Assembly (NCBI RefSeq): GCF_021390395.1
Contig: NZ_JAJUWT010000017.1
Coordinates: 1-64,000 of the forward strand
DNA from: Saccharothrix sp. S26
GTDB lineage: Bacteria > Actinomycetota > Actinomycetes > Mycobacteriales > Pseudonocardiaceae
Direction: 5' to 3'
DNA length: 64,000 bases
In this document: one piece after another, positions 1 through 64,000 of the stretch
Numbering within the stretch: the stretch's first letter is position 1
Layout of the letters: each line of letters starts with the position of its first letter
Notes under the pieces: model-generated
Seen by the model: only the letters and a program-made list of their open reading frames with translations
What the model was told of the DNA's origin: nothing
Database searches by the model: none
Program-made: the position numbers and the translations under genes

Positions 1-10
1 GCTGGGCCGT

Positions 11-45
11 GGGGCGGGGCGGGGGCAGGTGCCCCGGCCCCGCCC
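11..45. terminator. GC-rich hairpin, probable terminator
   Basis: The arms at 11-27 and 30-45 are complementary with one mismatch (16-bp stem, GC only). No coding frame is convincing upstream in the window, so this probably ends a gene lying to the left. The right-hand U-tract of a classical intrinsic terminator is absent, which is usual in such GC-rich genomes. Confidence 0.5.
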
Positions 46-184
46 GACCGCTTTGCCCAGGTCACGAAGCCGGGGAAAAGATCTCGGCGAAAATCCGGGC
101 GGAGGTGTCGGATCGGGCCGGTCGCGTTCGTAGCAGTGGTGAGGCCGCCCACGAGGGGCGGCGCCAAGGCGGAGGAACGCGATC

Positions 185-796
185 GTGAAGCTGACGACCA
201 CGACCCAGGTCACCCTCGACGGCGTCATGCAGGGCAACGGAGCCACGTCGGACGACCGCCGCGGCGGGTTCGAGCGCGGCGGGTGGGCCCTCGGCCGGGG
301 CGACGACGCCACCAGGGAGTTCATCACCCGCACCTACCAGCGCGCCGAGGCGTTCCTGTTCGGCCGGCGCACCTACGAGCTGTTCGCCCGCTCCTGGGGG
401 ACGATCGACGACATGCGCGCGCACCCCATCGGGGTGGCCTTGGACCGGGCTCCGAAGTACGTTGCCTCGACCACGCTCTCCGCGCCGCGGTGGCACGGCA
501 CGACCGTCCTCGGCGACGACCTCGCGGCGGCGATCGGCGAGCTGAAGGCCAGGCCGGGGGGTGAGCTGCAGGTGCACGGCAGCGGCGTGCTGACCCGGTG
601 GCTGCTGGAGCACGACCTGGTCGACGAGCTGACCCTGATCGTGGTGCCGGTGGTGCTGGGCCAGGGCACGAGGCTGTTCCCGGAGAACGGTCGGGGCCTC
701 GCGCTCGACCTGGTCGAGTCGCGGGTCGACTCGAAGGGCGTGACGATCCAGGTCCACCGGCCGGCCGGGCGCCCGCGCCACGCCGCCGCGGCCTGA
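185..796 (+). CDS. Dihydrofolate-reductase-like (RibD C-terminal domain) protein
   Basis: The product is 203 aa and matches the RibD-C/YyaP-like family: N-terminal TTTTQVTLDGVMQG strand, FLFGRRTYELFA motif, then HGSGVLTRWLLEHDLVDEL and a C-terminal VVPVVLGQGTRLF segment. The family has the dihydrofolate reductase fold and is presumed to bind NADPH, but its substrate is generally unknown. The GTG start at 185 follows a GGAGGA ribosome binding site about 10 bases upstream. It lies 50 bases ahead of the DGPF/sigma pair and in the same direction, an arrangement often seen around ECF42 sigma genes, so it may belong to the same regulon. Cytoplasmic; no signal peptide. Confidence 0.85.
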   Translation: MKLTTTTQVTLDGVMQGNGATSDDRRGGFERGGWALGRGDDATREFITRTYQRAEAFLFGRRTYELFARSWGTIDDMRAHPIGVALDRAPKYVASTTLSAPRWHGTTVLGDDLAAAIGELKARPGGELQVHGSGVLTRWLLEHDLVDELTLIVVPVVLGQGTRLFPENGRGLALDLVESRVDSKGVTIQVHRPAGRPRHAAAA

Positions 797-846
797 GCTC
801 CGAGCACCGAACCCCCACCGCCAGACTTCCCGGAGAGGATCTTCCC

Positions 847-1170
847 ATGCAGTACCTGGTTTCCGTGATCGACGACAAGACCAACCCCGGCAGCACGGAC
901 CGGCAGCCCGCCATCAGCGCGTTCAACGAGCGGCTGATCGCCGAGGGCCACTGGGTCTTCGCGGGCGGGCTCGCGGACACCGAGGCGGCCACGGTCGTCG
1001 ACAACCGGGGCGAGCAGGCCGTGTTCAGCGACGGACCCTTCGTGGAGTCCAAGGAGTACCTCGCCGGCGTCTGGGTCTGGGAGGCTCCCGACCTGGACGT
1101 GGCGCTCGCGCTCGCCGCCGAGGCGTCGAAGGTGTGCGACCGGAAGATCGAAGTGCGGCCGTTCCGGTGA
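847..1170 (+). CDS. YCII/DGPF-domain protein linked to ECF sigma factor
   Basis: A 107-aa YCII-related protein with the hallmark DGPFVESKEYLAGVWVWEAPD segment region (DGPF at about residues 61-64) and the usual N-terminal MQYLVSVIDD strand. DGPF proteins are small ferredoxin-like-fold proteins encoded beside ECF42 sigma factors; their biochemical role is not settled. The ATG at 847 follows a GGAGAGG site. Its stop codon overlaps the GTG of the sigma gene by four bases (GTGA at 1167), which implies translational coupling and a functional partnership. Confidence 0.9.
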   Translation: MQYLVSVIDDKTNPGSTDRQPAISAFNERLIAEGHWVFAGGLADTEAATVVDNRGEQAVFSDGPFVESKEYLAGVWVWEAPDLDVALALAAEASKVCDRKIEVRPFR

Positions 1171-2408
1171 ACGACGTCGAGGAGGCGATCACCCGGGCCC
1201 ACCGCGACGGGTGGGCCCGGGTGGTCGCCGCCCTGACCAGGCGGTTCGGTGACCTCGACCTCGCCGAGGAGGCGACGGCCGAGGCGTTCGCGACCGCCGT
1301 GCAGCGCTGGCGCGCCGACGGCGTGCCGCCCAACCCCGCCGCCTGGCTGACCACCACCGCCACCCACAAGGCCATCGACCGGATCCGGCGCGAGAGCAAG
1401 CGCGACGACAAGCACGAGGAGGCCCGGATGGTGCACGACGACGAGCCGCCCGAGCCCCTCGGCGTCATCGACGACGACCGGCTGCGGCTGTTCTTCACCT
1501 GCTGCCACCCGGCGCTGGGGGTGGAAGCCCGCCTGGCGCTGACGCTGCGCATGGTCGGCGGGCTGACCGTGCCCGAGATCGCCCGCGCCTTCCTGGTGGC
1601 CGAGAGCGCCGTGGCCCAGCGGATCACCCGGGCGAAGGCCAAGATCAAGGCGGCGCGCATCCCGTACCGGGTGCCGGCCGCGCCGGACCTGCCCGCCCGC
1701 GTCGGCGGTGTGCTCGCCGTGCTGTTCCTCGTGTTCAACGAGGGCTACCTGGCCACCGGCCCCGACACCGACCCGGTGCGCCACGACCTGACCGCCGAGG
1801 CGATCCGGCTCACCCGCCTGATCCGCGCCCTGCTGCCCGACGACGGCGAGGTGGCCGGGTTGCTGGCGCTGATGCTGCTCACCGAGGCCCGCCGCGCCGC
1901 CCGGGTCTCGGCGACCGGCGAACTGGTGGCCCTGCACGAGCAGGACCGGGGAGCCTGGGACGCGGACCTGATCGCCGAGGGCCACGGGCTGGTGCGCGAA
2001 CGCCTGGCCGCGGCCGCCGCCGGCGTCGCGCCGGGCCGCTACCAGGTCCTCGCGGCGATCAACGCCGTGCACACGTCGGCCCGCGACACCCGTGACACCG
2101 ACTGGTCGCAGATCCTCGCCCTCTACGACCAGCTCGTCCGCCTCGACCCGTCCCCGATCGTCGCCCTCAACCGGGCCGTCGCCGTGGCCGAGCTGGACGG
2201 GCCGGAGGTGGCCCTGGCCCTCGTCGACCGGCTCGCCGGGGCGCTGGCCGGCTACCACGCCTACCACGCCACGCGGGCCGACCTGCTGCGCCGCCTGGGC
2301 CGCAGCGAGCAGTCGCGCACGGCCTACGACCGGGCCATCGAGCTGGCCGGCAACACCGCCGAGACCGCCTACCTGACCCGCCGACGCGACCAGTTGGGGT
2401 CTGGCTAG
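1167..2408 (+). CDS. ECF42-type RNA polymerase sigma factor with TPR-like C-terminal extension
   Basis: A 413-aa sigma-70 family protein. Residues about 1-75 form region 2 (DLAEEATAEAFATAVQRW, then ATHKAIDRIRRES); about 110-165 form region 4 with the helix-turn-helix LTVPEIARAFLVAESAVAQR. The remaining 240 residues are the long helical extension (DUF6596/TPR-like: FNEGYLA, AEAIRLTRLIRAL, LNRAVAVAELDGPE) typical of ECF42 rather than of short ECFs with anti-sigma partners. No anti-sigma gene is present, fitting the group, in which the extension itself is thought to control activity. The GTG start at 1167 overlaps the DGPF gene; an upstream in-frame ATG exists but would lie inside that gene. The stop overlaps the stop of the convergent methyltransferase. 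Confidence 0.9.
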   Translation: MNDVEEAITRAHRDGWARVVAALTRRFGDLDLAEEATAEAFATAVQRWRADGVPPNPAAWLTTTATHKAIDRIRRESKRDDKHEEARMVHDDEPPEPLGVIDDDRLRLFFTCCHPALGVEARLALTLRMVGGLTVPEIARAFLVAESAVAQRITRAKAKIKAARIPYRVPAAPDLPARVGGVLAVLFLVFNEGYLATGPDTDPVRHDLTAEAIRLTRLIRALLPDDGEVAGLLALMLLTEARRAARVSATGELVALHEQDRGAWDADLIAEGHGLVRERLAAAAAGVAPGRYQVLAAINAVHTSARDTRDTDWSQILALYDQLVRLDPSPIVALNRAVAVAELDGPEVALALVDRLAGALAGYHAYHATRADLLRRLGRSEQSRTAYDRAIELAGNTAETAYLTRRRDQLGSG

Positions 2409-3157
2409 TCCGCGTGCAGGACGAAGAACAGGAAGCTCGGGAAGGTGTCGAGGAGGTGGAAGCCGTCGGGGAACAGCTCGCGCGCGGCGGGCACGGGTTT
2501 GGGCTCGTGGAGGGCGGAGATCCGGAAGCCCGCCGCGGTGAAGGCGTCGGTCATCGCGTGCAGCGGCCGGTGCCAGAAGCTCAGCTCGGCGGTCTGGCCG
2601 CCCATGGTCCACGTCTCGAGCCGGTTGACCGTCTCGAAGTAGTCGGGCCTCGGCCCCCGCGCGCGGTGCATGAGGTTGATCGCGAACGGGTGGTCCACCG
2701 AGGCGATGAGCCGGCCACCGGGCCGCAGCACGCGCCGCAGCTCCGCCAGCGGCGGCCCCCAGTCCCGCAGGTAGTGCAGCACCAGTGACGCGATGACGTC
2801 GTCGAACTCGTCGTCGGGGTAGGGCAGGGGTCCGCCCAGGTCGACCACCCGCAGGTCCGCGTCCTCGCCCAGGCGTCGCCGGGCCTGCGCCAGCATCCCG
2901 GCGCTGCCGTCGAAGCCGCTCACGACCGCGCCACGCTCGCGCAGCGCCAGCGACAGCAGGCCGGAACCGCAGCCGGCGTCGAGGATCCGCCTGCCGGCCA
3001 CGTCCCCGGCCAGGGCCAGGGCCGCCGGGCGCTCGTAGTGGGCGTTCACCAGGCTGGTCTCGTTCTCGGCCGTGTAGCCCTCGGCCAAGCCGTCGTAGTC
3101 GGCGGCGCGCGACCGCGCCGCGGTGCCTTCTCCAGGAGCGCGGGACATGCGTTCCAT
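2405..3157 (-). CDS. Class I SAM-dependent methyltransferase
   Basis: A 250-aa protein with Rossmann methyltransferase motifs: motif I ILDAGCGSGLLSLAL, an acidic residue after strand 2 (VSGFDGS), motif II/III region DDVIASLVLHYLRDW, and post-motif LRRVLRPGGRLIASVDHP. This is the ubiquinone/biotin-type (UbiE/BioC-like) small-molecule methyltransferase pattern; the substrate cannot be read from the sequence. I place the start at the ATG at 3157 (MERMSR); 3148 is an alternative, and an upstream frame to 3229 looks like non-coding extension. It converges on the sigma gene with the two stop codons overlapping at 2405-2408. Confidence 0.8.
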   Translation of the reverse strand: MERMSRAPGEGTAARSRAADYDGLAEGYTAENETSLVNAHYERPAALALAGDVAGRRILDAGCGSGLLSLALRERGAVVSGFDGSAGMLAQARRRLGEDADLRVVDLGGPLPYPDDEFDDVIASLVLHYLRDWGPPLAELRRVLRPGGRLIASVDHPFAINLMHRARGPRPDYFETVNRLETWTMGGQTAELSFWHRPLHAMTDAFTAAGFRISALHEPKPVPAARELFPDGFHLLDTFPSFLFFVLHAD

Positions 3158-3220
3158 CGTGGCACGGGCGTTCGCGCGCGGTCCCCGGCGCGCTCGCCTA
3201 GCCTGCTCAGCGGAGGTTGA

Positions 3221-3239
3221 CCTTGACACGGTGACAAGG
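3221..3239. promoter_or_regulatory. MerR-type palindromic operator candidate
   Basis: CCTTGACACGGTGACAAGG is nearly symmetrical around its centre and begins just after a TTGACC -35-like hexamer at 3217-3222. MerR-family regulators bind dyads placed inside over-long promoter spacers, so this fits autoregulation of the HEAT/MerR-HEAT pair that begins 20 bases downstream. A good -10 element is not obvious. Confidence 0.55.
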
Positions 3240-3258
3240 TGTCCACTGGACGCCGGAG

Positions 3259-3966
3259 GTGGTCCCGATTACCACGACAAGCGCGACCCCGCACCACGCC
3301 CGCGTCACCGCCGCGCTGAGCGCCGGCGACGCGTCGGTCCGGCTCCAGGCGGCCCTGGCGGTCGGCTCGAACCCCGACCCCGGACTGCTCGACGCCCTGG
3401 TCGAGCGGTGCGCCGTCGAGCCGGACTTCTTCGTGCGCGACATGCTGTCCTGGGCGCTGACCCGCCTGCCGGCCGAGCTCACCCTGCCCCGGATCCGCCG
3501 TGAGCTCGACTCCGCGCGCACCCGGGCCCGCAGCCAGGCGTTGCACACGCTGTCCAAGATCGGCGACCGGCGCGCCTGGCCGTGGGTCACGCGCGACCTG
3601 CTGCGTGACGCGGACGACGAGGTGGCGCGGACCGCGTGGCGGGTCGCGGTGGTCCTCGTGCCGGAGGACGCGAAGGCGGACCTGGCCGCCGAACTCGTCG
3701 GGCAGCTCGGCCGGGGCGACCGCGACGTGCGGCTGAGCCTGAGCCGGGCCCTGGTCGACCTCGGCGACGTGATCACGCCCGCCCTGGCGCGGGCGGTCGC
3801 GAGCCCGGACCCGGCGGTGGCCACGCACGCCCGCGCCACCGAGCTGCTCCTGCAAGACCCGGAGACCGGTTTCGACGCGGCCGTCGCCGAGGCCAAGCGC
3901 GTCGTCGCGCTCGGGCCCGAACGAGCCGCCCGCGTGGCGGGGGAACCGGAGGGCACCGCTTGCTGA
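3259..3966 (+). CDS. HEAT-repeat protein
   Basis: A 235-aa alpha-helical protein built of paired-helix HEAT repeats, for example SVRLQAALAVGSNPDPGLLD, ARSQALHTLSKIGDRRAWPW, EVARTAWRVAVVLVPEDAKA and DVRLSLSRALVDLGD. Such repeats are protein-interaction scaffolds; no catalytic residues are visible. The GTG at 3259 is the only reasonable start, but the GGAG just before it touches the start codon, so initiation may be leaderless or weak. The end overlaps the start of the MerR-HEAT gene (TTG at 3960, stop 3964-3966). Sharing the HEAT architecture with that regulator suggests the two proteins interact. Confidence 0.75.
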   Translation: MVPITTTSATPHHARVTAALSAGDASVRLQAALAVGSNPDPGLLDALVERCAVEPDFFVRDMLSWALTRLPAELTLPRIRRELDSARTRARSQALHTLSKIGDRRAWPWVTRDLLRDADDEVARTAWRVAVVLVPEDAKADLAAELVGQLGRGDRDVRLSLSRALVDLGDVITPALARAVASPDPAVATHARATELLLQDPETGFDAAVAEAKRVVALGPERAARVAGEPEGTAC

Positions 3967-4997
3967 TCGGTGACGTGGCCCGCCACTCCGGGGTGAGCAC
4001 CCGGATGCTGCGGCACTACGACGCCCTCGGGCTGGTGCGACCGACCGGTCGCACCGTCGGCGGCTACCGCGAGTACTCCGCCGAGGACGTCCGCCGGATC
4101 TTCCACGTGGAGGGCCTGCGGTCCCTGGGGCTCTCGCTCAAGCAGGTCGGACGGGCGCTGGAGGACCCGGCCTTCACGCCGTCCGCCCTGGTCGGCGACC
4201 TCATCCGGTGGACCGAGGACCGGCTGGAGCGGGAACGGGAGCTGCTGGAGCGGCTCCGCGCGATCGACGCGTCCGCGCCGACCGACTGGCAGGACGTGCT
4301 GCGCGTCGTGGAGCTGATGCAGGGGCTCGGGTCGACCAGCGCCGCGCGCAGGCAGCAGGCCGTGCTGTCCCGACCGGACGGCGCGCCCGCGCCCGCCGAG
4401 CTGCTGGCCGGCGCGGTCCTGGCCGAAGCCGACCCCATCGTGGCGGGCGCGCTGCGCTGGGCCCTCGCCCGGTCGGGCGGCGACGGCCTGGCGACGCTGG
4501 CCGCCGGGATGCGCTCGGACGACGCCGACGTCCGGCGGCGTGCCGTGCTGACGATCGCCGAGCTGCCGGAGGACCCGGAGGTGACCGGGGTGCTCGCCGA
4601 CGCGCTCGACGACCCCGACCCGGCCGTGCGCGGGCAGGCGGCCCTGGCCCTGGGCCGGCGGGGCGTGACCGAGGCCGTGCCGACGCTGGTCGGCATGGTG
4701 GTCGAGGGTTCGAACGACGTGGAGGCGGCGGAGGTCCTGGGCGCGCTGGCGCGTGAGGCGGGGTGCGCCGACCGGGTCATGACCGCGCTGGTGGACGAGC
4801 TCGCCGCGCACGCCGGGCACACCGCGGTCCGGATACGCCTGACCCAGGCGCTGGTCGAGCTGTCGGGCCGCGCGGCCCGGGACGTGCTGCGCCGCCTGAC
4901 CCGGGACGACGACCGGGCCGTCGCGCTGGTCGCCTCGGCCTTCGTCGGACTGCTCGACGAGCGATCGGCCGAAGGCCGAAGCGACCCGGATCGGTGA
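3960..4997 (+). CDS. MerR-family regulator fused to HEAT-repeat domain
   Basis: A 345-aa protein. Residues 1-75 are a MerR winged helix: LIGDVARHSGVSTRMLRHYD, then VRPTGRTVGGYREYSAEDVRR. A dimerisation helix follows (WTEDRLERERELLERLRAI, about 80-105), and from about residue 150 there are HEAT-like repeats (VRRRAVLTIAELPEDPEVTG, AVRGQAALALGRRGVTEAVP, VRIRLTQALVELSGRAARDV). MerR proteins usually carry a ligand or metal sensing C-terminus; here a HEAT scaffold takes its place, suggesting control by a protein partner. The TTG start at 3960 gives the normal MerR N-terminus and overlaps the preceding HEAT gene. Confidence 0.85.
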   Translation: MLIGDVARHSGVSTRMLRHYDALGLVRPTGRTVGGYREYSAEDVRRIFHVEGLRSLGLSLKQVGRALEDPAFTPSALVGDLIRWTEDRLERERELLERLRAIDASAPTDWQDVLRVVELMQGLGSTSAARRQQAVLSRPDGAPAPAELLAGAVLAEADPIVAGALRWALARSGGDGLATLAAGMRSDDADVRRRAVLTIAELPEDPEVTGVLADALDDPDPAVRGQAALALGRRGVTEAVPTLVGMVVEGSNDVEAAEVLGALAREAGCADRVMTALVDELAAHAGHTAVRIRLTQALVELSGRAARDVLRRLTRDDDRAVALVASAFVGLLDERSAEGRSDPDR

Positions 4998-5030
4998 CCG
5001 CGCGGTGTGCCGGACTCGCGCGGCCGGGTG

Positions 5031-5903
5031 TCAGCGGAAGTAACCCTCGAACATGATCCGGCTGATTCCGGTCGTGGTTTCCATGCCCACGGCGTAACCG
5101 TTGTCCACGACCTGGGTGTTGTTCATGATGGCGAGGGTGTAGCGCTCATCGGGGCCGACGAAACCGACCGAGTTCATCAGCCACGAACCGTCGTCGTTGT
5201 CGTCGGACCAACCGTTCTTGTTGCCCGGGCGCGCCGCCGGGCCCGCGCCCCACACGCCCCACTGCTGGTTCACGTCGACCGAGCGCATCTCGTTGACGAT
5301 GTAGTCGCGGTGCTGGGCGGGGAGTTCGGTGAGCACGTAGTTCACCAGCCGGTCGAGGTCGTCGGCGGTGGTGAGGATCCAGCCCCAGTGGTGCGGGTGC
5401 TGATCGGTGAACCGCATGTCCGTCATCCCGTAGGACGGGAAGCGGGACGCGAACTCCCGCTCGCCGCCGTAGCGGTTCCACAGCGTGTGCGCCGCGTTGT
5501 CGTCGCTGGAGTTCAGCATGCGGTGCATCAGGTCGCGGTCCTCGGCCGTGAGGCTGATGACGCCGGCGTCGTTGCGCAGCAGCAGGTCGACGACCATCGC
5601 GAGCTTGGGCGTGGAACAGGCCCAGATGAGCGTGTCGGAGTGCTGGTTGCGCCAGACCGCGCCGGTCTTGCGGTCGCGCACCACGATCCCGGCGAAACCG
5701 GGACGGCTCTGCGCGTAGGCATTCGCCCGGCGGATGCGGTTGAGCAGCGTCCAGTCGAAGTGCGCTTTGCCCGCCACCTGGTCGGCGGCCACCACGGCGG
5801 TCGTCACGGGTTGCGCGGCCGTGGCCGTCGGGGCGATCGACGGGGTGGCGAAAACGGCCGCGAGCAACGCGGTCGCGATCATTCGTCGGGGGCTGGGCCT
5901 CAT
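5031..5903 (-). CDS. Secreted serine beta-lactamase-like hydrolase
   Basis: A 290-aa protein with a Tat/Sec-like signal (RPSPRRMIATALLAAVFA, cleavage after about AATAA near residue 30). It has class A beta-lactamase/penicillin-recognising signatures: catalytic Ser-Thr-Pro-Lys at 97-100, a Ser-Asp-Asp-Asn run at 133-136 in the SDN position, and Lys-Asn-Gly at 229-231 in the KTG position. Such homologs in actinobacteria may be beta-lactamases, LD/DD-peptidase-like or esterase-like; the missing KTG Thr makes drug hydrolysis uncertain. The ATG at 5903 (GTG at 5909 also possible) lies a few bases from a TACCTT -10-like element at 5912-5917, so the mRNA may be leaderless. Confidence 0.75.
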   Translation of the reverse strand: MRPSPRRMIATALLAAVFATPSIAPTATAAQPVTTAVVAADQVAGKAHFDWTLLNRIRRANAYAQSRPGFAGIVVRDRKTGAVWRNQHSDTLIWACSTPKLAMVVDLLLRNDAGVISLTAEDRDLMHRMLNSSDDNAAHTLWNRYGGEREFASRFPSYGMTDMRFTDQHPHHWGWILTTADDLDRLVNYVLTELPAQHRDYIVNEMRSVDVNQQWGVWGAGPAARPGNKNGWSDDNDDGSWLMNSVGFVGPDERYTLAIMNNTQVVDNGYAVGMETTTGISRIMFEGYFR

Positions 5904-6242
5904 GGTCACGGAAGGTAGCAGGGCGTGTGCGACCCGGCCAGGAAACGCGGGTGACCATCGTCATGCCGACCAAGTCTCGAATGGGTGCAACCTTTTCCGG
6001 TGCACCGCGGCGAACGGAGTCGTCCCGTCAGCGCGACCGCGGCGAGTGGTCGTGGACGTCGGCGCAGTCCACTCGCCGGCCGGTGCCGCGGACCGGTGGC
6101 GGTTCGTGGCGGACGCGAATCCGGCCCGGTGCGCGGTGTCGTGCGGCACCGCCGCGTTCGGTGCGACGTCACCGAGCGCCCGCCCGACCGGGCCGGTGCC
6201 CGGATCGAGGCCGAGCGGCGCGTCACGGTGGTGGTCGACGCC
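5904..6242. other. Intergenic region without a supported gene
   Basis: About 340 bases between the beta-lactamase-like gene start and the end of the lacI-family gene. Frames here have mixed third-position composition and no ribosome binding sites. A short inverted repeat, GGTGCA at 5984-5989 and TGCACC at 6001-6006, encloses an AT-richer core; it could be an operator for the leftward gene but nothing supports a specific regulator. Confidence 0.4.
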
Positions 6243-7286
6243 TCACCGGGTGCCGTCCGCGGGTGGCGGGATCTCGCCGGAGCCGCGGTGGATGAGGGTG
6301 GCGGGGATGACGGCGTGGGTCGGTTCGGAGCGGTCGCCGTCGATGCGGGCGAAGACCAGTTCGGCGGCCCTGCGGCCGAGGGCGGGGACGTCCTGGCGCA
6401 GGACGGTGACGCCGGGTTGCAGCATGTCGGCCAAGGGGAAGTCGTCGAAGCCGATGAGCGCGACGCGGTGGTGCAGGTCGCGGTCGCGCAAAGCGCGCAT
6501 CGCGCCCACGGTCACCAGGTTCTGCGCGGTGAACAGCGCGGTCGGCGGCTCGTGGCGGTCGAGCAGGGCGGCGGTGGCGGTCTCGGCGGCGTCGGGGCCG
6601 TGCAGGTCGGTGCGCACGAGGTCCTCGCGCAGGGTCAGCCCGGCGTGGGCCAGCCCTTCGAGGTAGCCGGTATAGCGCTCGCAGCTGGTCCACAGGGTCT
6701 GCCGGTCGCCCAGGAACGCGATGCGCCGGTGACCCCGGCCGGCCAGGTGCAGCACCGCGTCGCGCGAGCTGTCGCGGTTGGTCGTGGTGACGCTGTCGGT
6801 GCCGTCGAACGTCGGCGGGCGGTCCACCAGCACCATCGGCGTGCCCCGCTCGCGTTCGCGCTGCAACGCGTCCTGGTGCCCGCCGGCTGCCATCACCACC
6901 ATCCCGTCCACCCGGCGCGTGGCCAACGACGCGAGCAGCTCGCGTTGCAGGGCCGGGTCGTCCTCGCTGCTGCCCGCGAGCACCAGCACCCCGTGCCGCC
7001 GCGCGTGGTCCTCCACCGCCCGCAGCAACGCCGCGTCGAACGGGTTGGACAGGTCCTCGAACAACACCCCGATCGTGGCGCTGCGCCGGTCCGACCGACG
7101 CAGGCTGCTCGCGGTCAGGTTGGGCCGGTACCCCAACGTGCGCGCGGCCTCTCGCACCCGCTCCACGACCTCCGGGCCGGCACCCGGCAGGTCGTTGATC
7201 ACTCTCGACACCGTCTTCGTGCTGACCCGCGCCAACGCGGCGACGTCCCGCATCGTCGGCTCTCGCCGCCCACCCCGTGGGTCCAT
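6243..7286 (-). CDS. LacI-family transcriptional regulator of sugar importer
   Basis: About 347 aa. The N-terminal LacI helix-turn-helix is clear (TMRDVAALARVSTKTVSRVI, hinge LGYRPNLTASSLR), followed by a periplasmic-binding-like sensor domain (TIGVLFEDLSNPF, VDGMVVMAAG, VALIGFDDFPLADML). The ATG at 7286 has GGAG about 11 bases upstream; ATG 7301 is an alternative. It is divergent from the ABC importer genes, and operator-like palindromes lie in the gap, so it most likely represses both itself and the importer until the transported sugar binds. Confidence 0.9.
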   Translation of the reverse strand: MDPRGGRREPTMRDVAALARVSTKTVSRVINDLPGAGPEVVERVREAARTLGYRPNLTASSLRRSDRRSATIGVLFEDLSNPFDAALLRAVEDHARRHGVLVLAGSSEDDPALQRELLASLATRRVDGMVVMAAGGHQDALQRERERGTPMVLVDRPPTFDGTDSVTTTNRDSSRDAVLHLAGRGHRRIAFLGDRQTLWTSCERYTGYLEGLAHAGLTLREDLVRTDLHGPDAAETATAALLDRHEPPTALFTAQNLVTVGAMRALRDRDLHHRVALIGFDDFPLADMLQPGVTVLRQDVPALGRRAAELVFARIDGDRSEPTHAVIPATLIHRGSGEIPPPADGTR

Positions 7287-7354
7287 GGTCCTCTGCTCCA
7301 TCCCGAGTAACGCTTGCGTAACGGCGACTTGTCGTGACTTGGACCACGAAGCTA

Positions 7355-7370
7355 GCGTCAACGATGACTT
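7355..7370. promoter_or_regulatory. Second LacI operator candidate
   Basis: GTCAACGATGAC at 7357-7368 differs by one base pair from the core of the perfect operator at 7483-7500 (GTCAACGTTGAC). It sits upstream of the regulator gene on its own strand, so autoregulation is likely. Confidence 0.6.
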
Positions 7371-7482
7371 AACGAAAGTCCCACTTCCTCCCAGCGGCTC
7401 CACCGCGTGAGAAGCGTGGGATTTGTGCTCGCGATCCAGCGTAATCAGGCCCGATGGGACAGGCTCGACACCGTCGGTAGAT

Positions 7483-7500
7483 TACGTCAACGTTGACGTA
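7483..7500. promoter_or_regulatory. Perfect 18-bp palindromic LacI operator
   Basis: TACGTCAACGTTGACGTA is a perfect dyad with the central CG typical of LacI-family operators. It directly abuts the GGAGGAG ribosome binding site of the binding-protein gene that starts at 7510, so a bound repressor would block transcription or translation entry of the importer operon. Confidence 0.85.
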
Positions 7501-7509
7501 GGAGGAGAC

Positions 7510-8562
7510 ATGACCGGACGGGCGCGCACGGGCGTCAGGCTCACGGCCCTGGTGTCGGCGTCACTGCTGGCGCTGCTCACCGGGTGCGGGGACGGCGGCG
7601 GCGCGGCCGGCGGCGGCACGCTCGTCGGGTTGGTGACCAAGACCGACACGAACCCGTTCTTCGTGAAGATGAAGGAAGGGGCGCAGCAGGCGGCCGGTGG
7701 CACGGGCGCGACCGTCCAGTCGTTCGCGGGCAAGCAGGACGGCGACAACCAGTCGCAGGTCGACGCGATCGAGAACCTGATCGGCGCGGGCGCGAAGGGC
7801 ATCCTGATCACGCCCAACGACTCCAAGGCGATCGTGCCCTCGGTGGACAAGGCGCGCCAGGCGGGGCTGCTGGTGATCGCACTGGACACCCAGCTGGAGC
7901 CCGCCGACGCCGCCGACGCGACCTTCGCCACCGACAACTACCAGGCCGGCAAGCTGATCGGGCAGTGGGCGAAGGCGAAGTTCGAGGCCGAGGGCAAGCA
8001 GGCGAAGATCGCCCTGCTCGACCTGAACCCGAACCAGGTGTCCGTGGACGTGCAGCGCGACCAGGGCTTCCTGGAGGGCTTCGGCGTGGACGTCAAGGAC
8101 GACAAGCGGATCGGGGACGAGAGCGACCCGCGCATCGTGGGTCACGACGTCACCGACGGCGCGCCCGAGGGCGGCCGCACGGCGATGGAGAACCTGCTCC
8201 AGAAGGACCCGGGCATCAACCTCGTCTACACGATCAACGAGCCGGCCGCGGCGGGCGCCTATGAGGCGTTGAAGGCGGCGGGCAAGGAGAAGGACGTCAC
8301 GATCGTGTCGGTGGACGGCGGCTGCCCCGGTGTGCAGAACGTCAAGTCGGGGATCATCGGCGCCACCTCGCAGCAGTACCCGCTGAAGATGGCGCAGCTG
8401 GGCGTGGAGGCGATCGCCAAGTTCGCCAAGGACGGCACCAAGCCGCAGAACACCGCGGGCAAGGACTTCGTCGACACCGGCGTCACCCTCATCACCGACC
8501 AGCCCGTCACCGGCGTCGACTCCAAGGACGCCGCCTGGGGTCTTGAGAACTGCTGGGGCTGA
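7510..8562 (+). CDS. Sugar ABC transporter substrate-binding lipoprotein
   Basis: A 350-aa lipoprotein: signal peptide, then lipobox LLTGC with the lipidated Cys near residue 26. The mature part is a type I periplasmic-binding domain of the ribose/fructose class ([70 protein letters not shown]), closest in pattern to FrcB-like fructose or related pentose/hexose binders. The ATG at 7510 has a strong GGAGGAG site. It is first of a three-gene importer operon with the permease and ATPase and is divergent from its probable LacI repressor. The exact sugar cannot be told. Confidence 0.9.
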
Positions 8563-8565
8563 GCC

Positions 8566-9606
8566 ATGTCGACCACGCTGTCCACCAGCCACTCGCCCGG
8601 CGGCGGCCCCCTCGGCGGGGACGACGCCCGCCGCTCGCCGTTGACCCGGCTCCAGCACCTGCTGCACGCACAGGCCACCATCGGCCCGGCGGTGGTGCTG
8701 CTCGTCTCGGTCGTGGTGTTCGCCCTGCTGTCGGAGCGGTTCCTCACGCCGGGCAACATCTCCCTGATCCTGCAACAGGTCGCGGTCGTCGGCACTCTGG
8801 CCGTGGGCCAGACGATCGTCATCCTCACCGCGGGCATCGACCTCTCGTGCGGCGCGATCATGGTGCTCACCTCGATCGTGATGGCCAAGGTCGCCGCCGA
8901 CACCGGGCTGCCCGGCCTGCCCGCGCTGCTGCTGGGCTTTCTGGTCGGCACGCTGTGCGGCCTGCTCAACGGTCTGCTGGTGACGCGGCTGAAGCTGCCG
9001 CCGTTCATCGTCACGCTCGGCACGCTCAACGTGTTCTTCGCGCTGAACCTCTGGTACTCCGCCAGCGCCACCATCCGCGGCACCGACATGCCGTCGCTGC
9101 TGCTGTGGACCGGTCAGACGGTCAACGTCGGCGGCACCCGGATCACCTACGGCTCGATCATGATGGTGCTGTTGGTGGCCGCGATGGCGTTCGCGTTGAA
9201 GAACACCGCGTGGGGCCGGCACGTCTACGCCACCGGTGACGACGCCGAGGCGTCGCGGCTGTCGGGCATCCGCACCGCGCGGGTGCTGCTGAGCGTGTAC
9301 GCCACGGCCGGCGCGGTGTACGCGCTGGCGGCGTGGGTGCTGATCGGCCGCATCGCCTCGGCCAGTCCGCAGGCGGGGCAGCTGGACAACCTGGACTCGA
9401 TCACCGCCGTGGTGATCGGCGGCACCAGCCTGTTCGGCGGTCGTGGCGCGATCGTCGGCTCGCTGATCGGGGCGTTGATCGTCGGCGTGTTCCGCAACGG
9501 CCTGGCGCTGGCCGGGGTGGACGTGCTGTGGCAGACCCTGGCGGTCGGCGTGCTGATCATCGTCGCGGTGTCGCTGGACCAGTGGATCCGGAAGGTGAAG
9601 CCATGA
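8566..9606 (+). CDS. Sugar ABC transporter permease (RbsC/FrcC family)
   Basis: A 346-aa integral membrane protein with about ten hydrophobic segments. Family features include NISLILQQVAVVGTLAVGQT, IVILTAGIDLSCGAIMVLTS (the conserved GGIDLSVG-type motif), and late VVIGGTSLFGGRGAIVGSLI. It would form the homodimeric channel for sugar uptake. It begins three bases after the binding-protein stop and overlaps the ATPase start by four bases (ATGA). Confidence 0.92.
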   Translation: MSTTLSTSHSPGGGPLGGDDARRSPLTRLQHLLHAQATIGPAVVLLVSVVVFALLSERFLTPGNISLILQQVAVVGTLAVGQTIVILTAGIDLSCGAIMVLTSIVMAKVAADTGLPGLPALLLGFLVGTLCGLLNGLLVTRLKLPPFIVTLGTLNVFFALNLWYSASATIRGTDMPSLLLWTGQTVNVGGTRITYGSIMMVLLVAAMAFALKNTAWGRHVYATGDDAEASRLSGIRTARVLLSVYATAGAVYALAAWVLIGRIASASPQAGQLDNLDSITAVVIGGTSLFGGRGAIVGSLIGALIVGVFRNGLALAGVDVLWQTLAVGVLIIVAVSLDQWIRKVKP

Positions 9607-10367
9607 CCACACCGGTGTTGCGGGCCCGCGGTCTGGTCAAGCGCTACGGCCGGGTCACCGCGCTGGCCGGCGCGGACCTGGAGCTGCTGCCCGGCGAGAT
9701 CCTGGCCGTCATCGGCGACAACGGCGCGGGCAAGTCGAGCCTGATCAAGGCGCTGTCCGGGGCCGTGGTGCCGGACGAGGGCGAGATCCTGGTCGACGGC
9801 CGCCCGGTGTCGTTCTCCTCGCCCCTGGACGCGCGGGAGGCCGGGATCGAGACGGTGCACCAGTCGTTGGCGGTCGCGCCGTCGCTGGACATCGCGGCCA
9901 ACCTGTTCCTGGGCCGGGAACGCCGACGCAAGGGCGTGCTCGGCTCGGTGTTCCGGATGCTCGACCGCAACGGGATGCGCGAGGAGGCGCGGCGGCAGCT
10001 CGACGCGCTGGGCATCATGACGATCCAGAACCCCGGCCAGGCGGTGGAGACCCTGTCCGGCGGGCAGCGCCAGGCCGTCGCGGTGGCCCGCGCCGCCGCG
10101 TTCGGCAGCCGGGTCGTGATCATGGACGAGCCCACCGCGGCCCTGGGCGTGCGCGAGTCCCGCGCCGTGCTCGACCTCGTGCTCCAGGTCCGCGACCGCG
10201 GCCTGCCGGTCATCCTGATCAGCCACAACATGCCGCACGTGTTCGAGGTCGCCGACCGCATCCACATCCAGCGCCTCGGCCGGCGCAAGGCCGTGGTCGA
10301 CCCGAAGACGATCTCGATGTCCGACGCCGTGGCGATCATGACCGGCGCCATGGAGCCACCGTCCTAG
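9603..10367 (+). CDS. Sugar ABC transporter ATP-binding protein, single-domain
   Basis: A 254-aa ABC ATPase: Walker A GDNGAGKS (about residues 38-45), Q-loop ETVHQSLAVAP, signature LSGGQRQ, Walker B VVIMDEPTA, and switch His in LISHNMPHV. RbsA-type partners normally carry two ATPase cassettes in about 500 aa; this one has a single cassette as in FrcA, consistent with the FrcBCA-like reading of the operon. It overlaps the permease gene, ATG at 9603. Confidence 0.92.
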   Translation: MTTPVLRARGLVKRYGRVTALAGADLELLPGEILAVIGDNGAGKSSLIKALSGAVVPDEGEILVDGRPVSFSSPLDAREAGIETVHQSLAVAPSLDIAANLFLGRERRRKGVLGSVFRMLDRNGMREEARRQLDALGIMTIQNPGQAVETLSGGQRQAVAVARAAAFGSRVVIMDEPTAALGVRESRAVLDLVLQVRDRGLPVILISHNMPHVFEVADRIHIQRLGRRKAVVDPKTISMSDAVAIMTGAMEPPS

Positions 10368-10387
10368 ACCACGCGACCGTTCCGCCA

Positions 10388-10423
10388 CTCGCCCGGCGCA
10401 CCTCACGCGGTGCGCCGGGCGAG
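10388..10423. terminator. Hairpin terminator after sugar importer operon
   Basis: A perfect 15-bp stem (arms 10388-10402 and 10409-10423) with a six-base loop lies 20 bases after the ATPase stop. It separates the sugar importer from the TPP riboswitch operon. Confidence 0.75.
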
Positions 10424-10521
10424 CGCGTGTCGGCCGATCGGTGCGGTACCCCGAACGGGTGGGGCACGCCACCGCGGGGTCGGTGTCGACGCCCCGCGGC
10501 ACCGCGTAGGGTGGTGCCCAC

Positions 10522-10613
10522 CCCGCGGGAGCCCTGCGCGTCCGGGCTGAGAGGACGGCACGACCGGCCGTCGACCGTTCGCACCTGACCCGGTTCGTAC
10601 CGGCGTAGGGAGG
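10522..10613 (+). ncRNA. TPP riboswitch (thi box)
   Basis: The conserved landmarks of a thiamine pyrophosphate aptamer appear in order: GGGAGCCC at 10527-10534, the GGGCTGAGAGG pyrimidine-sensing box at 10544-10554, ACCTGACCCGG at 10583-10593, and the GGCGTAGGGAGG 3-prime strand at 10602-10613. The last element contains the ribosome binding site for the GTG at 10621, so TPP binding would hide it and shut off translation of the ThiY-like importer. TPP riboswitch class is well established; the boundaries are approximate. Confidence 0.93.
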
Positions 10614-10620
10614 ATTTGCC

Positions 10621-11658
10621 GTGCGTGCATGGAAGAACTTCGGCGTCACCGCCGTCGTGGCCGCTCTCGCCCTCGCCTTGACGGCGTGCGGCGGTGACGG
10701 GGGCGACGCGGGCGGTGCCGGGAACCGCCCGAAGGTCCGCTTGGCGCTGGACTGGACGCCCAACGTCAACCACACCGGGATCTTCATCGCCCAGCAGCAG
10801 GGGTGGTTCGAGCAGGCCGGGCTGGACGTGGAGCTGCTGCCCTACAACAACACCACCCCGGAGACGCTGGTCTCCTCCGGCGCGGCCGACTTCGGCATCA
10901 GCTTCCAGGACTCGTTCAGCTTCTCGAAGGCGTCGGGCGCCGACATCACGTCGGTGATGGCGATCGTGCAGCACTGGGCCACCGCGATCGCGGTGCGCGG
11001 TGATCGCACGGACGTCAACAGCCCGGCCGACCTCGACGGCAAGGTGTACGGCGGCTTCGGCGCGGCTTACGAGGTGCCGAAGATGCGCCAGGTCATCAAG
11101 AACGCGGGCGGCAAGGGCGAGTTCGAGACGATCGTGCTGGGCACGGCCGCGTACGAGGCGGTCTACGCGGGCGAAGCGGACTTCACCGAGCCGTTCCTCA
11201 ACGTCGAGGGCGTGCAGGCCGAGCTGCGCGGCACGCCGTTCAAGACCTTCGAGTACACCGATTTCGGCTTCCCGGACTCCTACAACCTGCTCCTGGTCGG
11301 CAAGACGCCGTGGCTGGCGGACAACCGCGACACCGCGGCGAAGTTCGTGCAGACCGTGCAGCGCGGGTACCAGTTCGCCGCCCAGGACCCCGCGCGGGGC
11401 GCTGAGCTGCTGGCCGAGGCCGACCCGGCGGCGTTCGGCGAGCGGGAGATGGTCTCGCGCGGTGTGAAGATGATGGCCGAGAAGTACCTGCTCGACGCCA
11501 AGGGCGTGGTCGGGACGCAGACCGTCGAGACCTGGGCGGGCCTGTCCGGGTTCCTCTACGACTCCGGCGTGCTGGCCGGGCCGGACGGCGCGCCGCTGAC
11601 CGAGCGGCCCGACTTCGCGACCTGGTTCACCAACGACTACCTGGCGTCCTCCCCGTGA
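10621..11658 (+). CDS. ThiY-like ABC transporter substrate-binding lipoprotein for thiamine pyrimidine precursors
   Basis: A 345-aa protein with a lipoprotein signal (ALALTACGG, lipidated Cys at about residue 21) and an NMT1/THI5-like domain: RLALDWTPNVNHTGIFIAQQ, VELLPYNNTTPETLVSSGAA and DFGISFQDSF. ThiY homologs bind formylaminopyrimidine or HMP-type precursors of thiamine. The TPP riboswitch immediately upstream supports this role, and the permease and ATPase follow with four- and eight-base overlaps. The precise ligand (HMP, formyl-aminopyrimidine or thiamine itself) is not resolvable. Confidence 0.9.
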   Translation: MRAWKNFGVTAVVAALALALTACGGDGGDAGGAGNRPKVRLALDWTPNVNHTGIFIAQQQGWFEQAGLDVELLPYNNTTPETLVSSGAADFGISFQDSFSFSKASGADITSVMAIVQHWATAIAVRGDRTDVNSPADLDGKVYGGFGAAYEVPKMRQVIKNAGGKGEFETIVLGTAAYEAVYAGEADFTEPFLNVEGVQAELRGTPFKTFEYTDFGFPDSYNLLLVGKTPWLADNRDTAAKFVQTVQRGYQFAAQDPARGAELLAEADPAAFGEREMVSRGVKMMAEKYLLDAKGVVGTQTVETWAGLSGFLYDSGVLAGPDGAPLTERPDFATWFTNDYLASSP

Positions 11659-12443
11659 GTGCGCCCACCCGCGGGCGGGCGCGGCGCACGCTGTCCGCCG
11701 TCGTCCCGCCGCTGGTGCTCGTGGTGGTCGGCCTGGTCGTCTGGCAGTGGGCCGTGACGTCGACCGGCGTGCGGCCGCAGGTCCTGCCCTCGCCGCTGCG
11801 CGTGGTGGAGCAGGGGTGGCGCAACCGCGAGCTCATCTGGACCCACACCGTGCCCACGCTCCAGGTCACCGCCATCGGGTTCGCCTGCTCGCTGGCGCTG
11901 AGCTGGGCGTTGGCCATCGCGGTCGACTTCTCCCGCTGGCTGCGCCGGGCCCTGACCCCGCTGCTGGTGGCCTCGCAGACCATCCCGATCATCGTCATCG
12001 CGCCGCTGCTGATCATCTGGTTCGGCTTCGGGCTGCTGCCCAAGGTGCTGGTGATCGCCCTGGTGACGTTCTTCCCGATCGCGATCGGGCTGATCGAGGG
12101 CTTCGCCGCCACCGACCGCAAGGCCACGGACCTGTTGCGCAGCATGGGCGCGTCGCGCTGGCAGCGGTTCCGCTACGTGCGGCTGCCGGGCGCGTTGCCG
12201 TCGTTCTTCACGGCGTTGCGCATCGGCATCACCTACGCGGTGACCGGGGCGGTCTTCGCCGAGTACGCCGGGGCCAAGGAGGGTTTGGGCATCTTCATGA
12301 GCCTGCAGAAGAACTCCTTCCGCACCGACCTGGTGCTGGCGGCGGTGGTGGTCACCGCGCTGCTGTCGATCGGGTTGTTCGGGGTGACCCACCTCGTGGA
12401 GCGGCTGGTCATCCCCTGGCACGTGAAGAGGCGTCGTGGGTGA
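11655..12443 (+). CDS. ThiX-like ABC transporter permease
   Basis: A 262-aa BPD_transp_1 permease with about six membrane segments, the EAA-type loop around DLLRSMGASRWQRFRYVRLP, and the family feature AEYAGAKEGLGIFM. It pairs with the ThiY-like binder and the ThiZ-like ATPase. The GTG at 11655 overlaps the stop of the binder (GTGA). Confidence 0.9.
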   Translation: MSAPTRGRARRTLSAVVPPLVLVVVGLVVWQWAVTSTGVRPQVLPSPLRVVEQGWRNRELIWTHTVPTLQVTAIGFACSLALSWALAIAVDFSRWLRRALTPLLVASQTIPIIVIAPLLIIWFGFGLLPKVLVIALVTFFPIAIGLIEGFAATDRKATDLLRSMGASRWQRFRYVRLPGALPSFFTALRIGITYAVTGAVFAEYAGAKEGLGIFMSLQKNSFRTDLVLAAVVVTALLSIGLFGVTHLVERLVIPWHVKRRRG

Positions 12444-13209
12444 GGTCAAGCTGGCCGTCGAGGACCTGCACAAGTCGTTCCGGACCGACGCGGGCGTGCT
12501 GCCGGTGCTCGACGGGGTCCGCTTCGACGTCGCACCGGGTGAGTTCGTCTCGGTGATCGGCCCCAGCGGGTGCGGCAAGTCCACGCTGTTCAACGCGATC
12601 GCGGGGCTGGAGCGGCCCGACTCCGGCCGGGTGGTGGTCGACGGCCGCGACTCCACCGGGCGCAGCGACCCGTTCGCCTACATGCCGCAGCAGGACCTGC
12701 TGTTCCCGTGGCGCACGGTGCTGGACAACACCACGTTGGGGCTGGAGGTCGCGGGCGTGCCGCGGCGGGCCGCGCGGGACCGGGCCCGCGCGCTGTTCGG
12801 GCCGTTCGGGCTGGCCGGGTTCGAGTCGGCACGCCCGCAGGAGCTGTCCGGCGGCATGAGGCAGCGGGCGGCGCTGCTGCGCACGGTGGTGCAGGACCGG
12901 GCCGTGCTGCTGCTCGACGAGCCGTTCGGCGCGTTGGACTCGCTGACCCGCACCGACATGCAGGAGTGGCTGGAGACCGTCCGCACCGGGTTCGAGTGGA
13001 CCGTGCTGATGATCACCCACGACATCCGGGAGGCGGTGCTGCTGTCCGACCGGGTCCTGGTGCTCGCGCCCCGGCCCACCCGGGTGCACCTGGACGTGGT
13101 CGTCGACCTGCCCCACCCCCGCGGCCTGGGCGTGATCACCGACCCGCGGTTCGCGCAGTTGGAGGACGTGCTGCTCAACGCGTTGCGAGGTCGGCGGCCG
13201 GAGGCGTGA
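12436..13209 (+). CDS. ThiZ-like ABC transporter ATP-binding protein
   Basis: A 257-aa SsuB/TauB-type ATPase with Walker A GPSGCGKSTL, Q-loop MPQQDLLFPWRTVLDN, signature LSGGMRQRAAL, Walker B VLLLDEPFGALD and switch LMITHDIREAV. It energises the thiamine-precursor importer. The GTG at 12436 overlaps the permease end by eight bases, and its own stop overlaps the GTG of the MFS gene, so four genes form one TPP-controlled transcript. Confidence 0.9.
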   Translation: MGEVKLAVEDLHKSFRTDAGVLPVLDGVRFDVAPGEFVSVIGPSGCGKSTLFNAIAGLERPDSGRVVVDGRDSTGRSDPFAYMPQQDLLFPWRTVLDNTTLGLEVAGVPRRAARDRARALFGPFGLAGFESARPQELSGGMRQRAALLRTVVQDRAVLLLDEPFGALDSLTRTDMQEWLETVRTGFEWTVLMITHDIREAVLLSDRVLVLAPRPTRVHLDVVVDLPHPRGLGVITDPRFAQLEDVLLNALRGRRPEA

Positions 13210-14357
13210 GCGCACCGGACGGGAGGCGCACGCCGGTGGCGCGGGCCAGGTCCTGCGTAGCGGTGGTGTTCTTCGTCAACGGGGCGATGTTCTCCGGCTG
13301 GGCCTCGCGCGTGCCCGCGATCGCGGACCGGGTGGGCGCGGGTCCGGCGGCCATCGCGATCGCGGTCTTCGGCCTGAGCGCGGGCGCGGTGGTCGGCCTG
13401 CCGCTGGCCGGTGCCCTGGTGACCCGCTTCGGCAGCACCGCGGTCGTGCGCGCGGTGCTGGTCGGCTACGCCGCGGCGCTCGCCGCCGTGGGCCTCGCGC
13501 CGACCCTCGCACTGCTCACCGTCGCGCTGGTGGGCCTGGGCATCGGCAACGGGATGCTGGACGTGGCCATGAACACCGCCGCGGTCGAGGTCGAGCGCCG
13601 GTACCCCCGGCAGGTGATGGCGGCGTTCCACGCGCAGTTCAGCTTCGGCGGGTTGGCCGGTTCCCTGATCGGGGCCGGCGCCGCCGCGGTCGGCGCGTCG
13701 CCGGCGGCGCACCTGCCGGTGGTCGCGGTCGTGCTGGCGGCGATCGGCCTGACCGCCGCCTTCGGGCTGCTGCCCACGTCACCGGAGCGTGAGGCCGTCG
13801 GGCGTTCCTCACCGCGTCGCGACCGGCGGCTGGTGGTGTTGGGCCTGCTGGTCCTGTGCAGCCTGCTGTGCGAGGGCGCGGTGTACGACTGGAGCGCGGT
13901 CTACCTGCGGGACGAGGCGGGCGGCAGCCCCGCCGTCGCCGCCCTGGGTTTCGCCGCGTTCTCGCTGTCCATGGCCTGCTGCCGGCTGGTGGCCGACCGG
14001 CTCGTGGACCGGGTGGGACGGGTGCGGTACGTGCGGGCGGCGGGCGTGCTGGCCGCGGCGGGACTGGCGCTGGCCCTGCTCGGCCCGGGCGCGACGGCGG
14101 GTGTCGTCGGGTTCGGGCTGGTGGGCCTGGCGCTCGCGGGCGTCGTGCCGACCCTGTTCAGCGCCGCCGCCGAGGGACGGGACAACCCGGCGGGCGCGAT
14201 CGCGGTGGTGTCGACGATCGGCTACCTGGGGTTCCTCGCGGGGCCGGCGCTGATCGGCGGGATCGCCGCGGTGTCCTCGCTGCGACCCGCGGTGGCGGCA
14301 CTGGTCGTGCTCGCCCTGGCGGTGTCCGCCGGTGCGGGGGTGTTGCGCGGGCGGTGA
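13206..14357 (+). CDS. MFS transporter in the TPP-riboswitch operon
   Basis: A 383-aa major facilitator protein of the fucose-permease/YbjJ-like group, about 12 membrane segments, with features such as VFFVNGAMFSGWASRVPAIA and a central loop around residues 190-205. The GTG at 13206 overlaps the ATPase stop (GTGA). Because it is the last gene of the riboswitch-controlled operon it probably moves a thiamine-related compound; export of a pyrimidine antimetabolite or uptake of a vitamin precursor are both possible and cannot be distinguished here. Confidence 0.8.
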   Translation: MSAPDGRRTPVARARSCVAVVFFVNGAMFSGWASRVPAIADRVGAGPAAIAIAVFGLSAGAVVGLPLAGALVTRFGSTAVVRAVLVGYAAALAAVGLAPTLALLTVALVGLGIGNGMLDVAMNTAAVEVERRYPRQVMAAFHAQFSFGGLAGSLIGAGAAAVGASPAAHLPVVAVVLAAIGLTAAFGLLPTSPEREAVGRSSPRRDRRLVVLGLLVLCSLLCEGAVYDWSAVYLRDEAGGSPAVAALGFAAFSLSMACCRLVADRLVDRVGRVRYVRAAGVLAAAGLALALLGPGATAGVVGFGLVGLALAGVVPTLFSAAAEGRDNPAGAIAVVSTIGYLGFLAGPALIGGIAAVSSLRPAVAALVVLALAVSAGAGVLRGR

Positions 14358-14378
14358 GGTGGCGGTGGCTGCCGGCGG

Positions 14379-15134
14379 TCAGTCGAGCAGGGCGGTTCGC
14401 AGTCGGGCCAGGGTGTCGGCGGACAGGCCCAGGTGGGACGCGAAGCCCGCCGGCGAGCCGTGCTCGGCGTCGACCGCCCGCAGGAACGCCAGCATGGTCG
14501 CGCGGTCCGCGGTGAGCATCGACGGCGGCACGTGCGCCCACTGTGCGCGGGTGTCGTCCTCACCGCCCGCCGCGACCGACGCCTGCCACCGGGCGGTGGC
14601 GGTCTCGCTCAGCGCGTAGTCGTCGGCCACGTCCTCGGCCGGCACGCCGAGCAGGCGCAGCACGAGCGCGGCGAGCACACCGGTCCGGTCCTTGCCCGCC
14701 GCGCAGTGGAACACCGCGGGCAGCGCGCCCGGCGCGGACAGCGCCTCCACGGCCGCCTTCAACCCGGCCGCGCCCTCGACCGCGATCTCCCGGTAGTGCT
14801 CCGCCGCGAAGTCCTCGCGGGCGATGTCCTCCGGCGGCAACGCCGACCAGTCCGGCACGTCCCGCAGCAGCGGCAGGTGCAGCAGCCGACCCGGCCAGCC
14901 CTGCGGGGGCGTCCACGCCCGCTCGGCCAGCTCCGCCGCGGTGCGCAGGTCCAGCACGGTGGTCGCGCCCAGCGCCAGGAAGGCCCGCACGCCCTGCTCG
15001 GTCAACCGGTGCAGGCCGTCGGAGCGGTACAGCCTGCCCCACGTCACCGAACGGCCGTCCTCGGTGCGGTAGCCGCCGAGGTCGCGGAAGTTGAACAGGC
15101 CGTCGATGTCGAGGAACCGGGGCGGTGGCGTCAC
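14379..15134 (-). CDS. Tyrosine/serine phosphatase, PtpB-like
   Basis: A 251-aa DSP/PTP-fold phosphatase of the Y_phosphatase3 family. It has the N-terminal NFRDLGGYRTEDGR signature and the phosphate-binding P-loop HCAAGKDRTGV (catalytic Cys near residue 143). Mycobacterial PtpB belongs to this family and acts on phosphoprotein or phosphoinositide. Here the gene starts four bases after the end of thiG and on the same strand, so it is probably co-transcribed with thiS-thiG. A role as a thiamine phosphate phosphatase is conceivable but purely contextual. Confidence 0.85.
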   Translation of the reverse strand: MTPPPRFLDIDGLFNFRDLGGYRTEDGRSVTWGRLYRSDGLHRLTEQGVRAFLALGATTVLDLRTAAELAERAWTPPQGWPGRLLHLPLLRDVPDWSALPPEDIAREDFAAEHYREIAVEGAAGLKAAVEALSAPGALPAVFHCAAGKDRTGVLAALVLRLLGVPAEDVADDYALSETATARWQASVAAGGEDDTRAQWAHVPPSMLTADRATMLAFLRAVDAEHGSPAGFASHLGLSADTLARLRTALLD

Positions 15135-15138
15135 GCCA

Positions 15139-16099
<961 letters not shown>

Positions 16100-16265
16100 C
16101 AGCGCCTCCCAGGGTCGGATCATCGACGGCGTGTCGGTTCCGGTGCGTTCACCGGCATTTCGACGGTAGTGCCGTTGTCCGTGCGGGCCATACCGCCACT
16201 CGTGCGGGTCCGCCACCGAAGCGGGGGAGTGCCGCGCCACGCGGGATGTCGCTAGCGTCGCGGAC

Positions 16266-16934
16266 ATGCAGCAGCGCGATCGGTTGGCGGCGGCCCGGCT
16301 CTACCTGTGCACGGACGCGCGTCGCGACACCGGCGACCTCGCCGAGTTCGCCGACGCCGCGCTCGCCGGCGGGGTGGACGTCATCCAGTTGCGGGACAAG
16401 GGTTCCGAGGGGGAGCGGCGGTTCGGCCCGCTGGAGGCGGGGCAGGCGTTGGCGGCGTTGGCCGTGCTGCGCGAAGCGTGCCTGCGCCACGGCGCGTTGC
16501 TGGCGGTCAACGACCGCGCCGACCTGGCGTCGGCCGCCGGGGCGCACGTGCTGCACCTGGGGCAGGACGACCTGCCGGTCGCGCACGCCCGTCGGCTGCT
16601 CGGTCCGGACGTGCTGATCGGGCGGTCGACCCACAACCCCGCGCAGACCGCGCAAGCGGCCGCCGACCCCGACGTGGACTACTTCAGCGTGGGCCCGTGC
16701 TGGGCCACGCCGACCAAGCCCGGGCGTGCGGCGGCCGGGCTGGACCTGGTGCGCCGGGCCGCCGAGGTCGCCGGGGACAAGCCGTGGTTCCCCATCGGCG
16801 GCATCGACGCGGCGCGCCTGCCGGAGGTGCTGGCGGCCGGTGCGCGTCGCGTCGCGGTGGTGCGCGCGATCGGTGCGGCGACCGACCCGCGCCGGGCCGC
16901 GGCGGAGCTGAAAGCGGCGGTCGGTGCGGGTTGA
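16266..16934 (+). CDS. thiE: Thiamine phosphate synthase ThiE
   Basis: A 222-aa TIM-barrel enzyme joining HMP-pyrophosphate to thiazole phosphate. Signatures are LYLCTDAR near the N-terminus, [48 protein letters not shown] and [13 protein letters not shown]. Divergent from thiS; about 165 bases separate them, and I find no thi box in that gap, so these core genes are not visibly under a TPP riboswitch. Confidence 0.95.
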
Positions 16935-17080
16935 GCCCGTCACCGTCGTCGCATATTGCCCCTGAGCGATCAGGCGACTACGGTCGGTGAGGAACTCGCG
17001 TCTCGCCGTGGCGGGCACCGGTCGTCGGACCGGCGCGGCGGTGCTTTCCGCGACAGCGGTGTCGACGGTGTGGAGGGCCG

Positions 17081-17938
17081 ATGGGGGAGCGGGCGGTCGG
17101 TGTCACGCCGCCGCGGGTGATGACCGTGGCGGGCACCGACTCCGGCGGCGGCGCGGGTGCGGCCGCCGACCTGCGGGCCTTCGCCGCGTGCGGGGTCCAC
17201 GGGTGCCTGGCCGTCTGCGCGGTCACCGCCCAGAACTCGGTGGGCGTGCACGTCGTGCACGGCGTCCCACCGGACGTGGTGGCCGCCCAGATCACCGCCG
17301 TGGTCGAGGACATCGGCCTGGACGCGGTCAAGACCGGGATGCTCGGCACCGCCGAGGTCGTCGAAGCGCTGGTGCGGACGTGCGACGACGCGGGCATCGG
17401 CGGTGACGGGCCGGTGCCGCTCGTCGTCGACCCGGTGCTGGCCTCCATGCACGGTGACGCGTTGGCCTCCACCGCGGCCGTGGAGTCGTACCGGGCGCTG
17501 CTGCTGCCCAGGGCCACGGTCACCACGCCCAACCTCGACGAGGTGCGCCTGCTCGTCGGCGTCGACGTCCGCGACCGCGCCGGCCAGCACGAGGCCGCGA
17601 AAGCGCTGCACGACCTGGGCGCGCGGCACGTGCTGGTGAAGGGCGGCCACCTGGCCGGCGACACCGAGGCCAGCGTGGACGTGCTCTACGACGGCAGCAC
17701 GTTCACCGAGTTCCCCGGCCCGAGGGTCGACACGGAGAACACCCACGGCGGGGGCGACTCGTTCGCCGCCGCGATCACCGCCGGCCTGGCCCGCGGCCTG
17801 CCCGTGCCGGAGGCGGTGGCGTTCGGCAAGCGTTACGTCGTCGAGGCGGTGCGCCACTCCTTCGCCCTGGGCGCGGGCTACGGCCCGGTGTCCGCGTTGT
17901 GGGCGACCAGACCCTGGTGGGAACACCCCGACGGATAG
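17081..17938 (+). CDS. thiD: Hydroxymethylpyrimidine (phosphate) kinase ThiD
   Basis: A 285-aa ribokinase-fold kinase of the ThiD type: TVAGTDSGGGAGAAADLRAF, CAVTAQNSVGVHVV, DAVKTGMLGTAEVV, VVDPVLASMHGD, TPNLDEVRLLVGV, HVLVKGGHL and the anion-hole THGGGDSFAAAI. It phosphorylates HMP and HMP-P, and ThiD enzymes also phosphorylate the analogue bacimethrin. The ATG at 17081 follows GGAGGG. It heads an operon with the cytosine-nucleotide hydroxymethylase, a methyltransferase and a HAD phosphatase, which is unusual company for a housekeeping thiD. Confidence 0.93.
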   Translation: MGERAVGVTPPRVMTVAGTDSGGGAGAAADLRAFAACGVHGCLAVCAVTAQNSVGVHVVHGVPPDVVAAQITAVVEDIGLDAVKTGMLGTAEVVEALVRTCDDAGIGGDGPVPLVVDPVLASMHGDALASTAAVESYRALLLPRATVTTPNLDEVRLLVGVDVRDRAGQHEAAKALHDLGARHVLVKGGHLAGDTEASVDVLYDGSTFTEFPGPRVDTENTHGGGDSFAAAITAGLARGLPVPEAVAFGKRYVVEAVRHSFALGAGYGPVSALWATRPWWEHPDG

Positions 17939-17961
17939 CCGTCCCTGGAGGAACCGCGACC

Positions 17962-18957
17962 GTGGAGTTCGACACCTTCCACCACGCCTACACCGCCGTG
18001 CTGCGATCGCTGGTGGACCAGCCGTCCTACCGCAACGCGCCACGCGGTCAGCCCAGCAGCGAACGGCTCGGCGTGCAGTACCGACTGCGCCGCCCGAGCC
18101 AACGGGTGCCCCTGGTGCCCGCCCGCCGCCTGAACATCGCGTTCAACCTCGCCGAGGCGCTGTGGTACCTGTCCGGTCGCGACGACCTGGACTTCATCGC
18201 CCACTACGCGCCCGGCATCCGCAAGTACTCCGCCGACGGCGTGCGGCTGACGGGAACCGCGTACGGCCGCGCGATCTTCGGCGGCGACGGTCGGCCGGAC
18301 CAGTGGTGGACGGTGGTGGACCAGCTGCGCGACGACCCCGACAGCAAGCGCGCGGTGGTGCAGATCTTCCGCGCCGAGGAGCTGACCGTGCCCGGGAACC
18401 CGGACGTGTCCTGCACCCTGGGCGTGCAGTTCCTCGTCCGCGAGGGCGCGTTGCACGCGATCGGGTTCATGCGCGCCAACGACGCCTACCGCGGCATGTC
18501 CAGCGACGTGTTCTCGTTCACCTTCATCCAGGAGCTGATGGCGCGCCAGCTCGGGCTGCGGCTCGGTGAGTACGTCCACACCGTGGGCTCGATGCACGTC
18601 TACGACAGCGACGCCCGACGGGCACGCGAGGTGCTCGCCGACCCGGCGGCCGCGGCGGACCCGGCGTTGCCGTTCCCGGAGATGCCCGAGGGGGACAACT
18701 GGCCGTTCGTGCGCCACGTGCTCGACCTGGAAGAGCCGTTGCGCCTCAACCGGCACCGCCTCGACCCGGCCGTCGACTTCCCCGGGCTGCCCGACTACTG
18801 GGCGCAGGTGCTGCTGGTGTTGGAACTGCACCGCGCGTTGCGCCACGGGGAGCCACCCGACGAGGGCACGGCCGCGTTGCTGTGGCCCTGCTACCGGTGG
18901 TTGATGGGCAAGTGGAGACCCGACCTGCTGGCGGGTCCGGTCACGCTCGGCAGTTGA
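17962..18957 (+). CDS. Thymidylate-synthase-fold CMP/dCMP hydroxymethylase candidate
   Basis: A 331-aa thymidylate synthase homolog. The catalytic Cys is at 151 (DVSCTLGVQF) and the conserved Arg at 171; the MHVY motif supplies His212 and Tyr214. The stretch from Arg171 aligns without gaps to RSxDxxLGLPFN of thymidylate synthase and reads RANDAYRGMSSD, so the base-selecting Asn is Asp182. That Asn-to-Asp change is the mark of cytosine-nucleotide hydroxymethylases such as T4 dCMP hydroxymethylase; related actinomycete enzymes make 5-hydroxymethyl-CMP for mildiomycin, and a homolog starts bacimethrin synthesis. It would use methylenetetrahydrofolate. The GTG at 17962 (GGAGGA nine bases upstream) is preferred over 17899, which overlaps thiD. 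Confidence 0.85.
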   Translation: MEFDTFHHAYTAVLRSLVDQPSYRNAPRGQPSSERLGVQYRLRRPSQRVPLVPARRLNIAFNLAEALWYLSGRDDLDFIAHYAPGIRKYSADGVRLTGTAYGRAIFGGDGRPDQWWTVVDQLRDDPDSKRAVVQIFRAEELTVPGNPDVSCTLGVQFLVREGALHAIGFMRANDAYRGMSSDVFSFTFIQELMARQLGLRLGEYVHTVGSMHVYDSDARRAREVLADPAAAADPALPFPEMPEGDNWPFVRHVLDLEEPLRLNRHRLDPAVDFPGLPDYWAQVLLVLELHRALRHGEPPDEGTAALLWPCYRWLMGKWRPDLLAGPVTLGS

Positions 18958-18974
18958 CGATCCTGAGGAGTCGC

Positions 18975-19733
18975 ATGGGCACGGACTGGCAGGCCGGTGG
19001 CGTCGTCGCCACCGGGTTCGACGAGTACGACGACCTGCCCGAGCGGGTGCTGGGCTACCCGACGGTGTTCTCCGCGCTGCGGTTGGGTGACACCGACGTG
19101 CGCACGGTGCTGGACTACGGGTGCGGACCGGGCAAGATCTCCTTGCGCGTGGCGGAGAAGCACCCCGTTCAGGTGGAGGCCGTCGACATCTCGCCGGGGA
19201 TGCTGGAGATCGCGCGCACCCGGCGCGCCCACCCGCGGATCCGCTACCACCTGCTCACCGGGCCGCGGCTGGATTTCCTGGCCGACGACTCGGTCGACGC
19301 GGCGATGTGCTGCTACGTGCTGCTCAACATCGGCGACCTGGAGCGGATCCGCGCCATCGTGGCGGAGGTGCACCGGGTGCTGCGGCCGGGCGGGCGCTTC
19401 GCGGTGCTGGACACCAACCCCGACACCACGGGCACCCGGTTCTCCACGTTCATCAGCGGCGAGCCCGGCGTCCGGTACGAGGCCGGGCAGCAGCGCCGGG
19501 TGCTGCTGCACCTGCCCGGCGGCGGGGTGCTCGAACTGCTCGACCACCACTGGCCGCGCCAGACCTACGTGGATTTGCTGACCGAGTGCGGCTTCCGCGA
19601 CGTCACCACCGCGGCCCCGCTGCTGGGTGACGTGCCCGACACCGAGGGTCTCGTGCCGGGGTCGCTGCTGGACGTCGACCAGCCGGCCGAGGCGACCCGC
19701 CCGCCGTTCCTCATCACGTCCGGGGAGAAGTGA
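18975..19733 (+). CDS. SAM-dependent methyltransferase of the pyrimidine operon
   Basis: A 252-aa class I methyltransferase with motif I VLDYGCGPGKISLRVAEK, acidic VEAVDISPGMLEIA, DAAMCCYVLLNIGDLERI, and EVHRVLRPGGRFAVLD. It starts 18 bases after the hydroxymethylase gene with a TGAGGAG site. In the bacimethrin hypothesis this enzyme would O-methylate the 5-hydroxymethylcytosine-type base to the 2-methoxypyrimidine; nothing in the sequence itself identifies the substrate. Confidence 0.85.
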   Translation: MGTDWQAGGVVATGFDEYDDLPERVLGYPTVFSALRLGDTDVRTVLDYGCGPGKISLRVAEKHPVQVEAVDISPGMLEIARTRRAHPRIRYHLLTGPRLDFLADDSVDAAMCCYVLLNIGDLERIRAIVAEVHRVLRPGGRFAVLDTNPDTTGTRFSTFISGEPGVRYEAGQQRRVLLHLPGGGVLELLDHHWPRQTYVDLLTECGFRDVTTAAPLLGDVPDTEGLVPGSLLDVDQPAEATRPPFLITSGEK

Positions 19734-19760
19734 CGTGGGCGCCCGAGGCGGGGAGAGCTG

Positions 19761-20531
19761 ATGGCCGTCCTGGCGGACGGGTTCGACGGGTTCATCGTGG
19801 ACCTGGACGGCGTGGTGCACGTCGGTGGCCGCCCGCTGCCCGGCGCGGTGGAGACGCTGTCCGCCCTGGCCCGGGACGGCAAGGGGATCGTGTACCTGAC
19901 CAACGACCCGCGGCACGCGCGCGCCACCGTGGCGGCGCGCCTGACGTCGTGGGGACTGCCCACGCGACCCGCCGCGGTGGTCACCTCGGGGTGGTTCGCC
20001 GCCGCCGAGGTCGCCGCCGGCGGCGCGCGGGTGTTCGTGATCGGCACCGACGAGCTGCGCGCGGAGGCGGCCGAGGCGGGCGCGGTCGTGCTCACTGCGG
20101 ACGAGGCCGAGCACGCCGACCGCATCCTCGTGTCCGGGCACGACGGGTTCGACTACGCCGAGCTGCGCGCCGCCTGCCGGGCCGGCGCGCGCGGGGCGGA
20201 GCTGTTCGCCACCAACCGGGACGCCACCTTCCCGATGCCCGACGGGCTCTGGCCGGGCACCGGCGCGGTGCTCGCGGCCGTGGAGACCGCGCTGGGCAGG
20301 CGGGCCACCGCGCTGGGCAAGCCCGAACCGGCGATCTTCCGGACCGCCCGCGCGCTGCTGGGCGGTGGCCGGGTGGCGGTCGTCGGCGACCGGGTCGAGA
20401 CCGACGTGGAGGGCGGCAGGCGCGCCGGCCTGCCCACCGTGCTGGTGCGGCCGGACCCGCTGCCCGAGGACGCCCACCCGCGCCCGGACCACGTGGTGGG
20501 CGACCTGACCGGGCTGCTCGCGCCCGCCTGA
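19761..20531 (+). CDS. NagD-type HAD-family phosphatase
   Basis: A 256-aa HAD hydrolase of the NagD/PNPP subgroup: motif I FIVDLDGVVHVGGRPLPGAV (nucleophile Asp in DLDG), motif II YLTNDP, the C2b cap in the middle, and motif III/IV LGKPEPAIF and VVGDRVETDVEGGRRAG. NagD proteins dephosphorylate nucleotides and sugar phosphates. As third partner in the hydroxymethylase operon it may dephosphorylate a hydroxymethyl-nucleotide. It ends three bases before the convergent tenA stop. Confidence 0.88.
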   Translation: MAVLADGFDGFIVDLDGVVHVGGRPLPGAVETLSALARDGKGIVYLTNDPRHARATVAARLTSWGLPTRPAAVVTSGWFAAAEVAAGGARVFVIGTDELRAEAAEAGAVVLTADEAEHADRILVSGHDGFDYAELRAACRAGARGAELFATNRDATFPMPDGLWPGTGAVLAAVETALGRRATALGKPEPAIFRTARALLGGGRVAVVGDRVETDVEGGRRAGLPTVLVRPDPLPEDAHPRPDHVVGDLTGLLAPA

Positions 20532-20534
20532 CCC

Positions 20535-21218
20535 TCAGACGGGCCAGGACTCGCGGCGGTACCCGGCGTCCCAGAACATCCACTCGTACCGGGCGGCCGT
20601 GCGCATCCGCGCGCCGACCAGCAACCGGTCGTCGGGGGACAACCGCTCACCGAGCCAGTCGGTCGCCGCGAGCACCTCGTCCACCAGGCCCTGGAACGCG
20701 GGGTCGCCGTACGCGTCGATCCAGCGGTGGTACAGCGGGTCCGGTGAACCCTGCACGCGCAGCGCCGCGCCCACTCGTGCGTAGATCCAGTAGCAGGGCA
20801 GCACCGCGCCCACCGCCTCGGCGTACCCGCCGCGCGCGCTCGCGACCAGGAAGTCGAGGTAGGCGCGCGTGGTCGGGGAGACCGCCTCGGCCGCGGCCTG
20901 CTCCGGCGTGGTGCCCAGCTCGGCCAGCAGCGACTCGTGCAGGCCGCGTTCCACGGCCACCGTGTTGGCCGCGTGCCGGGCGAACATCGCGGTGTCCTCG
21001 TCCCGCGTCGCCATGGCCGCGCACAGCGCGAGCACCTTGGCGTACCCGCTCAGGTAGTGCGCGTCCTGCACGAGGTAGTGGCGGAACGACTCGCGGGGCA
21101 GCGTGCCGTCCAGCAGGCCGGTGATGAAGGGGTGGGCGAGCACGTGGGCGTGGATGTCCTCGACCTCGGACCAGAGCGCGTCGGTGAAGGTCGCGGGGAC
21201 GGCGTGCGATGTGGCCAT
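20535..21218 (-). CDS. tenA: TenA, thiaminase II / aminopyrimidine aminohydrolase
   Basis: A 227-aa all-helical TenA-family protein. The catalytic Cys is in AVLPCYWIYARVG and the late catalytic Glu in YEWMFWDAGY; SFRHYLVQDAHYLSGYAK and the RGLHESLLAELG region also match. TenA hydrolyses aminomethyl- and formylaminomethyl-pyrimidines to HMP in thiamine salvage. It fits the importer controlled by the TPP riboswitch, which could bring its substrates in. The two upstream amidohydrolase and tenA genes are on the same strand, 65 bases apart, and may be co-transcribed. Confidence 0.93.
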   Translation of the reverse strand: MATSHAVPATFTDALWSEVEDIHAHVLAHPFITGLLDGTLPRESFRHYLVQDAHYLSGYAKVLALCAAMATRDEDTAMFARHAANTVAVERGLHESLLAELGTTPEQAAAEAVSPTTRAYLDFLVASARGGYAEAVGAVLPCYWIYARVGAALRVQGSPDPLYHRWIDAYGDPAFQGLVDEVLAATDWLGERLSPDDRLLVGARMRTAARYEWMFWDAGYRRESWPV

Positions 21219-21283
21219 TCCAGCAGGCTAGCCGCACGCCGCCGGCGCGGACACCGTCCGCGCGCCCGTGACCGCGGGCCCGG

Positions 21284-22603
21284 TCAGCCGCGGATGCGGT
21301 CGAGTACGCGCAGGAACGCCTCGTTGGCCTTGGCCAGCACCTCGCCCTCGTCGATCGTGGTGAACACGCCCTCGTCCAGCACCACCACGCCGTCCACGAT
21401 CGTGGTGTCGACGCTGCTGCCGTTGGCCGCGAACACCAGGTGCGAGTACAGGTGCTCGGCGTTGCCCGGCTCCAACGGGGTGAACATCTGGTTGCGCAGG
21501 CCGACCAGGGCGAGGTCGGCCTTGCGGCCCACCTCGATCCGACCGGTCTGGTGGCCCAACGCGTCCGCGCCGTTGCGGGTGGCCATGGCCAGGACGTCCG
21601 GCGCCTGGAACAGGCCCGCGTCCACCCGGTTGGCGCGGTGGACCAGCGAGGCGTACTTCATCACCTCGAACAGGTCGCGGCTGTTGTTGCACTCGGCCGC
21701 GTCGTGGCCGAGCCCGACGGTGAGGCCGGCGGCGATCATCTCGGGCACGCGGGCGATGCCGTTGCCCAGCTTCGCGTTGGACACGGGGTTGTGCGAGATC
21801 CGCGTGCCGGTCTCGCGCATCAGGGCGATCTCGGTGTCGGACAGCCACACGCAGTGCGCGGCGATGGTGTCCGGGCCGAGCAGGCCGGTGTCGAAGGCCA
21901 GCTCGGTGGGGCGCCTGCCGAACCGCTCCAGCACGGTCTGGACCTCGCCCAGGGACTCGTTGAGGTGCACGTGGATGCCCGTGCCGAGGTCGTCGGCCAG
22001 GCCGCGGGCGTCGCGCAGCAGCTCCGGCGAGGCCAGGGGCAGCCACTCGATGCCCACGTAGACCTCGATGCGGCCGTCGGCCTTGCCGTGCCACTCCCGG
22101 TAGGCGCGTTCGTTGTCGGCCAGGGTGTCCAGCCGGTGCTCGTCGGTGGCGACGTCGTTGGACAGCACGGCCCGGATGCCGATCCGCTCGGCGGCCGGCG
22201 CGAGCGCGTCCAGCCGCCGGTACATGTCGTTGACCGTGGTCACGCCGCAGCGCAACGACTCGCTGTAGCTCGCCAGCGCGGCCCAGTAGGCGGCTTCGTG
22301 GTCCAGCGCCCGGATGATCGGGTACCAGCACGTCTCCAGGTACTCCAGCAGCGGCAGGTGGTCGCTGTACCCCTTGCCCAGCGCGGTGTGGTAGTGCAGG
22401 TCCACCAGCCCGGGTAACACCGCCTTGTCGGTGGCGTCGATGACCCGGCTCGCGCCGGCGCGAGCGGCATCGGCCTCCGGGCCGCGCGGGTGGACCGCCA
22501 CCACCCGATCCCCCTCGACCACCACGGTGCCGCCGTGGTGCACCTCCCGGGCGTCGTTCATGGTCACCACGATCCCGTTGGCGATTACCAGCCGATCCGC
22601 CAT
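21284..22603 (-). CDS. Metal-dependent amidohydrolase, cytosine deaminase/TrzA superfamily
   Basis: A 439-aa amidohydrolase of the ATZ/TRZ group (chlorohydrolase, SAH/guanine/cytosine deaminase relatives). The metal-binding set is visible: Leu-His-Tyr-His-Thr after VLPGLVD, IHVHLNESLG, IAAHCVWLSD, and the Asp in TVGLGHDAAECNN; RKADLALVG closes the fold. These enzymes deaminate or dechlorinate aromatic bases. It precedes tenA on the same strand, so a role in salvaging or detoxifying aminopyrimidines is a reasonable inference. The ATG at 22603 follows GAGGAG. Confidence 0.85.
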   Translation of the reverse strand: MADRLVIANGIVVTMNDAREVHHGGTVVVEGDRVVAVHPRGPEADAARAGASRVIDATDKAVLPGLVDLHYHTALGKGYSDHLPLLEYLETCWYPIIRALDHEAAYWAALASYSESLRCGVTTVNDMYRRLDALAPAAERIGIRAVLSNDVATDEHRLDTLADNERAYREWHGKADGRIEVYVGIEWLPLASPELLRDARGLADDLGTGIHVHLNESLGEVQTVLERFGRRPTELAFDTGLLGPDTIAAHCVWLSDTEIALMRETGTRISHNPVSNAKLGNGIARVPEMIAAGLTVGLGHDAAECNNSRDLFEVMKYASLVHRANRVDAGLFQAPDVLAMATRNGADALGHQTGRIEVGRKADLALVGLRNQMFTPLEPGNAEHLYSHLVFAANGSSVDTTIVDGVVVLDEGVFTTIDEGEVLAKANEAFLRVLDRIRG

Positions 22604-22738
22604 GGCAAGCTCCTCACCGAGTCGATCCGACCCTTTCGGAGCCTAGTGATCCACCTCACTGGCCGAGGCCGCCGGCGAGCCGTTCCCCGCCGGCGCTGCG
22701 CCATCCCGAACGCGCGTGTGATCGCACCGGTGGTCTGC

Positions 22739-23188
22739 TCAACGCCCTTCGGTGACCTCCGGCGGCACGGCGCAGTCGAGGCTGACGGCGGCCATCCGTT
22801 CGGTGATCGGACGTCCGTCGTGCGCGGGCACCACCCAGCCCGGATCGCGTCCGGCGGCGAGGTCGTCGGCGTGCCGGGCCCGTGCGTCCACGAGGGCGCG
22901 CCAGTCCGCGAGCCACTCGGCTGCCGGGCGGTCGTCCGCGATGCGGTCCTCCCCGACCGCCCGCACCGCGTCGATCATCGTGACGACGGCGTCGTTGCGC
23001 GCCCGGATCGCCTGCACGGGATCACCGACCACCGCGTGCACCTCCCGCGCCATCGCGGCGCAGGCGCTCTCCGCCGCGTCCGCGACGACGGGGTCGTCGA
23101 TCAGCTCCGGCCGGTCGTGGTCGGCGCAGGCCGGGAAACCCGGCACGCCGAGTACCAGCGCGGCACCGGCGATCAGCACGCGTGTCAC
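22739..23188 (-). CDS. Small lipoprotein of unknown function
   Basis: A 149-aa protein with an N-terminal hydrophobic segment (RVLIAGAALVLGVPG) ending in a lipobox-like FPAC, so probably lipid-anchored outside the membrane. The mature part is helical and rich in Ala, Asp and Arg; I recognise no family. The GTG at 23188 is the best start although the ribosome binding site is weak. Divergent from the MFS gene that begins at 23297. Confidence 0.6.
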   Translation of the reverse strand: MTRVLIAGAALVLGVPGFPACADHDRPELIDDPVVADAAESACAAMAREVHAVVGDPVQAIRARNDAVVTMIDAVRAVGEDRIADDRPAAEWLADWRALVDARARHADDLAAGRDPGWVVPAHDGRPITERMAAVSLDCAVPPEVTEGR

Positions 23189-23296
23189 CCGACCACCGTG
23201 CCCGACGACCTGCCCCCGACGTTCGCCGATCAAGAACAGCCGTGATGACCCGGTACCGTCGATCGACGACCTGCCGATGTGCGCGAGGGGGTTGAT

Positions 23297-24514
23297 GTGC
23301 CGGGCGGCAGCGCATGGGCAGCGTTGAGGGTCCGCGACATCCGCTTGTACATGATCGGCCTGACGTTGTCGTTGTTCGGCGACTCGATGTTCCTCGTGGT
23401 GGCCGGCATCTGGGTCAAGGACCTCACCGGCAGCGACGCCGCCGCGGGGATGGTGAACTTCTGCATCTGGGCCCCGTCGCTGATCGGGCCGGTGTTCGCG
23501 CTGGTCGCCGACCGGGTGCCGCGACGGCGGCTGCTCTTGGTCACGAACCTGGGCGCGGCGGTGGCGTTGCTGCCGCTGCTCGCGGTGGACCGCCCGGGGC
23601 TGGTGTGGATCGTGTTCGCGGTGATGACGGCCTACGGGGTCGGCTACGCGCTGATCGGGGCGGCGGAGCCGGCGTTGATGTCGACGCTCGTCCCCGAGGA
23701 GCACCTCGGCGGCTACAACAGCGCGCGGCTGACGTTGTCGGAGGGGTTCAAGCTGCTCGGGCCGGCGGCCGGCGCGGCGCTGTTCGCCGTCTGGGGCGGC
23801 CCGGCGGTGGCGGCGATCGACGCGGTCACCTTCCTGGCGGCCGCCGGCGCGTTGTCGCTGATGGCGTCGCGCGAACCGGCCCTCACGCCCGCCGCCCGCA
23901 CGAGCTGGGCGCGCGAGCTGCGCGCGGGCATCGACCGGATCGCCGGGTTCGTGCCGCTGCGGCGGTTGGTGGTCGGCTCGGCGGTCGTGTTCGGCTTCGG
24001 CGGACTGCTGACGTCCTACGCCTACGCGGTGGTCGAGCAGGGGTTGGGCCGGTCACCGGAGTTCGTCGGCGTCGTGGTGACGGCCCAGGGCCTGGGCTCG
24101 GTGCTCGGTGGGCTCGTCGCGCCGTGGCTGATGCGGCGGCGCGGCGAGGCGGGGCTGGTCGGGATCGGCATGGTCGTGGCCGCGTTGGGGTGCGTGCTGA
24201 CCGCGTTGCCGCCGTCGACGTGGCTGGTCCTGCTGGGCGCGGGCCTGCGCGGGTTCGGCCTGCCGTGGCTGCTGATCGGCACCACCACGCTGATCCAGCG
24301 CACCACGCCGAACGAGCTGCAGGGCCGCACGGGCAGTGCGGCGTTCACCGCCGCGTTCATCCCGTCGACGCTGGCGATCCCGGTGGGCGCGGCTCTGGTG
24401 GAGCTCGTGCACTACCGCGTGCTGTTCGCGGTCGCCGCCGCGGGCATGGCCGCCGCCGGCTGGTACGCCCTGCGCTCCCGTCACGACAGCGCCACCGGCC
24501 GACCCGGGAGGTGA
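23297..24514 (+). CDS. MFS transporter
   Basis: A 405-aa major facilitator (MFS_3/enterobactin-exporter-like) with 10-12 membrane helices: IRLYMIGLTLSLFGDSMFLV, FALVADRVPRRRLLLVTNLG (the motif A loop), and a second-half PELQGRTGS-like loop seen as NELQGRTGSAAFT. The GTG at 23297 has GAGGGGG eight bases upstream; 23279 is an alternative GTG. Likely a proton-driven exporter of a small molecule; substrate unknown. Confidence 0.85.
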   Translation: MPGGSAWAALRVRDIRLYMIGLTLSLFGDSMFLVVAGIWVKDLTGSDAAAGMVNFCIWAPSLIGPVFALVADRVPRRRLLLVTNLGAAVALLPLLAVDRPGLVWIVFAVMTAYGVGYALIGAAEPALMSTLVPEEHLGGYNSARLTLSEGFKLLGPAAGAALFAVWGGPAVAAIDAVTFLAAAGALSLMASREPALTPAARTSWARELRAGIDRIAGFVPLRRLVVGSAVVFGFGGLLTSYAYAVVEQGLGRSPEFVGVVVTAQGLGSVLGGLVAPWLMRRRGEAGLVGIGMVVAALGCVLTALPPSTWLVLLGAGLRGFGLPWLLIGTTTLIQRTTPNELQGRTGSAAFTAAFIPSTLAIPVGAALVELVHYRVLFAVAAAGMAAAGWYALRSRHDSATGRPGR

Positions 24515-24530
24515 GCTGGTCGCACGTGCC

Positions 24531-24561
24531 GGTGTGCCCCGCCGGGCAGGCGGGGCACACC
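24531..24561. terminator. Bidirectional terminator between MFS gene and rpsR
   Basis: A perfect 13-bp stem (GGTGTGCCCCGCC at 24531-24543, its complement at 24549-24561) with a five-base loop separates two convergent genes. Confidence 0.8.
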
Positions 24562-24567
24562 GACCGC

Positions 24568-24801
24568 TCAGCGGCCCTTGCCCGGGTAGGGCAGCAGTGC
24601 CATCTCGCGCGCGTTCTTGATCGCGGTGGCGACCTGGCGCTGCTGCTGCGGCGTCAGGCCGGTGACCCGGCGGGAGCGGATCTTGCCGCGGTCGGAGATG
24701 AACTTGCGCAGCAGGGTCGCGTCCTTCCAGTCCACTGTGGTCACGCCTTCCTTGCGCAGGGCGTTGACGCGGCGCTTGGCGGGGCGTTCGGGGCGGGGCA
24801 C
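24568..24801 (-). CDS. rpsR: 30S ribosomal protein S18, zinc-free paralog
   Basis: A 77-aa S18 ([59 protein letters not shown]). It has no cysteines, so it is the C-minus form induced when zinc is scarce. Last gene of the leftward rpmB-rpmG-rpsN-rpsR unit; GTG start with AGGAGG. Confidence 0.95.
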
Positions 24802-24812
24802 GGTGCTTCCTC

Positions 24813-25109
24813 CTACCAGCTCGACTTGGTGACGCCGGGGAGCTCGCCCCGGTGGGCCATCTCGCGCAGCCTGATCCGGCTCAGGCCGAACGCGCGGAAC
24901 ACCGCACGCGGTCGCCCGTCGACGGTGTCGCGGTTGCGCAGGCGGGTGGGGCTGGCGTCGCGCGGCAGCTTCTGCAACGCCCGCACGGCCTCGTCGCGGC
25001 GGTCGGGATCGGTGCGGATGACCTCCTTCAGCTCCGCGCGCCGCTCGGCGTGCCGGGCGACGGTCTCCCGCCGCTGCCGGTCGCGGGCGATCTTGGACTT
25101 CTTGGCCAT
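24813..25109 (-). CDS. rpsN: 30S ribosomal protein S14, zinc-free paralog
   Basis: A 98-aa S14 of the long type without the zinc-binding CxxC pairs ([55 protein letters not shown]). Its ATG overlaps the rpmG stop by one base (TGATG). Replaces the zinc form under Zur control. Confidence 0.95.
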
Positions 25110-25276
25110 CAGCGCTCCTCCTTGAAGTCGACGTGGCGGCGCACGACGGGGTCGAACTTGCGCAGCACCAGGCGGTCGGGGTCGTTGCGGCGGTTCTTGC
25201 GGGTGACGTAGGTGTAGCCGGTGCCCGCGGTGGAGCGGAGCTTGATGATCGGCCGGACGTCGGTCGACTTGGCCAT
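25109..25276 (-). CDS. rpmG: 50S ribosomal protein L33, zinc-free paralog
   Basis: A 55-aa L33 ([48 protein letters not shown]) lacking the four cysteines of the zinc form. The ATG at 25276 overlaps the rpmB stop by one base. Confidence 0.95.
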
Positions 25277-25515
25277 CAGAGCTTCACCCCTTGCCGGCGC
25301 AGCTCGGCGACCACGGCCTCGATGCCGCGCTTGTCGACGGTCTTGATGCCCTTGGTCGACAGCGTCAGCACGACGTGCCGGTTCTCGGACGGCAGCCAGA
25401 ACCGCCGCCGCTGGGTGTTGGGCAGCCAACGGCGGGACGTGCGCCGGTGGGAGTGGGAGACCTGTTTGCCGTAGCCGGGCTTGCGCCCGGTGACCCGGCA
25501 GTGCCGTGACGACAC
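25276..25515 (-). CDS. rpmB: 50S ribosomal protein L28, zinc-free paralog
   Basis: A 79-aa L28 ([40 protein letters not shown]). The CxxC pair of the zinc-binding form is missing (only one Cys remains near residue 5). The GTG at 25515 has GGAG at 25521-25524 on this strand. First gene of the four-gene leftward unit, with the Zur-type palindrome 15 bases upstream. Confidence 0.94.
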
Positions 25516-25527
25516 GCTACCTCCAGT

Positions 25528-25555
25528 TTGAAACGACAATCGTTTCCGTTAGGCT
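25528..25555 (+). promoter_or_regulatory. Promoter for the MRF-like gene, leaderless
   Basis: TTGAAA at 25528-25533 and TAGGCT at 25550-25555 are spaced by 16 bases, and the ATG at 25563 lies only seven bases past the -10, so the transcript is probably leaderless. The Zur-type palindrome overlaps this promoter. Confidence 0.7.
25530..25546. promoter_or_regulatory. Zur box candidate between divergent zinc-free ribosomal genes
   Basis: GAAACGACAATCGTTTC has perfect seven-base arms around CAA, similar to actinobacterial Zur operators (TGAAAA-N-TTTTCA type). It covers the rightward -35 and spacer and lies just ahead of rpmB on the left, so one Zur dimer pair could repress both units when zinc is ample. 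Confidence 0.75.
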
Positions 25556-25562
25556 AACCCAC

Positions 25563-26648
25563 ATGGGAACCGAGGTGCTGCTGGTGGCCGGGCTCGCGCG
25601 CCACGACGTGGCCGAAGAGGTCTGGCGGGCGTGGCCGCGGTCGGTGCTGGTCCGCCACGACCTGCGCGATCTGGCCGACGGTGTGGTGCGGCGCTGGGTC
25701 GACGGCGAGCTGACCGTGCTGGAACTGGCGCACGGCTGCGTGTCGTGCACGCTGCGCCTGGACCTGCTGCCGTTGCTGGAACGCCTGGGCGGCCGGGTGG
25801 TCGTGCACCTGGACCCGGCGCTGGAGCCGGAAGCGGTCTGCTTCGCCCTGCGGCAGGTGGACGTGCGGGTCGAGGCGGTGGTCACCGCGGTCGACCGCGC
25901 CACCTGGCTCGCCGACGCGACCGGGGACGAGGCGTTGCGCGACCGCGGCCTGGGAGCCGCCGAAGGCGACGAGCGGACCGTGGCGCAGGTGGTCGTGGGC
26001 CAGGCGGAGTTCGCCGACGCCATCGTGCTGACCGGGGAGGGCGCGGACCCGACCCTGGACGCCGTGCTGGACCGGCTCAACCCGCTCGCGCCGCGACGCC
26101 ACCGGGATGCCCTCGACGTGCCGGAGCTGCTGGCCGCGATCCCCGAGGGCGCGCGCCGGGGTCGTTTCGACGACGGCTTCGGCGCCCTGCTGCACGGGCA
26201 GCCGCCGCTGGAACCGGCGCACGGCGCGGCCGTCGTCCACTTCACCGAACGCCGCCCGTTCCACCCCATGCGGCTGCACCGGGCGATCGACGTCCTGCTC
26301 GACGGCGTCGTGCGCACCCGCGGCCGGGTGTGGGTGGCGAGCCAACCCGACGTCGCGCTGTGGCTGGAGTCCGCGGGCGGCGGGCTGAACGTCGGCAACC
26401 TCGGCCCGTGGCCGGCCGCCGTCGAGGACCGGTCAGCCGTGCCCGCCGAGCGCCGGGCCCTCGCGTGGCACCCCGACTACGGCGACCGGTCGCAGGAGCT
26501 GGTGGTCATCACCGCCTCAGCGGACCCGGCGGAGATCACGGCGGCACTGCGCGCGGCGCTGGTGACCGACGAGGAACTGGCGCTGGCCGACGAGCTGGAG
26601 TTCGTCGACCCTTTCGCCGAGTGGCACGACGAGATGGAGGAGTTGTGA
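25563..26648 (+). CDS. mrf: CobW-like ribosome-hibernation recruitment factor (MRF-like)
   Basis: A 361-aa CobW/COG0523-family protein. Family marks are [20 protein letters not shown] (the GCxxC metal site) and a C-terminal CobW_C domain ([40 protein letters not shown]). In mycobacteria the MRF protein encoded with zinc-free ribosomal proteins recruits the hibernation factor to ribosomes in zinc starvation; position and architecture match. The expected Walker A loop is not visible: the N-terminus reads [18 protein letters not shown], so GTP hydrolysis is doubtful. The ATG at 25563 is next to its promoter; the stop overlaps rpmE (GTGA). Confidence 0.85.
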
Positions 26649-26896
26649 AGCAGGGCATCCACCCCGACTACCACCCGGTGGTGTTCCGGGACCAGTCGAC
26701 CGGCAAGGCGTTCCTGACCCGGTCCACGGCGACGTCGACGCGCACCGTCGAGTGGGAGGACGGCAACACCTACCCGCTCATCACGGTCGACATCACCTCC
26801 GACTCGCACCCGTTCTGGACCGGCAACCAGCGGGTCGTGGACACCGCCGGCCGGGTCGAGAAGTTCAACCGCCGCTACGGCAGGAGGAACCGCTGA
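26645..26896 (+). CDS. rpmE2: 50S ribosomal protein L31 type B, zinc-free
   Basis: An 83-aa type B L31 ([51 protein letters not shown]) without zinc cysteines. The GTG at 26645 overlaps the MRF-like stop. Type B L31 replaces the zinc-binding type A form in zinc starvation. Confidence 0.95.
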
Positions 26897-26897
26897 C

Positions 26898-27059
26898 ATG
26901 GCCGTCCCCAAGCGCAAGACCTCCCGCAGCAACACCCGCCACCGCCGCGCCCGGTGGAAGGCCGCCGCACCGGACCTGGTGCCGGTGACCACCCTCGACG
27001 ACCGCCGGCTGACCGTGCCCAGGCGGCTCGTGGCCGCCTACCGCCGCGGGCTGCTGTGA
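26898..27059 (+). CDS. rpmF: 50S ribosomal protein L32, zinc-free
   Basis: A 53-aa L32 ([20 protein letters not shown], then [20 protein letters not shown]) with none of the usual zinc cysteines. The ATG at 26898 follows the CAGGAGGA site at 26881-26888. It completes a rightward MRF-like/L31/L32 unit and ends 12 bases before the convergent kinase gene. Confidence 0.92.
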
Positions 27060-27071
27060 CCGACGCCGGGA

Positions 27072-28820
27072 TCACTTGTCGCGCGGGTAGGTCTTCTGCA
27101 CCTCGCCCTTCAGCGACGCCTGGAGGTACGCGCCGCCGTAGTCGTCGATCAGGTACACCCTGATCGACGGGGTGCCGTCGATGATGTCCGGGCTCACGAT
27201 CACGTACCGCATCGTCGGCTGCGGCACGCCCAGCTCGTTGTTCGCCCGCTCGAACAGCGCGGGCAGGGCGTCCCAGTTCACCTCGTTCAGGTCGAGCACG
27301 GCCCGGTCGGCGTCCACGCCGTCCGGGCCCTTCCGGCTCGCCTTGCCGCCCCGGTACTCGAAGTCGTCGAACCCGTGCGCGACCGCCGAGGTCGGGGCCA
27401 CGGCGGTGGCGCGGTCCGGCCACAGGGTCAGCTCGGACACCTTGGTGCCGCCCATCGCCTCGCCGAGCGCGCCGACGGCCTTGCGCGCGCCGGCGGGCGT
27501 GAGCAGGTCTTCCTTCGCCGGGTCGGCCGCCGCGGTCGTCGTCGGGAGGACGGGCAGGTCCGCGTTCGCCCCGGTGGTCGTCGGGGTGGTCGACGAGCCG
27601 GTGCCGGAGTTCGCCCCGGTGTCGCGGCCGCTCAGGTGGACCGCCAGCAGCGTGGCCGCGACGACCACCGCCACCCCGACCAGCGACAGCAGCACGGCGG
27701 CCGTCCGCTTGCGCGGCCCCGGCGTCGGCTGGGGACCGCTGACCTGGCCGGACGGCCAGTGCGGGTACGGCGGCGCGGGCTGCGGACCGCTGGGCGGTCC
27801 CGAGCCGGCGAACCCGGACGGGGTGGACGGTCCCGGGACCGCGAACCCACCGGGGGTGGGCGGCCCCGAAACCGCGAACCCGCCAGGCGTGGGCGGACCC
27901 GGGACGGCGAACCCGTTCGGGGTCGGCGGCCCCGAGGCGGCGAACCCGGCGGGCGTGGGCGGACCCGGGAACGGGGCGGAGTCGTGCTCGGCCGCGGCGA
28001 GCATCCGGTCCAGCACGTCGCCGGGAGGCCGCTCGGCCGGGTCGTTGCGCAGGGCGGCGTTGAGCGCGGGTGCGAGCGCGCCCGCGCGGCGCGGCGGCGG
28101 GACCGGCTCGGTCATCACCGCGGCGAGCGTCGCCATCGTGGAGGCGCGGCGCATCGGGTGGTGGCCCTCGACGGCCACGTACAGCAGCATCGCCAGCGAC
28201 CACAGGTCCGACGCGGTGTGCGTCTCGTCGCCGCGCAACCGCTCCGGGGCGATGTACTCCGGCGACCCGATGACGTCACCGGTCGCGGTGAGCTGGGTCG
28301 AGCCCTGCAACGCGGCGATGCCGAAGTCGGTGAGCACGGCGCTGCCGTCGGTGCGCAGCAGCACGTTCCCGGGCTTGACGTCGCGGTGCATCACGCCCGC
28401 CGAGTGGGCCGAGCGCAGCGCGGCGAGCACGTCCCGCCCCACCCTGGCCGCCTCGGCCGGGGTGAGCACGCCCTCGTTCAGCCGCGCGTCCAGCGACGTG
28501 CCGCGCACCAGCTCCATGACGATCCACGGGTACGGCGAGTCGGCCGACTCGATGATCTGGTAGATCGACACGACGTTCGGGTGCTGCAACCGGGCGAGCG
28601 CGCGGGACTCGCGCAGCACCCGCTCCCGCAGCTGGGCGGCCGCCGCGGGATCGCTCTCGATCTGGTCGGCGTCCGCCGGGCGGACCTCCTTGATGGCCAC
28701 CTCGCGGTGCAGCCCCAGGTCGACGGCGCGCCAGACCGTGCCCATGCCGCCGCTGCCCAGCCGCTCCAGCAGCTCGAACCGGCCGTCCAGGATCCGCCCG
28801 GTGTGCTCTCTCTCAGACAC
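27072..28820 (-). CDS. Transmembrane Ser/Thr protein kinase (PknB type)
   Basis: A 582-aa receptor-type kinase. Residues 14-270 are the kinase domain: Gly loop LGSGGMGTVW, Lys44 in VAIKEV, HRDVKPGN at 145-152, DFG at 165-167 and IAPERL. Residues 286-340 are five copies of an 11-residue Gly-Pro-Pro-Thr-Pro-x-Gly-Phe-Ala repeat in the juxtamembrane linker. One membrane helix lies at about 373-395 (VLLSLVGVAVVVAATLLAVH), followed by a Thr-rich stretch and an extracellular domain of about 160 residues with no PASTA repeats. The extracellular part is of unknown ligand. GTG start at 28820, no clear ribosome binding site. Confidence 0.92.
   Translation of the reverse strand: MSEREHTGRILDGRFELLERLGSGGMGTVWRAVDLGLHREVAIKEVRPADADQIESDPAAAAQLRERVLRESRALARLQHPNVVSIYQIIESADSPYPWIVMELVRGTSLDARLNEGVLTPAEAARVGRDVLAALRSAHSAGVMHRDVKPGNVLLRTDGSAVLTDFGIAALQGSTQLTATGDVIGSPEYIAPERLRGDETHTASDLWSLAMLLYVAVEGHHPMRRASTMATLAAVMTEPVPPPRRAGALAPALNAALRNDPAERPPGDVLDRMLAAAEHDSAPFPGPPTPAGFAASGPPTPNGFAVPGPPTPGGFAVSGPPTPGGFAVPGPSTPSGFAGSGPPSGPQPAPPYPHWPSGQVSGPQPTPGPRKRTAAVLLSLVGVAVVVAATLLAVHLSGRDTGANSGTGSSTTPTTTGANADLPVLPTTTAAADPAKEDLLTPAGARKAVGALGEAMGGTKVSELTLWPDRATAVAPTSAVAHGFDDFEYRGGKASRKGPDGVDADRAVLDLNEVNWDALPALFERANNELGVPQPTMRYVIVSPDIIDGTPSIRVYLIDDYGGAYLQASLKGEVQKTYPRDK
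27801..27965. repeat. 33-bp tandem repeat in kinase juxtamembrane linker
   Basis: Five units of 33 bases encode GPPTPxGFA plus two variable residues. Units diverge slightly (GPSTP in the last). The threonines in TP contexts could be phosphorylation sites. Repeat number is likely to vary between strains. Confidence 0.85.
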
Positions 28821-29212
28821 CGCGTAACGCTAGCAACCGGCCACCGGGGACCGGCGATCACGCCACCGCGTGCGCGGCGGTTTCGCGGTCCCGAACCCCG
28901 TCCGGTGCGTGCCGGGCTGCGGGGAACCGCAACCCCGCGCGCGGTCGAACGCGTCGATCACGCCGTGCCGGCGTTCGCGAACGCCCGCTACCACCAGGGC
29001 CGGGCGGCCCGCAGCAGCCGTCCGAGAGGATCCTTCGGGGTCGCTGATAAATCGGTACGAGATTCGATTCCCCTATCCCCGGAATATCTCGGAGTCGGAA
29101 TATGTCCCTGTTCGGGCATGGGTCTTTTGCTATAGTCGCTCCTCGGTGACTTCGGCCGGTGTCGCACGCCCGTTCGGAGGTAGAACCGGCCTGGGGGAGG
29201 CAGCGCACGATC
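28821..29212. other. Regulatory region upstream of the amino-group carrier locus
   Basis: No gene is supported in these 392 bases. The right half (29041-29140) is markedly AT-richer than the surroundings. It has an inverted repeat GAGAT-TCG-ATTCC at 29059-29071 with GGAATATCTC at 29081-29090, a direct repeat of CGGAATAT (29080-29087 and 29096-29103), and an extended -10 element TGCTATAGT at 29128-29136. A weak or activator-dependent -35 is implied. This probably drives the permease and perhaps the whole operon. Confidence 0.5.
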
Positions 29213-30475
29213 ATGACTGGTCATCGCATCGGTTTGGCGCAGGGCACCGCGATTTACGTGGGGGCGATTCTGGGGGCGGGCATTCTCGCGCTGCCCGCGC
29301 TCGCCGCCGCGGAGGCGGGGCCCGCGGCGATCATCGCGTGGACGAGCCTGGTGCTGTTCTGCATCCCGGTCGCGCTCAGCTTCGCCGCGATGGGCTCGCA
29401 GTACCCCGACGGCGGCGGCATCGCCACGTTCGCGGCCAAGGCGTGGGGACCGCGCGCGTCGGGCGCGGTCGGCTACTGGTTCTACTTCGCGCTGCCCGCC
29501 GGCGCGCCCGCCACCGCGTTCGTCGGCGGCCAGTACGTCGCGCACGCGCTGGGCGGTGGTACCGGCCAGGCGCTGGCGATCGCCGCGATCCTGCTGGTGG
29601 CGGCGTTCGGCATAAACGCGGTCGGCCTCAAGGTCTCCGGACGGGTGCAGCTCGGGCTGATCAGCCTGCTCGCGGTGTTGCTGCTGGTGGCCGTGATCAC
29701 CGCGATGCCGCACGCGGACACCGCCAACCTCACCCCGTTCGCGCCCAACGGCTGGCTGTCCGTCGGCCACGCGGCCAGCCTGCTGTTCTTCACCTTCGCG
29801 GGCTGGGAGGCCGTCACCCACCTGTCCGGCGAGTTCCGCGACCCGCGCCGCGACCTGCGCCGCACCGCGATCCTCACGCTGATCGTGGTCGCCGTGCTCT
29901 ACCTGGGCCTGGCCCTGGCCGCGATCCTGGTCCTCGGCCCGGAGCTGGCCACCTCCAGCGCGCCGCTGACGCTGCTGCTGGAACGCGGCGTCGGGCCGGC
30001 CGCCGGGCCGGTCACCGCGGGCCTGGCCATCGTGCTGACCTTCGGCACCATGACCGCCTACCTGGCGGGTGCGTCCCGGCTCGGCGCGGCGCTGGCCCGC
30101 GACGGCGCGCTGCCCGCGTGGCTGAGCCGCGGCCACGAGGCGGGTTCCGTGCCGCGCCGCAGCCTGGCCCTGCTGTTCGTGCTGAGCCTGCTGCTCTCGG
30201 CGGTCGCCCTGGGCTTCGGCCTCGAACTCGGTGACGTGATGCTGGCCGCGTCCACGTGCTTCATCGCCGTGACGGTGGCCGGGCTCGCCGCGGGGCTGCG
30301 GCTGCTGCCCCGGCGCTCGGCCGTGTGGTGGGGCACCGTGCTGGCGCTGGTCGTGATGAGCGTCGTGCTCGTCTTCTCGGGTTACTTCCTGCTCGTGCCC
30401 GCGGTCCTCGCGGGAATCGCGCTCACCTACTCGCGGCGGACCCAGCCGGTCGCCGCGCAGCGGGTCGACGGCTAG
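29213..30475 (+). CDS. APC-superfamily amino acid permease
   Basis: A 420-aa transporter with about 12 membrane helices and APC features: GTAIYVGAILGAGILALPAL in helix 1, YPDGGGIATFAAKAWGPRAS, ASLLFFTFAGWEAVTHLSGE (helix 6) and GEFRDPRRDLRRTAI. Proteins like this import or exchange amino acids. It is 102 bases upstream of the carrier-protein gene on the same strand, so it may carry the amino acid made or used by that operon. The ATG at 29213 has GGGGGAGG 12 bases upstream. Confidence 0.88.
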   Translation: MTGHRIGLAQGTAIYVGAILGAGILALPALAAAEAGPAAIIAWTSLVLFCIPVALSFAAMGSQYPDGGGIATFAAKAWGPRASGAVGYWFYFALPAGAPATAFVGGQYVAHALGGGTGQALAIAAILLVAAFGINAVGLKVSGRVQLGLISLLAVLLLVAVITAMPHADTANLTPFAPNGWLSVGHAASLLFFTFAGWEAVTHLSGEFRDPRRDLRRTAILTLIVVAVLYLGLALAAILVLGPELATSSAPLTLLLERGVGPAAGPVTAGLAIVLTFGTMTAYLAGASRLGAALARDGALPAWLSRGHEAGSVPRRSLALLFVLSLLLSAVALGFGLELGDVMLAASTCFIAVTVAGLAAGLRLLPRRSAVWWGTVLALVVMSVVLVFSGYFLLVPAVLAGIALTYSRRTQPVAAQRVDG

Positions 30476-30577
30476 TCGACGACAAACGTGCCGAGCCCGA
30501 TCGCACCACGACCGCGATCGGGTGGGTTCGGTCTGCCGAAAAGGTCGGTCAACGAAATGTCGAACGGAGCGGAGAAA

Positions 30578-30757
30578 ATGATCGCAACCGTGAGCTGCCT
30601 CGTCTGCGACGCCGAGCTGGAGGTGGCCGCCGCCACCGAAAAGGGCGAGATCGTCGAATGCGCGTCCTGCGGCCAGGAGCACGAAGTGGTCGACGCGACC
30701 GACGGCCGCGTCGCGGTCGAGCTCGCGCCGGAGGTCGAAGAGGACTGGGGCGAGTGA
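30578..30757 (+). CDS. lysW: Amino-group carrier protein, LysW-like
   Basis: A 59-aa acidic zinc-finger protein: Cys7-x2-Cys10 (SCLVC), Cys28-x2-Cys31 (ECASC) and the diagnostic C-terminus EEDWGE. In LysW-type carriers the terminal Glu side chain is joined by LysX to the amino group of glutamate or aminoadipate, protecting it and providing a handle for downstream enzymes. The ATG at 30578 has GGAG at 30566-30569; a longer in-frame start at 30557 (MSNGAEK) is less likely. The stop overlaps the GTG of lysX by four bases. Lysine itself is not made this way in actinobacteria, so this is a secondary-metabolism version. Confidence 0.95.
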   Translation: MIATVSCLVCDAELEVAAATEKGEIVECASCGQEHEVVDATDGRVAVELAPEVEEDWGE

Positions 30758-31626
30758 CCGGGCGACCGGACGTCCTGCTGTCGGTGACGATGGTGCGGCC
30801 CGACGAACGGCTGCTGCTCGACTCGCTGCGCGCCCAGGGCATCAGCGTCGAGACCGCCCTCGTCGCCGACATCGGCAACGTGCTCAACGGCTCGGCACCG
30901 CGACCGGCGGTCGCGTTGCTGCGCAACCTCTCGCACCGCGAGGCCGCGGGCATCGCGCACCGGCTCGGCCACCTGGGCGTGCCGACCCTCAACACCGGCG
31001 CGGCGATCGACATCTGCCACGACAAGGGCACGCAGGCGCTGCTGTTCGACCGGCACGGCATCCCGCACCCGAGGTCGCTGCACGCGTTCGGCCACGACCA
31101 GGTGCGCGACATCGCCCTGGCGCTGGGCTGGCCGGTCGTGGTCAAACCGCTCAGCGGCTCCTGGGGCCGCGGTGTGGTGCGGCTGACCGACATGGGGTGC
31201 CTTGAGGCGTGGACGGGCGGGCGGGAGTCCGCCGACGCGGCGGGCAAGCAGTTCCCCGTCCTGGTGCAGGAGTACGTGGAGAAGCCGGGCCACGACCTGC
31301 GCGTGGTCGTCGTCGGCAGCGAGCCGGTGGTGGCCATCGAGCGCCGTTCGGCGGACTGGCGCACCAACACCCACCTCGGCGCGACCGTGCGGCGCACCGA
31401 GGTCACCCCGGCGATCAAGGACCTGTGCGACCGCGTGGTCGCGCTGCTCGGACCCGGTTTCTACGGCGTCGACCTGCTGGAAGACGTCCGCACGGGTGAG
31501 CTCAAGGTGTTGGAGGTCAACGCCAACCCCGAGTTCGCCAAGTCGTCCGCGCAGCACGGCGTGGACATCGGCGCGCACCTCGCCGCCTTCCTGGCGGACC
31601 GCGTCCGCCACCTCGCCGCGGCCTGA
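30754..31626 (+). CDS. lysX: LysX-like ATP-grasp ligase charging the carrier protein
   Basis: A 290-aa RimK-type ATP-grasp enzyme. It has VGTP-like substrate loops, LNTGAAIDICHDKGTQALLF, WPVVVKPLSGSWGRGVVRL (glycine-rich ATP clamp), PVLVQEYVEKPGHDLRVVVV, and the metal-binding end GELKVLEVNANPEFAKSSAQ. It would form an isopeptide-type bond between the carrier C-terminal Glu and the amino group of an acidic amino acid, most likely glutamate. GTG start overlapping lysW (GTGA). A 47-base gap follows before the half-DegT gene. Confidence 0.93.
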   Translation: MTGRPDVLLSVTMVRPDERLLLDSLRAQGISVETALVADIGNVLNGSAPRPAVALLRNLSHREAAGIAHRLGHLGVPTLNTGAAIDICHDKGTQALLFDRHGIPHPRSLHAFGHDQVRDIALALGWPVVVKPLSGSWGRGVVRLTDMGCLEAWTGGRESADAAGKQFPVLVQEYVEKPGHDLRVVVVGSEPVVAIERRSADWRTNTHLGATVRRTEVTPAIKDLCDRVVALLGPGFYGVDLLEDVRTGELKVLEVNANPEFAKSSAQHGVDIGAHLAAFLADRVRHLAAA

Positions 31627-31673
31627 CCGCCGTCCGGCTCTGTCGTGCCCGACTTTCCTGGGGGAAGCCAACG

Positions 31674-32282
31674 ATGGACCACTTCGACACCGCGATCGCG
31701 CTCAGCCGGGTGCTGACCTCCGGCGTGATCATGAGCATCGAGCGCAACGACCGCGAGCTGCCCGCGCTGGAACGCCTGCTGCGCAAGGTGAGCGGGCGGA
31801 CACAGGTCGTGCTGGTCAACAGCGCCACCGCGGGTCTGCACTCCGCGCTGGCGGGGCTGCGGCTCGGCCACGGCGACGAGGTCGTGGCACCCGCCCTGCC
31901 CGACGCGCACCGCCGGTTCCTGGACTGGCTGGGCGTCCGGGTGCGCGAGGACGGCACGCCCGCGTTCGCGTACGTGTCCCCGACCCCGGCCGACGTGGAC
32001 CGGCTCGGCCCACTGCTGACCACCACCGCCGGTGCGCCCGCGGTGGTGCTGGACCTGACCGGGCTGGGCTTCGGCCCGGCCGCGGCGGTGCTGTTCGACG
32101 ACGAGGACGCGTGGCGGCGCGCGGAGCGGCTGAAGATCTTCGGCACGTTCGACCTGCGCACGATGTGGACCCAGGCCGAGACCGACGAAGGGGTCGGCGG
32201 CGTGCAGTTCAACTACCGGCTCAGCCCCCTGGTCGCCGCGTGCGTCCGGATGGCCCTCACCACACAAGGAGCTCGGGCGTGA
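31674..32282 (+). CDS. Half-length DegT/DnrJ-like aminotransferase homolog
   Basis: A 202-aa protein resembling pieces of the DegT/DnrJ/EryC1 fold but about half normal length. It has an N-terminal VLVNSATAGLHSALAGLRLG segment like the TASGTSSLHLALVGAG of its neighbour, and a C-terminal VGGVQFNYRLSPLVAACVRM matching the NYRLSxLQAA helix. The middle with the catalytic Lys and PLP-binding Asp/His is largely missing; no SxxxK-type Schiff-base motif remains. It overlaps the full-length DegT by four bases (GTGA at 32279). The likely role is a non-catalytic partner subunit that completes the dimer interface; a decayed duplicate is the alternative, but the frame is clean. Confidence 0.7.
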   Translation: MDHFDTAIALSRVLTSGVIMSIERNDRELPALERLLRKVSGRTQVVLVNSATAGLHSALAGLRLGHGDEVVAPALPDAHRRFLDWLGVRVREDGTPAFAYVSPTPADVDRLGPLLTTTAGAPAVVLDLTGLGFGPAAAVLFDDEDAWRRAERLKIFGTFDLRTMWTQAETDEGVGGVQFNYRLSPLVAACVRMALTTQGARA

Positions 32283-33598
32283 ACACCGACTTCCCGAAGG
32301 CGCCGCTGCCGCTGCCGCGCGCCGAGGACGTGACGGAGGAACTGGCCGCGCTGGAGGGCCCGCCGGTGATCCCCGCCGGGCTGCGCCGCACGCTGTTCCC
32401 GGTCATCACCAAAGAAGACGTGTTCAAGATGCTGCTGTCCACGCGGGTCGACCCGGCGAAGGTCGTCGCCGACTTCGCCGAGGCCTACCGCGAGTACGTG
32501 GGCGCCGCGCACGCCCTGCCGACCGCGAGCGGCACGTCCAGCCTGCACCTGGCACTGGTCGGCGCGGGCGTGCGACCGGGTGACGAGGTGGTGGTGCCCG
32601 CGTTCACGTTCATCGCCACCGCCCAGGCGGTCGTCGCGGCGGGCGCGATCCCGGTGTTCGCCGACATCGAGCCGGACACCTACTGCCTGGACCCGGCCGC
32701 AGCCGAACGCGCCGTCACCGAGCGCACCAGGGCGATCATGCCGGTGCACGTGCACGGCCTGCCCGCGGACCTGACCGCGTTGCGCGCGGTCGCCGACCGG
32801 CACGGCCTGGCGCTGGTCGAGGACGCCTCGCACGCCCACTCGGCCACGTTCGACGGCCGCGTGGCGGGCTCGCTCGGCGACGCGGCCGGGCAGAGCCTCA
32901 TGGCGGACAAGAACTTCCCGGTCGGCGGCGAGGGCGGCATCGCGTTCTTCGCCACGGCCGACGCGCACGCCCGCGCGGTGGAGTACCTGGAGCGGCACGG
33001 CATCGACTACGGCATGTCGTGGATCGTGGCGGCGTTCGGCGCGAGCCAGCTCGAACGGCTGCCGTACTACGACGAGATCCGCGCGCGCAACGCGGCGCGG
33101 CTGGCCGAGGTGCTCGGCGAGACCGGGCTGTTCAGCGCGCCGCACGTGCCCGAGGGCCGCACGCACGCGTACAACATGTACCGGATCGGGCTGCACCCGG
33201 ACGCCGTCGGCCTGGGCGACCTGCCCGTGCACGCGGTCAAGGAGGTGGTGCACGAGCTGCTGGTCGCGGAGGGCGTGCCCGCGCGCGAGTGGCAGAACAC
33301 GCCGATCCCGTGCCACATCCCGTTCCGCCGGCGCGAGGGCTTCGGCGGCGGCTACCCGTTCAGCCTGAACCCGGCGGCGGCGCGGGATTACGCGCCCGAG
33401 GACTTCCCGGTCACGCTGTCGATGCTGAGCAGCACGCTGGTGCTGTGCCGTGAGCTGCGCTCGCCGGTCGAGTACGAGCGGCTGGAGCGGTACGGGCACG
33501 CGTTCGCCAAGGTGGCGCGCCGGCCCGACGCGATCCGCAAGCTGGTCGGCGGCCGGGAGTTCCCGCTGCCGCACGCGAAGGCGGCCCGCCTTGGCTGA
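32279..33598 (+). CDS. DegT/DnrJ-family PLP aminotransferase
   Basis: A 439-aa PLP enzyme with full DegT signatures: ALPTASGTSSLHLALVGAGV, GDEVVVPAFTFIATAQAVVA, IMPVHVHGLPADL, LVEDASHAHSATFDG (PLP-pyridine Asp) and the Schiff-base lysine in SLMADKNFPVGGEGGI. It would transfer an amino group onto a keto or aldehyde carbon. LysW systems normally use the class III enzyme LysJ for this step; a DegT enzyme here suggests amination of the ketose-like product left after the transketolase reaction. GTG start at 32279; its end overlaps lysY by eight bases. Confidence 0.92.
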   Translation: MNTDFPKAPLPLPRAEDVTEELAALEGPPVIPAGLRRTLFPVITKEDVFKMLLSTRVDPAKVVADFAEAYREYVGAAHALPTASGTSSLHLALVGAGVRPGDEVVVPAFTFIATAQAVVAAGAIPVFADIEPDTYCLDPAAAERAVTERTRAIMPVHVHGLPADLTALRAVADRHGLALVEDASHAHSATFDGRVAGSLGDAAGQSLMADKNFPVGGEGGIAFFATADAHARAVEYLERHGIDYGMSWIVAAFGASQLERLPYYDEIRARNAARLAEVLGETGLFSAPHVPEGRTHAYNMYRIGLHPDAVGLGDLPVHAVKEVVHELLVAEGVPAREWQNTPIPCHIPFRRREGFGGGYPFSLNPAAARDYAPEDFPVTLSMLSSTLVLCRELRSPVEYERLERYGHAFAKVARRPDAIRKLVGGREFPLPHAKAARLG

Positions 33599-34631
33599 GA
33601 CGAACGGGTCGACCGTGACGCCCGGTCGGGTCCGGGTCGCGGTGGTCGGCGCCAGCGGGTACACCGGTGCCGAGCTGGTCCGGCTGCTGCTCGACCACCC
33701 GCACGCGGAGCCGGCGTTCCTGTCCTCGGAGCGCAGTGCCGGCAAACCGGTGGACCGGGTGCTGCCCGCCGTGCGCAACCACCCGGCCGTGGCCGGCCTC
33801 ACGCTACGGCCGTTGGACGAGCTGCCCGAGGTGGACGTGGCGTTCGGCTGCCTGCCCGGCGGGGAGCTGCCGGGCCGGATGCCGTTGCTGGCCGAACGGG
33901 CCAAGCACGTGGTCAACCTGGCGGGTGACTTCCGGCTCACCGACCCGGACGCGGCGGCCAGGCACTACCCGGCGTCGGCGGCGTGGACCGAGCCGTTCGC
34001 CTACCACGTGCCGGAGTTCCCGACCGCGGGCGGGCGGTTCCTGAACCTGCCCGGGTGCATGGCCGTCACGTCGATCTACGCGCTGTACCCGCTGCTGGCC
34101 GGTGGGCTGATCGAGCCCGACCCGGTGGTGGACGCCAAGACCGGGTCCAGCGGCAGCGGCCGGACGTCGTCGGAGCACCCGGCCGACCGGTTCGGCAACT
34201 TCCGGGCGCACAAGCCGCACGGCCACCGGCACGGGCCGGAGGTCGCCCAGGCGCTGCGCGACCTCACCGGCGTGGACGTCGACCTCCAGTTCTCCACGCA
34301 CAGCCTCGACGTGGCCCGCGGCATCCTCGTGACGGCCTACTCGCGGCTGCGGCCGGGCGTCACCGAGGTCGACGTCAAGCGGGCTTACGTCAAGGCGTAC
34401 CGGAACACGCCGTTCGTCAGGGTGACCAAGCACGGCCTGCCCGCGTTGAAGACGGTGGTCGGGTCGAACGTCGCCGAGGTCGCGCCGCAGGTGCACGGCG
34501 ACCGGTGCGTCACCGTCGCCGCCCTCGACAACCTGATCAAGGGCGCGGCCGGGCAGGCGGTGCAGGCGATGAACCAGCTCTTCGGCCTGCCCGAGCACAC
34601 CGGCCTGCCGTTCACGGCGGTGGCGCCGTGA
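33591..34631 (+). CDS. lysY: LysY/ArgC-like carrier-bound acyl-phosphate reductase
   Basis: A 346-aa NADPH-dependent semialdehyde dehydrogenase: Rossmann VAVVGASGYTGAELVRLLLD, FGCLPGG, catalytic Cys in FLNLPGCMAVTSIYALYPLL, THSLDVARGILVTAYSRL, and the ArgC-type active-site loop HKPHGHRHGPEV. It would reduce the carrier-bound gamma-phosphate to the semialdehyde. Start chosen as the TTG at 33591, overlapping the aminotransferase; GTG 33615 is possible. The stop overlaps the kinase fusion (GTGA). Confidence 0.92.
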   Translation: MAETNGSTVTPGRVRVAVVGASGYTGAELVRLLLDHPHAEPAFLSSERSAGKPVDRVLPAVRNHPAVAGLTLRPLDELPEVDVAFGCLPGGELPGRMPLLAERAKHVVNLAGDFRLTDPDAAARHYPASAAWTEPFAYHVPEFPTAGGRFLNLPGCMAVTSIYALYPLLAGGLIEPDPVVDAKTGSSGSGRTSSEHPADRFGNFRAHKPHGHRHGPEVAQALRDLTGVDVDLQFSTHSLDVARGILVTAYSRLRPGVTEVDVKRAYVKAYRNTPFVRVTKHGLPALKTVVGSNVAEVAPQVHGDRCVTVAALDNLIKGAAGQAVQAMNQLFGLPEHTGLPFTAVAP

Positions 34632-36463
34632 CGCTGCACGTGGTGAAGCTGGGCAGCGCGACCCTCGCGCACCCCTCGGTGTTCGCGGAGGTCGCCGAAC
34701 TGGCCGGCCGGGCACGGGTGCTGGTCGTCGCGGGCGGCGCGGCGGGCATCGCGGCGCACTACCGGGCCATCGGGCGCGAGGTGCCGCTGTTGACGCTGCG
34801 CAACGGCGACGAGGTGCGGCACTGCACGCCCGAGGAGATGGCGCACCTCGTGGACGCCTACGAGCGGGTCACGTTGCCCGGCGTGCGGTCCGGGCTGGCC
34901 GCGCACGGGCTCGCCGTGTTCGCCGCCACCGGGGCGTCCGGCCTGGTCACCGCCACCCCGGCGGGCCCGCTGCGGGCGTCGGTCGAGGGCAAGGCGCGGA
35001 TCGTGCGCGACCACCGCATCGGCACGGTGTCGTCGGTGGACACCGCGCGGCTGGACGCCCTGCTCGACGCCTACGACGTCGTGGTGCTGTCACCGCCGGT
35101 CGCCGCGTCCGACGGCGGCACGCCGCTCAACGTGGACGCCGACGTGCTGGCCGCGGAGCTGTCCAACGCGCTGCACGCCGACCACCTGCGCCTGGTCACC
35201 GGCACGCCCGGGTTGCTCACCGACCCGGCCGACCCGACCACCACGATCGCCGACCTGCACCCCGGCGAGGGCGCGGCGCACGCGGGCGGCCGGATGCGGC
35301 AGAAGGTGCGGGCCGCCGAGCTGGCCCTGCGGGGCAGCGCGGAGGTGGCCATCACCGGACCGCACACGCTGCACAACCCGGCGGGCACCAGCCGGTTCTG
35401 GCCGGAGCCGCCGCCGCGCCCGGAGCTGACCCTGCTGAGCCGGGCGGTGGCCATCCCTTCGGTGTCCCACGACGAGGGGGAACTGGCCCGTTACCTGGTC
35501 GGGTGGTGCGCGGCGCGCGGGATCGACGCGTTCGTGGACGAGGTCGGCAACTTCGTGGCGACCAAGGGCGACGGGCCGCGCCGGCTGCTGCTGCTCGGCC
35601 ACCTCGACACGGTGCCGTTCCACTGGCCCGTGCGCTGGGACGGTGACGCGCTGTTCGGGCGGGGGAGCGTCGACGCCAAGGGGTGCCTGGTGAACTTCGT
35701 CGAGGTGCTGGCCTCCGTCGACGTGCCGCCGGGCCACCAGCTGCGGGTGGTCGGCGCGGTGGAGGAGGAGGTGTCGTCCTCGCGCGGGGCGTTCCACGTC
35801 CGCGACCACTACCCGGCCGACGCCGTGGTCGTCGGCGAGCCCAGCGGTGTGGACGCCTTGACGTTGGGCTACTTCGGGCTGTTCAAGCTGGCGCTGGCGG
35901 TGCGCACGCCCACCGGCCACTCGGCGGGCAAGGACGCGGTGTCCGCGCCGGACGCCGTGGTCGACCTGGTGCAGCGCATCCGCGACGACGTGCTCAAGCT
36001 CGCGCCGGACGCGTTGAGCGCGCTGATCTCGATGACCGGCGAGCAGCGGCACGACCACCACTCGGCCGAGGCGGTGCTGAACTTCCGCGTGCCGCCCGGC
36101 GCGGACCTGGACGCGATCACCGACGCGGCGCTGGCCCACGGCTCGCCGACCTCCTCCGTGCGGGTGCTGCGGCGCACGCCGGGCTACGCGGGGAAGCGGT
36201 CCACGGTGCTGGCCAAGGCGTTCGGCCGGGCGTTCGGGCAGCACGGGCTGCGGCCCCGCTACCTGGTGAAGAAGGGCACGTCGGACATGAACACGCTGGC
36301 CACGACGTGGCACGACGTGCCGATGGTGGCCTACGGGCCGGGCGACTCGGCGTTCGACCACACCGACGAGGAGCGGATCACGGGCGCGGACTGCCTGGCC
36401 GCCCGCGCCGTGCTGGCCGACGCCGTTAAGCACTGGATCGCGCTGACGGGGGAGGCGGGATGA
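34628..36463 (+). CDS. lysZ/lysK: LysZ kinase - LysK peptidase fusion protein
   Basis: One 611-aa frame. Residues 1-255 are an amino-acid-kinase-fold LysZ (HVVKLGSATL, VLVVAGGAAGIAAHYRAIGR, EMAHLVDAYERVTLPGV, GGTPLNVDADVLAAELSNAL, GGRMRQKVRAAELAL), which phosphorylates the side-chain carboxylate of carrier-bound glutamate. After a PEPPPRPE linker (259-266), residues 267-611 are an M20 metallopeptidase of LysK type: GHLDT at 324-328, RGSVDAKG with Asp349, AVEEEVSS (catalytic Glu/metal), GEPSG (Glu404), and the dimerisation lid. LysK releases the finished amino acid from the carrier. In lysine and arginine systems these are separate proteins. Starts and stops overlap both neighbours (GTGA, ATGA). 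Confidence 0.93.
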   Translation: MTLHVVKLGSATLAHPSVFAEVAELAGRARVLVVAGGAAGIAAHYRAIGREVPLLTLRNGDEVRHCTPEEMAHLVDAYERVTLPGVRSGLAAHGLAVFAATGASGLVTATPAGPLRASVEGKARIVRDHRIGTVSSVDTARLDALLDAYDVVVLSPPVAASDGGTPLNVDADVLAAELSNALHADHLRLVTGTPGLLTDPADPTTTIADLHPGEGAAHAGGRMRQKVRAAELALRGSAEVAITGPHTLHNPAGTSRFWPEPPPRPELTLLSRAVAIPSVSHDEGELARYLVGWCAARGIDAFVDEVGNFVATKGDGPRRLLLLGHLDTVPFHWPVRWDGDALFGRGSVDAKGCLVNFVEVLASVDVPPGHQLRVVGAVEEEVSSSRGAFHVRDHYPADAVVVGEPSGVDALTLGYFGLFKLALAVRTPTGHSAGKDAVSAPDAVVDLVQRIRDDVLKLAPDALSALISMTGEQRHDHHSAEAVLNFRVPPGADLDAITDAALAHGSPTSSVRVLRRTPGYAGKRSTVLAKAFGRAFGQHGLRPRYLVKKGTSDMNTLATTWHDVPMVAYGPGDSAFDHTDEERITGADCLAARAVLADAVKHWIALTGEAG

Positions 36464-37257
36464 CCGGGACGTTGGAGGGCGCGTCGCTGGAGGTGCTGCG
36501 GGACCGCGCCACGCGCGCACGCCGGCTGGTGGTGGACATGGCGGCCCAGCCGACCGGCTGCCACCTGGGCGGCAGCCTGTCCGTGCTGGACATCCTCGTC
36601 GCCGCGTTCGACCGGGCGGACGCGGACGACGGCACGGAGGTCGTGCTGAGCAAGGGCCACGCGGCGGCGGCGCTGTACGCGGCGCTGTACGTGTCCGGTC
36701 GGCTGGCGGAGAACCCGGCGCCCCTGTACGGGCTGGCGGGCCACCACTACACCGGTCACCCGAGCCCGGCCGTGCCCGGCGTGCGGTTCCCGACCGGCAG
36801 CCTCGGGCACGGCGTGCCGTACGCGGCGGGATGGGCGATGGCGCAGCGGCTGTCCGGCGGGTCCGGGCTCGGCATCGCGGTCACCGGCGACGGCGAGTTG
36901 CAGGAAGGGCTGGTCTGGGAGGCGTGCCAGGTGGCCGCCGCGCGCCGGTTGGGCAACCTCGTGGTCGTCGTGGACCGCAACGGCGGGCAGAACGACGGGC
37001 TGGTGGCCGACATCTCGCCGCTGCCGGACCTGGACGCCCGGTTCGCCGCGTTCGGCTTCGAGGTGTCCGAAGTGGACGGCCACGACCTCGGCGCGCTGCG
37101 CTCGGCGTTGGGCGGCGCGGTCGGTGACCGGCCGCGCGCGGTCATCGCGCACACGGTGAAGGGCAAGGGCGTGCCGCCGGTGGAGGGCAAACCGGGGGCG
37201 CACTACGTGACCATCGACGCGACGAGGGCGGCGAAGTGGAAGCGCATGATCAGGTGA
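36460..37257 (+). CDS. Transketolase, N-terminal (ThDP-binding) subunit
   Basis: A 265-aa protein equal to the N-terminal half of transketolase: LSKGHAAAALYAALYVSGRL, GHHYTGHPSPAVPGVRFPTG, SLGHGVPYAAGWAMAQRLSG, and the ThDP motif VTGDGELQEGLVWEACQVAA ending in VVVVDRNGGQNDG. With the next gene it forms a split transketolase that moves a two-carbon ketol unit. In this operon the acceptor is presumably the carrier-bound glutamate semialdehyde. ATG at 36460 overlaps the fusion gene. Confidence 0.93.
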   Translation: MTGTLEGASLEVLRDRATRARRLVVDMAAQPTGCHLGGSLSVLDILVAAFDRADADDGTEVVLSKGHAAAALYAALYVSGRLAENPAPLYGLAGHHYTGHPSPAVPGVRFPTGSLGHGVPYAAGWAMAQRLSGGSGLGIAVTGDGELQEGLVWEACQVAAARRLGNLVVVVDRNGGQNDGLVADISPLPDLDARFAAFGFEVSEVDGHDLGALRSALGGAVGDRPRAVIAHTVKGKGVPPVEGKPGAHYVTIDATRAAKWKRMIR

Positions 37258-38150
37258 CCGCGCTGTCGGGGCGCGACGCGTACCGCAGCGAGCTGACCGA
37301 GCTGGCCCGGCACGACCCCAGGGTGCTGTGCTTCGAGGCCGACCTGGGCGGCCGCAAGCACCCGTTCGCGCAGGAGCACCCGGACCGCTTCTTCAACCTG
37401 GGCATCGCCGAGGCCACCATGATCGACATGGCGGCGGGGCTGGCGTCGGCGGGCTACCGGCCGTTCGTCAGCACGTTCGCGCCGTTCGCGACGTTGCGCG
37501 CGGCGGAGAGCATGAAGCTGAGCATGGGGTACCTGGGCGCGGGCGTGGTCGTGGTCGCGCCCTACGCCGGGGTGTCGGGCGCGTGGTTCGGCACCACGCA
37601 CCACTGCCTGGAGGACCTGGCGGTGGTGCAGAGCTTCCCGGGCATCACGATCGCCGCGCCCTACGGCGAGCAGGAGACGCGGGCGGTGGTCCGCGCGGCC
37701 GCCGCCGGCTCCGGGCCGTTCTACGTCCGGACCGGGCGCAACGCGGCGGCGGTCAGCCTGCCCGGGTCCGACGAGCCCGCCGGCGTGAACTGGGCGGCAC
37801 CCGGGTCGTCCGAGGTGTGCCTGGTGTCGGTGGGCGAGGTCGGGACGGCGTTGGCGCTGGAGGCGCACGCCCAGCGGCCGGAGCTGGGGCACGCGCACCT
37901 GTGCTTCGTCGACCACGCGTCGTTGACGGCGGCGGCCGAGGAACTGAGGTCGTCGCGGTACTCGCGGTTCGTCGTGGTGGAGGAGCACCGGCCCACCGGG
38001 GGAGTGGCGAGCACGTTGGCGCTGCTGATGCCCGCGGTCGAGGTGGTCGGGGTGAACGCGGGCATGGCGTGGCCCTCCGAGGGCGGTGACCACGGCGAGG
38101 TGCTGGGGCAGCTGGGGCTGGACCTGGCGCACGTCCTGGCCGCCGTCTGA
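37254..38150 (+). CDS. Transketolase, C-terminal (Pyr/C) subunit
   Basis: A 298-aa partner subunit with the pyrimidine-binding domain (FFNLGIAEATMIDMAAGLAS, the Glu of IAEA activates ThDP), FVSTFAPFATLRAAESMKLS, GVSGAWFGTTHHCLEDLAVV, and a transketolase C domain (VVVEEHRPTGGVASTLALL). The GTG at 37254 (GTGA overlap) matches the operon pattern; GTG 37236 is also in frame. It is the last gene of the unit, followed by a strong hairpin terminator. Confidence 0.93.
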   Translation: MTALSGRDAYRSELTELARHDPRVLCFEADLGGRKHPFAQEHPDRFFNLGIAEATMIDMAAGLASAGYRPFVSTFAPFATLRAAESMKLSMGYLGAGVVVVAPYAGVSGAWFGTTHHCLEDLAVVQSFPGITIAAPYGEQETRAVVRAAAAGSGPFYVRTGRNAAAVSLPGSDEPAGVNWAAPGSSEVCLVSVGEVGTALALEAHAQRPELGHAHLCFVDHASLTAAAEELRSSRYSRFVVVEEHRPTGGVASTLALLMPAVEVVGVNAGMAWPSEGGDHGEVLGQLGLDLAHVLAAV

Positions 38151-38216
38151 GCGCATTCCGCCCTCGCCCGACAATTCCCGCACACAACCGAAAAAGCCCG
38201 ACGCGCTTCCGCTGCC

Positions 38217-38260
38217 GAGGCGGCCCGCTGTTCACGAATGTGGACGCAGCGGGCCGCCTC
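38217..38260. terminator. Strong terminator after carrier-protein operon
   Basis: GAGGCGGCCCGCTG at 38217-38230 pairs perfectly with 38247-38260 (14-bp stem, 16-base loop), followed by a CTTTT run. Flanking CCGAAAAAGC and GCTTTTCGG segments can extend the stem. It marks the end of the operon. Confidence 0.88.
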
Positions 38261-38416
38261 GTCGCTTTTCGGTTCATGGTCGTGAATCATGTTGCCTGTT
38301 CCGCGGTGCTGCGCAATGCTCCCTGAGGGTTTTCCCCGAGTACGCGCAAACGTCCATCCGCCTGCCGCCGGCGAATGCGACGACACCATCCGACCTTCGC
38401 AGACGCAGGAGATGGA

Positions 38417-39520
38417 ATGACTCGATCAGTCGCTTGGCGGCTTTCCGCGGTCGTGGCGGCGCTGGCCGTCGCGACCTCGACCGGTGTGGTCGTCGGGGTG
38501 TCGCCGGCCTCGGCCGCGGCCGGTGTCGCGACCGGCTACGCGGCCGCCAACGGCGGGACGACCGGCGGGCAGGGCGGGGTCACGGTCCGGGCCAACACCG
38601 GGACCAAGATCCACGAAGCCCTGTGCCGCCGGGCGAGCACCAGCACCCCGATCATCATCGAGGTCGAGGGCACGATCAACCACGCCAACACCGCCAAGGT
38701 CTCCGGCGACAGCTGCGAGACCGCCGCGGGCGTGATCGAGCTCAAGCGGATCAGCAACGTCACGATCATCGGTGTCGGCAGCGGTGCGGTCTTCGACCAG
38801 CTCGGCATCCACATCCGCGAGTCCCGCAACATCGTCATCCGGAACGTGACCATCCGCAACGTCAAGAAGTCGGGCTCGCCCACCTCCAACGGCGGCGACG
38901 CCATCGGGATGGAGAAGAACGTCCGCAACGTCTGGGTCGACCACGTGAACCTGCTGGCCTCGGGCGGCGAGTCGGAGGGCTACGACGGCCTGTTCGACAT
39001 GAAGGACAACACCCAGTACGTGACGCTGTCCTACAGCACCCTGCGCAACTCCGGCCGCGGCGGGCTGATCGGGTCCAGCGAGAGCGACCTGTCCAACGGG
39101 TTCGTCACCTACCACCACAACCTGTACGAGAACATCGACTCCCGCGCACCCCTGCTGCGTGGCGGCACCGCCCACATGTACAACAACCACTACGTGAGCC
39201 TCAACGAGTCCGGCATCAACTCCCGGGCCGGCGCCAAGGCCAAGGTGGACAACAACTACTTCAAGAACTCCAAGGACGTCCTCGGCACCTTCTACACCGA
39301 CGCCGTCGGCTACTGGCACGTCAGCGGGAACATCTTCGACAACGTGACGTGGTCGAGCCCCGGCAGCGAGACCAGGCCCGCGGGGCCGGACGTCAAGTCC
39401 ACCACCACGGTCAGCGTCCCCTACAGCTACGCGCTGGACCAGACGAGCTGCGTGCCGACCATCGTGAGCCGCACGGCCGGGGCCAACAAGGGCCTGCTGG
39501 AGTCGAACGGCTCCTGCTGA
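38417..39520 (+). CDS. Secreted pectate lyase, PL1 family
   Basis: A 367-aa protein with a signal peptide (WRLSAVVAALAVATSTGVVV, cleavage near SAAAG) and a parallel beta-helix pectate lyase domain: ISNVTIIGVGSGAVFDQLGI, IVIRNVTIRNVKKSGSPTSN, VWVDHVNLLASGGESEGYDG (Ca-binding Asp and the WIDH motif), VTYHHNLYENIDSRAPLLRG (catalytic Arg region) and MYNNHYVSL. It cleaves polygalacturonate outside the cell by beta-elimination. ATG 38417 follows AGGAGA. Probably unrelated to the preceding operon, which is closed by a terminator. Confidence 0.92.
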   Translation: MTRSVAWRLSAVVAALAVATSTGVVVGVSPASAAAGVATGYAAANGGTTGGQGGVTVRANTGTKIHEALCRRASTSTPIIIEVEGTINHANTAKVSGDSCETAAGVIELKRISNVTIIGVGSGAVFDQLGIHIRESRNIVIRNVTIRNVKKSGSPTSNGGDAIGMEKNVRNVWVDHVNLLASGGESEGYDGLFDMKDNTQYVTLSYSTLRNSGRGGLIGSSESDLSNGFVTYHHNLYENIDSRAPLLRGGTAHMYNNHYVSLNESGINSRAGAKAKVDNNYFKNSKDVLGTFYTDAVGYWHVSGNIFDNVTWSSPGSETRPAGPDVKSTTTVSVPYSYALDQTSCVPTIVSRTAGANKGLLESNGSC

Positions 39521-39530
39521 CGCGGTGACG

Positions 39531-39580
39531 GCGAGGTCTCCGGTGGTCGGGTCGAGGGGTCCGGCCACCGGAGACCTCGC
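39531..39580. terminator. Bidirectional terminator after pectate lyase gene
   Basis: A perfect 16-bp stem (GCGAGGTCTCCGGTGG at 39531-39546; complement at 39565-39580) separates the pectate lyase gene from the convergent AfsR-type gene ending at 39587. Confidence 0.88.
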
Positions 39581-39586
39581 CGCGCG

Positions 39587-42385
39587 TCAGCCGCCGTCGT
39601 GCGGGCCGGCGGCGTGGTCGAGGTCGGCCAGGTGCCCTCGCACGCGTTCGGCGTCGGTGTCGCGGCCCTGCTCCAGGTACAGCTCCAGCGCCTGCCGCCA
39701 CGCCGCACGCGCCTCGGCGTGGTCGCCGAGCGCGGCGTGCGGGTGGCCGAGGTGGTCCAGCGTCGTGGCGGTCTCGGTGGTGTCGCCCTGGGTTTCGTAG
39801 AGGGCGAGGGCCTGCCGGTAGTGCCGCACGGCCTGCTCGTGGCGGCCGGTGTGGTGGTCGATGTAGCCCAGGCTGTTGAGCGTGTGGGCCTCGCCGTGCG
39901 GGTTGCCGTGCCGGCGGTGCAGGGTGAGGGCGGCCCGGCAGTGGTCGCGGGCGGTGTCGTAGTCGGCGAGCCGGGCGGCCAGCCAGCCCACCGCGTTCAG
40001 CGCGTCGGCTTCGCCCACGGGCTGGCCGACCGCGCGGAAGAGGTCCAGGGCGTGGCGCGCGTGCTCCAGCGCCTGCCGTTCGCCTCCCAGCCGCTCCCAC
40101 GCCCGGGCGAGGGTGTGGCGGGCGAGGGCCTGCTGGGTGCGGTCCCCGTGGTGTTCGGCCAACGCGAGGGCGTGGTGCAGGTGCTCGATCGCCTGCCCGT
40201 GACGTCCCAGCTCGGCGTGGGCGTAGCCGAGCCGCCGGTAGGCCAGGCCGCGCATGGCGGGGTCGGGCAGGTGGTCGGCGGCCTCGGCCGCGGCCTGCCA
40301 CACGGCCAGGGCGTCGTGGTGGTGCCCGCGCCGCTGGTGGAACGTGTACAGGGCCCACGCGAGCTGCCACACGACGCGGTGGCGGTGGTGGGCGGCGGCG
40401 GTCTGCTGGGCCGCGAGCAGGTGGTGGTGATGCGCGTCCAGCCACGACAACGCCTCCGACGTGCCGGACAGCGGCACGGCTCGGGCCCCGGCGGCGGGCG
40501 GGTCGAGCCGGATCGGCTGCCGGTGGGCGGCCAGGAGGCGATCGGCGTGGTAGGCGGTGTGCAGGTAGCAGTCCACCACCCGCTCCAGCGCCGACCGGCG
40601 CACGGGCTCGGGCAGGTCGTGGGCGAGGGTGGTGGCGTAGGCGCGGACGAGGTCGTGCATGGCGTGGCGCCCGCCGGCGCGGTGGTCGAGCAGCGAGGCG
40701 TCGGCCAGGGCGCGCAGCACCGCGCGGACCTCCCGTTCGGCCAGGCCGGTCAACCCGGCGGCCGCGGGCAGGTCGATGTCGGGACCCGGCGCGACGCCCA
40801 GGAGCGCGAACGCGGTGCGCTGCCCGTCGGTGAGCCGGCGCAGCGACCAGGACAGCACCGTGGGCAGGCTGGCCGGCGGGTCGTCGTCCTCCAACGCGTG
40901 CAGGCCGAAGCCGCGCAGTTCGGCGACGGTGTCGGCCAGCGGCAGGCGCGGTTCGGCGGCGGCGCGGGCGGCGACCACCGCCAACGCCAGCGGGAAGCCG
41001 CCGCACAACGCGATCAGGTCGGTCACCGCCGGTTCCTCGGCCGCCACGCGTGCTTCACCCAACCGGGCCGTCAGCAGCGCGCGGGACTCGGCCGCGGACA
41101 GCACGTCCAACGCGAGGTGGCCCGCGCCGTGGGTGGTGATCAGGCCGGACAGGCGGGTGCGGCTGGTCACCACGACGGTGCAGGACCGGCCGCCGGGCAG
41201 CAGCGGCACGACCTGGCCGGTGTCGGCGGCGTTGTCGGCCACGACCAGCATCCGCCGGTCGCAGACCAGGCTGCGGAACAGGGCGGCCTGGGCGTGCGGG
41301 TCGGTCGGCAGCCGGGCGGGATCGACGCCGAGCGCGTCGAGGAAGCCGCGCACGGCCACCGCCGGGTCCATCGGGTCGCCGTCCGGGCTGAAGCCGCGCA
41401 GGTCCACGAACAGCTGCCCGTCGGGGAACCGGTCGACCTGCTGGTGCGCCCAGTGCAGGACCAGCCACGTCTTGCCGATCCCGCCGGCGCCGGCGACCGC
41501 GGAGACCACCACCGCGCCCGCCCGGCCGGCGTCGTCCAACGCCTCGGTGAGCGCGTCGAGCTCGGCTGCGCGGCCGGTGAAGTGCGGCGGCGGCGCCGGC
41601 AACTGCCGGGGCACGACCACCGGACGGGCGACCTCGCCGCCGGCCGCGGCGGTCAGCCCCGGGTCGGCGGCCAGGATCCGCCGGTGCAGCTCCCGCAACG
41701 CGGGGCCCGGGTCGACGCCCAACTCCTCGACCAGCCGGGCCCGCACCCGCTGGTAGTGCTCCAGCGCGTCCGCCGACCGCCCGGCCCGGTGCAGGGCGAG
41801 CACGTACTGACCCGCCACCCGTTCGTCCAACGGGTGCTCGGCGGCCCGCGCGGACAGCTCCACCAGCAGCTCCACGCCCTGACCGACGCGCAGCCTCGCG
41901 TCGACCAGCTCGTGCTGGGCGGTCAGCCGCTCCTGGGCCAGCCGGTCCCGTTCGGCCCGCGCCCACTCGCCGGCCAACCCGGACAGCGGCTCGCCGCGCC
42001 ACAGCTCCAACGCCTCGGTCAGCGACCGCACCGCGTCGCCGTCGTCCGCGTCACGCGCCCGCTCGACCAGCGCGCGGAACCGGCACAGGTCGACCGCGGC
42101 CTCGTCGGCCGCGAGCAGGTAGCCGCCCGGCCTGCGTACCAGCTCCACGCCGTCCGCCCCGGCCAGCGCCTGCCGCAACCGGGACAGGTAGGTCGACAGC
42201 GTCGCCCGGGCCCGCGCCGGCGCGTCCACGCCCCACACCCGTTCGACCAGGCGCTCCACCGGCACCACGCGGTTGACGTCCACCGCCAACGCGGCCCACA
42301 CGCACCGCTGCCGGGCCGGGCCGAGGTCCACCCGGCGGCCGGCCACGAGCAGGGCCGTGTCGCCCAGCAACCGCACCTCTGTCAC
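39587..42385 (-). CDS. AfsR/SARP-family transcriptional regulator with NB-ARC and TPR domains
   Basis: About 932 aa. Residues 1-95 are the OmpR-type winged helix of SARPs (VRLLGDTALLVAGRRVDLG, TLSTYLSRLRQALAG, VRRPGGYLLAAD). About 100-240 are the bacterial transcriptional activator domain. An NB-ARC ATPase follows with P-loop GAGGIGKTWLVLHWA and Walker-B-like MLVVADNAAD. The last 300 residues are TPR repeats (HGQAIEHLHHALALAEHHGD, YDTARDHCRAALTLHRRHGN). Such proteins activate secondary-metabolite clusters. The GTG at 42385 with a G-rich site is preferred; GTG 42424 is an alternative. It sits downstream of narI on the same strand, but its targets are unknown; the carrier-protein operon is the nearest biosynthetic candidate. 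Confidence 0.9.
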   Translation of the reverse strand: MTEVRLLGDTALLVAGRRVDLGPARQRCVWAALAVDVNRVVPVERLVERVWGVDAPARARATLSTYLSRLRQALAGADGVELVRRPGGYLLAADEAAVDLCRFRALVERARDADDGDAVRSLTEALELWRGEPLSGLAGEWARAERDRLAQERLTAQHELVDARLRVGQGVELLVELSARAAEHPLDERVAGQYVLALHRAGRSADALEHYQRVRARLVEELGVDPGPALRELHRRILAADPGLTAAAGGEVARPVVVPRQLPAPPPHFTGRAAELDALTEALDDAGRAGAVVVSAVAGAGGIGKTWLVLHWAHQQVDRFPDGQLFVDLRGFSPDGDPMDPAVAVRGFLDALGVDPARLPTDPHAQAALFRSLVCDRRMLVVADNAADTGQVVPLLPGGRSCTVVVTSRTRLSGLITTHGAGHLALDVLSAAESRALLTARLGEARVAAEEPAVTDLIALCGGFPLALAVVAARAAAEPRLPLADTVAELRGFGLHALEDDDPPASLPTVLSWSLRRLTDGQRTAFALLGVAPGPDIDLPAAAGLTGLAEREVRAVLRALADASLLDHRAGGRHAMHDLVRAYATTLAHDLPEPVRRSALERVVDCYLHTAYHADRLLAAHRQPIRLDPPAAGARAVPLSGTSEALSWLDAHHHHLLAAQQTAAAHHRHRVVWQLAWALYTFHQRRGHHHDALAVWQAAAEAADHLPDPAMRGLAYRRLGYAHAELGRHGQAIEHLHHALALAEHHGDRTQQALARHTLARAWERLGGERQALEHARHALDLFRAVGQPVGEADALNAVGWLAARLADYDTARDHCRAALTLHRRHGNPHGEAHTLNSLGYIDHHTGRHEQAVRHYRQALALYETQGDTTETATTLDHLGHPHAALGDHAEARAAWRQALELYLEQGRDTDAERVRGHLADLDHAAGPHDGG

Positions 42386-42463
42386 CACACCCCCCGTGAC
42401 CCGGCCGGCGGCATCACCGGTCACGGCGCGGTGGGGTGCGGCCGGTCGGGTCGAGGATCGATG

Positions 42464-43189
42464 CTACTGGTGCTGATCTCCCCACGCGCGGGCGTAGCGG
42501 TTGGCGTCGGGGCGTCGCGGATCACGGCTGCGGTACACGACGTACGGCCGGACCAGGTAGCCGAGCGGTGCGCTGAACACGTGCACCAGGCGGGTGTACG
42601 GCCAGATGCCCAGCAGCACGAGCACGACCACGTTGTGCACCTGGAAGCTCAGCGGCGCGCCCGCCATCAGCTCCGGCCGCGCGGAGAACGTGAACAGGCC
42701 GCGGAACCACACCGACACCGACGACCGGTAGTCGTAGCCGCCGCCGATCAGGTTCTCGCCCACGGTGTTGACCATGCCGGTGACGATCGCGGCCGCCAGG
42801 AGCGCGTACATGACCTTGTCGCCCGGCGTGGTGGCCTGGCGCACCGTGGGCACGGTGAACCTGCGGTACAGCAGGATCGCCACGCCCGCCGCGGTGGCCA
42901 CGCCCGCCAGCGTCCCGGCCGTCACCGACACCAGGTGGTAGGCGCCCTCGCCGACCCCGACGAACTCCGTCCAGCTCTTGGGCACCAGCAGGCCCAGCAC
43001 GTGGCCGCCGATCACGGCCAGCAGCCCGAAGTGGAACAGCGGGCTGCCCAGGCGCAGCAGCCTGCTCTCGTGCATCTGCGAGGACCGGGTCGTCCAGCCG
43101 AACTGGTCGTGCCGGTAGCGCCAGACGTGCCCGACCACGAACGAGGTCAGCGCGATGTAGGGCAGGGCCAGCCACAGCAGCGTGCTCAT
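42464..43189 (-). CDS. narI: Respiratory nitrate reductase gamma subunit NarI
   Basis: A 241-aa five-helix membrane cytochrome b that takes electrons from menaquinol. Visible: WLALPYIALTSFVVGHVWRY, HFGLLAVIGGHVLGLLVP (haem His pair), LMAGAPLSFQVHNVVVLVLL, and IWPYTRLVHVFSAPLGYLVR (second His set). The ATG at 43189 overlaps narJ by four bases. Last gene of the narGHJI operon. Confidence 0.95.
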   Translation of the reverse strand: MSTLLWLALPYIALTSFVVGHVWRYRHDQFGWTTRSSQMHESRLLRLGSPLFHFGLLAVIGGHVLGLLVPKSWTEFVGVGEGAYHLVSVTAGTLAGVATAAGVAILLYRRFTVPTVRQATTPGDKVMYALLAAAIVTGMVNTVGENLIGGGYDYRSSVSVWFRGLFTFSARPELMAGAPLSFQVHNVVVLVLLGIWPYTRLVHVFSAPLGYLVRPYVVYRSRDPRRPDANRYARAWGDQHQ

Positions 43190-43860
43190 CGTCGTCCTCC
43201 CGACTCGGCGTGCAGGGCGGGGTCGACCGCGAACGGCTCCAACCCCACGTCTTCCTCGGGCGGGCCCTCCGCCGCCAGCGTGGCGATCTTGCGCCGGTCC
43301 GCGTCGCTGATCTCGGGCAACGTGGCGCACACCGCGTCCAGCACGGCCAGGTACGGCGACCCGCCGTCGGCCAGCGACAACCGGATCATCTCCAGCACCG
43401 GCCGGTGCTCCACCAGCAGCCGCCGGCCCGAGGCCGGGTCGGCGGTCGCGGCGAACTCCAGCACCACCGCGAGGTGGTCGGGCAGCTCGTGCTCGCCCAG
43501 CTCGACGCCGGCCGCGCGGTAGGCGTGCTTGAACCGCAGCAACGCCATGCCTCGCTTGCGGGTGTCGCCGTAGGCGTAGTACGACAGGTGCAGGCAGTTG
43601 CGCCTGCGCAGGTCGAAGGTCTCGACGTAGTGCTGCGCGAGCGCGCTGCCCGACGTGGACCGCGCGTGGTCGATGAACGCCACCAGCGCGGGCCCGGCGG
43701 GCTCGGGCAGCGACACGGCCGCCGCCCGCAGGTCGGGCAGCATCGCGGTCATCGCCTCGTTCGGGTAGTCGATCAGGAGCGCGGCGATGCGCCACACCAG
43801 CCGGCTGTCCCGGTCCGACGCCTCCGCGACCTTCTTGTCCCGCTTGCGCAGCAGGCTCAT
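43186..43860 (-). CDS. narJ: Nitrate reductase assembly chaperone NarJ
   Basis: A 224-aa TorD/NarJ-family chaperone (LVWRIAALLIDYPNEAMTAM, ALAQHYVETFDLRRRNCLHL, SYYAYGDTRKRGMALLRFKH, LPDHLAVVLEFAATADP) that guides molybdenum cofactor insertion into NarG. ATG 43860 overlaps narH, stop overlaps narI. Confidence 0.95.
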   Translation of the reverse strand: MSLLRKRDKKVAEASDRDSRLVWRIAALLIDYPNEAMTAMLPDLRAAAVSLPEPAGPALVAFIDHARSTSGSALAQHYVETFDLRRRNCLHLSYYAYGDTRKRGMALLRFKHAYRAAGVELGEHELPDHLAVVLEFAATADPASGRRLLVEHRPVLEMIRLSLADGGSPYLAVLDAVCATLPEISDADRRKIATLAAEGPPEEDVGLEPFAVDPALHAESGGRR

Positions 43861-45596
43861 GCGATGGCCCCGGGTTCGGGCGCGGCACCCGCACCGGCGG
43901 GCCGGTGGCCGGAGGAGCCGTTGCCGGCGGGCTGGTTGCCGGAGGAGCCGTTGCCGGTCGACCCGTTGCCCGAGGAGCCGTTGCCGGTGGACGACCCGTT
44001 GCCCGTCGTCGGGAACAGGCCCTTCGTGCTGACCCCGTCCCAGTCGAGCAGGTTGACGCGCTTGGCCTTGTCGGGCGGTGCCGCGCCGTTGGTGTCCGTC
44101 AGCCGGAACTTCTCCGCCATCACGTCGAACGCGGTCATGCCGGGCCCGCCGTCGCCGTCCAGGCTGCACCCGGTGGTCAGGGCCTCCAGCCGGTGCGCGT
44201 CGGAGCTCGCGCCGTCCGGGATCACGTACCGGTCCTCGTACTTGGCGATGGCCAGCAGGCGGTACATCGACTCGATCTCGCCGGGCGCGAGCCGCACCGA
44301 CGCGGCGATCGAGTCGTCCACCTCCTCGCCGAGGTTGACCTTGCGCATGTGCGCCCGCATCGCGGCCAGCCGCTGCAACGAGGCCCGCACCGGGCCCACG
44401 TCACCGGCGGTGAACAGCTCGGCCAGGTACTCCACCGGGATGCGCAACGCGTCGATCGCGCCGAACAGGTTGCCCACCGCCTCGCCGTCGTGCCCGGTCT
44501 GCGACAGCACGTCGACCACGGGCGACAGCGGCGGCACGTACCAGACCATCGGCATGGTGCGGTACTCCGGGTGCAGCGGCAGCGCCAACTGGTAGTCGAC
44601 GATCAGCCGGTACACCGGCGAGTTCTGCGCCGCCTCGATCCACTCGGCGGAGATGCCCGCCCGCTCGGCCTCGGCGACCACGCGCGGGTCGTGCGGGTTG
44701 AGGAAGACGCCGAGCTGCGCGGGGTAGAGGTCCTTCTCGTCCCGCACCGACGCCGCTTCACCGACCTTGTCGGCGTCGTAGAGCAGCACGCCGATGTAGC
44801 GCAGCCTGCCGACGCACGTCTCCGAGCACACCGTGGGGATGCCCACCTCGACCCGCGGGTAGCAGAACGTGCACTTCTCCGCCTTGCCCGTCTTGTGGTT
44901 GAAGTAGATCTTCTTGTACGGGCAGCCCGTGACGCACTGCCGCCAGCCGCGGCACTTGTCCTGGTCGACCAGCACGATGCCGTCCTCGGCCCGCTTGTAG
45001 ATCGCGCCGGACGGGCAGGAGGCCGCGCAGGAGGGGTTGAGGCAGTGCTCGCAGATGCGGGGCAGGTAGAACATGAACGTCTGCTCGAACTCGAGCTTGA
45101 CCTGCTCGGAGAGCTTGCCCAGCACCGGGTCCCGGCCGATCTGCGCCGGACCGCCGCCCAGGTCGTCGTCCCAGTTGGCGCCCCAGGTCACCTTGGTGTC
45201 CTCGCCGGTGATCGACGACTTCGGCCGGGCCGTGGGCGTGGTGTCCGAGGGCGGGGCGGACAGCAGGTTCTGGTAGTCGTAGGTCCACGGCTCGTAGTAG
45301 TCCGCCACCGAGGGCAGGTCGGGGTTGGCGAAGATGTTCAGCATCCGCCGCAGCCGCGAGCCGGTGCGCAGGGTCAGCTTGCCGCGCTTGTTCAGCGCCC
45401 AGCCGCCCTTCCACTTGTCCTGGTCCTGGTACTGGCGCGGGTAGCCCTGGCCCGGGCGGGTCTCGACGTTGTTGAACCACGCGTACTCGACACCGCCGCG
45501 GTTGGTCCACGCCTGCTTGCAGGTGACGCTGCACGTGTGGCAGCCGATGCACTTGTCCAGGTTCATCACCATGGCGAGCTGTGCCATCACGCGCAT
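43857..45596 (-). CDS. narH: Respiratory nitrate reductase beta subunit NarH
   Basis: A 579-aa iron-sulfur subunit holding four clusters: CIGCHTCSVTCKQAWTNR near the N-terminus, CEHCLNPSCAASCPSGAIYK, CRGWRQCVTGCPYKKIYFNH (with the Trp of the 3Fe-4S site) and KCTFCYPRVEVGIPTVCSET. The C-terminal 50 residues are an unusual low-complexity tail of Gly-Asn-Gly-Ser-Ser repeats absent from ordinary NarH. The ATG at 45596 overlaps the narG stop by one base (TGATG). Confidence 0.95.
   Translation of the reverse strand: MRVMAQLAMVMNLDKCIGCHTCSVTCKQAWTNRGGVEYAWFNNVETRPGQGYPRQYQDQDKWKGGWALNKRGKLTLRTGSRLRRMLNIFANPDLPSVADYYEPWTYDYQNLLSAPPSDTTPTARPKSSITGEDTKVTWGANWDDDLGGGPAQIGRDPVLGKLSEQVKLEFEQTFMFYLPRICEHCLNPSCAASCPSGAIYKRAEDGIVLVDQDKCRGWRQCVTGCPYKKIYFNHKTGKAEKCTFCYPRVEVGIPTVCSETCVGRLRYIGVLLYDADKVGEAASVRDEKDLYPAQLGVFLNPHDPRVVAEAERAGISAEWIEAAQNSPVYRLIVDYQLALPLHPEYRTMPMVWYVPPLSPVVDVLSQTGHDGEAVGNLFGAIDALRIPVEYLAELFTAGDVGPVRASLQRLAAMRAHMRKVNLGEEVDDSIAASVRLAPGEIESMYRLLAIAKYEDRYVIPDGASSDAHRLEALTTGCSLDGDGGPGMTAFDVMAEKFRLTDTNGAAPPDKAKRVNLLDWDGVSTKGLFPTTGNGSSTGNGSSGNGSTGNGSSGNQPAGNGSSGHRPAGAGAAPEPGAIA
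43860..44009. repeat. GNGSS-type repeat encoding the NarH C-terminal tail
   Basis: Imperfect 15-21 bp units (TGNGSS, SGNGST, SGNQPA, GNGSSG) encode a disordered hydrophilic tail after the conserved NarH domain, immediately before narJ. It may be a recent slippage-born extension. Confidence 0.8.
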
Positions 45597-48500
45597 CAGT
45601 ACTGCACCTCCTGGCTGCGGCGGCGAATGGTCGTGACCTCGTCGCGCTGGTTGCCCGTGGGACCGTGGTAGTTGAGCGCGAACGACTGCTGGGCGTAGCC
45701 GCCGATGAGGTGCGACGGCTTGATCATCAGCCGGGTCAGCGCGTTGTGGATGCCGCCGCGCTTGCCGGTCGCCTCGGTGCGCGGCACGCCGACGGCCTTG
45801 TCCTGCGCGTGGTACATGAACACCGTGCCCTCGGGCATCCGGTGGGACACGATCGCGCGTGCCACCACGATCCCGTTGCGGTTGACCGCCTCGATCCAGT
45901 CGTTGTCCGCGACCCCGATCTTCTCCGCGTCGCGGTCCGACATCCAGATCGCCTGCCCGCCGCGCGAGAGCGTGAGCATGTGCAGGTTGTCCTGGTACGC
46001 CGAGTGGATCGACCACTTCGAGTGCGGCGTCAGGTACCGCACGGTCACGCCGCCGTCCAGCGAGCCCACCGCGGGTTCGTCGAACAGCGCGGTCATGTCC
46101 AGGGGCGGCCGGAACACCGGGAGCTGCTCGCCCAGCTCGAACATCCAGTCGTGGTCGAGGAAGAAGTGCTGCCGGCCGGTGAGCGTGTGCCACGGCTTCA
46201 GCCGCTCGGTGTTGATGGTGAACGGGGAGTACCGCCTGCCGCCGGTCTCGCTGCCCGACCACTCCGGCGAGGTGATCACCGGCACCGGCCGCGCCTGCGT
46301 GTCCGGGAACGTGATCCGCTTGCCCTCGCTCTCCGCGGCCAGGTCCGCCAGGGGCGTGCCGGTCCGGCGCTCCAGGGCGCGGAAGCCCTCGGTCGCCAGC
46401 CGACCGTTGGTCGTGCCGGACAGCGCCAGGATCGCCTCGGCGACGTGGGTGTCCTTGGCCAGCGACGGGCGACCGGCCGCGACGCCGGACGCGACCGTGC
46501 CGTTGGCGCCCTTGAGGTGCTCGACCTCCTCGTCCGGGTGGACGGTGACGCCCTTGGTGGTCAGCCCCACCTGCTCGACCAGCGGTCCCAGCGCGGCCAT
46601 CTTCTCGGCGATCGCCGGGTAGTCGCGCTCCACGACCACCAGCCGCGGCATCGTCTTGCCGGGGATCGGCTCGCACTCCCCGGCCTTCCAGTCCAGCACC
46701 CGTCCGCCCGGCTGCGCGGTGGCGTCGGCCGTGTCGTGGGTGAGCGCCACCGCCACGACGTCCTTGCGCTTGCCCAGGTGCTTCTCGGCCAGCCAGGAGA
46801 AGCCGCGGGCGATGCGGTGGAACGCCTCGAAGTCGGTCTTGGTCTCCCACGGTGGCGAGATCGCGGGCGAGAACGCGTGCACGTAGGGGTGCATGTCGGT
46901 GGAGGACAGGTCGTGCTTCTCGTACCAGGTCGCCGCGGGCAGCACGACGTCGGAGAACAGCGTCGTGGAGGTCATCCGGAAGTCCAGCGACAGCAGCAGG
47001 TCGAGCTTGCCGACGGGCGCCTCGTCGTGCCAGGTCACCTCCTGCGGCCGCACCCCGTCGGAGTCCCGCGCGCGCAGGTTGGTGTCCGTGCCGAGCAGGT
47101 GCTTGAGGAAGTACTCGTTGCCCTTGGCCGACGAGCCCAGCAGGTTCGCCCGCCACACGGTGAGCACGCGCGGGAAGTTCTCCGGGGCGTCGGGGTCCTC
47201 GCAGGCGAACCGCAGGTCCCCGGACTTGAGCCCGTCCACCACGTGGTCCGCGACGGGCTTGCCCAGCCGTTCGGCCTCGTCGACCAGGTCGAGCGGGTTG
47301 CGGTTGAACGTCGGGTAGCTCGGCATCCACCCCAGCCGGGACGCCAGCGCGATGTTGTCGGCCGCGGTGCGGCCGGCGAAGCGCCCCGCGCCCAGCGGGG
47401 AGGACATCACGTCCGCGGTGAACGGGTCGTAGCGCCACTGGTCGGTGGCCAGGTACCAGAAGATCGTGCCCTGCATCTGCCGCGGCGGGCGCTGCCAGTC
47501 CGCCCCGAACGCCAGCGTGGACCAGCCGGTGATCGGGCGGCACTTCTCCTGGCCCACGTAGTGCGCCCAGCCGCCGCCGTTCACGCCCTGGCAGCCGGTG
47601 AGCATGGTCAGCGCCAGGAACGAGCGGTAGATCTGGTCGGAGTGGAACCAGTGGTTGGTGCCCGCGCCCATGAGGATCATGGACCGGCCCTTGGAGCGCT
47701 CGGCGTTGTCGGCGAACTCCCGGCCGATCCGCTCGGCCGCCGCGGCGGGCACCCCCGTGATCTCCTCCTGCCAGGCGGGCGTGTACGGCTGGGTGGCGTC
47801 GTCGTAGCCGGTCGGCCACTCGCCGGGCAGCTCGTCGCGCCGCACGCCGTACTGGGCGAGCAGCAGGTCGAACACCGTGGTCACCCGCCGGCCCGCGACG
47901 ACCCGCGTCGGCACGCCCCGGCGCAGCACGCCCGGCTCGGCGGTGTCGAACCGCGGCAGCGCGACCGTGACCGGGTCGCCGCCCAGCACCGACAGCAGCG
48001 GGTCGACCTCGCCCAGGTCGAGGTTCCAGCTGCCCTGCCCGGAGTCGGTGAACCGGTGCCCGAGCGAGCCGGGCGGGACCACCGGCTCGCCGTCGGCGTC
48101 GAGCAGCACCGTCTTGGACTCCGCGCCCTCGCCGGTGTCGCCGAGGTCGGCGGCGGTGAGGAACTTGCCGGGCACGTGACCGTCCTCGGTCTCGGTCAGC
48201 GTGACCAGGAACGGCAGGTCGGTGTAGCGCTTGACGTAGTCGGTGAAGTACGGGGTGGTCCGGTCGACGAAGAACTCCCGCAGGATCACGTGCCCCATCG
48301 CCATGGCGAGCGCGGCGTCGGTGCCGGGCCGGGCGGGCAGCCACTCGTCGGCGAACTTGGTGTTGTCGGCGTAGTCCGGCGACACCACGACGACCTTCTG
48401 GCCCCGGTAACGGGCCTCGGTCATGTAGTGGGCGTCGGGGGTGCGGGTGACCGGGACGTTCGAGCCCCACATGATCAGGTACCCGGCGTCGAACCAGTCC

Positions 48501-49282
48501 GCCGACTCCGGCACGTCGGTCTGGTCGCCGAACACCTGCGGGCTCGCCACGGGCAGGTCGGCGTACCAGTCGTAGAAGCTCAGCATGGAGCCGCCGACCA
48601 GCGAGACGAACCGCGCCCCGGCCGCGTGGCTGACCATCGACATCGCCGGGATCGGCGAGAAGCCCGCGACCCGGTCCGGGCCGTAGCGCTTGATCGTGTG
48701 CACGTGCGCGGCGGCGACCATCTCGGCCGCCTCCCACCACTCGGCGCGCACGAAGCCGCCCATGCCGCGGGCGGCCTTGTACCGGCGCGCCTTCTCGGGG
48801 TCCTCGACGACGTCGGCCCAGGCGAGCACCGGGTCCTTGAGCCGCTCCTTGGCCTCGCGGTACAGCTCCAGCAGCACGCCGCGCACGTACGGGTAGCGCA
48901 CGCGTGCGGGGGAGTAGGTGTACCAGGAGAAGGACGCGCCGCGCGGGCACCCGCGGGGCTCGTACTCCGGCTTGTCCGGCCCGATCGACGGGTAGTCGGT
49001 CTGCTGCGACTCCCAGGTGATCACGCCGTCCTTGACGTAGACCTTCCACGAGCACGAGCCGGTGCAGTTGACCCCGTGGGTGGACCGCACCACCTTGTCG
49101 TAGGCCCAGCGGTCCCGGTAGAACACGTCCGCGCCGCGGCCGCCGATCTGGTGCAGCGTCCGCCCGTCCGCGGAGGTCTCGCCCCGCTGGAAGTGCCTGG
49201 CCAGTCGCAGCAGCGAGTCGCCGATCTCGGAATCACGCTCCGCACCGTCCGGACGAACGCTGCCGGCGGATGAATTCGACAC
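45596..49282 (-). CDS. narG: Respiratory nitrate reductase alpha subunit NarG
   Basis: A 1228-aa molybdopterin subunit that reduces nitrate to nitrite on the cytoplasmic face. Marks: the FS0 cluster HGVNCTGSCSWKVYVKDGVI with His ligand, PRGCPRGASFSWYTYSPARV, the Mo-ligand Asp region LIMWGSNVPVTRTPDAHYMT, and TMLTGCQGVNGGGWAHYVGQ. The GTG at 49282 has GGAGG at 49291-49295 with eight-base spacing; a GTG at 49291 overlaps that site and is rejected. First gene of narGHJI; a TATTAC -10-like element lies about 20 bases upstream. No narK or cofactor gene is in the window. Confidence 0.96.
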   Translation of the reverse strand: MSNSSAGSVRPDGAERDSEIGDSLLRLARHFQRGETSADGRTLHQIGGRGADVFYRDRWAYDKVVRSTHGVNCTGSCSWKVYVKDGVITWESQQTDYPSIGPDKPEYEPRGCPRGASFSWYTYSPARVRYPYVRGVLLELYREAKERLKDPVLAWADVVEDPEKARRYKAARGMGGFVRAEWWEAAEMVAAAHVHTIKRYGPDRVAGFSPIPAMSMVSHAAGARFVSLVGGSMLSFYDWYADLPVASPQVFGDQTDVPESADWFDAGYLIMWGSNVPVTRTPDAHYMTEARYRGQKVVVVSPDYADNTKFADEWLPARPGTDAALAMAMGHVILREFFVDRTTPYFTDYVKRYTDLPFLVTLTETEDGHVPGKFLTAADLGDTGEGAESKTVLLDADGEPVVPPGSLGHRFTDSGQGSWNLDLGEVDPLLSVLGGDPVTVALPRFDTAEPGVLRRGVPTRVVAGRRVTTVFDLLLAQYGVRRDELPGEWPTGYDDATQPYTPAWQEEITGVPAAAAERIGREFADNAERSKGRSMILMGAGTNHWFHSDQIYRSFLALTMLTGCQGVNGGGWAHYVGQEKCRPITGWSTLAFGADWQRPPRQMQGTIFWYLATDQWRYDPFTADVMSSPLGAGRFAGRTAADNIALASRLGWMPSYPTFNRNPLDLVDEAERLGKPVADHVVDGLKSGDLRFACEDPDAPENFPRVLTVWRANLLGSSAKGNEYFLKHLLGTDTNLRARDSDGVRPQEVTWHDEAPVGKLDLLLSLDFRMTSTTLFSDVVLPAATWYEKHDLSSTDMHPYVHAFSPAISPPWETKTDFEAFHRIARGFSWLAEKHLGKRKDVVAVALTHDTADATAQPGGRVLDWKAGECEPIPGKTMPRLVVVERDYPAIAEKMAALGPLVEQVGLTTKGVTVHPDEEVEHLKGANGTVASGVAAGRPSLAKDTHVAEAILALSGTTNGRLATEGFRALERRTGTPLADLAAESEGKRITFPDTQARPVPVITSPEWSGSETGGRRYSPFTINTERLKPWHTLTGRQHFFLDHDWMFELGEQLPVFRPPLDMTALFDEPAVGSLDGGVTVRYLTPHSKWSIHSAYQDNLHMLTLSRGGQAIWMSDRDAEKIGVADNDWIEAVNRNGIVVARAIVSHRMPEGTVFMYHAQDKAVGVPRTEATGKRGGIHNALTRLMIKPSHLIGGYAQQSFALNYHGPTGNQRDEVTTIRRRSQEVQY

Positions 49283-49902
49283 GGCGATCACCTCCGAGGT
49301 AATAGTGAATCGCGAATTCGACAGCCGTCGCCAATGTCCCCTGTCGAGTCACCTTAGGGGGCCGAAGGGGTGCCTACAAGAAAGGACTGGAATCCGCACG
49401 TTATCGCACCGGGGGTGGTGCGTCGGACGTAACACGACGTTTACCCGAGCCCTCTTGCCGGTGTCCGGGCCTGGCTCGGTCAATGGTCTCTCACCTGCGC
49501 TGACGGGTCGTTGTGCGGCTCGATCCCGCCATCGGTGGCGGGTGTCGGTCGGCGGGTTCACACCCATCTTTAACATCCGAGTCACATCTTCCGGCCGTGG
49601 AAGCGTGTAGTCGTCGGCGCCTGGCGAGGGGTATCGGAAATGTCTGACCGCCGAATTCGCCCACAACGGACGGGCGGTGGTGATTCCGGTCCAGATGTGG
49701 TCAAGCGGTCCGCCACCTCCGTCGGGAGTGCTCCTGCCGGCCTCATCGGCACCGTAGCGGCCGGGTGCACGCGATCGCACCGAGTGACGGCAGCGCGCTT
49801 CGGTCGGACTTCGTCCACCACAACGGATGCCACGCGATCACTTCGTCGTGGCCGGCCTCACCGCGCTTGCTCCGCGCGGGCGTGGCGGGAGAGGCTGCGG
49901 GC
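49283..49902. other. Long intergenic region upstream of narG
   Basis: About 620 bases between divergent narG and the acetyltransferase gene. It holds the narG promoter (TATTAC on the minus strand around 49299-49304), an imperfect dyad GAATCGCGAATTC at 49308-49320, a hairpin CGCACC/GGTGCG at 49405-49422, and an AT-richer patch near 49565-49590. I see no convincing gene; candidate frames lack the strong third-position GC bias of real genes here. Confidence 0.5.
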
Positions 49903-50406
49903 GTGACTCACGCGGCTGCCACGGGCTTGTCCTCGCGTCGACCCACCGAAGCGGACCACGCGCGGGTGCTGGCCGTGCTGGAGCCGTGGTGGGGTGGTTT
50001 CAAGGGCGCGGACGGCGCGCGGGAACGGGCGCTGCTCCTGCCGCGCCTGTACTTCCAGCACTTCACCGACACCAGCTCCCTGGTCGAGCGGCCCGACGGC
50101 AGCTTGGCGGCGTTCCTGGTCGGGTTCCTCTCGCAGACCGACCAGGCGACCGCGTACCTCCACTTCGTCGGGGTGGACCCGGCCCTGCACGGGCAGGGGG
50201 TGGCCCGCTCGCTGTACGAGTGGTTCTTCGGTCGGGCCAGCGAACTCGGCGCGCGGCGGGTCGAGTGCGTCACCAGCCCCGGCAACACCGCCTCGCGCGC
50301 CTTCCACGACCGGCTCGGCTTCACCACCTCGCCGGTGCTGCCCGACTACGACGGCCCCGGCCTGGACCGGGTCGCCTTCACCCGCGAGCTCGACGATTCG
50401 GGCTGA
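49903..50406 (+). CDS. GNAT-family N-acetyltransferase
   Basis: A 167-aa acetyltransferase: N-terminal RRPTEADHARVLAVLEPWWG, core strands SLAAFLVGFLSQTDQATAYL and HFVGVDPALHGQGVARSLYE (acetyl-CoA loop, QxxGxA type), and ECVTSPGNTASRAFHDRLGF. It transfers acetyl from acetyl-CoA to an unknown amine. The GTG at 49903 is preferred; upstream sequence in frame loses coding bias. Confidence 0.88.
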   Translation: MTHAAATGLSSRRPTEADHARVLAVLEPWWGGFKGADGARERALLLPRLYFQHFTDTSSLVERPDGSLAAFLVGFLSQTDQATAYLHFVGVDPALHGQGVARSLYEWFFGRASELGARRVECVTSPGNTASRAFHDRLGFTTSPVLPDYDGPGLDRVAFTRELDDSG

Positions 50407-50479
50407 ACGCCGGGGTCAGCGGTCGGCGAACCGGAGGGGCGGCGCGTGCACCCGCTTCCCAGCGGTCCTGGTGGCCCGT

Positions 50480-51067
50480 TCAGCGCGTCGGCGACCGGAA
50501 CCCGTCGATCAGCAGCTCGATCAGCCGGGCGCTGTGGTCGTGGCCCGGCGGTGAGTTCTCCCGCGCCCACGCGGCGGACGTGATGGCGGTGAACAGCTCC
50601 TCACCGGTGAGGTCCGGTCGCACCAGGCCCGCCTCCTGGGCGCGGGCCAGCAGCGCGCCGCCCGCGGCGTGCATCTCGGCGCACGAGTGGTGCAGCGGCG
50701 TGCCCTCGTCGTAGGTGCTGGCCGCGAGGAACCCGACCAGGCCGCGGAAGGTGCTGCAATGCGCCACGGTCTGGTGGATCCACGTGGTCAGCGCGCCGAC
50801 CGGGTCGTCCGCGGCGGCCTCGATCAGGTGCTCGGCACTGGCCCGCAGCGCGTCCAGGCCGTCGCGCACCGACGCCTCGATCAGGGTTTCGCGGGTGGGG
50901 AAGTGGCCGTAGAGGGTGCCGATGGCCACGCCCGCCGCCCGGGCGATGTCCTCCAGTGCGGCGTCCGTGCCGCGGGCGTCGAACGCCTCCCGCGCGGCTT
51001 CCAGGATGCGGTCGTAGTTGCGCCGCCCGTCCGCGCGCTTGGGCCGTCGGGCCAGGTAGGCCGTCAC
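50480..51067 (-). CDS. TetR-family transcriptional regulator
   Basis: A 195-aa repressor with N-terminal helix-turn-helix (NYDRILEAAREAFDARGTDA, LEDIARAAGVAIGTLYGHFP) and a helical ligand domain (the SBP-type TetR_C: LIEASVRDGLDALRASAEHL). GTG 51067 has GGAGG five bases upstream; the open frame extends farther but without a site. Possible targets are itself and the neighbouring redox genes. Confidence 0.88.
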   Translation of the reverse strand: MTAYLARRPKRADGRRNYDRILEAAREAFDARGTDAALEDIARAAGVAIGTLYGHFPTRETLIEASVRDGLDALRASAEHLIEAAADDPVGALTTWIHQTVAHCSTFRGLVGFLAASTYDEGTPLHHSCAEMHAAGGALLARAQEAGLVRPDLTGEELFTAITSAAWARENSPPGHDHSARLIELLIDGFRSPTR

Positions 51068-51177
51068 GAGTGCCTCCAACCGGCTGGTGCGCCGCTCGGC
51101 CCAGGTTACCGGGCGACCCCACCGGCGGGGCCGGCGCCCGAACCCCGCACGGCGCGTCCACTCCGTGCACACCCGGC

Positions 51178-51537
51178 TCACGGCTGGTTCTTCTCCTGGA
51201 AGTCGGCGATCGCCTCGCCGTGGTCGCGGGCCCAGTCCGTGAGCACCTCGATCGGCTCGATCAGGGTGCGCCCGAGCTCGGTCAGGGCGTACTCGACGCG
51301 CGGGGGCGCTTCGGCGTACGCGTGCCGTTCGACCAGGCCGTACCCCTGGAGCCGGCGCAGCGTCTGGGTGAGGACCTTCCGCGAGATCCCGCCGATCAGC
51401 TCGGCCAGGTCACCGGGTCGCCGCGGTTGGAGGCTGAGCGCGAACAGCACGATCACCGCCCACTTGTCCGCGATGACCTCGACCGCCAACCGGGTGGGGC
51501 AGTCGGCGAGGAAGACCTGTCCGGAGGAGTTGTGCAC
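51178..51537 (-). CDS. HxlR/DUF24-family redox-type regulator (QorR-like)
   Basis: A 119-aa MarR-like winged helix of the HxlR family. The N-terminal Cys in LADCPTRLAVEVIADKWAVI is at the position used for redox or electrophile sensing in QorR and HypR. The recognition helix is LAELIGGISRKVLTQTLRRL, the wing ERHAYAEAPPRVEYALTELG. It is divergent from a quinone oxidoreductase gene, the QorR-QorA arrangement, so it probably represses that gene until oxidised or alkylated by quinones. GTG start at 51537. Confidence 0.88.
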   Translation of the reverse strand: MHNSSGQVFLADCPTRLAVEVIADKWAVIVLFALSLQPRRPGDLAELIGGISRKVLTQTLRRLQGYGLVERHAYAEAPPRVEYALTELGRTLIEPIEVLTDWARDHGEAIADFQEKNQP

Positions 51538-51616
51538 GAAGCCGAAAGTTACCAGCGGGTTCCAATCGGCTCCGTAGCGTTCTCCCCGAATCCCCTGGCA
51601 CGAAAAGGAGTCATCC

Positions 51617-52597
51617 ATGCCACGCGTCGTGGTGTTCGACGAGACCGGTGGTCCGGAAGTGCTGCACGTGGTCGAGGAGCCCGGGTCCGAACCCGCGGCG
51701 GGCGAGGTGCGCGTCCGGATCGAGGCGTTCGCCGTCAACCCGCTCGACCGGATGGTCCGCGCCGGCCAGTCGCCGCGGCCCGTGCGGCTGCCGCACGCCC
51801 GGCTGGGCATCGAGGGCACGGGCGTCGTCGACGCGCTCGGTCCCGGCGTCACCGGGCTGGCCGTGGGCGATCCCGTGATCCTCAGCGCCCTGCCCGATTT
51901 CGAGACCCGGGGCGCGTACGCCGAGTACACCACCGTGCCGGCGAGCCGCGTGGTGGCGCGGCCCGCCGGGCTGGACGTCGTCGGCGCGGCGGCGCTGTGG
52001 GTGGCCTACTTCACCGCGTACGCCGCGCTCGTCGAGAAGGCGGGGATGCGGCCCGGCGACCACGTCCTGATCACGGCGGCGTCGGGTGGTGTCGGCCGCG
52101 CGGCGATCCAGGTCGCCAACCAGCTCGGCGCGGTCCCCCTCGCGGTGACCCGGCAGACCGCGAAACGGGACGAGCTGCTCGCCGCCGGTGCCGCCGCGGT
52201 GATCGCCACCGATCACGAGGACGTGGCCGAGTCCACCCGGCGGCACACCGGCGGTGCGGGCGCGGACGTCGTGCTGGACGCCGTCATGGGCCCGGGGCTG
52301 GCCGAGCTGTCCCTGGCCGCGAAACTCGGCGGCGACCTGGTCACGGTGGGGTGGCAGGACCCGCGGCCCGCGTCGTTCCCGGCGAACCCGTCGCTGACCA
52401 TCCACCGCTACATGGCCTTCGCGGACATGGTCGAGCCGGCGATCACCGGGCGGGTCGCGGCCTTCCTGTCCGCCGGCGTCCGCACCGGCGCGCTGCGGCC
52501 CGCCGTCGACCGGGTGTTCGGCCTGGACGACGTGGTCGAGGCGCACCGCTACTCCGATCGCGGGCCGTCGGCGGGCAAGGTCGTCGTGAGGGTCTAG
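51617..52597 (+). CDS. Zinc-free NADPH:quinone oxidoreductase (QorA-like)
   Basis: A 326-aa medium-chain dehydrogenase/reductase: GVVDALGPGVTGLAVGDPVI, ALWVAYFTAYAALVEKAGMR, and nucleotide loop VLITAASGGVGRAAIQVANQ; the structural zinc cysteines are absent, as in quinone oxidoreductases. It would reduce quinones with NADPH in the cytoplasm. ATG 51617 follows AAAAGGAG. Paired with the divergent HxlR regulator. Confidence 0.9.
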   Translation: MPRVVVFDETGGPEVLHVVEEPGSEPAAGEVRVRIEAFAVNPLDRMVRAGQSPRPVRLPHARLGIEGTGVVDALGPGVTGLAVGDPVILSALPDFETRGAYAEYTTVPASRVVARPAGLDVVGAAALWVAYFTAYAALVEKAGMRPGDHVLITAASGGVGRAAIQVANQLGAVPLAVTRQTAKRDELLAAGAAAVIATDHEDVAESTRRHTGGAGADVVLDAVMGPGLAELSLAAKLGGDLVTVGWQDPRPASFPANPSLTIHRYMAFADMVEPAITGRVAAFLSAGVRTGALRPAVDRVFGLDDVVEAHRYSDRGPSAGKVVVRV

Positions 52598-52606
52598 CCC
52601 GCTGGG

Positions 52607-53857
52607 TCACGGCCGTTCCGGTCGGGGGTGTCGCACCAGCCAGAGCAGCGCGCCCGCGGCCAGGACCGCCGAGCCGACGACCACCGAGGCCACGGGCAGG
52701 GTGACGGCCAGCACCAGGCAGCCGACCAGCCCGACGGCGGGCACGACCCGGGGCGGGCGGCCTTCGTCGCGGCGCAGCGTCCAGGCCGAGGCGTTGGCGA
52801 TCGCGTAGTAGACGAGCACGGCGAAGGAGGAGAAGCCGATGGCCCCGCGCAGGTCCACCAGGGCGGCGAGGGTCGCGACGGTGACGCCGACGGCGATCTC
52901 GGCGTGGTGGGGCACCTGGTGGCGGGGGTGGATCGCGGCCAGGGTGCGGGGCAGGTGGCCGTCGCGGGCCATGGCCAGGGTGGTGCGGGAGACGCCGAGG
53001 ACGAGCGCCAGCAGCGAGCCGAGCGCGGCCAGCGCGGCCCCGACGCGGACCACGGGTACCAGCCACGGCCACCCGGCGGCAGCGGCGGCGAGGGGGTCGG
53101 GCGCCGCGGCCGTCGCGACCGGGCCGAGGGCGGCCAGGACGGCGACCGCGACGGCCGCGTAGACCACGAGGGTGATGCCCAGCGCGATGGGGATGGCGCG
53201 GGGGATGGTGCGGGCCGGCTCGCGGACCTCCTCGCCGAGGGTGGCGATGCGGGCGTAACCGGCGAACGCGAAGAACAGCAGACCGGCCGACTGCAGGACG
53301 CCGAACGCGCTGGTCGTCCCCGGCGTCCAGGTCAGGTTGCCGGTGTCGCCGCCGACGGCCGCGGCGGTCACCACCAGCGCCAGCACGACCAGCACGACGG
53401 CCACGACCACCCTCGTGGCCACGACGGACTTCTGCACGCCGAAGTAGTTCAGGGCGGTCAGCGCGAGCACGGCGGCCACCGCCACGGCGGCACGTGCGGG
53501 TTGGCCGGCGTCGGGCAGGGCGTAGGCGGCCACGGTGAGCGCCATCGCCGCGCAGGACGCGGTCTTGCCGACGACGAAGCCCCAGCCGGCGAGGTAACCC
53601 CAGAACGGCCCGAGCCGTTCGCGGCCGTAGACGTACGTGCCGCCGGAGGCGGGGTACCGGGCCGCCAGCCGGGCGGAGGAGGTGGCGTTGCAGTAGGCGA
53701 CGACGGCGGCGATCGCCAGGCCGACGAGCAGGCCCGCCCCGGCGGCACGGGCGGCCGGGGCGAAGGCGGCGAAGACCCCCGCGCCGATCATGGAGCCCAG
53801 TCCGATGGTCACCGCGCTGCCGGTGCCCAGCCGGCGGGCCAGTCGAGGGGGTGTCAC
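52607..53857 (-). CDS. APC-family amino acid permease
   Basis: A 416-aa transporter with about 12 membrane helices: GSAVTIGLGSMIGAGVFAAF in helix 1, ARYPASGGTYVYGRERLGPF, AGLLFFAFAGYARIATLGEE, and EVREPARTIPRAIPIALGIT. Typical of the cationic amino acid/YdgF-like branch. GTG 53857 follows GGAGG. Convergent with the quinone oxidoreductase gene, nine bases apart; substrate unknown. Confidence 0.9.
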   Translation of the reverse strand: MTPPRLARRLGTGSAVTIGLGSMIGAGVFAAFAPAARAAGAGLLVGLAIAAVVAYCNATSSARLAARYPASGGTYVYGRERLGPFWGYLAGWGFVVGKTASCAAMALTVAAYALPDAGQPARAAVAVAAVLALTALNYFGVQKSVVATRVVVAVVLVVLALVVTAAAVGGDTGNLTWTPGTTSAFGVLQSAGLLFFAFAGYARIATLGEEVREPARTIPRAIPIALGITLVVYAAVAVAVLAALGPVATAAAPDPLAAAAAGWPWLVPVVRVGAALAALGSLLALVLGVSRTTLAMARDGHLPRTLAAIHPRHQVPHHAEIAVGVTVATLAALVDLRGAIGFSSFAVLVYYAIANASAWTLRRDEGRPPRVVPAVGLVGCLVLAVTLPVASVVVGSAVLAAGALLWLVRHPRPERP

Positions 53858-54116
53858 GGCGTCCTCCGGGGACGTGCTGGTGTGCGGCCTCGCCAGACGG
53901 TAGCCCGAGGGCCGCGACGGGCGAACGCCGAGCCGAGGCGACCGGTGCCCCGACCCGGCGACCGGCTGATCCGCCTCGACACCGCCCCACGGACTTCTCG
54001 ACGCGCCCGCGGCGACCACCCCGCCCGAAGCCGACCGCACCGCCGCGGCCGTCCGCGCGCACCTGGCCGCCCGGCTCACCGCCACCACGGGCCGAGCCGG
54101 GACGGAGGACCTCCCG

Positions 54117-54638
54117 CTAGACCTCGCCGAAGACGTGCGTGCCGGGCGCGTCCGCGTCGTCGCCCGCCCAGAACTCCACCCAGTGCCGGGCGAACTCGCC
54201 CTTGGAGATGTGCCCGTCACCGTTGAGGTCGAGCCGGGCGAACACGGCGTCGGTCGGCGCGTCGTCCCCGGTCCAGGCGTGGATCATCCGGCCGTACTCC
54301 GCCGCCGAGATCTCACCGTCGCCGTCCTCGTCCACCGCCTCGAACATCGACTCGGCGGTCGCCACCACCAGGTCCAGCATCGTCCCCAGGTTGCCGACCG
54401 CGGCCAGCATCTCGTCCAGGGTGACCTTGCCGTCCGGGTCCTGGTCCGACGCCGCGTGCAACGCCTCCCACCAGTCGATCACCAGCTCGCGCAACCGCTC
54501 GGCCCCGGCCCCTCCCCGCAGGCTCACCCACCGGTCGGCCAGCGCCTCGAAATCCGCGCGCTCCAGGTAACCGTCGCCGTTGGCGTCCATCGCGGTGAAC
54601 ACGACGGAGACCTTCTTCTGCTGCAAGTCGCTCGCCAC
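54117..54638 (-). CDS. EF-hand calcium-binding protein, calerythrin-like
   Basis: A 173-aa cytosolic protein with four EF-hands: DANGDGYLERADF, DQDPDGKVTLDEM, DEDGDGEISAAEY and DLNGDGHISKGEF. Loops 1, 3 and 4 are canonical; loop 2 (DQDPDGKVTLDE) also keeps its acidic end. Length and pattern match calerythrin of Saccharopolyspora and Streptomyces sarcoplasmic-type calcium buffers. The GTG at 54638 starts the family-like N-terminus ASDLQQKKVSVVFTAMD. Confidence 0.92.
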   Translation of the reverse strand: MASDLQQKKVSVVFTAMDANGDGYLERADFEALADRWVSLRGGAGAERLRELVIDWWEALHAASDQDPDGKVTLDEMLAAVGNLGTMLDLVVATAESMFEAVDEDGDGEISAAEYGRMIHAWTGDDAPTDAVFARLDLNGDGHISKGEFARHWVEFWAGDDADAPGTHVFGEV

Positions 54639-54750
54639 ACTGCCAACCTCGCGGGGGAACGGCGAAAGATCAATTGGCCGGTCAGGGCAAAAACGGGCAC
54701 GCACGAGTGAAGTTGAGGTGACGTTCGGTGACTCCACCGTGCGGGGGTCG

Positions 54751-54769
54751 GCCACCCGGTGCGGGTGGC
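54751..54769. terminator. Small hairpin after the 2-methylisoborneol synthase gene
   Basis: GCCACCC at 54751-54757 pairs with GGGTGGC at 54763-54769, two bases past the stop of the synthase gene. A short stem without a U-tract, so only a possible terminator. Confidence 0.4.
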
Positions 54770-54770
54770 G

Positions 54771-56252
54771 TCAGAACTTGGTCCGGTAGCGCGGGTTGGT
54801 GTTGTGCCACTCGAAACCGCCGCCCATCCATGCGCGCAGGCCGCGCAGGAACCGCTGGAGCTCCGGTGACGGCACGGCGCTCAGGCTCGCGTGCAGCTCC
54901 TCGAAGTCGTGGACGAACTTGTTGTGCAGGGCGACCGTGGCCTCGGTCGCTTCCTCGATCGAGCAGCCCCGGTCCGCGGCGATCTGCAGCACCATGTTGC
55001 AGACGGGCTTGGCGTCCGCCGCGTCCTTCGCCACCGACAGCAGGTCGTTGACCAGGACGGACGCGGTACCGGCCTGGGTGAGGGCGCGCCGCACCCGCGG
55101 GTCGTAGTAGAGGTTGGCCGGCACCTCGTAGCCGCCGACGGGGTCCACGAGCGTCATGGAGGTGGCGAAGGTGTCGTGCTGCCGGGTGGCGAGGTACTTC
55201 CAGGCGGGCGGGTACTCGCCGGAGTGCCGCCACGCCGCGTACGTGGTCCAGCTGACGAACATGGTGAACGTGGAGTAGCAGATGCGCTGGACCTGGGCGG
55301 GGGTGCCGGCGCGTTCCAGGTGCTCGACGGCCGACCGCAGCGCCCTGAGCACCGGCTCGGCCCGCAACGCCTCCTCCAGCGGCTCGTCGAACTCGCCCGT
55401 CGGCGCGACCGGGTCCATCGCCGCCATCGCCAACGCCAGGCGCGGCGGGAGCTCGGCGGGCGTGGCGCCCATGTCGGTGTTGTCGGCGTAGAGGTCGTCG
55501 GCCGCCCACCACGCGGCGTTGAGCCGGGCCGCGATCAGCAGTTGGTCCGGGTCGTCGGTGTCGGTGTGGGTCAGCATCGCCAGCCGCCCGAACCCGGCCT
55601 TGCGGAGCTGGTCGAGCTCCTCGCCCTGGAAGCCGCACCTCTCACCCCAGCGGACCAACCGGTCGTCGACCTCGTCGGCCAGCGCGTCGTCGACCCGCTC
55701 CACCACGGGCACGTAGACGGGCGACGCCGTCCCGTCACCCCACTCCCGTTCGACGTAGCCGGGGCTCGCCGTGGGCGTGGGAGCCGGACCCGCGGCCTGG
55801 TCGGCAACCTCCCCGAGCGCGGCCGCGAACCGTGCCGCGAGCCGCACCGCGGACGTGCCGAACCCGGACGTGCCCAGGCCAGAGGTGCCCGATCCGATCG
55901 TGTCCGGCGCGGTTGTGCCGAGCCCGGCGGTGCCGTGCGGCGATGTGCGGAGCGCGGACGTGCCCGGGCCAGAGGTGCCCGATCCGATCGTGTCCGGCGC
56001 GGTTGTGCCGAGCCCGGCGGTGCCGTGCGGCGATGTGCGGAGCGCGGACGTGCCCGGGCCAGAGGTGCCCGACCCGGTCGTGCCCGGCGCGGAGGTCGTT
56101 GTTCCGGACGGGCCCGGTTCGTGCGGGGTTGGTGCCGGTGGGGTTGGTGCCGGCGGGGTGCCCGGTGCCCGGTCGGTCGAGAGCAGGCCCGCCGCCACGC
56201 CCGGACCGCGCGGGATCCGGCCGAGCGGGCCCGGGGTCGTCCCGGCGGTCAT
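54771..56252 (-). CDS. mibC: 2-methylisoborneol synthase
   Basis: A 493-aa class I terpene cyclase converting 2-methyl-GPP to the earthy odorant 2-methylisoborneol. The catalytic domain starts near residue 185 with [20 protein letters not shown] and [20 protein letters not shown]. The aspartate motif is [10 protein letters not shown] (252-257) and the Mg-binding NSE-type motif [10 protein letters not shown] (401-410). Residues 1-135 are disordered, rich in Gly, Pro, Ser and Thr, and include a perfect two-copy 30-residue repeat; this type of N-terminus serves as cargo-loading segment for family 2B encapsulins. The ATG at 56252 overlaps the methyltransferase stop (ATGA). Confidence 0.94.
55879..56092. 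repeat. Perfect 90-bp tandem repeat in the mibC N-terminus
   Basis: Bases 55879-55968 and 55969-56058 are identical over all 90 positions, and a diverged partial third copy runs to 56092. Each unit encodes 30 residues rich in GTS, GTA and RTSPHG. Identity at the DNA level indicates recent duplication and likely length variation. Confidence 0.97.
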
Positions 56253-57106
56253 CGCACCCGGTCCGCGACGATCAGCAGGTAGTGGAAGCTGCCCTCCCGG
56301 TAGGCGGTCAGGAACGACTTCTCCACCCCCGTCGCCACCGACGACCGCTCCCGCAGCTCCCAGTACGGGATCGTCCGCGACGTCAGGTCGACCACCTCGA
56401 TCGGCACGAGGTTGTTGGCGGTGAGCGCCTTGAAGTACTCGCTGCGCGCGTGGACGCTGCACGTGTAGCGCTCGTCGATCTGGCTCACGGCCTTGGACCG
56501 CCCGCCCGTCACGTCGTTGTAGCACCCGGTGATGCACACGTACCGACCGCCGTGGCGCAGGAGGCGGGAGAACTCGCCGAACAGCTCGAACAGGTCGACG
56601 TACATCGTCGTCTCGTTGGTCCACACGGCCGCGAAGTCGCCGGCCTCGAAGCCGGTGTCGAGCATGTTCTTGAAGTGGAACCGCACCTTGTCCGCCACGC
56701 CCCACCGCTCGGCCTGGGCGTTGGCGAACTCGACCTGCTTGTGCGAGATCGTCACGCCGTCCACCCGGCAACCGAACCGCTGGTGCGCCATCAGGCTGGT
56801 GCCGCCGCGGCCGGAACCGCCGTCCAGCAGCCGGTCCTGCGGCCGGATCGGGCCGAGGTGGTCCAGCAGCACGTCGGCCTGCGCGCTCTCCAACCGGTGC
56901 AGCTCGGCGATCACGCGCTCGTCGCGGGTCTCCTCGGGACCGGACAGCACCGACTCGTCGTACGGCCCCAGCCCGTAGTGGTGGTGGTAGATGCCGTCGA
57001 CCTCACCCAGCTTGATGTTCACCGGGTCCTGCTCGTTGTTCCAGTACTCCGCGATGGACCGCTGGTAGTCGGTGCGCAGGACGGGGGACGCCGTGGTGGT
57101 GCTCAT
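56249..57106 (-). CDS. gppmt: Geranyl diphosphate 2-C-methyltransferase
   Basis: A 285-aa SAM-dependent methyltransferase of the cyclopropane-synthase-like fold: [40 protein letters not shown], motif [41 protein letters not shown] and [20 protein letters not shown]. It methylates C2 of geranyl diphosphate to give 2-methyl-GPP for the cyclase encoded next. The ATG at 57106 follows GAAGGAGAA. It lies directly downstream of the decayed encapsulin gene on the same strand. Confidence 0.95.
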
Positions 57107-57164
57107 GCGTGCGGTTCTCCTTCGGGGTGTTCGCCCGGGCGGCGGTGCGTCGCGCCGTGCCGGA

Positions 57165-58091
57165 GCCGTTGTCCAGCGGGTGATCTCGACGTCGTCGAGC
57201 ACGCCCAGCGCGTCGGGGACGAGCACCGCGACCGAGTGGTACGCGGTGACGCGGTAGGAGGTGATCGCCTTCGCGTCGGTGCCCATGTGCTGCACGGTCA
57301 GGCCCGGTTCGCGCTCGTGCGGCAGCCCGGTCCGGCGCAGGCCGATCACGCCTTCGTCGGCCTCGCCGGTGCGCGGCGCTGACGCCGCGCGGGCTGATCG
57401 GGATCTTGTCGCACGGCAGGACCGGGACACCGCGCCACGCCACCTGCCGGACCCCGTCGCCGACCTCGACCGTGCCGGGGTCGAGCCCGAGCCGGGTGCA
57501 CTCGCGGCCGAACGCCGCGATGGTGCGCGGGTGGGCCAGGAACAGGTGCGTCTTGCGCCGGCGGCACAGCAGGTCGCCGTGCTCGCCCGCGCCGAGCCGG
57601 TGCGGCCTGCCGCGCACGACCAGGAACACCTGCTCCGCCGGGTTGCCGTACGTGACCAGCACGGCACCCGGCTCGTACTCGTGCCGCTCGGACCGCTCCG
57701 CCGGCGCGGCCGGCACGTCCGGCCGGTCGAACCCGCGCAGCGACGGCAGCTCCGCCGGGACCACCGCCGGCGCCGAAGCGGTGTCGGTGAACGCCACCCG
57801 GCCGGCACCGACGTCGTGGTCGAGCCTGTGGTTGACCCGGAATCTGCCGCCCACGGCCTCGACCCAGGGCAGCACCCTCAGCAGCCACCGCGAGGAGATG
57901 GCACGCACCTGCGGCGCGGACTTGGTCGTCGTGGCGAGGTTGCGGGCGACGGCCGGGTCGAGGCCCAGCCGGGTGGCGGGCCCGTCGGGAACCGACTCGA
58001 CCGGTTGCGCGAGGGTCACGAGCACCACCCAATCCCGGTCCTGGAGCGATTTCACCGGCACGCGGTCACGGCAGGTCGGGCGCGGCGACAT
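57165..58091 (-). pseudogene. Decayed family 2B encapsulin shell gene (EshA-like, cyclic-nucleotide-binding insertion)
   Basis: In most 2-methylisoborneol loci the first gene encodes a family 2B encapsulin of about 470 aa with a cyclic-nucleotide-binding insert. Here the N-terminal arm is recognisable ([40 protein letters not shown]), then the start of the insert ([20 protein letters not shown]). At about 57572 the frame jumps directly to [20 protein letters not shown], losing roughly 130-150 residues. At about 57380 the frame shifts by one: KIPIS is read in one frame, [20 protein letters not shown] and [20 protein letters not shown] in another, with further bases lost between. No stop follows before gppmt. 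A functional shell is unlikely. Confidence 0.85.
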
Positions 58092-58173
58092 TCATCGCGC
58101 GGCGCCTGTTCCGGAATGCGACGGGACCGACGCTAGCAGCGCGGTCCAGGCCGGGGAAGTCACTCGAAAGAGG

Positions 58174-58179
58174 ATTGTA
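58174..58179 (-). promoter_or_regulatory. -10 element of the 2-methylisoborneol locus
   Basis: TACAAT on the minus strand, in an AT-richer patch about 85 bases upstream of the encapsulin remnant. A -35 at the expected distance (GGCAAA) is weak. This probably still drives gppmt and mibC through the pseudogene. Confidence 0.4.
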
Positions 58180-58336
58180 GATAGGGGTAGGGCGATTTGC
58201 CGTGCGCGTGAATCACGTACCCGATGAGGTGATGATTGGAGTTCGGATTCACGGTGCGTCGTAATCGATTCTCCACTCGTGTGATCGCTCGCCCTGGGCA
58301 TTTCGCCGGCGCGATCGGTGATCGCGCAACGGGTCC

Positions 58337-58840
58337 TCAGGCGCGCACGAGGCGGTTCGCCAGCGTGGACATCGTGTAGGTGCCGATGCCCAGCACCACC
58401 TCCAGCGCGTTGCGCGTGGTGAAGCCGGCGTCCAGGAACTCCGCCAGCTCGCCCTCCGGCACCTCGCCCGCCGTGGCGAGCACTCGGAGGGTGAAGCGGC
58501 GCAACGCTTCCAGTCGAGGGTCGACCAGTGGTTCGCCGGACCGCAGGGCGGCGATCAGCGCCGGCTCGGCGTCGAGCTGCCGCAGCCGGCCGGTGTGCAT
58601 GGCGACGCACACCCGGCAGCCGTTGCGGGTGGCGATCGTCATGACCACGACCTCGCGGGCCAGCGGGTCGAGCGTGCTCGCCTCGAACAGGCCGTTCGCG
58701 TGCAGGAAGCCGCCGAGCATCTCGGGCGACTCGGCGAGCAGCGCCACGGCGGTCGGCAGGTGGCCGAGGTGCGCGACGGTGGACTCCATGAGCGGGCGCG
58801 ACGCGGCGGGTGCGGTGTCGAGCGTGTGCTGAGCGAACAT
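58337..58840 (-). CDS. Carboxymuconolactone-decarboxylase/AhpD-like protein
   Basis: A 167-aa all-helical AhpD-fold protein with the redox CxxC and downstream His in ATRNGCRVCVAMHTGRLRQL, and TRNALEVVLGIGTYTMSTLA at the end. Such proteins reduce peroxides or other oxidants through the Cys pair. The ATG at 58840 has GGAG five bases upstream; the open frame continues toward the divergent gene but lacks a site. Divergent from, and probably controlled by, the MarR regulator. Confidence 0.87.
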   Translation of the reverse strand: MFAQHTLDTAPAASRPLMESTVAHLGHLPTAVALLAESPEMLGGFLHANGLFEASTLDPLAREVVVMTIATRNGCRVCVAMHTGRLRQLDAEPALIAALRSGEPLVDPRLEALRRFTLRVLATAGEVPEGELAEFLDAGFTTRNALEVVLGIGTYTMSTLANRLVRA

Positions 58841-58913
58841 GCGAGCTCCGGTAAAGTAGTCAACGTGGTTGTCGAAACCGTAAACCAGGTTGTCGAGTTT
58901 GTCGAGCGCCGCC
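58841..58913. promoter_or_regulatory. Divergent promoter/operator between ahpD-like gene and marR
   Basis: Seventy-three bases with three direct copies of TTGTCGA (58869-58875, 58890-58896, 58900-58906) and alternating AACC/GGTT half sites. Expected to hold both promoters and the MarR binding site; exact operator not defined. Confidence 0.5.
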
Positions 58914-59399
58914 ATGGGTGAGCCGCGCGACCGGGGCCCGGCCGACCCGCCCGGCTTCGAGCTGCCGCTGCTGCTGTTCGCCGGCTTCCGGTCGCTGATC
59001 GACCAGTTGCACGCCGAGCTGGCCCGGCGCGGGCACCCCGACCTGCGGCCCGCCTACGGGTTCGCGATGCAGGCCATCGGCGTGCGCGGTGCGACCGCCA
59101 GCGAGGTCGGACGCCGCCTCGGCGTGTCCAAGCAGGCCGCCGGCAAGACCGTCGACCGGCTCGCGGCGCTGGGCTACGTCGAGCGCGTCGACGACCCCGG
59201 TGACGGCCGGCGCAAGCTGATCCGGCTCACCCCCCACGGGATCGACTCGCTGGTCAAGGCGGCGGAGGTGTTCGACCGGCTGCGCGCCCGGTGGGTCGAG
59301 CAGCTCGGCGCGGACCGGGTCGCGCAACTGGAATCGTCGCTGCGCGTGGTCGTGCCCGACGCCGGGTTCCCGGTCGACGTGCCCGGCTGGTTCGGTTGA
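58914..59399 (+). CDS. MarR-family transcriptional regulator
   Basis: A 161-aa winged-helix regulator: AYGFAMQAIGVRGATASEVG, recognition helix RRLGVSKQAAGKTVDRLAAL, wing DDPGDGRRKLIRLTPHGIDS, and a C-terminal dimer helix. Likely senses oxidants or aromatic ligands and represses the divergent AhpD-like gene. ATG 58914 is chosen over 58890, which lies inside the repeat-rich operator. Confidence 0.88.
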   Translation: MGEPRDRGPADPPGFELPLLLFAGFRSLIDQLHAELARRGHPDLRPAYGFAMQAIGVRGATASEVGRRLGVSKQAAGKTVDRLAALGYVERVDDPGDGRRKLIRLTPHGIDSLVKAAEVFDRLRARWVEQLGADRVAQLESSLRVVVPDAGFPVDVPGWFG

Positions 59400-59498
59400 T
59401 CGGACGCCCTGCCGGGTGACCGGTCGGGATGGCAGCCTCGGGCACGGATCTTCCCGCACCCCGGCCCGCGCGACGCGCGCTCCGGGGCCCATGGGGCC

Positions 59499-59828
59499 CC
59501 CTGGAGGGGACACGGGGGAGCGACCGGCAACGCCGGCTCGGAAGTGGTGACCGCGTTGGCGGCGGCAGGGAAGCCGGTGCGCGCTGGTCCGCAAGCCCGA
59601 CGCGCCGTGCCGCTGTCGGACGAGGAGACGCGCGCGGACCTCGAAGCCGCCACACCACTGCCGTACGTGGACGCCTTCTTCCGGTTCTCCGTAAACGGAA
59701 TCCCGGACGTGACCACCGTGACCTCCCGCCCCGCCCGCAGCTTCGAACAGCGGGTCGCGGACGCCTTCCGCGGCCGACCCGCGGCACGGTTCCCGCCGGG
59801 ACGCGGGTTCACGGGTCGGCTCGCCGAT
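59499..59828 (+). pseudogene. Remnant of an NmrA-like NAD(P)H-binding reductase
   Basis: From 59514 the frame reads GGATGNAGSEVVTALAAAGK then PVRA, the Rossmann N-terminus of NmrA/YtfG-type reductases. It passes almost directly to LSDEETRADLEAATPLPYVD, AFFRFSVNGIPDVTTVTSRP and ARSFEQRVADAF, which is the family C-terminus. About 150 middle residues are gone, no proper start precedes the Rossmann motif, and the normal stop is lost. The remaining frame to 59915 is arginine-rich junk. This is a deletion remnant. Confidence 0.8.
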
Positions 59829-59944
59829 TCCGAACGCCAACGCCGACGTCGAGGTCGCGCCCAGCGAACCACGAGCACGCCGTTCGGCCTGTTGCGGAAC
59901 GCTTGGGCGTCGTAACGATCAGGCGAGTTGATCGATGCACGGAC

Positions 59945-62900
59945 ATGGGCGAGCGCGGGTGGCGGGGGATCGTGTGGGGCGTCGTGGCCTCGGTGGTCGC
60001 GGCCGGAGTGGTGGTGGTCGGGTCAGGACCGGTGCAGGCGCGGGCGACGACGTCGGTCTCCTTCGGGGACCGGATGTACACCGCGCTCAGCCCTTCCCGG
60101 CTGTTGGACACCCGGTCGGGGCCGGGTGCGCTCGGGGCGCGGTCGTCGTTGGACGTCACCGCGGTCGGGCGTGGCGGGGTGCCGGCGGAGGGGGTCGGCG
60201 CGGTCGTGCTCAACCTGACCGGAACGGAGGCGACGGCGGACACGTACGTCACCGCGTTCCCGGCGGGGGAGGCGGTGCCGTTGGCCAGCAACCTGAACCT
60301 GACGGCGGGGCGGACCGCGCCGAACCTGGCGATCGTGAAGGTCGGCGCGGGCGGTCGGGTCTCGCTGTACAACCACAACGGCTCGGTGCACCTGGTCGTG
60401 GACGTGGCAGGGTGGTTCCCGGTCGGCTCCGACTACCACGGCCTGACACCCGCCCGCGCGCTCGACACCCGGGCCGCCGGCGGCGCGGTGGGTCCCCGGC
60501 GGTCGGTGGACGTGCCGGTGACCGGGTTCGCGGGCGTCCCGGCGACCGGGGTGGGCGCGGTCGTGGTGAACCTGACCGGCACGGAGCCGACGGCCGACAC
60601 CTACGTCAGCGCGTACCCGGCGGGGGAGGCGGTGCCGTTGGCCAGCAACCTGAACCTGACGGCGGGGCAGACCGCGCCGAACCTGGCGATCGTCAAGGTC
60701 GGCGCGGGCGGGCGGATCTCGCTCTACAACAACAACGGCGCGACGCACCTCGTGGTGGACGTGCTGGGGTGGATCGCGGCCGGGGCCGATCTCGCGCCGC
60801 TGTCACCCTCACGGCTGCTCGACACGCGGTCCGACCGGCCGGTCGGACCGCGCTCGTCGATCGAGGTGCCCGTGCTCGGACGCGGCGGCGTGCCGGCCGA
60901 GGGCGTGGCGGCGGTCGTGGTCAACCTGACCGGGACCGAGCCGACGGCCGACACCTACGTCACCGCCCACCCCGGCGGCGAGCCGCTGCCGGTCGCGAGC
61001 AACCTGAACCTGACCGCCGGGCAGACCGCGCCCAACCTGGTGATCGTGAAGGTCGGGCCCAACGGCACGGTGTCGCTCTACAACAACAACGGGTCCACGC
61101 ACCTGGTCGTGGACGTGTTCGGCTGGATCTCCACCGGCGTCACGGCCACCGTGGCCAAGCCCGACACCACGGACGTCGTGCCGCCGCAGCAGGTCGTGTC
61201 CGTGACGCCGGACGGCCTGACCATGACCGGTCCCGCGCCGGCGGTCGGCGAGGTCGTCTTCGCCCAGCCCGACGACCGCAACCCCGGCGGGCACCTGGGT
61301 CGCGTCACGGCGGTGACCACCTCCGGCGGCAGCACGACCGTGCGCACCACCCCGGTCCGCATCGACGAGGCGTTCCCCTCCGGCTCGGTGCAGGGCAGCG
61401 CGGACACCCGCGCGCTGGCGGGCACCGCCGCCGGCGCGCTGGCGGGCAAGGCGGCGCAGGACGGCGCGATCCCGCCGGCCTCGGCCAACGCCGGCGTCGA
61501 CTGCGGTGGACGGCCGCTGACCGTGTCGGTCGACCTCGCCGTGCAGTCCCGGGTCGTGCTGGACCTCGCGTGGGGCGCGGGAGGGCTGGAGCGGTTCTCG
61601 ATCACGGCCGAAGCCGAGCTGCGCGGGTCCGTGGGCTTCACCGCGGGCTTCGCCGCCGAGTGCGACTTCCCGGTGGGGCCGACCATCGCGCTGCCGCCGG
61701 TGTGGGGGTTCGTGCCGAAGCTGACGCCGGTCGTGCAGGCGAAGTTCGAAGCGGGGATCGGGCTCAGCGCGCAGCTCTCGGCGACGGTGCGGTTCGGCGC
61801 GGTGCTCGACGCCGGCCGGCAGGGCGTGCGGTGGATCCGCGAGGCGGACGTGACCGGGTCGATGACCCCGCCCTCCGACGCCGCCTCGGCCACCCTGCGC
61901 GTCACCTTCGGGCCACGGGTGCAGCTCGCGTTCGGCGGGGTCGCCGGACCGTCGTTGCTGGCGGGCGCGTTCGTGGAGACGAAGATCAGCCCCACCGCCG
62001 ACCCGTGGTGGACCGTCGACGCCGGGGCGAGCGCGCAGGCGAGCCTGGACGTGGACTTCTGGTTCCTGCGCGCGAGCTACACCCTGGCCCAGGCCGACTT
62101 CCTGCGCTACCGGCTCGCCACGGCCGGTGGCACCTGGCCCGGACCGCGGCTCGCCGGCGGCCGGCTGCCGTCCGGGCAGCGCTCACTGCCGTACTCGACC
62201 ACCGTCACCGCCCAGAGCGGCACCGCGCCCGTCGTGCTGACCGTGGTCGGCGGGGCGTTGCCGCCGGGCCTGGTGTTCACCGGCGGCACGATCAGCGGCA
62301 CGCCGACCCAGGCCGGCCAGTCCCAGTTCACCGTGCGGGCTCGTGACGCCCAAGGGCGCACGGCCACCGGCACGTTCACCCTCACCGTGCTGACCCCGGG
62401 CGGCGCGGGCACGATCCCGCTGCCCGGCGCGCCCGCCCCGCGCGAGTTCACCCTCACCGACGGCCACGTCGACGACCTGGGACCCAGCGGCGAGACGCTG
62501 TACTGCGCCTGGAACCCCACGACGAGGAGCACCGACGCGAGCTACCTGCACCGCGACGGCAGCCGGACGCCCGCCGTGCCGACGCTGTGCCAGGTGACCT
62601 CCGCGCCGGGCGCCGCACCGCGCGGCGACCAGCAACGCCGGCTCACCTGGGGCGCGGACGGCTGGTCCTACGCGACCGTGTACGACCCGATCCAGGGCTG
62701 GGACGGCACGCAGATCCGGGGCTACGGCCCGGACGGCGCGCAGCGGTGGTCCGCCGCCTACCCGCGCATCCTGTTCGTCCACCTGACCCCCGACGGGTCG
62801 CAGCTCGTCGTCCGGTCCGGCAGCTACTTCCACGTCCTCGACCCGGCCACCGGCAACCAGCGGTACGCGATCGACTACCCGGGCATCATCCACGGCGAGT

Positions 62901-63670
62901 TCCGCTCGGCGACGCCGGACCACTTCGTCCTCGGCCAGCTCGACTTCTTCAACCGCGCCGACGGCAGCTACGCCGACGGGTACCCGTTGTCCGACCACGG
63001 CACCGACAGCCAGACCGTCGCGGGCCCGGCGGACTCCGTGCTCAACGCGTACTCGTTCAACCGCATGTCCTCCACACCCGTCGCCTGCGGCACCGAGGTG
63101 CGCCGCGGGCAGCGCAGCGGGTTGGTGTGGTCGGTCCGCGTGCCCGCGGCGTACCCGGCGTGCTCGGCGCAGGCGCTCTCGGCGGACGGCGTCGGCGGCG
63201 GGTACGTGGTGCAGTACGCCGACCACCAGGCGCGGTTCACCCGCGTCACGCCCACCGGCGCGCTGGCGTGGACCCGGGACGTGAGCGGGGCCCTGGGGCG
63301 TTACCACGTGTCCTACAGCGGCGACCGGACGATCGACGCCACTGTGGACCACGTCGTGGACGCCCGCGGCAGGCTCGCCTACTGGGTCGCCCGCGACCAG
63401 CCGTGCACCGGCGAGGACGGCGCGCAGGCCACCTGCTCCTCGGTGCAGGTGGTGGTCGTGGACGAGAAGGGCACCGTCCTGCTGGACCGCACCTACTCCC
63501 GCTACGGCTGGACGGCACGAGTGCTGCGGGTGGTGGGCGGCTTCGGCCAGCTCTACGTCGGGCTGGAGTGGGAACGCCCCGGTGGCGAGCTGCGCTCCGA
63601 GGTCCGCTCGCTGCCGGTCCCGTTCGACGGGGACTGGTCGACGGCCCGTCAACGCCGGGTGCAACCGTGA
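59945..63670 (+). CDS. Large secreted repeat protein with Ig-like and propeller-like regions
   Basis: A 1241-aa exported protein (signal RGIVWGVVASVVAAGVVVVG, cleavage near VQARA). Residues 38-397 are three repeats of about 120 aa running from LSPSRLLDTRSG to LYNNNGSTHLVVDVFGW, a beta-rich module found in actinobacterial surface and hydrolytic proteins. About 440-740 is a beta-rich domain of unknown type with two Cys (VDCGGRPL, AAECDFPVG). About 745-820 is a putative Ig (He_PIG) domain (LPPGLVFTGGTISGTPTQAG). The rest, about 835-1241, looks like a WD/PQQ-type propeller (QVTSAPGAAPRGDQQRRLTW, FHVLDPATGNQRYAIDYPG). No catalytic motif is evident; an adhesive or carbohydrate-binding role is possible. 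Confidence 0.82.
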   Translation: MGERGWRGIVWGVVASVVAAGVVVVGSGPVQARATTSVSFGDRMYTALSPSRLLDTRSGPGALGARSSLDVTAVGRGGVPAEGVGAVVLNLTGTEATADTYVTAFPAGEAVPLASNLNLTAGRTAPNLAIVKVGAGGRVSLYNHNGSVHLVVDVAGWFPVGSDYHGLTPARALDTRAAGGAVGPRRSVDVPVTGFAGVPATGVGAVVVNLTGTEPTADTYVSAYPAGEAVPLASNLNLTAGQTAPNLAIVKVGAGGRISLYNNNGATHLVVDVLGWIAAGADLAPLSPSRLLDTRSDRPVGPRSSIEVPVLGRGGVPAEGVAAVVVNLTGTEPTADTYVTAHPGGEPLPVASNLNLTAGQTAPNLVIVKVGPNGTVSLYNNNGSTHLVVDVFGWISTGVTATVAKPDTTDVVPPQQVVSVTPDGLTMTGPAPAVGEVVFAQPDDRNPGGHLGRVTAVTTSGGSTTVRTTPVRIDEAFPSGSVQGSADTRALAGTAAGALAGKAAQDGAIPPASANAGVDCGGRPLTVSVDLAVQSRVVLDLAWGAGGLERFSITAEAELRGSVGFTAGFAAECDFPVGPTIALPPVWGFVPKLTPVVQAKFEAGIGLSAQLSATVRFGAVLDAGRQGVRWIREADVTGSMTPPSDAASATLRVTFGPRVQLAFGGVAGPSLLAGAFVETKISPTADPWWTVDAGASAQASLDVDFWFLRASYTLAQADFLRYRLATAGGTWPGPRLAGGRLPSGQRSLPYSTTVTAQSGTAPVVLTVVGGALPPGLVFTGGTISGTPTQAGQSQFTVRARDAQGRTATGTFTLTVLTPGGAGTIPLPGAPAPREFTLTDGHVDDLGPSGETLYCAWNPTTRSTDASYLHRDGSRTPAVPTLCQVTSAPGAAPRGDQQRRLTWGADGWSYATVYDPIQGWDGTQIRGYGPDGAQRWSAAYPRILFVHLTPDGSQLVVRSGSYFHVLDPATGNQRYAIDYPGIIHGEFRSATPDHFVLGQLDFFNRADGSYADGYPLSDHGTDSQTVAGPADSVLNAYSFNRMSSTPVACGTEVRRGQRSGLVWSVRVPAAYPACSAQALSADGVGGGYVVQYADHQARFTRVTPTGALAWTRDVSGALGRYHVSYSGDRTIDATVDHVVDARGRLAYWVARDQPCTGEDGAQATCSSVQVVVVDEKGTVLLDRTYSRYGWTARVLRVVGGFGQLYVGLEWERPGGELRSEVRSLPVPFDGDWSTARQRRVQP

Positions 63671-63699
63671 CCGGTGGGGCGGGGTAGCACCCCACCGGT
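63670..63699. terminator. Bidirectional terminator
   Basis: ACCGGTGGGG (63670-63679) and CCCCACCGGT (63690-63699) form a perfect 10-bp stem with a 10-base loop, overlapping the last base of the repeat-protein gene stop and facing the convergent lectin gene. Confidence 0.75.
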
Positions 63700-63743
63700 G
63701 CACGTCGTCGGCGTGAACGGGCCGTCGTCCGGCCAGGTCGTCA

Positions 63744-64000
63744 TCAGACGGTCGTGCGCGACCACTGCTGGTTCGTGCCGGTGTTGCAGGTGTACTGCTT
63801 GAGGACCACGCCGTCCGCGGTCGAGGCGGCCGGCACGTCCACGCACTTGCCGCTGTGCCGCGCCCGCAGCTGGAAGTAGCTGCCGTTGGCGACCATCTGG
63901 AACTGCTGGTTGGTCCCGCTGCCGCAGGTGTACTGGACGAGCTCGGCCCCGTCGGCGGTCGAGGCGCTCACCACGTCGAGGCACTTGCCGCTGTGGCGGC
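63744..64000 (-). CDS. C-terminal part of a ricin-type beta-trefoil lectin protein (cut by window end)
   Basis: At least 84 residues of a CBM13/ricin B domain: SGKCLDVVSASTADGAELVQ, YTCGSGTNQQFQMVANGSYF, SGKCVDVPAASTADGVVLKQ, YTCNTGTNQQW, with the Q-x-W-type motifs and paired cysteines of two beta-trefoil subdomains. The gene begins beyond 64000. In actinobacteria such domains usually end secreted glycoside hydrolases and bind galactose or xylan. Confidence 0.9.
   Translation of the reverse strand, partial: RHSGKCLDVVSASTADGAELVQYTCGSGTNQQFQMVANGSYFQLRARHSGKCVDVPAASTADGVVLKQYTCNTGTNQQWSRTTV

Follow-up and report, generated by a model that had tools for sequence, protein, structure and literature searches.

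A cassette of nine genes found in the window, a stretch of 64,000 nucleotides of the soil actinomycete Saccharothrix sp. S26, changes place between related genomes and would serve to make and transport a free amino acid of the 2,6-diamino-5,7-dihydroxyheptanoate type. This reading is favoured with modest confidence. The content and order of the genes, their homologies, the reciprocal deletions in two DegT genes, the solved heterooligomer formed by homologues of the DegT pair and the presence of the cassette at three genomic sites are observed features.

Organization of the operon

The operon spans positions 29213-38150 and includes nine intact ORFs, all on the plus strand (Table 1). Neighbouring genes overlap by 4 bp at five of the eight junctions, and the remaining gaps measure 102, 47 and 16 bp, with the start of LysY taken at GTG 33615 and not at the alternative TTG 33591. 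The transketolase C-terminal subunit likely starts at GTG 37254. An earlier note on this DNA had listed a carrier, LysX, LysY, LysZ and LysK functions, a split transketolase, two DegT genes and a permease in one overlapping operon. All are present, but LysZ and LysK are encoded by a single ORF, and the first DegT gene is a truncated paralogue lacking the catalytic lysine region. The inverted repeat found 3' of the operon had been called a strong terminator. The perfect repeat is there, but is absent from the output of the terminator scan, which accepts loops of 3-8 nt only, so that its role as terminator is no more than plausible.

Table 1. Features of the Saccharothrix sp. S26 cassette (positions in the window)
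Feature	Position	Strand	Remarks
Cassette unit	29144-38151	+	stretch 89% identical to S. deserti; flanks dissimilar
APC-family amino acid permease	29213-30475	+	PF13520 (AA_permease_2) 155 bits
LysW-type amino-group carrier protein, 59 aa	30578-30757	+	PF21344 (Zn_ribbon_LysW) 49 bits, cut-off 27
LysX-type ATP-grasp ligase	30754-31626	+	TIGR02144 (LysX_arch) 211 bits, under cut-off 275.6; rimK_fam 190 bits, over cut-off 143.4
DegT-short, 202 aa	31674-32282	+	DegT 39 bits; homologue of 8y96 chain C/D
DegT-long	32279-33598	+	PF01041 (DegT) 232 bits; homologue of 8y96 chain A/B
LysY/ArgC-type semialdehyde dehydrogenase	33591-34631	+	TIGR01850 (ArgC) 284 bits, cut-off 233.6
LysZ-LysK fusion, 611 aa	34628-36463	+	AA_kinase (residues 5-243) and Peptidase_M20 (residues 321-601)
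Transketolase N-terminal subunit, GDGELQEGLVWE	36460-37257	+	PF00456 (Transketolase_N)
Transketolase C-terminal subunit	37236-38150	+	PF02779 (Transket_pyr)
15-bp perfect inverted repeat, 16-nt loop, possible terminator	38216-38261	+	

A probably divided aminotransferase

The two DegT genes most likely encode the halves of one aminotransferase. DegT-long keeps the catalytic lysine, SLMADKNFPVGGEGG, and lacks 16 residues ahead of the Asn motif (GIDY); DegT-short misses the catalytic lysine region and retains the loop and the N-x-R motif (QFNYRLS). The two deletions are complementary. The spacing from GEGG to GWN is 36 residues in all seven class B DegT sequences given (10 exist; for class B see below), and 20 residues in 10 of the 11 long subunits given from the window-type, or class A, cassettes, the remaining one being unmatched by the regular expression. 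QFN[YF]R is found in 72/73 short-subunit calls, SLMADKNFP in 71/75 long-subunit calls.

Homologues of both subunits make up a solved heterooligomer of Serratia sp. ATCC 39006 (PDB 8y96; entries 8y96-8y98), and the homology to the 8y96 chains covers almost the full length of both window proteins. The DegT proteins of locus L105 contain, letter for letter, printed stretches of chains A and C. The core genes of L105 are those of the window, but L105 features in addition an MFS transporter, an ATP-grasp ligase and a flavodoxin-like gene, whereas the window has the APC permease only. As to MFS proteins, g16_046 is an MFS transporter; a 437-aa protein labelled MFS046 had no Pfam match.

That DegT-short is a pseudogene fragment was rejected, because its motifs are invariant in 24 rows and a homologue has been solved. 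Apart from five weak partial matches, no other DegT-short was found in 395 Actinomycetota genomes. The literature search retrieved no paper carrying the codes 8Y96-8Y98, and none describing the cassette; work by the authors of these entries presumably exists, and the cassette is therefore not claimed here as undescribed.

Class A cassettes in other bacteria

Class A cassettes occur in actinomycetes and Paenibacillus, in beta- and gammaproteobacteria, and on a plasmid of Staphylococcus. The search for the same gene order suggested in the earlier note found that, of 67 named loci distributed over three phyla, 65 keep the six genes from DegT-short to transketolase side by side and with their order unchanged; LysX immediately precedes them in 62 of the 67. 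Since gene order as well as sequence is repeated across the three phyla, the operon is no chance grouping. The scan of named genomes used two peptide patterns and may miss distant members. Genes in the related loci were called by a codon-usage script of our own, which placed LysW in order in 43/67 loci, and tblastn found LysW in 64. L116 and L117, DegT relatives at 24-27%, and four LysW matches under the cut-off were excluded before counting; the regular expressions for the LysY cysteine and for TkB matched poorly, and were not used in the counts.

Class A is a sister group of ficellomycin/vazabitide-type clusters. In the DegT tree, from which L026, L043, L046, L114 and L115 were left out, the class A rows form one group, supported at 100/100, with five class B DegT sequences outside it. 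Class B denotes the DADH (2,6-diamino-5,7-dihydroxyheptanoic acid) clusters of ficellomycin, vazabitide and azinomycin (Fic25, PDB 8gyh-8gyj), which share with the window carrier, ligase, kinase, reductase, split transketolase, DegT aminotransferase and hydrolase. The vazabitide-type, carrier-mediated synthesis evoked in the earlier note is thus of a related kind, but class A is separate from it. The 10 of 17 class B loci holding a DegT have a single one, 34-39% to DegT-long, in place of two complementary subunits; LysZ and LysK are separate in 12/17, and fused in the window as in 72/73 class A loci scored; gene order and LysX signature also differ. NRPS motifs occur in 6/17 class B loci and in none of the class A loci scanned.

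Within the genus Saccharothrix the cassette occupies three different genomic sites. Among the matches listed, long cassette matches occur in 3/25 genomes of the genus, and the genes flanking the window cassette match at separate places in 25 genomes. The sister cassette of Saccharothrix deserti resides at a different site, empty in the genome of the window, and carries an extra SDR.

The proposed pathway and its substrate

We infer each reaction, the substrate, the product and the direction of transport as follows. The amine of an acidic amino acid, with glutamate as the most likely one, would be linked by LysX to the last residue of LysW, a Glu. The side-chain carboxylate would be phosphorylated by the LysZ half of the fusion and reduced to a semialdehyde by LysY, and the split transketolase would add a two-carbon ketol unit. 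The DegT heterodimer, to which DegT-long would contribute the PLP-binding lysine and DegT-short the loop and N-x-R, would aminate the new ketone; the LysK half would free the product from the carrier by hydrolysis, and the adjoining APC permease would carry it across the membrane. From glutamate, the product would be a stereoisomer of DADH, and so probably DADH-like rather than the wholly unknown amino acid of the earlier note.

Kinase, reductase and hydrolase for the carrier-bound acid are present by family match, and the best PDB matches of the transketolase subunits, 6yak (N-terminal) and 6yaj (C-terminal), are both split-chain transketolases. The LysW tail is EEDWGE (EDWGE-type), and a single LysW match was found in the genome. 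A class B DegT (L048) matches Fic25 with 803 bits, and the Fic25 structure 8gyj holds a PLP-N2-acetyl-DADH adduct, which indicates that the sister pathway makes DADH. A review passage on azinomycin likewise places a transketolase and then an aminotransferase on the way to DADH.

Window LysX, to which 3vpd and 1uc8 are the nearest solved chains, carries the carrier-recognition motif GSWGR (GSWGRG) and the signature NPEFAKSS. GSWGR is unmatched in 31/64 class A LysX calls, which counts against the favoured pathway. Signatures are mostly PEF-x-K/R-S in class A, mostly VEF-x-x-F/L in the class B rows shown, and PEFKGF in Sulfolobus ArgX. Compared as the earlier note had proposed with glutamate- and aminoadipate-type ligases, the window signature reads as a third type, matching neither known form. 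Ser is found in 61/64 class A calls at a position occupied by Phe or Leu in the majority of class B rows shown, and by Ser also in Thermus LysX, the signature of which is otherwise different. Because of this Ser, glutamate is not assured as substrate. Another acid, for example aminoadipate, would lead to a longer diamino-dihydroxy acid, not yet described. This is held to be unlikely: aminoadipate synthesis is not known in Staphylococcus or enterics, which counts against an aminoadipate start, and LysY scores as ArgC. Moreover NgArgX, in the part of PMC10433800 that describes it, has yet another signature (Ala-Leu) and nevertheless uses glutamate.

Ligases, transport and the end product

Neither an NRPS family nor an SDR nor an ATP-grasp ligase beyond LysX was found in the operon by profile search. 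NRPS/PKS motifs were found in 0/74 class A loci by regular expressions, which can miss genes; an NRPS beside the operon, which the earlier note had also failed to see, was accordingly rejected. Constant company of an NRPS cluster, named in the earlier note as a refutation, is thus not observed. An ATP-grasp ligase gene is carried by 64/74 class A loci, which suggests that a dipeptide is probably their usual end product. Bacilysin-type clusters, which are L-amino acid ligase dipeptide clusters, likewise hold an ATP-grasp gene, unlike the window operon. The LAL_C2 domain was found in 2/3 ligases scanned.

As the operon lacks ligase, SDR and NRPS, a free amino acid is its likely end product. The proposal to this effect in the earlier note fits the minority sub-type to which the window belongs, and not the loci with a ligase gene. 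The permease, probably the transporter of the product, shares 91% identity with the S. deserti permease and 71-74% with permeases adjoining the core in seven other loci.

The prevalence of the ligase gene leaves some room for a product that serves as building block, and is coupled in trans to a peptide by a ligase or NRPS whose gene lies in another part of the genome. ATP-grasp relatives do exist in the genome, with a best match of 33% to one ligase type and 27-41% to the other (types assigned by best BLAST label). However, within actinobacterial-type loci cassette ligases are 66-85% alike in the Glycomyces type (its own copy apart) and 60-65% alike in the upstream type, and no relative as close was found in the genome; the argument is weaker for the Firmicutes/enteric type, whose ligases are only 42-46% alike. 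With an operon devoid of ligase and NRPS, trans-ligation has a low probability. A bolder view, held to be rather doubtful, combines a third LysX specificity and an undescribed diamino-dihydroxy acid in a portable warhead module, exchanged among the hosts named above, yielding a dipeptide in most of them and a free product, through a dedicated permease, in Saccharothrix.

The favoured reading, a free DADH-type product, has also to face the SDR. This gene accompanies the permease in S. deserti and in seven other loci of the permease type; no remnant of it was found in the window, and the best-scoring SDR of the genome is only 37% to that of S. deserti, none among the matches listed exceeding 44%, and that one being short. 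Lacking the SDR of its relatives, the window pathway may be incomplete. That this cassette is decaying or only partly preserved, and makes no more than an intermediate, is nonetheless improbable, as nine of nine ORFs are intact and a second Saccharothrix copy (G414) similarly features permease and core with no recognised SDR.

That the operon makes lysine or arginine for primary metabolism through the LysW route, a view already discarded in the earlier note, is rejected as highly improbable: carrier, ligase, kinase, reductase and hydrolase are of the same families, and both the LysW WGE tail and the LysX-type ligase are common to the window and to the LysW/ArgW systems of Thermus and archaea, but that route includes neither the transketolase nor the sugar-type aminotransferase that the window adds, and the rarity of the cassette in the genus and of DegT-short in Actinomycetota also argues against it.

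Significance

Class A cassettes represent a carrier-protein synthesis of amino acids set apart from NRPS assembly lines, a conserved module present in three phyla and also carried by plasmids, which is usually accompanied by a stand-alone ligase gene and in the window by a permease alone. They clearly illustrate how the active site of one aminotransferase has apparently been split over two genes through reciprocal deletion, and make it possible to look for new non-proteinogenic amino acids and small dipeptides.

Organization of the carrier-protein operon

Nine plus-strand genes at 29213-38150 of the window form one tight operon, in which five of the eight gene junctions are 4-bp overlaps. An earlier note had described a carrier-protein operon here, and the observation is sound: all nine genes could be placed and assigned to Pfam/NCBIfam families. 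The LysZ and LysK functions that it listed are present, but reside in a single 611-aa protein (LysZK) rather than in two genes. DegT-short and DegT-long are putatively the two subunits of one aminotransferase, and TkA and TkB make up a split transketolase.

Genes of the operon found in the window
Gene	Position	Strand	Support
permease	29213-30475	+	Pfam/NCBIfam family
LysW	30578-30757	+	Pfam/NCBIfam family
LysX	30754-31626	+	Pfam/NCBIfam family
DegT-short	31674-32282	+	Pfam/NCBIfam family
DegT-long	32279-33598	+	Pfam/NCBIfam family
LysY	33591/33615-34631 (alternative starts)	+	Pfam/NCBIfam family
LysZK	34628-36463	+	Pfam/NCBIfam family
TkA	36460-37257	+	Pfam/NCBIfam family
TkB	37254-38150	+	Pfam/NCBIfam family

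The cassette is a variant of the carrier-protein cassette, featuring a two-part aminotransferase and a permease, and devoid of ligase, SDR and NRPS genes. The earlier interpretation, an operon for a non-proteinogenic amino acid, is partly right. Only one LysW match was found in the 9.08 Mb genome; the window covers the beginning of its contig 17. Elsewhere in the window (24568-27059), paralogues of ribosomal proteins S18, S14, L33, L28, L31 and L32 are clustered around a CobW-C protein. Cysteines are missing in five of the six, and L28 has one, as would be expected of a zinc-starvation set.

Distribution of the cassettes

LysW matches were found in 25 of 397 genomes of the order, 21 of them, including that of the window, above the curated cut-off. 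Up to 20 kb were fetched around each of the other 20, and genes were called with our own script. Three loci are of the window's kind (class A); the other 17 were labelled "class B and others", class B being sister clusters of the ficellomycin/vazabitide type. Ten of the 17 host a DegT 34-39% identical to DegT-long and lack DegT-short; LysZ and LysK are separate genes in 12. Two loci, L031 and L036, feature the LysZK fusion and no DegT within the fetched stretch, and are possibly a third type of carrier cluster; L036 further contains genes for a sulfotransferase, an SDR, an AMP-binding protein and an acyl-CoA dehydrogenase. A tree of DegT sequences unites 69 class A rows in a single group (100/100), with five class B rows outside it.

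A one-genome-per-species collection was scanned with two peptide patterns taken from the DegT-long alignment. Class A accounts for 67 of the 69 loci identified (L049-L115), the other two, L116 and L117, being distant DegT genes. DegT-short, DegT-long, LysY, LysZK, TkA and TkB are adjacent and in that order in 65 of the 67, the exceptions being L113, in which TkB was unrecognised, and L114 (Enterobacter sp. EA-1), in which the genes appear split into several reading-frame pieces, through either decay or sequencing errors. LysX immediately precedes the six-gene block in 62 loci; the other three (L059, L061, L069) start near DegT-short, and in these LysW was not found by tblastn. LysW was found in the remaining 64, with an EE[D/T/S]WGE tail in 63.

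Among the hosts are Streptomyces, Kitasatospora, Nocardiopsis, Actinopolyspora, Paenibacillus, Kroppenstedtia, a Clostridium MAG, Chromobacterium, Chitinimonas, Kosakonia and Prodigiosinella. In 396 evenly drawn Actinomycetota genomes, no strong DegT-short match was found outside the window's own genome, and weak partial matches were detected in five further genomes. Several Paenibacillus loci (L087-L090, L094, L096, L097, L107) share a gene run directly upstream of the cassette/LysX, the products measuring about 180, 444, 340, 330, 316, 300 and 550 aa. Class A cassettes also lie on plasmids, in Streptomyces camelliae, in Pseudalkalibacillus hwajinpoensis and in Staphylococcus epidermidis. The 54-kb S. 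epidermidis plasmid, from human blood, hosts a complete core and an ATP-grasp ligase (L028:10845-19565, NZ_CP043848.1). Its DegT row, whose long branch the tree program flagged, clusters with two enterics (100/100).

Genes accompanying the core

Accompanying genes were monitored in 74 class A loci of 10-32 kb each, the window not included and two genomes being counted twice (L043/L075, L046/L073). No NRPS/PKS motifs were detected in any of the 74 by motif search, and the window's operon has no NRPS, as the earlier note had held; such motifs occur in 6 of the 17 "class B and others" loci. ATP-grasp ligase genes are found in 64 of the 74. Of the ten loci without ligase, eight feature permease plus SDR, L062 stops at a contig end, and L132, the copy of a second Saccharothrix genome, was left untyped by the script; it has a permease, and no SDR was recognised in it. 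Two of the three ligases scanned (L046, L028) contain LAL_C2, the C-terminal domain of L-amino acid ligases; the upstream-type ligase of L043 is ATP-grasp_4, without LAL_C2. In the window the permease is the sole accompanying gene. No close SDR was detected in its genome (best-scoring 37%, none above 44% among the matches listed), nor was a close ligase (best match 33% to one type, 27-41% to the other).

Probable change of place within Saccharothrix

The closest named relative at the locus is Saccharothrix deserti (DegT-long 96%). The two are 89% similar over window 29144-38151, similarity stopping at the TkB stop codon. Cassette-long matches occur in at least 3 of 25 genus genomes, among the best-scoring matches listed, and the flanks of the three sites are mutually unlike in the stretches compared. 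On contig 41 of the window's genome, the two sequences that border the S. deserti insertion are separated by six bases, as an empty site. The simplest reading is that the cassette was gained at different places; loss with rearrangement, instead of separate gains, is the alternative. Downstream of TkB, the window has a pectate lyase gene (PF00544, 38375-39520) at the place taken by an SDR in S. deserti (L049:15975-16745). Similar lyase DNA (about 84-92%) is found in other genus genomes, among the matches listed, and a further copy (88%) on contig 12 of the same genome.

LysX signature and plausible product

Among 64 class A calls of LysX, 61 have Ser as the third residue past the conserved EF, the other three being unmatched, and Lys/Arg is second in 56 of the 61. 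The third place is Phe or Leu in most class B rows printed. The corresponding residues are K-N-S in Thermus LysX and K-G-F in Sulfolobus ArgX. According to PMC10433800, two signature residues steer substrate choice, Asn-Thr for aminoadipate and Gly-Phe for glutamate, and a third form, Ala-Leu of Natrinema, uses glutamate; their assignment to our alignment columns is our own reading. In this comparison, which the earlier note had proposed, the class A signature fits neither the glutamate nor the aminoadipate form. The GSWGR motif, to which the same paper assigns recognition of the carrier tail, occurs in the window LysX, and was unmatched in 31 of the 64 class A calls.

The DegT of a class B locus (L048) matches Fic25 of Streptomyces ficellus with 803 bits, and the Fic25 structure 8gyj holds a PLP-(5S,6S)-N2-acetyl-DADH adduct (DADH, 2,6-diamino-5,7-dihydroxyheptanoic acid). 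A review (PMC9570651) assigns DADH formation in azinomycin to a kinase, a reductase, the transketolase AziC5/C6 and an aminotransferase, and cites carrier-mediated vazabitide synthesis. By analogy with the Fic25, azinomycin and vazabitide pathways, the product of class A cassettes would be a DADH-type amino acid.
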